Shown: positions 1 through 22,420 of the stretch, piece after piece | Numbering within the stretch: position 1 is the stretch's first letter | Layout: the number at the start of each line of letters is the position of its first letter | Source: a virus | DNA length: 22,420 nucleotides | Strand: one strand, 5' to 3' | IMG/VR virus record: IMGVR_UViG_3300031857_001514 | Span: 1 to 22,420 of that record | Program-made: the position numbers and the translations under genes | Notes under the pieces: generated by a model | Seen by the model: the letters and a program-made list of their open reading frames with translations, nothing else | What the model was told of the DNA's origin: nothing | Databases searched by the model: none

Positions 1-2411
1 TATTAGATGAATCATCTAACTGGGGTTCTAATCATAAATTATCTGGTGTTGCTTATCTTGCTTTTAAATTCAAATGGAATCAAGACGCATTTAATTCATT
101 ACCAGAAGTTAAAGTAGTTCTTAAAGGTAAAAAGATATATGACCCAAGATTAGATTCTACTAAAGGTGGTTCTGGTTCTCATAGACAAGATACAGCTTCT
201 ACTTGGACTTATTCTGCTAACTCATCTTTATGTCTTTTAGACTATTTAAGAAATACTAGATATGGAAAAGCTTTACCTAATTCTTCATTTGAAACTAATT
301 ATAATTCATTTAAAACTTCAGCAGATTTATGCGACACAAATGTAACACCTTATTCTGGTGGAACAGATATTAACTTATTTGAAACAAACATAGTTCTAGA
401 TACTGAGCAAAAACTAATAGATAATGTAAGAGAACTATTAAATCCAATGAGAGCAATATTTACCTATACACAAGGTAAGTATTTCTTAATTATTGAAAAT
501 ACAGGTTCATCACAATTAAGTTTAAACAAAGATAACATTATTGGTGGTATTAAAATATTTGGTGAGAAGAAAAATACTAAGTATAACCGAGTTATAGGAA
601 CATTTGTTAATCCTGATAAAGAGTGGCAAGAAGATACAGTATCATTTCCACCAGCAGATGATTCTGGTTTACCTGCTGAAGACCAATACGCAACATTACT
701 AGCACAAGACAATGGAACTAATTTAGAAGGCAATTTTAGTTTTCAAGGTATTACAAATCCTTATCAAGCAGAAGAACTTTGCGAGATTGTTTTAAAAAGA
801 TCAAGAAATGCTTTAGCAGTAGAAGTTATGTGTACTTCAGAAGCACTTAATCTAACTATTGGAGATTTAGTTGATCTTACTTACACAACTGGTGGATTTA
901 GTTCTAAACTATTTAGAGTTTATGGATTAACTATTAATTCAGATTCTACAGTTTCATTAAAACTTATTGAACATCAAGATAACTTCTATACTTGGTCAGA
1001 AAAAGCAGAAGCACCAACAATAGCTGATACAACATTACCAAATCCTAATAATGTTCAAACACCAGCTTCAGTTACTTTAGATGACCAATTAATTGAATAC
1101 TCAGACGGAGTTGTTATTACAGCTTTAGATGTAACAATAGGTGCATCACCAGATAGCTTTGTAGATTACTACCAAGTTGAATATAAACTAAGCACAGATA
1201 CAGATTACATTATTGCTGGACAAGGTTCTGGTTTAACTCAAAGAATACTAAACGTAAAAGATGGATTTACTTATAACGTAAGAGTAAAGGCATTTAATAC
1301 ATTAGGAGTTGGTTCTACATATACATCTGCAACAAGAACTATCGTTGGTGGAATTGCACCACCTTCTGATGTAACAGATTTCTCTTGTAATATTATTGGT
1401 GGAGATGCACATTTATCTTGGCAACAAATTAGTGATTTAGATTTAGCACATTATCAAATCAGATATTCTACATTAACAACAGGTGCTTCTTGGGGTAACT
1501 CAGTTTCTTTAGTTGAAAAGGTTGCAAGACCAGCTACTTCAGTAACAGTTCCAGCAAGAGTAGGTTCATATCTTATAAAAGCAGTAGATAAAAATGGTAA
1601 CTATTCTTCTAATGAAACAATCATTGAAACAAATGTATTAGCAATAGGAAATTACAATGCTGTTGCAAGTCAAACAGAATCTCCTACATTTTCAGGAACT
1701 AAAACTAATGTAATAGTTTCTGAAGGAACATTAAGATTGGACTCATCAGAATTATTTGATTCTGCAATAGGAAACTTTGATTCTGCCACTTCATTCTTTG
1801 ATTCTGGTGTAACTGCTTATGACTTATATTCTGAAGGAACTTATTTATTTGCAAGTCCAATAGATATAGGTGCAGTTCATACATCAAGAGTAACTGCTTC
1901 TATTACACAGACATCAGATAATTTAGATGATTTATTTGATTCAAGAACTGGAGATTTTGATGATGCGCAATCTAACTTTGATGGAGATACTCCAGCTAAT
2001 TCTAATGCTCATATTGAGATTGCTTTATCAAATGATAACATAACTTATACTTCATTTAGAAACTTTGTTGTCGGAGATTACACAGCTAGATATTATAAAT
2101 TTAGAGTAACATTGAGGTCTTTTGATTTATCATCAACACCAGTTATTAGTGCTTTATCAGTAAGTATAGATATGCCAGATAGAATATTTAGTGGAAATGA
2201 TATTGTTTCAGGCACAGGAACTTATACTGTTGCATTTACTTTACCTTTTTATTCTAATTCTTATGCAGTAGGAATAACAGCACAAGGTATGACCACAGGA
2301 GATTTCTTTACAATTTCAAATAAAACTGTTAATGGTTTTGATGTTGCATTTAAAAATAGTAGCAATTCAGGAGTTAGTAAAACTTTTGATTATTTAGCTA
2401 AAGGATATTAG
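1..2411 (+). CDS. Tail tip / host-specificity protein (lambda gpJ-like), 5' partial
   Basis: The reading frame is open from base 3, so the gene begins outside the window; 802 residues are visible. The first 150 residues resemble the gpJ family core: a KGKKIYDPR motif followed by a Trp-Tyr-Ser segment and LCLLDYLRNTRYG, as in lambda J and prophage tail proteins. Next come a beta-rich part and two fibronectin type III-like domains (about visible residues 355-450 and 452-545). The C-terminal third holds a duplicated motif of the form LFDSxxGxFDxAxSxFD at bases 1752-1808 and 1932-1988. Family knowledge: gpJ trimerises at the tail tip and contacts the host receptor, the C-terminal part deciding specificity. 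It heads a run of tail fibre genes, consistent with that role. An ATG at 447 is internal, not the start. Confidence 0.85.
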   Translation, partial: LDESSNWGSNHKLSGVAYLAFKFKWNQDAFNSLPEVKVVLKGKKIYDPRLDSTKGGSGSHRQDTASTWTYSANSSLCLLDYLRNTRYGKALPNSSFETNYNSFKTSADLCDTNVTPYSGGTDINLFETNIVLDTEQKLIDNVRELLNPMRAIFTYTQGKYFLIIENTGSSQLSLNKDNIIGGIKIFGEKKNTKYNRVIGTFVNPDKEWQEDTVSFPPADDSGLPAEDQYATLLAQDNGTNLEGNFSFQGITNPYQAEELCEIVLKRSRNALAVEVMCTSEALNLTIGDLVDLTYTTGGFSSKLFRVYGLTINSDSTVSLKLIEHQDNFYTWSEKAEAPTIADTTLPNPNNVQTPASVTLDDQLIEYSDGVVITALDVTIGASPDSFVDYYQVEYKLSTDTDYIIAGQGSGLTQRILNVKDGFTYNVRVKAFNTLGVGSTYTSATRTIVGGIAPPSDVTDFSCNIIGGDAHLSWQQISDLDLAHYQIRYSTLTTGASWGNSVSLVEKVARPATSVTVPARVGSYLIKAVDKNGNYSSNETIIETNVLAIGNYNAVASQTESPTFSGTKTNVIVSEGTLRLDSSELFDSAIGNFDSATSFFDSGVTAYDLYSEGTYLFASPIDIGAVHTSRVTASITQTSDNLDDLFDSRTGDFDDAQSNFDGDTPANSNAHIEIALSNDNITYTSFRNFVVGDYTARYYKFRVTLRSFDLSSTPVISALSVSIDMPDRIFSGNDIVSGTGTYTVAFTLPFYSNSYAVGITAQGMTTGDFFTISNKTVNGFDVAFKNSSNSGVSKTFDYLAKGY

Positions 2412-2418
2412 ATAGAAT

Positions 2419-3285
2419 ATGGCACAACATAATGATTATAATATAGCAAATCAGGGTTTCCCTGCATTTAGAACAGATTTAAACAACGTACTATCAGCAA
2501 TCAATACATTAAACTCAGGAACATCTAGACCATCTTCTGCTGTTGCTGGAAGTCTTTGGTTAGATACAACAACTTCTACTGCACCTACTTTAAAATATTA
2601 TGATGGTGCTGATGACATATCACTAGCAACTATTGACCATACTGCAAACACAGTAAACTGGTTAGATTCAACAGTATCAATTACTGGACTATCTACTTCT
2701 GCAACAGGAACAGTTTTAACACTTACTGACACTTATCTTAATTCAACAGTTTCAATTAGATTACCAAACGCAACAGCAATCGCAGATGATTCAGGAAATG
2801 AATATATCAAGTTTGCAAAGACAGCATCAGCAGTAAATGAAATATCAATTACAAATTCTGCTACTGGAAACTCTCCTGATTTATCTGTAACTGGTGGAGA
2901 CACAAATATTGGATTAAGCATAACTACTAAAGGCACAGGATTAATTAAATTTAATGATGGTGCATACTACCCAGAAGCTACACTTACAGATGGTGCAACT
3001 ATTACTTGGGACGTATCTACATCTCCAGTTGCTAAAGTAACTCTTGGTGGAAACAGAACTTTATCTGCACCTACTAATGGTGCTACTGGACAATTCGTAT
3101 CATTACTTGTTATTCAAGATGGTACAGGTTCAAGAACATTAACTTGGAACTCAGCTTATGAATTTGCTTCTGACACAGCACCTACACTTACAACTACTGC
3201 TTCTCTTGGTGATCTATTTACTTTTAGATACAATGGAACTAAATGGTTAGAGACTGGTAGAAACCTTAAATTAACTTTATCTTAA
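2419..3285 (+). CDS. Tail fibre-like structural protein
   Basis: A 288-residue protein starting 7 bases after the tail tip gene. The N-terminus (DYNIANQGFPAFRTDLNNVL, then a SLWLDTT step and a KYYDGAD step) has the form of the particle-binding N-terminus of many marine phage tail fibres. The rest is Thr/Ser/Gly/Asn-rich and predicted to be beta-repeat, including a TTKGTGLIKFND turn typical of trimeric fibre shafts. There are no Cys or obvious catalytic residues. The position between the tail tip protein and a fibre chaperone-like gene supports a fibre or tip-associated role. The assignment is by composition and context; receptor specificity cannot be read from it. No strong ribosome binding site is visible, so translation may be coupled to the upstream gene. 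Confidence 0.7.
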   Translation: MAQHNDYNIANQGFPAFRTDLNNVLSAINTLNSGTSRPSSAVAGSLWLDTTTSTAPTLKYYDGADDISLATIDHTANTVNWLDSTVSITGLSTSATGTVLTLTDTYLNSTVSIRLPNATAIADDSGNEYIKFAKTASAVNEISITNSATGNSPDLSVTGGDTNIGLSITTKGTGLIKFNDGAYYPEATLTDGATITWDVSTSPVAKVTLGGNRTLSAPTNGATGQFVSLLVIQDGTGSRTLTWNSAYEFASDTAPTLTTTASLGDLFTFRYNGTKWLETGRNLKLTLS

Positions 3286-3286
3286 T

Positions 3287-3901
3287 ATGTACGCACTAGT
3301 AATTAATAATGAAATAGTAAAAGTATTTGCAAACCCAGAAGGTTTTACTTTAAATGATAATCAATACTCATCTCAAATATTTACTGCTTGGTCTAAAGAA
3401 GAAAAAGAAGCAATAGGTATTTATGAAATTGAAACAGATTCTTCTAAATTTAAAGATGAATCTTACTACAATAATACTAATGAAATATTTGAATTTAAAA
3501 ATGGCAAAGCAATTAAAAAATGGGGAACTGCAACTCCTAAACAATTAGAAGATGTTAATGCTACTGATGAAGATGGAGAACCAATAATTAGAGATGGAAA
3601 ACAAGTAGTAACTAAAGGTTTAAAATCTCAAAAGATTTCTATATCTAAACAACAAACTGCTGGATTACTTTCATCAACTGATTGGTATGTAACTAGAAAA
3701 GCTGATACTGGAACTGCTATACCACAAGAAATACAAGATTTTAGAAATGAAGTAAGATCAATAAGCAATCAACAAGAGACACAAATAAATGCTTGTACTA
3801 CTGTGGAAGAATTGAAGGCATTGTATTCTTATGTAAATACAGGCACAGAACAATCTCCAATCTACACTAGACCATTAGTTGAGTTCCCAAAGGTAGCTTA
3901 A
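3287..3901 (+). CDS. Tail fibre assembly chaperone-like protein
   Basis: A 204-residue protein beginning one base after the preceding stop. The C-terminal half carries the pattern seen in phage tail assembly chaperones (Tfa / Phage_tail_APC type): STDWYVTRKADTG, then IPQEIQDFRNEVRSISNQQE, then a short segment with VEELKAL. The N-terminal half begins with a small beta-hairpin domain (MYALVINNEIVKVF) as in many fibre-associated proteins, followed by a charged middle region. Family knowledge: such proteins help fold or trimerise the fibre encoded next to them and may stay on its tip. The location between two fibre-like genes fits. Similarity was judged by eye; a profile search would settle it. 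Confidence 0.6.
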   Translation: MYALVINNEIVKVFANPEGFTLNDNQYSSQIFTAWSKEEKEAIGIYEIETDSSKFKDESYYNNTNEIFEFKNGKAIKKWGTATPKQLEDVNATDEDGEPIIRDGKQVVTKGLKSQKISISKQQTAGLLSSTDWYVTRKADTGTAIPQEIQDFRNEVRSISNQQETQINACTTVEELKALYSYVNTGTEQSPIYTRPLVEFPKVA

Positions 3902-5278
3902 ATGCCATTTGTTATATTACCAACAAATAGTGCTTCTGGTGGCTACGAAATAACAAATTCTTTAAGATTTAATTCTGCAAGTTCTGATCGTTTAAACAGA
4001 ACTCCTGCTAGTGCTGGTAACAGACAAAAGTACACTTTAAGCTTTTGGGTAAAAAGATCAAAACTATCAACTACACAACAAATTTTAGAAATTGATACAG
4101 GTGCAACTGCAAATTTTTTATACTTTGCATCAGGTTCAGATCAATTAGTTTGGTACTGTTATTCTTCTAGTGGTGGAGTTACAGATTTTTATTTACAACC
4201 AAATCAAGTATTTAGAGATGTTTCTGCTTGGTATCATATCATGTTAGTAGTAGATACTACTTTAGCAACAGCAGACAATAGAGGAAGAATATATGTAAAT
4301 GGTAGTGAAGTAACTTCCATGTTATACAGAACAAACCCAACACAAAATTTAAACACTTTAGTTAATAATACAAATCAACATAACATTAGTGGGGCAAGTT
4401 ATTTAGATCTTTATTTATCTGAAATGTATTTAATAGATGGTCAAGCATTAACACCATCATCATTCGGCGAAACAGACGAAGATACAGGAATATGGAAACC
4501 AAAAGCATACACAGGTACTTATGGAACTAATGGCTTCTACCTGCAATTTAAAAACTCATCATCTCTTGGCACAGATTCTTCAGGAAACGGAAACACATTC
4601 ACAGTAAATAATCTAACTTCTATTGACCAGACTACTGATACTCCTACTAATAATTTTGCTACTATAAATACATTAACTTGTAATGATACAGCTACATTAA
4701 CATCAGCAGATGGTAACTTAACTATAACTGGTGGAAATGATATGGGTGCAACTATTGGTATCACAAAAGGTAAATGGTATTGGGAATCTAAAAGAAGTAA
4801 TACTGGAACTGTTGCACATTGGGGAATTGGATTTACGCAAAGTTGGTATTCATCTACTCAAATAGTAACTGGTAATGGTGCTGGTTATTTTTTTAGAAAT
4901 GATTTTGTTAGTGGTCTAAATGTTAGTAATTCTGGTACTAATGGATTTACAAATATAAGTGCATCTTCAACAGGAAGTTCAGTTGCTAATGGAGATATTA
5001 TTGGTGTTGCTTTAGATTTAGATAGTGCAACAAAATCTGTTACATTTTATCAAAATGGTTCTTCAGTTGCATCAGCTACTTTTTCTTATGATGGAACATC
5101 TAGTATATGTTTTCCATTTATAAGAAATAATAGTGGTGCTCAAAGTCAATTAAACTTCGGCAACCCACCATACTCAGCTAATTCATATACTGATGGTGCT
5201 GGATATGGTAACTTCTCATACAGTGTACCAAGTGGATATTATGCTTTATGCACTAAAAACTTAGCAACATTCGGATAA
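3902..5278 (+). CDS. LamG- and SPRY-domain tail adhesin-like protein
   Basis: A 458-residue protein whose ATG directly follows the previous stop. Residues about 18-185 look like a LamG/concanavalin A-like lectin domain: SLRFNSASSDRL, then KYTLSFWVKRSKL, then SAWYHIMLVVD, GRIYVNGSEV and YLSEMYLIDG. A linker with DSSGNGNTFTVNN and PTNNFATIN follows, a combination I associate with marine phage fibre proteins. Residues about 285-435 resemble a B30.2/SPRY-like sandwich: KGKWYWESK, HWGIGF, GDIIGVALDLDS, VTFYQNGSSV and LNFGNPPY. Both folds commonly bind carbohydrate or protein ligands, so a receptor-recognition or virion surface role is inferred. No peptidase or lyase motif is visible. Confidence 0.7.
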   Translation: MPFVILPTNSASGGYEITNSLRFNSASSDRLNRTPASAGNRQKYTLSFWVKRSKLSTTQQILEIDTGATANFLYFASGSDQLVWYCYSSSGGVTDFYLQPNQVFRDVSAWYHIMLVVDTTLATADNRGRIYVNGSEVTSMLYRTNPTQNLNTLVNNTNQHNISGASYLDLYLSEMYLIDGQALTPSSFGETDEDTGIWKPKAYTGTYGTNGFYLQFKNSSSLGTDSSGNGNTFTVNNLTSIDQTTDTPTNNFATINTLTCNDTATLTSADGNLTITGGNDMGATIGITKGKWYWESKRSNTGTVAHWGIGFTQSWYSSTQIVTGNGAGYFFRNDFVSGLNVSNSGTNGFTNISASSTGSSVANGDIIGVALDLDSATKSVTFYQNGSSVASATFSYDGTSSICFPFIRNNSGAQSQLNFGNPPYSANSYTDGAGYGNFSYSVPSGYYALCTKNLATFG

Positions 5279-5281
5279 CAG

Positions 5282-6334
5282 ATGGCATATTCAACAATAG
5301 ATCGTCCAAGTAATAATTTTAGAATAAAACTTTATACTGGTAATGGTTCAACTCAATCTATTACGTTTGATGAATCAACTGCCATGCAACCAGATTGCAC
5401 TTGGATTAAAGTTAGAAACGATACAAACGTATTATTAGTACATGACGTAATAAGAGGTGCTACTAAAGAAATTTATACTGATTTGTCAAATGCTGAAGCT
5501 ACTGATGTTAATGGTTTAACAGCATTTAACTCAAATGGTTTTTCGGTTGGTTCTGCTAATGGTGTGAATAGAAATGGATATAATTGTATAAACTGGTCAT
5601 GGAAAGCAAATGGAACAGGAGTGTCAAACACAGCAGGTTCTATAACAAGCACAGTATCAGCTAATACAACAAGTGGATTTAGTATTGTAAAATATACTGG
5701 TAATGCAACAAATGGTGCTACTGTTGGTCATGGCTTAGGTGCTGTTCCTGATATGCTTATTGGAAAAGATTTATCTGATGGTTCTGGTTGGGGTATTTGG
5801 CATAAAAATTTATCAGGTGCAACATATAGATTATCATTTGATACTGATGCTCAATCTAATGATAGTGCTTTATTTGGTGGAAGTGGTGCTGTATTACCTA
5901 CTTCAACAGTATTTACTTTAGGAAGTGGTGGTGGTTTAAATGGTGCAAATGCAAATATAGTTTATTGTTTTACAAGTATTAAAGGATATTCTAAATTTGG
6001 TTCTTACACAGGTAATGGTTCTGCTGATGGAACTTTTGTATATACAGGATTTAAACCGTCGTTTGTTTTATTTAAAAGAACAGATAGTGCTGGTTATGAT
6101 TGGTGTATTTATGATAACAAAAGAGATCCATATAACGTAGCACAAAAAGAATTATATACAAATGGTTTATATGCAGAAGGCACAGCAACTAACAATATGG
6201 ATTTTTTATCTAATGGTTTTAAACCAAGAAGAACAAGTGCTGGAGTAAATGCTTCTGGTGGAACATATATATACATGGCATTTGCTGAAAATCCTTTTGT
6301 ATCATCTAAGTCAATACCAACTACTGCAAGATGA
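5282..6334 (+). CDS. Triple-repeat adhesin-like tail protein (DUF7483-like)
   Basis: A 350-residue protein built from three divergent copies of a module of about 90 residues (about 18-108, 138-232 and 242-335). Each copy starts with a YTGN step, continues through a GxxPxxxxxK/R...W...D element (WIKVRNDTN; MLIGKDLSDGSGWGIWHKN; FVLFKRTDSAGYDWCIYDN), has a NGF/L turn and ends in an aromatic strand (NWSWKA; VYCFTSI; YMAFAENPF). The C-terminus ends SSKSIPTTAR. This resembles the DUF7483-type repeats I know from marine phage fibre proteins; the family name is from memory. Ligand and oligomeric state are unknown. It is the last long gene of the tail block and overlaps the next small gene by ATGA. 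Confidence 0.65.
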   Translation: MAYSTIDRPSNNFRIKLYTGNGSTQSITFDESTAMQPDCTWIKVRNDTNVLLVHDVIRGATKEIYTDLSNAEATDVNGLTAFNSNGFSVGSANGVNRNGYNCINWSWKANGTGVSNTAGSITSTVSANTTSGFSIVKYTGNATNGATVGHGLGAVPDMLIGKDLSDGSGWGIWHKNLSGATYRLSFDTDAQSNDSALFGGSGAVLPTSTVFTLGSGGGLNGANANIVYCFTSIKGYSKFGSYTGNGSADGTFVYTGFKPSFVLFKRTDSAGYDWCIYDNKRDPYNVAQKELYTNGLYAEGTATNNMDFLSNGFKPRRTSAGVNASGGTYIYMAFAENPFVSSKSIPTTAR

Positions 6335-6438
6335 TCTGGTTTATATTAGGCACAGTTCTTGGATTATATTTAGAATGGAAGTTTGAGATCGCCAAATATA
6401 TTATAGAATCAATTAAGATTCACCTAAACTTGAAATAA
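6331..6438 (+). CDS. Small single-pass membrane protein (35 aa)
   Basis: The start codon overlaps the previous stop (ATGA), a strong sign of translational coupling. The 35-residue product begins MIWFILGTVLGLYLEWKF: a short hydrophobic segment of about 14 residues, then an amphipathic Lys-rich tail. It is small enough to be a holin-associated or membrane-active peptide, and lysis genes follow within 600 bases, but no family is recognised. The gene ends before an AT-rich gap that carries the ribosome binding site of the next small gene. Confidence 0.5.
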   Translation: MIWFILGTVLGLYLEWKFEIAKYIIESIKIHLNLK

Positions 6439-6480
6439 TCAAGTTAATCACCATATCCTTTAAAACAAACGGAGATAACA

Positions 6481-6600
6481 ATGCTAAACTATTCAGACAT
6501 AAAAGCTTATTGGTCTAAATTCTATGCAGATGCTTTTGAAGATGCTAAAACATTTTGGAAAGACTATGCTAAGAACGTAGAACAGTTCTATAAAAAATAA
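6481..6600 (+). CDS. Small amphipathic helical protein (39 aa)
   Basis: A 39-residue gene with a good Shine-Dalgarno site (CGGAGA, about 6 bases before the ATG). The product is one predicted amphipathic helix with regularly spaced aromatics (YWSKFYADAF, TFWKDYAKNVEQFY), reminiscent in texture of a phasin helix. Phasin relationship is only an impression from composition; the function is unknown. It lies alone between the tail block and the lysis block. Confidence 0.55.
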   Translation: MLNYSDIKAYWSKFYADAFEDAKTFWKDYAKNVEQFYKK

Positions 6601-6710
6601 CTTTATTAAAACACAATAGTTTGATATTAGTGCATAAAATTTAATGTGCATTTACAAACTTTGGATTGGTGGGTGTGTCTTGCTAAAGTCTTGCAAATGC
6701 GAAAAAGACA

Positions 6711-6899
6711 ATGGCAAGAACTCACAACGAAGAACTTATATCTCTAAGGGGACATATAACAGGAATTAAACGAGAAGTTAAATTACTAAGTTCATCAGTA
6801 TATAAACTGGAAAAGAAGGTAGAAAACCTATATTGGTCAATACTTGTAGCCACTGGTTCTTTATCTCTAGCTTTGATAACAATATTTCTTGCCAAGTAG
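6711..6899 (+). CDS. Coiled-coil plus membrane anchor protein, holin-accessory (XhlA)-like
   Basis: A 62-residue protein with an N-terminal charged amphipathic helix (about 7-38, heptad-like Leu/Ile/Val spacing with KLEKKVENL) followed by one hydrophobic segment (about 40-60, WSILVATGSLSLALITIFLA) and a terminal Lys. This architecture matches haemolysin XhlA-like proteins that sit next to phage holins and lysins. The M15 endolysin lies 700 bases downstream. The upstream 110 bases (6601-6710) hold no gene; they contain a near-tandem repeat GTCTTGCTAAA/GTCTTGCAAA at about 6676-6697. No strong Shine-Dalgarno site is seen, so the start is less certain than the frame. Confidence 0.5.
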   Translation: MARTHNEELISLRGHITGIKREVKLLSSSVYKLEKKVENLYWSILVATGSLSLALITIFLAK

Positions 6900-6926
6900 T
6901 ACGAATACAACTAACTGGTTGCGTAT

Positions 6927-7634
6927 ATGAAAAATAAAAGAATATTAGTCATATCTGATTTACACTTTCCATTTGCTCATAAAGACTGGCATGGATTCCT
7001 AACTAAACTAAAAGCTAAATACAAACCTGATACAGTTGTAAATATTGGTGATGAAATGGATTTTCATTCTATCAATGTATCTCACACAATAGACCCTGAT
7101 CTTCCATCTCCTAAAGATGAATTAGAACTTGGTAAAAAAGAAATACATAGACTTCATAAACTATTCCCACAAATGACTTTATTAGAATCAAATCATGGTT
7201 CTATGGTTTTAAGACGTGCTATGGCAAAAGGAATGACTAAATCTTTTATTAAATCTTATAACCAGATATTAGAAGTAGGTAATGGGTGGAACTGGAAAGA
7301 AAAACATTTTATAGACACAGATAAAGGTAGAATACTTTTTGGTCATCAATTTTCTCCTGATGTTTCTAAAGCTGTTGCTCAATATGCTTTATCAGTTGTT
7401 CAGGGACATTATCATACAATTAGCGAAGTAAGATTTCATGGTAACGATTTCCATTTAAACTTTGGAATGACTGTTGGTTGCTTAATAAATAAAGATGCAC
7501 TTGCTATGAATTATATGAGACTTAACTTAAAGAAGCCAATTCTATCTTGTGGACTAATTACAAATGGTATGCCACATTTAACACCAATGTATTTGAAACG
7601 TAACGGAGATTGGGATAACAATATCTATATATGA
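6927..7634 (+). CDS. Calcineurin-like metallophosphoesterase
   Basis: A 235-residue protein with the ordered metal-binding motifs of the calcineurin-like phosphoesterase superfamily: DLH (Asp11, His13), GDEMD (Asp42), SNHG in place of GNHD (Asn89, His90), FGH (His140) and GHYH (His161, His163). Length is normal for a single-domain member. Members cleave phosphomono- or diesters with two metal ions; the substrate cannot be told. There is no signal peptide, so it should act in the cytoplasm. Its stop overlaps the start of the M15 peptidase gene (ATGA), putting it in one transcript with the lysis gene. The unusual feature is the GNHD-to-SNHG change, which keeps the metal ligands Asn and His. Confidence 0.85.
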   Translation: MKNKRILVISDLHFPFAHKDWHGFLTKLKAKYKPDTVVNIGDEMDFHSINVSHTIDPDLPSPKDELELGKKEIHRLHKLFPQMTLLESNHGSMVLRRAMAKGMTKSFIKSYNQILEVGNGWNWKEKHFIDTDKGRILFGHQFSPDVSKAVAQYALSVVQGHYHTISEVRFHGNDFHLNFGMTVGCLINKDALAMNYMRLNLKKPILSCGLITNGMPHLTPMYLKRNGDWDNNIYI

Positions 7635-8074
7635 GAGAAGTAAGTTTGAAGGAACTGCTTTTTAGTGAGACTGCTACAAGACTTGGAATAGACAATACTC
7701 CAACAGATCAAGTTCTAATAAATCTACAAACATTAATCTACGAAGTAATAACTCCAATCATAAATCAATTTGGCGATATTAAAATAACATCTGGTTATCG
7801 TTCTCCTGAATTATGCAAAGCAATAGGTTCTTCTGCTACAAGTCAACACGCATTTGGAATGGCAGTTGATTGCGAAGTTCTAGGAGTGCCTAATAAACAA
7901 CTTGCTGACTGGGTGGTTAATCATTTAGAATACGATCAAGTAATTTTAGAATTTTGGAAACCAGAAGAAGCTAACTCAGGTTGGGTTCACATCTCATACA
8001 ATAAAGGTAATAATCGTAAGATGTATTTAAGAGCATACAAAGCTAATAATAGAACAGTCTATGAAGTCTTATAA
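7631..8074 (+). CDS. M15-family peptidase endolysin
   Basis: A 147-residue protein of the peptidase M15A/VanY-like zinc family (Peptidase_M15_3). Visible signatures are ITSGYRSPELC (Arg57 region), SQHAFGMAVD with His73 and Asp80 as zinc ligands, and GWVHISY with His120 as the third ligand. Family members cleave D-Ala-containing bonds in peptidoglycan; in phages they serve as endolysins. There is no signal peptide, so release would need a holin, and holin candidates lie on both sides (6711-6899 and 9132-9509). The start overlaps the phosphoesterase stop by ATGA and the 3' end overlaps the DUF3310 gene by 14 bases. Length fits a single-domain phage enzyme. Confidence 0.88.
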   Translation: MREVSLKELLFSETATRLGIDNTPTDQVLINLQTLIYEVITPIINQFGDIKITSGYRSPELCKAIGSSATSQHAFGMAVDCEVLGVPNKQLADWVVNHLEYDQVILEFWKPEEANSGWVHISYNKGNNRKMYLRAYKANNRTVYEVL

Positions 8075-8273
8075 AAAACAAGTTGGTGGAAGCCACTATA
8101 AAAAATACAAGATTCAACCAGTTGAGTTTATAGTTAAAAATAATATTGGATTTTGTGAAGGTAACGTTATAAAGTATGTTCTAAGGTTTAAGGATAAAGG
8201 TGGTATTGCTGATTTAGAAAAGGCAAAACACTACATAGAACTGCTAATAGATTCATCTAAAAGTAGCAAATAG
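8061..8273 (+). CDS. DUF3310 (SaV-like) protein
   Basis: A 70-residue protein matching the DUF3310 pattern almost throughout: QVGGSHYKKYKIQPVEFI, then a GNVIKYVLRFKDKGG block, then DLEKAKHYIELL. This family is widespread in phages and is often loosely labelled nucleotide kinase; the biochemical role is not established. It overlaps the endolysin gene by 14 bases, so it is co-transcribed with the lysis genes. It is complete, with the family's usual short length. Confidence 0.85.
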   Translation: MKSYKKQVGGSHYKKYKIQPVEFIVKNNIGFCEGNVIKYVLRFKDKGGIADLEKAKHYIELLIDSSKSSK

Positions 8274-8284
8274 TCTAAAAACCG

Positions 8285-8327
8285 ATTTAAACGCATTTTA
8301 AGGCATAGTGGCTTTAAAAAGTTAAAT
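8285..8327. other. Hairpin in the gap after the lysis genes
   Basis: In the 136-base gap 8274-8409, TTTTAAGGC (8296-8304) can pair with GCTTTAAAA (8311-8319) across a 6-base loop, giving 9 pairs with one G-U. ATTTAA (8285-8290) and TTAAAT (8322-8327) can extend it. There is no U-run after it, so it is not a classical terminator. It may mark the end of the lysis transcript or a processing site upstream of the abundant-looking structural gene at 8410. Confidence 0.35.
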
Positions 8328-8409
8328 AGCGACAATAGCACCTATAAAATCAAAAAAAAGGGGTAATTTGTCGGTTTAAATAGGCAAATTTAAGGAGTTT
8401 AAAGCTACA

Positions 8410-9132
8410 ATGGCATTTAATATACAAAATAAGGAAGAAAACCAGAACGCACCATTTGGTTTATTAGTACAAAAAGGATTAGTAGAAGATTTTTCAGCTT
8501 ATGGCACTTATGGCTATAATGCAGATGTAAGCACATCATTTGAAACAATATGGACTGGTGGTGGCTTATATTCATATCCAACTACTGCAAGTACAGCTTC
8601 AGTAACAAGTTCAGACACAGTTTCTGACAATGGTGGAACAGTTGATCTTTATGGATTAAACGCAAGTTATCAATTACAAACTGAAAGAGTTGTTATTGGA
8701 CAAACATCTACAAATACTTGGATTAGAGTTTTTTCTGCAACTTTAGTAAATGCAACAACTGGAAATGCCAATGTTGGCACAATTACAGTTACTGTTGATT
8801 CTAAATCTGTTGCTGTTATTCCTGCGACTTATGGAAAATCTTTAGCTTGTATTTATACTGTACCTGCAAACTGTAGAGCATTTATTATGACTGCTGGTAT
8901 TGGTGTTTCTAAACAAAAAGAAATTGAATCTAAATTAATGATTAGAAGATTAACTGATGGAAATGCTTTTAATACTATTGGTTATCAAACTTTATTTGGT
9001 GGAAATGCTTATCAAGAATTTACTGTACCATTTTTAGTAGATCAAAAAACAGATATAGAGATTAGAGCAAAAGCAGATGCTACAACTTCTGTATCAGCTA
9101 CATTTTCTTTATACGTTGAGGAATATCATTAA
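8410..9132 (+). CDS. Beta-rich virion-like protein, unknown function
   Basis: A 240-residue protein with a strong Shine-Dalgarno site (AAGGAG about 12 bases before the ATG) after a gene-free leader, suggesting high expression. The sequence is Thr/Ser/Ala/Gly-rich and predicted to be almost entirely beta-strand, with few charged residues except at the N-terminus (MAFNIQNKEENQNAPFGL) and the end (YVEEYH). This is the texture of a phage structural protein such as a decoration, spike or tail protein. No catalytic motif or signal peptide is seen, and I recognise no named family. It sits between the endolysin block and a holin, and its stop overlaps the holin start (TAATG). Confidence 0.6.
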   Translation: MAFNIQNKEENQNAPFGLLVQKGLVEDFSAYGTYGYNADVSTSFETIWTGGGLYSYPTTASTASVTSSDTVSDNGGTVDLYGLNASYQLQTERVVIGQTSTNTWIRVFSATLVNATTGNANVGTITVTVDSKSVAVIPATYGKSLACIYTVPANCRAFIMTAGIGVSKQKEIESKLMIRRLTDGNAFNTIGYQTLFGGNAYQEFTVPFLVDQKTDIEIRAKADATTSVSATFSLYVEEYH

Positions 9133-9509
9133 TGTGGTGGAACATCATACCTACAGTAGTTAAAACTGGTGCTGAGATTTATAAGAATCATAAACAATCA
9201 GAACTATTAGAATCAGAAGCTGAACGTAGATACTATGAACGTATGGCTAAAGGTGAGATTGAATATCAAAGAGATGTTTATGATCAGCAAGACAAATCAT
9301 GGAAAGATGAATTTGTTTTAATTATAGTATGTGTTCCAATTATTGTATTATCTTATGCCATCATTAGTGATGATGTTAATATTAAAACTAAATTAGATTT
9401 ATTCTTTGATTACTTTGGTAAGTTTCCTACTTGGTATCAATGGTTAATAGTAGGTATCTTCTCAGCGATTTACGGATTAAAGCCGACACTAGATATATTT
9501 AAAAAATGA
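9132..9509 (+). CDS. Holin, GTA_holin_3TM-like
   Basis: A 125-residue membrane protein. The N-terminus is a short amphipathic/hydrophobic helix (MWWNIIPTVVKTGAEIY), followed by a charged linker with many Glu/Arg/Tyr, then KSWKDEF and a hydrophobic segment (about 61-78), a polar stretch with IKTKLDLFFDYFGKFP, and a last hydrophobic segment (about 100-116) ending in YGLKPTLDIFKK. The SWKDE...P...WYQW...YGLKP pattern resembles the 3TM holin family found in gene transfer agents and alphaproteobacterial phages. Its role would be timed permeabilisation of the inner membrane for the M15 endolysin 1 kb upstream. The start overlaps the previous stop by one base, and its stop overlaps the next gene by ATGA. 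Confidence 0.6.
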   Translation: MWWNIIPTVVKTGAEIYKNHKQSELLESEAERRYYERMAKGEIEYQRDVYDQQDKSWKDEFVLIIVCVPIIVLSYAIISDDVNIKTKLDLFFDYFGKFPTWYQWLIVGIFSAIYGLKPTLDIFKK

Positions 9510-9739
9510 ACTTCTATCTAATTACCTATGCAATTAGTTTTGTTAAGGTAAATGATGAGAGCATAAAAGAAGATATTGCTCATTGTAGATTCTTTGATAC
9601 TGGTTCTTTTGTAAATGCCAGTTCATTTTTAGCTTCATTAAAACAAGTTAAGAAACTTAGAATTACAGGAGTTGAGTTTGAAGTAGAAGAATGTGGTTGG
9701 TATGATTATTATGAAGATATTTCAAACACTATTCACTAA
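9506..9739 (+). CDS. Hypothetical protein (77 aa), end of rightward block
   Basis: A 77-residue protein coupled by ATGA to the holin gene. It contains an N-terminal mixed hydrophobic strand (MNFYLITYAISFVKV), a helix with LASLKQVKKL and an acidic C-terminus with CGWYDYYEDIS. No family is recognised. The 3' end overlaps by 4 bases the 3' end of the leftward gene 9736-10257, so the two transcription units converge with no room for a conventional terminator between them. Confidence 0.6.
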   Translation: MNFYLITYAISFVKVNDESIKEDIAHCRFFDTGSFVNASSFLASLKQVKKLRITGVEFEVEECGWYDYYEDISNTIH

Positions 9740-10257
9740 CTTAACTGCACTTCAAAATATTCTATACCATCATTGGGAAAGCTTTTTAATTGCGACTTTG
9801 GCAATAGCTTTAATATTTGATCTACACTTTTAAATATAATCTTATCAGCTAAAGGAAAGCAAATAGTAAACTTAGTATGATAGTTTGTAAAAGCTTGTTC
9901 AAAATAAATATATCTTTTAACATCTCTAACTTTAATCTTAGCTAAAGTCTTTCCATGTTCCCAAGTAGCATTTTTTAATTCAACAAAGAACTGCTCTTGC
10001 TTATGTGCTTCTTTAGGTGCGTATACGAAGTAGTCTGGGAAAGCTTTGATAAGTGTTGGGAGTTTGGCAAACAAAGGAATAACACTTTCAGCGAAAGATT
10101 GAGAATCGCTAACAGCATTAAGACCAAGCTTCCTATAAAGATAGCCACGATTAGTGCAATACTGAACAAAACGATCTTCACTAATGTTAAGATAATTTTT
10201 TGTGCGATTTTCATAAGACTCATGATTGAAGTTCTCAATGTATTTTTTATCATTCAT
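9736..10257 (-). CDS. Putative PD-(D/E)XK nuclease
   Basis: A 173-residue protein, last gene of the leftward operon. A nuclease core can be seen: an N-terminal helix (ISEDRFVQYCTNRGYLYRKL), then FPDYFVYAP with Pro74-Asp75, then FFVELKNA with Glu93-x-Lys95, then a basic helix KIKVRDVKRYIYFEQAF with Gln121. This order (Glu/helix, PD, E-x-K, Q/Y helix) is that of small PD-(D/E)XK endonucleases, including phage Holliday-junction-type and VRR-like enzymes. The exact substrate is unknown. The start codon follows directly after the stop of the upstream gene. It shares an operon with a larger RecB/Cas4-like nuclease, which supports a DNA recombination or processing role. Confidence 0.55.
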   Translation of the reverse strand: MNDKKYIENFNHESYENRTKNYLNISEDRFVQYCTNRGYLYRKLGLNAVSDSQSFAESVIPLFAKLPTLIKAFPDYFVYAPKEAHKQEQFFVELKNATWEHGKTLAKIKVRDVKRYIYFEQAFTNYHTKFTICFPLADKIIFKSVDQILKLLPKSQLKSFPNDGIEYFEVQLS

Positions 10258-10596
10258 TTAGCGACTCAGTTCTCTATTTGTTACTAACCATGATCTATAA
10301 AGATCAACCCAGCTTTGTAAGTTAGCATATTTACCTTTTAGAATTGAATAGTTCTTTTCTGCAACTAATAAACCTTCTACTAATGTTGCGTAGTTATCAT
10401 CAGCATAAGCCCACTTTTCTGCTTCACTTACACTGCAATTCTTTTCTAATTTCTTAGTAATAGTTAATTGTGCAAATGTTATTTTCTTAAATTCTTCGCA
10501 ACGTCTAAATGTATATAACGCATTAGACATTTCTTCTGAGATAGAATCTAGTTCTTGTTTTATCGTATCGGGATTCTTTAGAGCAAAATCTTCCAT
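10258..10596 (-). CDS. Hypothetical helical protein (112 aa)
   Basis: A 112-residue, mostly helical protein with a strong Shine-Dalgarno site (AAGGAAGG just before the ATG). The C-terminal half has the pattern A-x(2)-N-Y-x(8)-A-x-K-N-Y-x-I-L-K-G-K-Y-x(5)-W-x-D-L-x-R-S-W, ending TNRELSR. Similar short helical proteins with a final D-L-x-R-S-x(3)-R motif occur beside recombination genes in other phages; I know no assigned function. The stop is immediately followed by the start of the putative nuclease, so the two are probably coupled. Confidence 0.65.
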   Translation of the reverse strand: MEDFALKNPDTIKQELDSISEEMSNALYTFRRCEEFKKITFAQLTITKKLEKNCSVSEAEKWAYADDNYATLVEGLLVAEKNYSILKGKYANLQSWVDLYRSWLVTNRELSR

Positions 10597-10623
10597 AACC
10601 TTCCTTTACATTTTTAAGTTGTG

Positions 10624-10643
10624 TTACTAGACTAAGCTAGTAA
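10624..10643. other. Perfect 7-bp inverted repeat at the end of a small gene
   Basis: TTACTAG (10624-10630) and CTAGTAA (10637-10643) are perfect inverted copies around a 6-base loop. On the leftward transcript the hairpin spans the stop codon of the 33-residue gene at 10632-10733. There is no U-run after it. It could be a weak terminator, an RNA processing site or a dyad operator; the sequence does not decide. Confidence 0.3.
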
Positions 10644-10733
10644 TTCTTCAAATTTCAAAACCACTTTTGTTTCTAAAGCATCTTTAAGTCTTTTTGCCTT
10701 TTCCATTTTATGCTTTAGTTCAAAATACTTCAT
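10632..10733 (-). CDS. Small charged helical protein (33 aa)
   Basis: A 33-residue frame starting MKYFELKHKMEKAKRLKDAL and ending FEELLA, predicted to be one charged amphipathic helix. It begins 7 bases after the stop of the upstream leftward gene, fitting the tight packing of this operon, but there is only a weak Shine-Dalgarno site (AGAG). It would fill an otherwise unexplained 144-base gap. Function unknown; existence is moderately likely. Confidence 0.45.
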   Translation of the reverse strand: MKYFELKHKMEKAKRLKDALETKVVLKFEELLA

Positions 10734-10740
10734 AGATACT

Positions 10741-10947
10741 CTATGATGCCTGTCTCTTAGGTTCTGAACTTGAGTTTTCATTTTCTCCATCAGCTATTTT
10801 AATATTATTTCTAATAAACTTTGTATTCAATATGTTTACCGAAATAATCTTTCCTTCCTTTTTTTCTGTTAGAGCATCTTCTGTGTTATCAAAGAGTTCC
10901 TTAACTACAATGCTACACTCAATTAACTTTTCTCTAACAACCTTCAT
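10741..10947 (-). CDS. Small hypothetical protein (68 aa), possibly from a leaderless mRNA
   Basis: The frame is open further upstream to 11046, but the first 33 codons of that extension run through a GC-rich inverted repeat and a promoter, so I place the start at the ATG at 10947. From there the 68-residue product is MKVVREKLIECSIVVKELFDN, an acidic middle, a basic stretch with KFIRNNIKI and a polar tail ending SSEPKRQAS. There is no Shine-Dalgarno site before this ATG, and the promoter at 10955-10983 would start transcription about one base before it, so a leaderless mRNA is plausible. Function unknown. It is the first gene of an internal leftward transcription unit. Confidence 0.6.
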   Translation of the reverse strand: MKVVREKLIECSIVVKELFDNTEDALTEKKEGKIISVNILNTKFIRNNIKIADGENENSSSEPKRQAS

Positions 10948-10954
10948 TATGTTT

Positions 10955-10983
10955 TTTATATATAATATTTCATTAAATTGCAA
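10955..10983 (-). promoter_or_regulatory. Leftward sigma70-type promoter
   Basis: On the minus strand TTGCAA (10983-10978), a 17-base spacer and TATAAA (10960-10955) form a good sigma70-type promoter. The expected start lies near 10948, next to the ATG at 10947. The 11-bp inverted repeat begins only 4 bases upstream of the -35 box. Confidence 0.6.
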
Positions 10984-10986
10984 GGA

Positions 10987-11047
10987 TATGGCGAGGGAAA
11001 ACATAAGGGATTTATGCGTGATCGTTGAATCAAAAACCCTCGCCATA
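10987..11047. repeat. 11-bp GC-rich inverted repeat with 39-base spacer
   Basis: TATGGCGAGGG (10987-10997) and its exact inverse CCCTCGCCATA (11037-11047) enclose 39 bases. The arms are far richer in G+C than the surroundings, and the arm centres lie 50 bp apart, about five helical turns. The element fills the gap between the OB-fold-like gene stop (11054) and the promoter at 10955-10983. It could be a pair of regulator half-sites, a structured RNA or an attenuator/terminator; no U-run follows on either strand. Confidence 0.7.
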
Positions 11048-11053
11048 AGAAAC

Positions 11054-11554
11054 TTAGTTATGGAAATTCATCTGAAATAAAAACTTATAATCTTTTATTT
11101 TCAAATCAATTTCTTCCTTTGTAACACCAATTTTGCCAGATTCAATACCTGATTTTAATAAAGCCATAGTGAACATATATTCATCTTTATTAAATGCTTT
11201 ACTAGGTGCAGAAGAACTAGCCATATCTTTTTCAATAGCTGTTACTGCTTCATTAAAGTTTTCTGATTCAAAATCATCAACATTAAAGCTAGTATCTGGT
11301 TTAGCAGTTGGTAGTTCTTGTATCATTGGACTTTTATCTTCTTTGGTAAGAACGAATAAACTTCCATTCTTTTTTGACGCACCACAAGTTACGGAAACAT
11401 TTTTTCCCTTAGCTATGGCAGGGTGCAAGATAGATGACCAAAGAACTATCTCTTGTTCGCCTACTTTAAACTTGAAATTTGGAAACTTATTAGCAGTTCC
11501 ATCTTTACCAAGTCTATTATCGTAAACGTATTTTATTACTCCTTGTACGTTCAT
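11054..11554 (-). CDS. OB-fold-like protein, candidate ssDNA-binding protein
   Basis: A 166-residue protein with Shine-Dalgarno AAGGAGA before the ATG. The first 70 residues alternate short strands in an OB-fold-like pattern (GVIKYVYDNRLG, NFKFKVGEQEIVLWSS, KGKNVSVTCGASKKNGSLFVL). A flexible Ser/Glu/Asp-rich middle follows (about 75-120) and then a helical C-terminus with a long ALLKSGIESGKI helix. Its start lies 1 base after the stop of the PD-(D/E)XK nuclease gene. OB-fold plus acidic linker beside a recombination nuclease suggests a phage ssDNA-binding protein, but no single residue proves it; an accessory factor of the nuclease is the alternative. Confidence 0.5.
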   Translation of the reverse strand: MNVQGVIKYVYDNRLGKDGTANKFPNFKFKVGEQEIVLWSSILHPAIAKGKNVSVTCGASKKNGSLFVLTKEDKSPMIQELPTAKPDTSFNVDDFESENFNEAVTAIEKDMASSSAPSKAFNKDEYMFTMALLKSGIESGKIGVTKEEIDLKIKDYKFLFQMNFHN

Positions 11555-11555
11555 A

Positions 11556-12290
11556 TTACTTCTCCTTATTGTTTAGGTAGCGATACATTTTTAGACAGGC
11601 AATCGCCACTTCTTCCTGTGCATCTCCTATTGGAAATTCCTTAATATTTAATTTACCTTGCTTAGTGCAATTAACAATTACACCTTGCTTAACATCAATT
11701 CCAAGTTCTTCTTTAACACAAATCTTATAAAGATAGATTTGCACTAACATAGAATCTCTTATTCCTGATGATGACTTCCAATCATAAATAATATGCTCTC
11801 CTGATTTGTTTTTAAATATAGCATCAAGAGTTCCAGTAAATTTATGAATACGACTAAGAACTTTGCGTTCAGTAAATACAATCTCTAAACCTTCTTGCTT
11901 ATCGTACCATTCTTTAAACTTACCAAATGATTTTTTAATCTCAGGATTGATAATCTCAGGAACAATTCCTTTATGAATATAATCTTCAATTAAATTGTGC
12001 ACTTGAGTTCCAACTAAACCAGCATCACCCATGCTTTGATTTGGTGCTTTTTTAATTTGATCTGCAATCTTAGCTAATTCAATTTCATCATAGCTAACAC
12101 CTGCTCTAATTAACTTTTTAAATTCTTCAGAACATATCTTAGCTGACCATAATCCAATTACATTAGCTGGAGTTAATAGTTTAGTTATACCAGTAGCAGA
12201 TGGAAGTTGCTCATCATTCCAAAAGTATTGATGTTGTATTGGGTCAAATAATAAAGTTTCTTGACCATTGTATAGTTTTATTTCTTCCAT
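11556..12290 (-). CDS. PD-(D/E)XK exonuclease, RecB/Cas4-like
   Basis: A 244-residue protein with the motif set of the RecB/Cas4 branch (PDDEXK_1) of the PD-(D/E)XK superfamily: GTQVHNLIEDY (His98), then ERKVLSR, FTGTLDAIF with Asp156, IIYDWKSS with Asp170-x-Lys172, and QIYLYK with Gln184 and Tyr187. No Cys cluster for an iron-sulfur site is apparent, unlike typical Cas4. Related phage proteins process DNA ends during recombination or replication. The start has a strong GGGAAGG site. The gene is followed one base later by the OB-fold-like protein, so the two probably act together on DNA ends and single strands. Confidence 0.8.
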   Translation of the reverse strand: MEEIKLYNGQETLLFDPIQHQYFWNDEQLPSATGITKLLTPANVIGLWSAKICSEEFKKLIRAGVSYDEIELAKIADQIKKAPNQSMGDAGLVGTQVHNLIEDYIHKGIVPEIINPEIKKSFGKFKEWYDKQEGLEIVFTERKVLSRIHKFTGTLDAIFKNKSGEHIIYDWKSSSGIRDSMLVQIYLYKICVKEELGIDVKQGVIVNCTKQGKLNIKEFPIGDAQEEVAIACLKMYRYLNNKEK

Positions 12291-12308
12291 TTTGCCTTCC
12301 CTTTTTGT

Positions 12309-12611
12309 TTAGCTATAAATATCCTGCTTAATTATTTTACTGTAGTCTGATTTGATTAAATTTGCATCAAATAATTTATCTACAGGCAAACCAAATACTT
12401 TACCAACTTTGTATAATTGAACTGCACTTAGTTGATTAGTTCCTAGTTCAAATTTAGATACTTGTTGTGTTGCAGAACCAATGAACTCAGCAAGTTGTCG
12501 CTGACTCATAAATTTAACTTTACCTGTTATAGGTTCTTCAACTTTAGTATTGTGTCGCAAGTATCTTAAATTACTTGCTAGTGTATTTACTATTTGGATT
12601 CTTGATTCCAT
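12309..12611 (-). CDS. XRE-family HTH transcriptional regulator
   Basis: I place the start at the ATG at 12611 because GGAAGGA lies 4 bases before it; an in-frame ATG at 12644 would add 11 residues. The 100-residue product has a Cro/CI-type helix-turn-helix at about 36-81: MSQRQLAEFIGSATQQVSKFELGTNQLSAVQLYKVGKVFG split over helices 1-4, with QRQLAEFIG and TQQVSKFE as the positioning and recognition helices. There is no C-terminal peptidase domain, so it is not a full CI repressor. It overlaps the upstream gene by 22 bases and is followed by the nuclease pair. It likely regulates early phage genes, perhaps its own operon at the divergent region near 14.3 kb. Confidence 0.85.
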   Translation of the reverse strand: MESRIQIVNTLASNLRYLRHNTKVEEPITGKVKFMSQRQLAEFIGSATQQVSKFELGTNQLSAVQLYKVGKVFGLPVDKLFDANLIKSDYSKIIKQDIYS

Positions 12612-12832
12612 ATTTCCTTCCATCTGTTGTGTTGAGTTTGCCAATATTCACAATTTATATCTGGGTTATGATAAGGAAACGACTTATAGAAATCATCTAA
12701 AGTTATTGTCTTATCTTCTACCGAACATAAATCATAATAGTATGGTGCTTCATTAGAAACTATCCATCTGTTAGTTTTAGATTCTAATAGCAGTCTATTT
12801 ATTTCTTGTTGTACTGTTTTAGTTAATGACAT
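12590..12832 (-). CDS. Hypothetical protein (80 aa)
   Basis: An 80-residue protein with a good AAGGAAGGA site before the ATG. It starts with a helix (LTKTVQQEINRLLLESKTNRW), has YYYDLC and DDFYKSFPYHN in the middle and ends Trp-rich (YWQTQHNRWKEIWNQ). No family is recognised. It is aromatic-rich and soluble, with no membrane segment. It overlaps the lipoprotein gene by 14 bases upstream and the XRE gene by 22 bases downstream, so it is firmly embedded in the leftward operon. Confidence 0.65.
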   Translation of the reverse strand: MSLTKTVQQEINRLLLESKTNRWIVSNEAPYYYDLCSVEDKTITLDDFYKSFPYHNPDINCEYWQTQHNRWKEIWNQESK

Positions 12833-13127
12833 TGTGATTCCTTCCTTTTAAACAGTTTTTAATATAGTTTTTTTTAGTATCTTCTGGCAACGATACAACA
12901 CCTAAACTAGCTGGTCTTAATATATTTGTAATTATGAAGTTTTGAAACTCCATTCCAGTTGTTATGTGTTGATCTGCTAAAGCAGTACAATGTTGAATAT
13001 CATCTGTGATTTCAACTGCTCTTGCTTCATTCCAAGTACCAGCACGACCCTTCGTGTCAATAATTGGTTTGTATGTGCTACAATTACTTATTGTTATAAT
13101 AAGTATTAAACCTAATAATGTTTTCAT
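12819..13127 (-). CDS. Predicted small lipoprotein
   Basis: A 102-residue protein with a classical lipoprotein signal: MKTLLGLILIITISNC, Lys2, a hydrophobic core, and Cys16 as the expected lipidation site; Asn sits at -1 of the lipobox, which is not ideal. The mature part is polar with Cys at about 47 and 92. AAGGGA precedes the ATG. Ser at +2 would usually favour export to the outer membrane. A membrane lipoprotein made from the early operon could be a superinfection-exclusion factor, since several phages encode such lipoproteins; this is inference from type and position only. It overlaps its neighbours on both sides. Confidence 0.7.
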   Translation of the reverse strand: MKTLLGLILIITISNCSTYKPIIDTKGRAGTWNEARAVEITDDIQHCTALADQHITTGMEFQNFIITNILRPASLGVVSLPEDTKKNYIKNCLKGRNHNVIN

Positions 13128-13308
13128 TTTTCCCTTTGTTTATTTTAGTTAAGTAATCTTCAGTATGGATATTAGCAATATCAATTTTCTTTAATATTGG
13201 TTTTTGTTTCCAAGCCAAAGTTATGTATTCCAATAAAGTTTCAGTTCGCTGATTCTTTATTAAAATTTCTAAGACTCTACTCGCTAGTTTGTGATCGTTG
13301 TTTTTCAT
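13084..13308 (-). CDS. Small hypothetical protein (74 aa)
   Basis: A 74-residue basic, helical protein (MKNNDHKLASRVLEILIKNQ, then LLEYITLAWKQKP, then a polar Asn/Lys-rich tail). The 3' end overlaps the lipoprotein gene by 44 bases and the 5' end overlaps the 50-residue gene by 32 bases. AGAAGG lies just before the ATG. No family recognised. The overlaps are larger than the ATGA type but in keeping with this dense operon. Confidence 0.55.
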   Translation of the reverse strand: MKNNDHKLASRVLEILIKNQRTETLLEYITLAWKQKPILKKIDIANIHTEDYLTKINKGKNENIIRFNTYYNNK

Positions 13309-13429
13309 TTGCCTTCTCTAGTTGTTGCTTTTCTTTTTTTAACTCAGCTTCTTTAAGTGCTTGTTTAAGCTTCTCAGCAAATACTGATTCGCCTAGTTTG
13401 GTACTTAAATCTTTATTTGAAAAGTTCAT
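13277..13429 (-). CDS. Small coiled-coil protein (50 aa)
   Basis: A 50-residue product: MNFSNKDLSTKLGESVFAEK, then a Lys/Glu-rich helix with KLKQALKEAELKKEKQQLEK, then a polar tail ending QTSE. GGGAAG lies about 9 bases before this ATG; an in-frame ATG at 13444 would add 5 residues (MGRKK) but would sit on the ribosome site itself. The charged heptad-like helix suggests a coiled coil. Function unknown. Confidence 0.55.
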   Translation of the reverse strand: MNFSNKDLSTKLGESVFAEKLKQALKEAELKKEKQQLEKANEKQRSQTSE

Positions 13430-13583
13430 CTTTTTTCTTCCCATTTATACTTTTTAGTAAAGCATTGTAAAGTGCCTTTTGATAACTTGTGATTTTAGTT
13501 CCTGAAAATTCCTGTATTAAAAAATAGTTTTTAATTTCTTCAGAAATACCCACCAGAATATCACGATCTATCTTAATCATCAT
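13413..13583 (-). CDS. Small hypothetical protein (56 aa)
   Basis: A 56-residue frame, MMIKIDRDILVGISEEIKNY followed by a short linker and a helix SYQKALYNALLKSING ending KKKDELFK. It starts only 2 bases after the stop of the 30-residue membrane peptide gene and overlaps the next gene by 17 bases. No clear Shine-Dalgarno site, so it may rely on coupling. Two ATG codons stand in tandem at 13583 and 13580. Function unknown. Confidence 0.5.
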   Translation of the reverse strand: MMIKIDRDILVGISEEIKNYFLIQEFSGTKITSYQKALYNALLKSINGKKKDELFK

Positions 13584-13585
13584 AG

Positions 13586-13678
13586 TTAATTAATTGCTAA
13601 GTGTATTAATATTATACTTGCACCAAGCAATATAGCTGTGATAACCAATCCTATTCCGTCTTTAGTTTCTCTAGTCAT
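13586..13678 (-). CDS. Small membrane peptide (30 aa)
   Basis: A 30-residue product beginning MTRETKDGIGLVITAILLGA and ending with a hydrophobic stretch: a charged head followed by one membrane helix. GGGAGA lies 7 bases before the ATG, and the ATG overlaps the stop of the upstream gene (ATGA). These two independent signs make it a likely real gene despite its size. Function unknown; small membrane peptides from early phage operons can act on host membrane proteins. Confidence 0.6.
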   Translation of the reverse strand: MTRETKDGIGLVITAILLGASIILIHLAIN

Positions 13679-13761
13679 TTATTGTTCTCCCATATTAAGA
13701 TTGCCAAAAGCACTGCGAAACAGAAGTACCAAAACCCTAAATCATTTATAACTTCTAGCAT
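13675..13761 (-). CDS. Small membrane peptide (28 aa)
   Basis: A 28-residue product: MLEVINDLGFWYFCFAVLLA then ILIWENNK, one aromatic-rich membrane helix with a short polar end. The start lies inside the last codons of the upstream gene (7-base overlap) and the stop overlaps the next start (ATGA). No separate Shine-Dalgarno site is visible, consistent with translational coupling. Function unknown. Confidence 0.5.
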   Translation of the reverse strand: MLEVINDLGFWYFCFAVLLAILIWENNK

Positions 13762-13922
13762 TGTTTTGTCATCATGTTGTTAAGTTTACTTATTAGAGTA
13801 GTAATACGTTTCTTTGTATGCTCTCCTCTAATTTCATTGTCCAACAAGATTCTTGATAGAACTGCTGTCATCAGTTTCATTTCATAATAACTCATTGAAC
13901 AAATAACTCCTGTGTTTCTCAT
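13755..13922 (-). CDS. Small hypothetical protein (55 aa)
   Basis: A 55-residue product starting MRNTGVICSMSYYEMKLMTA, then a helix with LSRILLDNEIRGEHTKKRI and a Met-rich end. AAGGA precedes the ATG by about 8 bases, and the ATG overlaps the stop of the upstream 26-residue gene (ATGA). Predicted helical and soluble. No family recognised. Confidence 0.55.
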   Translation of the reverse strand: MRNTGVICSMSYYEMKLMTAVLSRILLDNEIRGEHTKKRITTLISKLNNMMTKQC

Positions 13923-13999
13923 TTACGTTTCCTTTTCTTACCAAAGCAATCCCATTTCTTATGGTATGATTTGAGTAATTTTGCTAGTTGTTTTTTCAT
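13919..13999 (-). CDS. Very small basic peptide (26 aa)
   Basis: A 26-residue strongly basic product, MKKQLAKLLKSYHKKWDCFG then KKRKRK. It is joined by ATGA overlaps to genes on both sides (starts at the stop of 13996-14250, ends at the start of 13755-13922). Such a basic peptide could bind nucleic acid. Existence is supported by the overlap pattern rather than by homology. Confidence 0.45.
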   Translation of the reverse strand: MKKQLAKLLKSYHKKWDCFGKKRKRK

Positions 14000-14250
14000 A
14001 ACCAATTCTCTTTTCCATGTTCAACGTAACATTCTCCATAAATTGAACTTATGTAATGAACATATTTATTCTCACATTGATTTTCATAATAATTTTTTGC
14101 ATCTTTTTTAGCTGTTGTTTTTGTATAAACTCCCTCATCAAAAGAGATCAACATAGCTTTGGCTTCATCATCAATAATTTGATTTTGAAACTTAATTGGC
14201 AAATCATTAAAATCAATATTTTCTTTTATGATTTTTATTTTTTCTTTCAT
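13996..14250 (-). CDS. First gene of the leftward operon, hypothetical (84 aa)
   Basis: An 84-residue protein with Shine-Dalgarno AAAGGGA before the ATG and a promoter about 30-60 bases upstream. The N-terminus is basic (MKEKIKIIKENIDFNDLPIK), the middle helical, and the C-terminus aromatic and acidic with CENKYVHYISSIYGECYVEH, holding two or three Cys. No family is recognised. As the promoter-proximal gene it should be the earliest and most strongly expressed of the leftward operon, the usual position for host-takeover proteins, but the sequence itself gives no function. Confidence 0.65.
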   Translation of the reverse strand: MKEKIKIIKENIDFNDLPIKFQNQIIDDEAKAMLISFDEGVYTKTTAKKDAKNYYENQCENKYVHYISSIYGECYVEHGKENWL

Positions 14251-14259
14251 ATTTTCCCT

Positions 14260-14275
14260 TTATGTTTTTTATATA
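14260..14275 (-). repeat. Copy of a 16-base leader motif shared with 10947-10962
   Basis: TATATAAAAAACATAA on the minus strand lies here just before the Shine-Dalgarno site of the gene at 13996-14250, and again at 10947-10962 just before the gene at 10741-10947. Both copies abut a leftward start codon region. In DNA this AT-rich some matching is expected by chance, but 16 identical bases at equivalent positions is notable. Confidence 0.45.
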
Positions 14276-14280
14276 AAATA

Positions 14281-14308
14281 AATATAGTTATATAAATATT
14301 AATATCAA
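14281..14308 (-). promoter_or_regulatory. Leftward early promoter (candidate)
   Basis: On the minus strand TTGATA (14308-14303), a 16-base spacer and TATATT (14286-14281) form a reasonable sigma70-type promoter, starting transcription near 14274 and giving a leader of about 24 bases with AAAGGGA. An inverted repeat TATAGTT (14283-14289) / AACTATA (14307-14313) spans the promoter and could be an operator. Confidence 0.5.
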
Positions 14309-14324
14309 CTATAAAATGATAAAA

Positions 14325-14333
14325 TGTGGATAA
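14325..14333 (-). promoter_or_regulatory. Perfect DnaA box
   Basis: TGTGGATAA on the plus strand is the exact complement of the consensus DnaA box TTATCCACA. It lies at the edge of the AT-rich tract in the divergent region. TGTGGGTAA at 14408-14416 differs from it at one position. Confidence 0.65.
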
Positions 14334-14374
14334 TTTATACAAGAAATATATCAATTAAAACAATGACTTATTCG

Positions 14375-14403
14375 TTGCCATTTTGTTCTATATTTGATAC
14401 TAG
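14375..14403 (+). promoter_or_regulatory. Weak candidate rightward promoter
   Basis: TTGCCA (14375-14380), a 17-base spacer and TACTAG (14398-14403) preceded by TG-A (extended -10 form). The -10 box is poor. Some rightward promoter is required for the operon starting at 14456, and this is the best match I find. Confidence 0.3.
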
Positions 14404-14408
14404 GGATT

Positions 14409-14434
14409 GTGGGTAAGTGCCTTCCCTTACCCAC
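14409..14434 (+). other. Perfect 9-bp hairpin in the rightward leader
   Basis: GTGGGTAAG (14409-14417) and CTTACCCAC (14426-14434) pair perfectly around the 8-base loop TGCCTTCC. It is the most G+C-rich spot of the control region and lies just upstream of the AGGAG ribosome site at 14446-14450. It may stabilise the 5' end of the mRNA, control translation, or act in DNA as an inverted pair of DnaA-box-like arms. Confidence 0.65.
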
Positions 14435-14455
14435 GTTATATAACTAGGAGTTAAA

Positions 14456-14581
14456 ATGCCTTTAAAATATGGAAAAAAGAACATTGGTAAAAATATATCT
14501 ATGTTAATGAAAGAGGGTCGTGGCAGAAAACAATCAATAGCAATAGCATTATCTCAATCTAGAAAACGCAAACGTAAGTAA
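14456..14581 (+). CDS. DUF6496-like small basic protein (41 aa)
   Basis: A 41-residue gene with a strong AGGAG site 5 bases before the ATG. The product MPLKYGKKNIGKNISMLMKE is followed by GRGRKQSIAIALSQSRKRKR; the G-x-x-R-K-Q-x-I-A-I-A-L-S-x-x-R motif is the hallmark I associate with DUF6496, a family of short basic phage and bacterial proteins of unknown function. It is the first gene of the rightward operon and overlaps the next start (TAATG). The basic character suggests nucleic acid binding. Confidence 0.75.
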   Translation: MPLKYGKKNIGKNISMLMKEGRGRKQSIAIALSQSRKRKRK

Positions 14582-14967
14582 TGCAAATAGCGAAGGCAAA
14601 CATAATTCATTCTGTTAAGCATCAGAAGTTCGTAGCTTCTTTTCCATGTGTCGTTTGTGGCAACGATACTCAAGTTCAATGCTGTCATATTCGTTCTATC
14701 CCTAAAGTAGGTAATGTAGGCAAAGGCATAAGAGATGATAGATTTTGTATTCCAATGTGCTTTACCTGCCATACATTACAACATCAAATAGGCGAATTAG
14801 AGTTCTTCTATAAATTTAATATAAACCCTATTGCAGTCAGTTTAAAATTGGCTATTATATCTCCTTGCAATAAAATTAACCAAGCCAAACAGGAGGGTGC
14901 ATACAATGGAAAACTTAACTATCAAGAACATATCCGAAATAACAAAAAAAGTTCTTTGCAATCATAA
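14581..14967 (+). CDS. HNH-type nuclease, DUF968-like
   Basis: A 128-residue protein with a treble-clef HNH-like zinc site: FPCVVC (Cys23, Cys26), then QCCHIRS (His36), KGIRDDRFCIPMC (Asp52/53, Cys60) and CHTLQH (Cys63, His64, His68). The arrangement C-x2-C ... H ... D-x4-P-x-C-x2-C-H-x3-H resembles DUF968/HNH proteins of phages, some of which sit in recombination or replication modules. The C-terminal part is helical and basic. The start overlaps the upstream stop by one base; the 3' end overlaps the DnaA-like gene by 62 bases. The cut substrate is unknown. Confidence 0.75.
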   Translation: MQIAKANIIHSVKHQKFVASFPCVVCGNDTQVQCCHIRSIPKVGNVGKGIRDDRFCIPMCFTCHTLQHQIGELEFFYKFNINPIAVSLKLAIISPCNKINQAKQEGAYNGKLNYQEHIRNNKKSSLQS

Positions 14968-15181
14968 ACTATACAAAGATATAAATTTCTTTGACGTTCC
15001 ACATAACAAAATTTGTCTAGCAGTTATTAGAGAGATTACAGAATTATCTTATAATGAAATTGGCAAAGCTTATAACAAATCATGGTTTACAATTTATGCT
15101 TCTGTAAAAGACACACAGAAAAATGGATTAAAAACTTTTACAAATAAAGTTATAGAACTTGTTAAGGGAGAGATCAAATGA
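14906..15181 (+). CDS. DnaA domain IV-like DNA-binding protein
   Basis: I choose the ATG at 14906 because AGGAGGG ends 9 bases before it; a GTG at 14897 would add 3 residues. The 91-residue product has IREITELSYNEIGKAYNKSW followed by FTIYASVKDTQKN, closely following the C-terminal DNA-binding domain of DnaA (helix, L-S-x-x-E-I-G-x-x-x, then the T-x-x-x-A signature helix). The bacterial D-H-T-T-V signature is replaced by SWFTIY, so the contacted bases may differ. There is no AAA+ domain. A stand-alone DnaA domain IV could bind DnaA boxes in the phage origin or compete with host DnaA. It overlaps both neighbours. Confidence 0.6.
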   Translation: MENLTIKNISEITKKVLCNHKLYKDINFFDVPHNKICLAVIREITELSYNEIGKAYNKSWFTIYASVKDTQKNGLKTFTNKVIELVKGEIK

Positions 15182-15795
15182 GAGTTTTGGTTGCTTGTGA
15201 ATATAGTGGCACAGTAAGAGATGCTTTTGCAAAACTTGGACATGATGCTTGGAGTTGCGATATTTTACCAACGGAATCTAAAGGAAATCATATTCAAGAT
15301 GATATATTAAAAAACTTAGATAATAATTGGGATTTAATGATAGCACACCCACCTTGCACTTATTTGTCTAATGCTGGTATTAGATGGTTTAATGAACAAA
15401 AATATGGAGAAAAAGCAAAATTAAGAAAAAAATTAAGATTAGAAGCTTTAGAATTTGTTAAGAAATTATATTATTGCAACATACCTAAGGTTTGTATTGA
15501 AAATCCAGTTGGTTATTTAAACAACAATTTTAAAAAACCAGATCAAATAGTGCAGCCATATTTTTTTGGTGATGAAGAATCAAAAAGAACTTGTCTTTGG
15601 TATAAAAATTTAACACCATTAAAGCATACAAAACTTGTTAAACCAAAAATTCATGGCTATTTAAAATCTGGTAAAAGAAAAGGCAGTCCAATTTATTTTA
15701 GTGATGGAATTGGTGGAAAAGACAGGCAAAAAATAAGATCAAAGTTTTGGAATGGTATAGCTGAAGCTATGGCAAATCAATGGACTGTTAAATGA
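15178..15795 (+). CDS. C5 cytosine DNA methyltransferase-like protein
   Basis: A 205-residue protein with methyltransferase motifs in C5-MTase order: VACEYSGTVRDAF (motif I, residues 5-17, binding S-adenosylmethionine), WSCDILP (motif II), HPPCTYLS (motif IV, catalytic Cys60), CIENPVGY (motif VI, Glu108-Asn109-Pro110) and a C-terminal FWNGIAEAMANQW (motif X-like). At 205 residues it is shorter than most C5 enzymes; the target-recognition region is only about 60 residues (FGDEESKRTCLW onward). Phage relatives are common and usually lack a partner endonuclease, as here. It may protect phage DNA from host restriction. It is coupled to both neighbours by ATGA. Confidence 0.8.
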   Translation: MRVLVACEYSGTVRDAFAKLGHDAWSCDILPTESKGNHIQDDILKNLDNNWDLMIAHPPCTYLSNAGIRWFNEQKYGEKAKLRKKLRLEALEFVKKLYYCNIPKVCIENPVGYLNNNFKKPDQIVQPYFFGDEESKRTCLWYKNLTPLKHTKLVKPKIHGYLKSGKRKGSPIYFSDGIGGKDRQKIRSKFWNGIAEAMANQWTVK

Positions 15796-16367
15796 CTGAA
15801 GGGTGGATAGCTTTACATAGGAAGATTTATAATTCTAAAGATTTTAATAATCAGTTAGAAGTAGCTGTATTTTTGTATTTGGTTTCTATGGCTTCATATC
15901 AACCAACAAAAGTTGTTTATAGAAAAAAGACTATATTTTTAAAAAGAGGTGATGTTTCAATAGCTTATAGAGATTTAGCTAAAAAATTTGGAATTTCTTT
16001 TGATAGAGTAAGAACCATAATTAAAAATTTAGTAGCAACTGGCAACATCAATCAAACTTTGCACAAACGATTAAGTGTATTTAGCATTGTAAAATATAAC
16101 AAATATCAAGATTTGCCGACACCTACCAATCAAACTATCCCACACAGAACAACAACTAATACTACTATTACTACTAGTATAGATAAAAATATGTTAAGTC
16201 TTAGCAATATGACTAATACACCAAAGAAAATTACTATTCCTACACTGCAAGACTTAAAAACCAAGATCATTGAGAAACCAAAAGAAAAGAACGAGTGGGA
16301 AATTATGCGTGAAAAACTTGACGCAGAAGATTACGAAAAATGGGTTCTGCACACATTAAACTCTTGA
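15792..16367 (+). CDS. Winged-helix replication protein (phage O-like/DnaD-like)
   Basis: A 191-residue protein. Residues 1-105 form a winged-helix domain: GWIALHRKIYNSKDF, FLYLVSMASY, LKRGDVSIAYRDLAKKFGIS with FDRVRTIIKNLVATGNI and VKYNKYQ. This pattern is typical of phage replication initiators and helicase-loader proteins with an N-terminal origin-binding domain. A Thr-rich low-complexity linker follows (about 108-130), then a short C-terminal basic/helical part with MREKLDAEDYEKWVL, possibly a helicase or partner contact. Position at the end of the rightward early operon fits lambda O. Origins of such phages often lie within or near this gene; I saw no iterons inside it. Confidence 0.65.
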   Translation: MTEGWIALHRKIYNSKDFNNQLEVAVFLYLVSMASYQPTKVVYRKKTIFLKRGDVSIAYRDLAKKFGISFDRVRTIIKNLVATGNINQTLHKRLSVFSIVKYNKYQDLPTPTNQTIPHRTTTNTTITTSIDKNMLSLSNMTNTPKKITIPTLQDLKTKIIEKPKEKNEWEIMREKLDAEDYEKWVLHTLNS

Positions 16368-16392
16368 AATAAAACAATAATATCTTTATAAA
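16364..16392 (+). promoter_or_regulatory. Strong rightward sigma70-type promoter
   Basis: TTGAAA (16364-16369), a 17-base spacer and TATAAA (16387-16392). The -35 box overlaps the stop codon of the replication gene. Transcription would start near 16399 and drive the acidic protein, lysin and packaging genes. The -10 box is identical to that of the leftward promoter at 10955-10983. Confidence 0.6.
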
Positions 16393-16416
16393 TACAAATA
16401 ACTAGCTAGGTATCAG

Positions 16417-16435
16417 GGGTGGTGAAATTCCACCC
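16417..16435 (+). other. GC-rich hairpin in the leader of the acidic protein gene
   Basis: GGGTGG (16417-16422) and CCACCC (16430-16435) pair around the 7-base loop TGAAATT. It lies about 20 bases after the expected transcription start. ACAAAAATTAT follows rather than a U-run, so a terminator is unlikely. The arrangement mirrors the hairpin at 14409-14434. The rest of the 142-base gap holds only A+T-rich DNA and the AGGAGA ribosome site. Confidence 0.5.
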
Positions 16436-16509
16436 TACAAAAATTATATATTTACATAATCCTAAAATAACATTACTGATTCGCCTTATAACAACAGGAG
16501 AATGTAGTT

Positions 16510-16686
16510 ATGGAAAAAACAATAGAAAAAGCTTTAAAGCAATTAGACAAGATAGATGATTTAGTTGCAAAGCTAAGAGACCAACTTGAGTCAGCGATTG
16601 ACGACTATGAGACAGATGATTCTGATGATTACGATTCAGATGATGATTTCTCAGATGACGAAGATTTAGATTCTGACGAAGAATAA
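16510..16686 (+). CDS. Small highly acidic protein (58 aa), possible DNA mimic
   Basis: A 58-residue gene with Shine-Dalgarno AGGAGA 8-9 bases before the ATG. Residues 1-28 form a charged helix (MEKTIEKALKQLDKIDDLVA); the remainder is almost only Asp, Glu and Ser with a few Tyr and Phe (SDDYDSDDDFSDDEDLDSDE). Net charge is strongly negative. Such tails occur in phage DNA-mimic proteins that block host nucleases or RNA polymerase, and in chaperone-like or capsid scaffolding partners. Its own promoter and leader suggest independent, high expression. No named family is recognised. Confidence 0.7.
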   Translation: MEKTIEKALKQLDKIDDLVAKLRDQLESAIDDYETDDSDDYDSDDDFSDDEDLDSDEE

Positions 16687-16737
16687 TCTAATTAGATAAG
16701 CTGTAAAGCTGGAAGGTTATCAAAACCTTAAAAATCA

Positions 16738-17352
16738 ATGAACAGTAAAATACTAAGCATCAAGCTTTGGGATTACACAATCATTTTATTATTTTTAATG
16801 TTAGTGTTTTTAATTGGAACATTTTTTCCAAACGATCACACTAAAGACAAAATAAGACAAAGCACTATTGATGAAATTAGGAAGATAGGTTTCTTTGAAC
16901 CTAAAGTGGATAACACTTCACCAGATAAGTTTATAACAAGTATGCAGAAATGTATTGCTTACATAAACTTGGACTTACACAAAGATCAACATATACCAAC
17001 ATCATTAATTATTGCACAAAGCATAGTTGAAAGTAACTTCGGAACTTCAAGATTTGCTAAGGAAGGCAATAATCTATTTGGAGTTAGGGTATGGTCTAAG
17101 GAAGGTATGTTGCCATTAAAACAAGACCCATCAATTAACTGGAGAGTTAAAACTTATAAATCTAAATGCCAATCAGTTAGGCATTACATAAGCACATTAA
17201 ACAATAATCATCACTATCAGGATTTTAGACAACTGCGAAATAGAACAAAAGACCCTATTAAATTAGCTGATACATTAGACAATTTTAGCACTAGCAAAGA
17301 ATACACAAATCATGTTAAGCAGATATTAATTAAATACAAAGGCAAAATATAA
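16738..17352 (+). CDS. Membrane-anchored glucosaminidase (GH73/Bax-like)
   Basis: A 204-residue protein. Residues 11-30 are a hydrophobic segment (WDYTIILLFLMLVFLIGTFF) acting as signal anchor. The catalytic domain (about 65-200) carries HIPTSLIIAQSIVESNFGTS with Glu98 as the expected catalytic acid, GNNLFGVRVW, and a later YKSKCQSVRHYI, as in Bax/FlgJ-type N-acetylglucosaminidases (GH73). It would hydrolyse glycan strands of peptidoglycan from the periplasmic side while tethered to the inner membrane. A signal-anchor lysin needs no large holin lesion. It is separate from the M15 endolysin and close to packaging genes, so it might also serve entry or superinfection control. The stop overlaps the next start (TAATG). 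Confidence 0.8.
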   Translation: MNSKILSIKLWDYTIILLFLMLVFLIGTFFPNDHTKDKIRQSTIDEIRKIGFFEPKVDNTSPDKFITSMQKCIAYINLDLHKDQHIPTSLIIAQSIVESNFGTSRFAKEGNNLFGVRVWSKEGMLPLKQDPSINWRVKTYKSKCQSVRHYISTLNNNHHYQDFRQLRNRTKDPIKLADTLDNFSTSKEYTNHVKQILIKYKGKI

Positions 17353-17471
17353 TGGCTAACGAGACTACATCAACATCACTAAGCAAACTTTATACAAACA
17401 AAGTTAAGACTAAAGGTACTTATAGAGTTTATAGACCAAAGCCATTAAAGATGCCGAGAAAAAAGAAATGA
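17352..17471 (+). CDS. Small basic protein (39 aa)
   Basis: A 39-residue product: MANETTSTSLSKLYTNKVKT, then KGTYRVYRPKPLKMPRKKK. A polar N-terminus leads into a strongly basic, Pro-containing tail. The ATG overlaps the upstream stop (TAATG) and the stop overlaps the next start (ATGA), so it is firmly inside the operon. No family recognised. It and the following gene are both basic and could bind DNA, perhaps in packaging. Confidence 0.6.
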   Translation: MANETTSTSLSKLYTNKVKTKGTYRVYRPKPLKMPRKKK

Positions 17472-17641
17472 AAAAACCTATTTGGGAAAGACAAAGACCA
17501 TCTAAACTTGGCAGACCAAAACCATTTAATACTAAAACAAAAGCTTACAAAAAAGCTAGACGTTCTGCTGGTCAAAAATTCGGCAAGAAAAACAGCTTTG
17601 TTAAAAACCTATACATAGCAAAGAAGCTTAAAAGAAAATGA
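17468..17641 (+). CDS. Small very basic protein (57 aa)
   Basis: A 57-residue product starting MKKPIWERQRPSKLGRPKPF, then KAYKKARRSAGQKFGKKN and a basic C-terminus ending KKLKRK. About a third of the residues are Lys or Arg, with Gly-Arg-Pro-Lys as in AT-hook-like segments (RPSKLGRPKP). The gene is joined by ATGA overlaps to both neighbours. AT-hook-like content and the AT-rich genome suggest minor-groove DNA binding, but this is inference. Confidence 0.6.
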   Translation: MKKPIWERQRPSKLGRPKPFNTKTKAYKKARRSAGQKFGKKNSFVKNLYIAKKLKRK

Positions 17642-17964
17642 GTTTACCTAACGAGATAGTCTTTGGAAGCAGACTGATTAAGTTAGACTACATTGACAAA
17701 GAAACAGCATATAAGAAAAAGATTTTCGGTGAATTTGACTCAGACAAAAACACTATGACCATAGACAAATCACTAGATAACATTGAAATGAGTAACACCT
17801 TACTTCACGAGATATTCCATTTAATCCATGACGAATATAAAATAGATTTACCAGCTAAAGCAGAAGAAATAAGCTGTAATTCACTAGCTAATGGAATCTG
17901 CCATGTACTATACCAAAACCAGAATCTACTAGAGTTCCTTTACAAATCGTTAAAAAAAGCTTAA
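17638..17964 (+). CDS. HEXXH metallopeptidase-like protein (ImmA/IrrE-like)
   Basis: A 108-residue protein with TLLHEIFHLIHDEY, i.e. His57-Glu58-x-x-His61, the zinc-binding motif of gluzincins, followed by AEEISCNSLANGI, where Glu76 or Glu77 may be the third ligand and which resembles the E-x-x-A-N-x-x-A helix of ImmA/IrrE peptidases. The N-terminal strands (EIVFGSRLIKLDYID, GEFDSDKNTMTID) match the small sheet of that family. ImmA-type enzymes cleave phage repressors; here the partner could be the XRE regulator at 12309-12611, although the two are 5 kb apart on opposite strands. It is coupled to the upstream basic protein gene. Confidence 0.65.
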   Translation: MSLPNEIVFGSRLIKLDYIDKETAYKKKIFGEFDSDKNTMTIDKSLDNIEMSNTLLHEIFHLIHDEYKIDLPAKAEEISCNSLANGICHVLYQNQNLLEFLYKSLKKA

Positions 17965-17994
17965 TAGAACATTTAACGAACATAGTCGGTTAAT

Positions 17995-18405
17995 ATGGAT
18001 AAGAATACACCAGTAATAGACATACCTAAGAAGGTAGGTAGACCCAATTTTGAATTTACACCTAAAATATTAGAACAAGTTAAAACTATGGCTAGTTACA
18101 TGTGTACTAAAGCAGAAATAGGCAAAATAATTGGTTGTTCAGAATCCACGATTAATAGAAACGAATCAGCACAGGAAGCATGGGAACAGGGGGTTGCACT
18201 AGCAAAACAAGAGATTAGAAAAACTCAATTTGATATAGCCACTAAACTAAAATCAAGCATAATGGCTATGTGGTTAGGAAAAGTTTATCTTGGACAAACC
18301 GATAAAATACAAAATGCTGATGACAATGTTCCACTGCCAATCTATGATATTATTGAACACGAAGAACCTAAAGAAATAGAATTTAAGGAAGTTAAAAATG
18401 AGTAA
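17995..18405 (+). CDS. Terminase small subunit-like protein
   Basis: A 136-residue protein with an N-terminal helix-turn-helix: ILEQVKTMASYMCTKAEIGK then IIGCSESTINR, followed by a helical region AWEQGVALAKQEIRKTQFDI and SSIMAMWLGKVYLGQTDK, and an acidic C-terminal tail with EEPKEIEFKEVKNE. HTH, oligomerisation helices and a W-L-G-K-x-x-L-G-Q-x-D step are typical of phage small terminase (DNA recognition) subunits. It would recognise the packaging site and recruit the large subunit, whose gene begins 3.4 kb further on. The large distance between them is unusual. The stop overlaps the next gene by 8 bases. Confidence 0.7.
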   Translation: MDKNTPVIDIPKKVGRPNFEFTPKILEQVKTMASYMCTKAEIGKIIGCSESTINRNESAQEAWEQGVALAKQEIRKTQFDIATKLKSSIMAMWLGKVYLGQTDKIQNADDNVPLPIYDIIEHEEPKEIEFKEVKNE

Positions 18406-18556
18406 ATGTATATTTTGTAAAAGAGAAATGCTTAATAAGCTTGAACAACACATCAAAGCTTGTCATAAGTGCATTGTTGATTTGCTTATGAAAAAGCATA
18501 ACTTAAAAGTTAAAAAACAAGCACCAATAAAATTGAACTTAAAAAAGTATGAGTAA
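18398..18556 (+). CDS. Small zinc-ribbon-like protein (52 aa)
   Basis: A 52-residue product with two CxxC knuckles: MSKCIFCKRE (Cys4, Cys7) and ACHKCIVDLL (Cys22, Cys25), separated by a short helix with MLNKLEQHIK, then a basic tail. Four Cys at this spacing suggest a zinc ribbon or rubredoxin-like knuckle. Overlaps by 8 bases at both ends (ATGAGTAA) tie it to the neighbouring genes. Function unknown; nucleic acid binding is plausible. Confidence 0.65.
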   Translation: MSKCIFCKREMLNKLEQHIKACHKCIVDLLMKKHNLKVKKQAPIKLNLKKYE

Positions 18557-18872
18557 ATTTAGTTTATTAAAACGAGACAAGAACCCACGAGGTGGTCTCA
18601 GCAGTTCTGGTAGAAGAAGATATAACAAAGCAACAGGTGGCAATTTAAGACCACCAGTTAAATCAAGACCAGATACTTTGACTGAGTATAGACGTAAAGG
18701 TTCGTTCTTAGTTAGAATGGGTAGTAGTCAAGGTAGATTGTTTGATAATAAAGGCAGACCAACTAGACTGCTTTTATCGCTTCGTGCTTGGGGCTATAAA
18801 GGCAGAAGCAAAGCTGAAGCAGTGGCTTTAGGCAGAAGATATTTGAAGGCATATCAGAATAAGAAAAAGTAG
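18549..18872 (+). CDS. Basic DUF6321-like protein (107 aa)
   Basis: A 107-residue Arg/Lys/Gly-rich protein. The order KRDKNPRGGLSSSGRRRYN, then GGNLRPPV, then YRRKGSFLVRMGSSQG, then DNKGRPTRLLLSLRAWGY follows a pattern I remember from short cyanophage and marine phage proteins labelled DUF6321 (G-G-L-x3-G-R-x-x-Y-N, N-L-x-P-P-V, S-F-x-x-R-M, G-x-P-T-R-x-x-L-x-L-R-x-W). The family name is from memory. Function unknown; the basic composition suggests DNA or RNA contact. Its stop overlaps the GTG start of the next gene. Confidence 0.65.
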   Translation: MSKFSLLKRDKNPRGGLSSSGRRRYNKATGGNLRPPVKSRPDTLTEYRRKGSFLVRMGSSQGRLFDNKGRPTRLLLSLRAWGYKGRSKAEAVALGRRYLKAYQNKKK

Positions 18873-19093
18873 TGGAATACTTCGCTATATTTTTCTTAAT
18901 GATATTTAATGGGAACGATTATGAACCCATATTTTTAAAGATGGAAGACAATAGAACATTCCAATCTTTAGGAGATTGTATTAAATTTGCTGATAAACAA
19001 GCAGATTTAATTATAGAAACATTAAACGAACAAGGTATATTATATAAGGATTTGATATTTAAATGTGTGGAAGAAAAAAACCAAAGAGCATGA
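18872..19093 (+). CDS. Hypothetical secreted or membrane-associated protein (73 aa)
   Basis: The frame opens with GTG at 18872, overlapping the previous stop (TAGTG). The 73-residue product begins MEYFAIFFLMIFNG, a short hydrophobic start that may be a weak signal sequence, and continues with a polar part having Cys36 and Cys65, which could pair in the periplasm. No family recognised. An ATG at 18900 inside the hydrophobic part is a possible alternative start. Confidence 0.5.
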   Translation: MEYFAIFFLMIFNGNDYEPIFLKMEDNRTFQSLGDCIKFADKQADLIIETLNEQGILYKDLIFKCVEEKNQRA

Positions 19094-19227
19094 TTGATAG
19101 GAAGCAAAGAGGTTCAAACGATTTAGAAGTAATCATTCATGAACTTAAAAAAGAAATAGATAGATTAAACGAGGAAGTACAAGCTAAGGATTTAGAACTT
19201 CAAAAACTACAATCCAAAGATGATTAA
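19090..19227 (+). CDS. Small coiled-coil protein (45 aa)
   Basis: A 45-residue product: a polar start MIDRKQRGSN, then a continuous heptad helix with VIIHELKKEIDRLNEEVQAK and DLELQKLQ. It starts at the stop of the upstream gene (ATGA) and its end overlaps the glycosyltransferase start by 8 bases. It is a likely dimeric coiled coil; it could bridge proteins, but no partner can be named. Confidence 0.6.
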   Translation: MIDRKQRGSNDLEVIIHELKKEIDRLNEEVQAKDLELQKLQSKDD

Positions 19228-19882
19228 TGTCTTTATTGGATATGATAGCAAAGAGAAAATAGCTTACCATATACTAGCTGAGAGCATACTAAGACATAGT
19301 TCAGTACCAGTATCATTTACACCAATCTATTTACCTAACATTCAAGATTCATTTAATAGACCAAGAAATAGTTTATCATCTACTGAGTTCTCATTTAGCA
19401 GATTTATAGTTCCTCATCTTATGGGTTATAATGGTTGGGCATTATTCCTAGATTGCGATATGCTGTTTAAAGCAGACATTAAAGAACTATGGGATTTAAG
19501 AAATGATGATTATGCTGTTATGTGTTGTCAGCACAATTACATACCTAAGCATCTATCTAAGTTCGGCAATCAAATACAAACTGTTTATGAAAAAAAGAAC
19601 TGGTCTAGTCTAATGCTAATGAACACATCTAAATGCAAAGCACTAACTAAAGAATACGTTAATGAAGCATCTGGTTTAGAACTGCATCAGTTTAAATGGA
19701 CTGACAAAGTAGGTGGCTTACCTTTAGAATGGAACTGGTTAGTAGGCGAATATCCATACAACTCTAATGCTAAGAACATACACTTTACAGAAGGTGGTTG
19801 TTACTTTGAGAAGTATGAGGATTGTGATTACTCATCAGACTGGTTTAACATTTATACGAATACTGTTAAGATTCAATTATGA
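19220..19882 (+). CDS. GT-A fold glycosyltransferase (GT8-like)
   Basis: A 220-residue protein with a nucleotide-sugar transferase layout: MINVFIGYDSKEKIAYHILA at the N-terminus, SLSSTEFSFSRFIVPHLMG, WALFLDCDMLFKADI with the metal-binding DxD (Asp78, Asp80), then LMLMNTSKC, PLEWNWLVGEYP and IHFTEGGCYF near the end. This is close to GT8-type and related phage/bacterial transferases that use a UDP- or GDP-sugar with a divalent metal. It starts a block of three glycan enzymes placed inside the packaging region. The acceptor may be host surface glycan, phage DNA or virion protein. ATGA overlap with the next transferase. Confidence 0.75.
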   Translation: MINVFIGYDSKEKIAYHILAESILRHSSVPVSFTPIYLPNIQDSFNRPRNSLSSTEFSFSRFIVPHLMGYNGWALFLDCDMLFKADIKELWDLRNDDYAVMCCQHNYIPKHLSKFGNQIQTVYEKKNWSSLMLMNTSKCKALTKEYVNEASGLELHQFKWTDKVGGLPLEWNWLVGEYPYNSNAKNIHFTEGGCYFEKYEDCDYSSDWFNIYTNTVKIQL

Positions 19883-20481
19883 AAGCTTTTGTAACTGGTT
19901 GCGATAATAACTTTACAGACATACTTGATTGGTTTTTAGATGGCTACCATAAGCATATTAAGATTCCATTATACATAGCTAACTTCGGCTTCCTAAAACA
20001 ATATCCTAATTCATTCCTAGTTGCATCTGATGGTAGAACTTGGTTTTATAAACCTAAAGCTATTGAAAAAGTACCAGAAGATAAAATCATTTGGATAGAC
20101 TGCGACATAGAAATTAAAGCAGATATATCTGATATGTTTGATATGCTAGATGACTGCGACTATCTTATGAGCAAAGACCATGCAGTTAGATCAGATAGAT
20201 GGCAAACAGGAATAGTCGGCATAAACAATAAAAAAGTTCTAAAGAAATGGTTTGATAGATGCGAGATGAGACAAGAGAGATCAGACCAAGAAGCTTTTGC
20301 TAAAGTACAACATGAGTTTAAGATAAACAGAATACCAAATGAATATCATGGTTTAAGATTAGGCAAGAACAATGATATAGCCAAAACTATTCATTGGACA
20401 GGAGAAGATGGAAAAAAGATTATTAGAGAGAAGATTCGTAAGCAAGAACAGGAATCCAAACATAATCGCAGTACCAATTAA
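19879..20481 (+). CDS. Second GT-A fold glycosyltransferase-like protein
   Basis: A 200-residue protein related in layout to its neighbour: MKAFVTGCDNNFTDILDWFL, then a GRTWFYKPKAI step, IIWIDCDIEIKADI with DxD (Asp74, Asp76), SDRWQTGIVGINNKKV, RSDQEAF (about 134-140) and IHWTG near the C-terminus. These are the donor-metal motif, the acceptor-loop and the D-Q-E-A base motif found in GT-A enzymes such as GT32/GT8-like transferases. It is translationally coupled to the first transferase by ATGA. Its 3' end overlaps the next gene by 74 bases. Confidence 0.7.
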   Translation: MKAFVTGCDNNFTDILDWFLDGYHKHIKIPLYIANFGFLKQYPNSFLVASDGRTWFYKPKAIEKVPEDKIIWIDCDIEIKADISDMFDMLDDCDYLMSKDHAVRSDRWQTGIVGINNKKVLKKWFDRCEMRQERSDQEAFAKVQHEFKINRIPNEYHGLRLGKNNDIAKTIHWTGEDGKKIIREKIRKQEQESKHNRSTN

Positions 20482-21316
20482 ATACGTTAAGTATTCAAAT
20501 CAGTTTGATAATTGGTTACATTTAAAGGTTAGATCAGAACGAGATAACTTATACCTGAATGACAATCTAGCAAATCGGCGATTAAAAACATTACCTGATA
20601 TTGATAACCTATTTAATCCATTGATAGTCTGGGCAAGTGATAGCTTAATTTGTATCTTTGGTAACAAGCGATTAAAGACAGCTATTGATAAAGGATATAC
20701 GCATATTGATTGTTTAGTTTACAAAGACTTCAATAGAGCAGTAGAAGTAGGCACATCTATTTGGAATACATTTAAACAACATGGTCTATCTAAAGTTGAT
20801 TATTTATTAGCAAATGATAATCAAGCTATACTAAACATAGATAGATATATGGTGGAAGAAAAACAGTTCATAGATATTTACGCAACACATCAGCAAGTCT
20901 TAATCCAAGAAGCTTTAAAATCTAATCAAGATATAATGGAAACAGGTTGTGGTTATTATTCTACACCACTGTTAGTTGAGATAGCTAAGTCTAAAGGAAT
21001 TAAGTTAATAGGATTTGTGCAGGATATAAACTGGGCTAGAAGATTTGACTATTTAATCGGTTCACATTATCAGCAAATACAAATAGACTTTAAACAAGAG
21101 ATACCATTAACACAAAGATTTGGAATGTGCTTTTTAGACCATGAACAATTTGTAAGAGATAGAATTAAACATCTTAACAACATATTAGAACATACTAACA
21201 CAGTAGTAGTGCATGATGCTGATAAAGTTGAATCATTTGCCTTGCTACACAAACCATACACTATTGAAATGCACAAACACTTAACACCTAACACAGCAGT
21301 AATTAGAAATGTTTAA
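20408..21316 (+). CDS. ParB-like / SAM methyltransferase-like fusion protein
   Basis: A 302-residue protein whose ATG lies 74 bases inside the upstream gene but has a good AGGAG site 3 bases before it. Residues about 18-108 resemble a ParB/sulfiredoxin-like domain: IIAVPIKYVKYS, a strand, FNPLIVWASDSLICIFGNKR, then AIDKGYTHIDCLVYKD, the G-x-K/H-R-x-x-A segment being its signature. Residues about 165-300 resemble a class I methyltransferase: DIMETGCGYYSTPLLVEIA (SAM-binding loop), IGFVQDINWARRF, FGMCFLDHEQFVRDR and TVVVHDADK. ParB-methyltransferase fusions are known in phages and usually modify DNA, but the neighbours here act on sugars, so the substrate is open. Confidence 0.6.
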   Translation: MEKRLLERRFVSKNRNPNIIAVPIKYVKYSNQFDNWLHLKVRSERDNLYLNDNLANRRLKTLPDIDNLFNPLIVWASDSLICIFGNKRLKTAIDKGYTHIDCLVYKDFNRAVEVGTSIWNTFKQHGLSKVDYLLANDNQAILNIDRYMVEEKQFIDIYATHQQVLIQEALKSNQDIMETGCGYYSTPLLVEIAKSKGIKLIGFVQDINWARRFDYLIGSHYQQIQIDFKQEIPLTQRFGMCFLDHEQFVRDRIKHLNNILEHTNTVVVHDADKVESFALLHKPYTIEMHKHLTPNTAVIRNV

Positions 21317-21854
21317 TCCATACGAATACTTTAAAGGTAAGAATGTTTTACTAATAGGTAATGGTGAGAAAATAAACCAGATTGATTATACTAAATTTAA
21401 TTCAGTAGTTAGAATGAATCTTGGAGTTCAAGACAAACCTTGTGATGTATGGATTAACAATCTAGTACACGAGGGACATAATATGCTTAAAGAGATTCCC
21501 AACATTAGATGTATTGTAAGATTAAACTTTGAAAAAGATGGTAAGAGAGCAGAACGTATGCCTGATTGGGTTAAGAAAAAAGCTTGGTTATGGAACACAT
21601 ACGATTACAGTCAAATGACAATAAGATATAATTACTACAGACCAACTACTGGCTTTGTTGCAATCTATTGGTTACTTAATCATTGTCAGTGCAAAGTAAC
21701 TATTACAGCATTTGATTTCTTTAAAACTAAAAACAGATATACAATGGAAGAAGTAAGTCATATTGGAACTTCTAAAGGTTATAACCATGATGTTAAATTG
21801 GAAGAAGATGTTATTACAAAGTTAATTCAAAGAGGAATTATTAATGCCATTTAG
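21309..21854 (+). CDS. GT29 sialyltransferase-like protein
   Basis: A 181-residue protein with recognisable counterparts of the sialyltransferase (GT29) motifs: motif L as NVLLIGNGEKI and FNSVVRMNLG (residues 12-39), motif S as RPTTGFVAIYWLLNHC with TITAFDFF (111-138), and motif VS as YNHDVKLEED (His160 and Glu166 region). It is shorter than eukaryotic enzymes and lacks a membrane anchor, so it would act in the cytoplasm on a nucleotide-activated sugar, perhaps CMP-linked. It overlaps the terminase large subunit gene by 11 bases. GT29-like proteins are known in bacteria and marine viruses, but specificity cannot be inferred. Confidence 0.65.
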   Translation: MFNPYEYFKGKNVLLIGNGEKINQIDYTKFNSVVRMNLGVQDKPCDVWINNLVHEGHNMLKEIPNIRCIVRLNFEKDGKRAERMPDWVKKKAWLWNTYDYSQMTIRYNYYRPTTGFVAIYWLLNHCQCKVTITAFDFFKTKNRYTMEEVSHIGTSKGYNHDVKLEEDVITKLIQRGIINAI

Positions 21855-22420
21855 CAAACCGCAACTAGACGTATATACTTGTCCAAAAAGATTTAGAGTT
21901 CTAATTACAGGAAGAAGATTCGGCAAGACACACTTAGCCATGTATGAACTACTTAGATTTGCAAGTAGAAAACCTAACTCAAAGATATTCTATGTAGCAC
22001 CTACTTACAGAATGTCTAAAGAGATTATGTGGAAACAAATCAAAAGACTTACAACTGAAAAGAGATGGATTAAATATGCTAATGAAACAGAACTAACATT
22101 AGTGCTTAGGAATGGTAGTCAGATAAGTTTAAAAGGTGCAGATAAATCACCAGACAATTTACGAGGAGTAGGTTTGGACTTCCTACTGTTAGATGAATAC
22201 GCAGATATACCAGTTGAAGCTTGGACAGAAGTTCTGCGACCAACAATCTCAGATAAGCACGTTACAGGAAATGTATTATTCATAGGAACACCTAGAGGAT
22301 TTGGTAACTGGTCTTATGAGATATTTCAAAAAGGTTTAGGAGATGACCCAGAATGGAAGTCATTTAAGTACACAACATTAGATGGTGGTCAAGTTGATGC
22401 AGAAGAAATAGAACAAGCCA
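21844..22420 (+). CDS. terL: Terminase large subunit, 3' partial
   Basis: The gene runs off the window; 192 residues are visible. The ATPase domain is clear: ITGRRFGKTH (Walker A, residues 23-29), VAPTYRMSKEIMWKQ (adenine-binding/motif Ia region), LKGADKSPDNLRGVG, LDFLLLDEYAD (Walker B, Asp117-Glu118) and FIGTPRGFGNW (coupling motif with Thr149). The nuclease domain lies beyond the window. It translocates DNA into the procapsid with energy from ATP. The start overlaps the sialyltransferase-like gene by 11 bases, so packaging and glycan genes share one transcript. Confidence 0.95.
   Translation, partial: MPFSKPQLDVYTCPKRFRVLITGRRFGKTHLAMYELLRFASRKPNSKIFYVAPTYRMSKEIMWKQIKRLTTEKRWIKYANETELTLVLRNGSQISLKGADKSPDNLRGVGLDFLLLDEYADIPVEAWTEVLRPTISDKHVTGNVLFIGTPRGFGNWSYEIFQKGLGDDPEWKSFKYTTLDGGQVDAEEIEQA

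Follow-up and report, generated by a model that had tools for sequence, protein, structure and literature searches.

When an exact DnaA box lies in the gap between divergent genes, beside a gene for a DnaA-like protein, one would readily call the gap a replication origin. The gap studied here, in the virus record IMGVR_UViG_3300031857_001514, raises this question, and an earlier note made from its letters had indeed taken it for a candidate phage origin. We analyzed the whole stretch of 22,420 bases, hereafter the window, whose overall GC content is about 30% and whose divergent gap is A+T rich. From sequence comparisons, the gap is better read as two predicted facing promoters with an RNA hairpin where the early message begins, rather than as an origin.

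The leftward genes comprise small ORFs, an HTH regulator and an exonuclease. Rightward come a 41-residue ORF with an Arg/Lys-rich product, an HNH/DUF968-like ORF, the DnaA-like gene, a methyltransferase and a DnaD-like helicase loader. In the window, the TAA stop of the first ORF overlaps the start of the HNH-like ORF (TAATG), and the start of the DnaA-like ORF overlaps the end of the HNH-like one. Layout and gene content are similar to those of Pelagibacter phage HTVC111P, to which part of the methyltransferase is 67% identical in nucleotides, and the region would best be explained as a divergent promoter region in an HTVC111P-related phage. Searches of cultured phages returned no match to the DnaA-like protein or to the 111-nt hairpin region, and searches of genome contigs none to the exact hairpin sequence or to the protein.

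For comparison, 67 IMG/VR loci encoding the DnaA-like protein were collected, and other queries brought the set to 77 non-identical loci, all of them related and hence not independent. As the loci were partly gathered via the loop sequence of the hairpin, and the analysis set required this loop, unbiased support for loop invariance comes from the DnaA-like set. A loose loop pattern gave mostly unrelated loci, which were removed by stem and gene context.

Table 1. Coordinates of the features of the divergent region in the window.
Feature	Position	Strand	Basis or remarks
Divergent gap	between leftward ORF (end 14250) and rightward ORF (start 14456)		
Exact DnaA box TTATCCACA	14325..14333	-	sequence; exact box in 38/73 relatives
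Predicted leftward promoter: TTGTTT (14363-14358), 18 nt, TATAAA (14339-14334)	14334..14363	-	read by eye
Predicted rightward promoter: TTGCCA (14375-14380), 17 nt, TACTAG (14398-14403)	14375..14403	+	sequence and conservation
Leader hairpin	14409..14434	+	found in 77 non-identical loci, with covarying stem and invariant loop
Hairpin 5' arm GTGGGTAAG	14409-14417		
Hairpin loop TGCCTTCC	14418-14425		
Hairpin 3' arm CTTACCCAC	14426-14434		
First ORF, 41 aa, small, basic, C-terminal SRKRKRK	14456..14581	+	phrog_2423; weak DUF6496
Second ORF, 128-aa HNH/DUF968-like protein	14581..14967	+	DUF968 E 3e-6; PHROG HNH families
GAAGGCA, codon 4 third base through codon 6 of HNH-like ORF	14592..14598	+	complements the loop bases UGCCUUC exactly
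Stand-alone DnaA domain-IV-like DNA-binding protein, 91 aa	14906..15178	+	

The DnaA box and the question of an origin

The earlier note had described the 91-residue protein as an altered DnaA domain IV, and our analysis agrees with a distant domain-IV fold carrying a changed recognition motif. The AF2 model of the protein (pLDDT 92.8) has the DnaA DNA-binding domain 3pvp as its top Foldseek hit, with a probability of 1.00 and a TM of 0.67 but an E of 0.043, and a profile search of the PDB gave weak DnaA matches. Of 15 family members, 11 match the Bac_DnaA_C model (PF08299; best E 1.9e-5), which gives the window protein 17 bits, below the curated cut-off of 31.5. The likeness to DnaA domain IV is one of fold; besides its low score, the protein differs in having no AAA+ domain and in showing KSWFTIY at the position of the DnaA GRDHTTV, so that S-W-F/Y replaces D-H-T. 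The box-recognition motif is exchanged for KSW(F/Y) in all 15 aligned members.

The DnaA box is real and positioned, although not universal. The complement of a perfect box, TGTGGATAA, is present where it had been reported and is the sole TTWTCCACA of the record. Among 73 relatives with enough upstream sequence, 38 have the exact box in their upstream regions, only at -80 to -96 nt from the hairpin, 32 in one orientation and 6 in the other; mononucleotide shuffles yield it in 34 of 21,900 cases. The other 35 are without it, including distant relatives that retain the DnaA-like gene, so gene and box are not an obligate pair. The genes are kept without the box in L002, L017, L024, L032, L034 and L070 as well as in L079, L093, L096, L297, L306 and L310.

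In the window, the box is directly downstream of the -10 hexamer of the predicted leftward promoter, over its predicted start. This TTGTTT-18-TATAAA pair was found by eye, the automatic promoter scorer not having picked it in the window. In relatives, predicted leftward promoters of the form TTGATA-17-TATATT and TTGATT-18-TATAAT overlap the box. Since the box is placed on or immediately after a predicted leftward promoter, an operator role is more economical than an origin. The box would most likely be a less well conserved element of its own, serving host DnaA or the phage protein as an operator of the leftward promoter. Its position coincides with the predicted start of the leftward operon to which the HTH regulator and the exonuclease belong.

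An origin at this place would imply that host DnaA binds here and opens the A+T tract, the phage domain-IV protein modulating its action. Such a mechanism would fit with a positioned exact box found in both orientations among relatives, with a DnaA-fold protein encoded by the phage and with a DnaD-like loader gene nearby. However, seven relative records of 29-33 kb hold at most one exact TTWTCCACA each and no cluster (one in G001 and in G003, one elsewhere in G004, none in G002, G005, G006 and G007), the box is missing from many relatives that retain all the genes, it overlaps a predicted promoter, and the phage protein is devoid of the DHT recognition motif. A local skew minimum does lie here, where the leftward gene block ends, but only in one of three long relatives (G005) is it the minimum of the whole record; this turn coincides with the switch in gene orientation, which may account for it, so that an origin signal is not separable from gene orientation, and we rejected skew as a way of calling an origin because of this confounding. 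Altogether, an origin appears quite improbable. What survives from the earlier reading is the box, its position, which roughly half of the relatives share, and the DnaA-domain-IV-like protein, whereas the replication origin that had been built on them is left weak.

A covarying leader hairpin and its complementary site

A second, one-mismatch copy of the box had also been noticed in the left arm of a perfect hairpin. This copy, TGTGGGTAA, is found at 14408-14416, where it forms the left arm of a perfect 9-bp hairpin, but the arms vary freely among relatives (GTGGGTAAG, GTGGTGTGTA, GTGTGGTAG and others) and the loop is the conserved part, so the resemblance of the arm to a DnaA box is incidental.

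Comparison of the relatives establishes the hairpin far beyond chance expectation. Sixteen distinct stems of 9 to 15 pairs are found around the same 8-nt loop in the 77 loci. The inner seven stem pairs are 100% paired, and all seven show two-sided changes. Double-changed stem cells number 51 against a shuffle mean of 14.1, and the stem covariation score is 1.21, compared with 0.25 for shuffled and at most 0.25 for slid alignments. This is the covariation expected of a conserved structured RNA element. Non-Watson-Crick stem pairs comprise 12 G.T and no A.C, plus two more mismatches that both belong to L296; the presence of G.T but not of A.C pairs places the structure on the rightward RNA. The loop TGCCTTCC is found in all 54 DnaA-like loci having at least 650 nt upstream, and the octamer is the loop of a hairpin wherever DnaA-like loci have enough sequence. 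A search with Rfam 15 covariance models at E up to 10 gave no sensible match to the hairpin. An intrinsic terminator was considered and rejected, as the hairpin is without a T tract and a scan for terminators gave none.

In the 77 loci, the hairpin comes after a predicted rightward promoter. In the main group, the predicted rightward start falls at the base of the hairpin, downstream of a promoter of the form TTGC.A-17-TAcTa. Conservation over 42 distinct upstream sequences extends to the TTGC.A hexamer, to TttTgttctat in the core of the spacer and to the TAcTa block. The generic promoter scan missed this promoter because its rule for the second hexamer demands a final T. The L093-type group has a different upstream sequence, with TATACT just 5' of the hairpin.

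The loop has an exact complement in the HNH-like ORF, about 170 nt downstream of it in the window. At the HNH-like start, the number of contiguous bases complementary to the loop, GAAGG included, is at least six in 77 of 77 loci and at least seven in 73 of 77; GAAGG follows the start codon by 11 nt in 70 loci and by 14 nt in 7. The HNH start is the best site for a duplex with the loop in 70 of 73 leaders.

This distant site near a start codon is conserved beyond coding needs. Codon 4 occurs as CCG, GCG, CGG, AGG, CTG, TTG and, in L323, TGG, thus encoding P, A, R, L or W, and parsimony counts 14 changes at its first base, 18 at its second and a single one at its third, for a gene-wide mean of 7.5 third-base changes per codon. 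The sole exception at this third base is the lineage of L070, L079 and L310, in which the motif is kept about two codons further in the protein alignment, 14 instead of 11 nt from the start. Lys 5 is AAG in all 70 loci where it is part of the motif, in a gene whose remainder uses AAA 507 times versus AAG 204 times. Judging from these codon counts, the conservation of GAAGGC is at the nucleotide level and not for the protein.

Loop and target are both retained in the four leaders without the first ORF (L053, L062, L093 and L097). In L053 and L062, a 4-codon mini-ORF (ATG ATT TTA AAT/AAC TAA) runs right up to the HNH start codon. Overall, the overlap between the first-ORF stop and the HNH start is seen in 65 of the 77 loci, some leaders having no such ORF.

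Other sites for the loop were also considered. Pairing with the ribosome site of the first gene only was rejected, as it amounts to about 4 bp in the window and L105-like leaders are without this site. The ribosome site of the DnaA-like gene (14885-14905 in the window) reads GGAGGGT in the window and GGAAGGT in many relatives, where it is also complementary to the loop and could be either a second loop target or an ordinary ribosome site; it varies, however (AGAAGGAT, AAGTGGT, GGAGGGT in the window), as an ordinary ribosome site would, and was for this reason rejected as the loop target. L105-type loci have a second GAAGGCA in the first ORF, about 112 nt after the hairpin start, which in L105 and L057 slightly surpasses the HNH start as a duplex site. 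Finally, AAACGAATCA recurs shortly 5' of start codons in L093, L103, L105 and HTVC111P leaders, some of them without a clear Shine-Dalgarno sequence.

Proposed repression by long-range pairing and its rivals

We propose that long-range pairing between loop and target controls translation of the early operon, and we lean, if slightly, towards a repression of the HNH-like ORF. The rightward early/replication message would begin with the hairpin, whose invariant loop UGCCUUCC would pair with GAAGGC(A). The paired site would lie 11-17 nt into the HNH-like ORF and the duplex would cover the ORF start, which would most likely hold its translation low; translation of the DnaA-like gene, by coupling to the HNH-like ORF, would be held low as well. 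A ribosome finishing the first ORF, the stop of which overlaps the HNH start, could then melt the duplex. In the four leaders devoid of the first ORF this melting step cannot work as stated, two of them having the 4-codon mini-ORF. What comparison shows is the hairpin and its strand, the invariance of the loop, and a complementary target conserved at the nucleotide level; pairing in the cell, its effect on translation and the direction of this effect, repression and not activation, are what we infer. Loop and target barely vary within the family, so the long-range pair itself displays no two-sided covariation. Moreover, 14% of shuffled loops pair with the target at or below -7 kcal/mol, and some complementarity to purine tracts is expected for a C/U-rich loop and a Shine-Dalgarno-like GAAGG.

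Two rivals deserve most attention, a protein that binds the loop and an activating role of the pairing. RNA hairpins that are bound by a protein typically show this combination of a fixed loop and a variable stem, and the location of the hairpin at the 5' end of the early transcript would suit a nut/put-like antitermination site or the operator of a translational repressor, for which the Arg/Lys-rich 41-aa product of the first ORF would be a candidate binder, for example as the repressor itself. GAAGGC would then be a second recognition site or have some other role. Such a site leaves unexplained why a coding hexamer is fixed as nucleotide sequence and complements the loop in each of the 77 loci, and hairpin and target persist where the leader is without the first ORF; we regard it as unlikely. 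Activation, in which the pairing would bring a ribosome-loading 5' region near the HNH start or keep this start open, like the repZ/repA pseudoknot, seems to us improbable. The layout does recall the I-complex plasmids, with a 5' loop, a short leader ORF with stop/start coupling in 65 of the 77 loci, a predicted long-range loop pairing and, as the controlled gene, the second one of an early/replication module. However, the duplex would lie over bases 11-17 of the ORF, within the ribosome footprint and not upstream of the start, which favours inhibition, and the leader ORF is sometimes missing. One could also consider an element acting as DNA, since TGCCTTC and GAAGGCA are the same double-stranded sequence, present in opposite orientations at the hairpin and at the HNH start, where a phage protein would bind them. 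Stem covariation with G.T but never A.C is left unexplained by such an element, which we hold to be very improbable.

An unchanging loop with its exact complement fixed at the start of the second gene speaks for an RNA switch not yet described, more than for an origin. Such a switch would be a concrete control element, made of RNA and open to test, in the early operon of uncultured phages akin to Pelagibacter phages. It combines stem covariation with a conservation of coding sequence that does not serve the protein, in genomes the regulation of which is otherwise hardly known. This reading also corrects the origin call that a DnaA box beside a DnaA-like gene would invite.

Related leaders and known systems

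HTVC111P (MN698245) and its relatives also carry a hairpin in this position, each with a different, unrelated stem. The loop core of these hairpins, UCUCUCU, shows complementarity to the first-gene ribosome site AAGAGAGAT (AGAGAGA), an observation made on few sequences. The core is constant and the stems are replaced in L092 (HTVC111P, 3960-4075), L328, L331, L332, L333 and L335, and these loci have an extra GAGAGAG about 55 nt upstream of the hairpin. The likeness to the window lies in the position, in a loop complementary to a downstream translation start region and in a stem replaced among relatives; loop, target (the Shine-Dalgarno region of the first gene) and first gene differ. By analogy, the HTVC111P hairpins look like the same design with another loop/target pair. 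The papers found by literature search contain no description of the HTVC111P hairpin, and literature searches for the leader hairpin element likewise found none.

A tentative and rather doubtful extension would be that Pelagibacter-phage relatives share a hitherto undescribed type of RNA switch at the 5' end, with a free-running stem and a fixed loop that gates early replication genes at their start through long-range pairing, loop and target being swapped together between groups (UGCCUUCC/GGAAGGCA in one, UCUCUCU/AGAGAGA in the other). The same loop might also touch the GGAAGG site of the DnaA-like gene and thereby time several genes.

The lambdoid nut/put RNA sites offer one point of comparison, as they form hairpins with a conserved loop and a variable stem near the 5' end of early phage transcripts. 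The leader described here shares these traits and differs from them by its complementary target in a coding region. Another parallel comes from plasmid ColIb-P9, in which a short leader ORF precedes a second gene that is translationally coupled to it, and the loop of a leader hairpin pairs with a distant site close to the start of this second gene. The likeness to this I-complex repZ/repA system is one of layout only, and we claim neither membership nor a sequence relation. Control of repZ/repA translation by a pseudoknot in I-complex plasmids, cited in PMC10724649 and PMC10286972, is nonetheless the nearest mechanism, and PMC10286972 describes the requirement for a leader peptide in this control. 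In contrast to these plasmids, the element would operate here in a phage operon, and its target is inside the coding start of the controlled gene rather than upstream of it.
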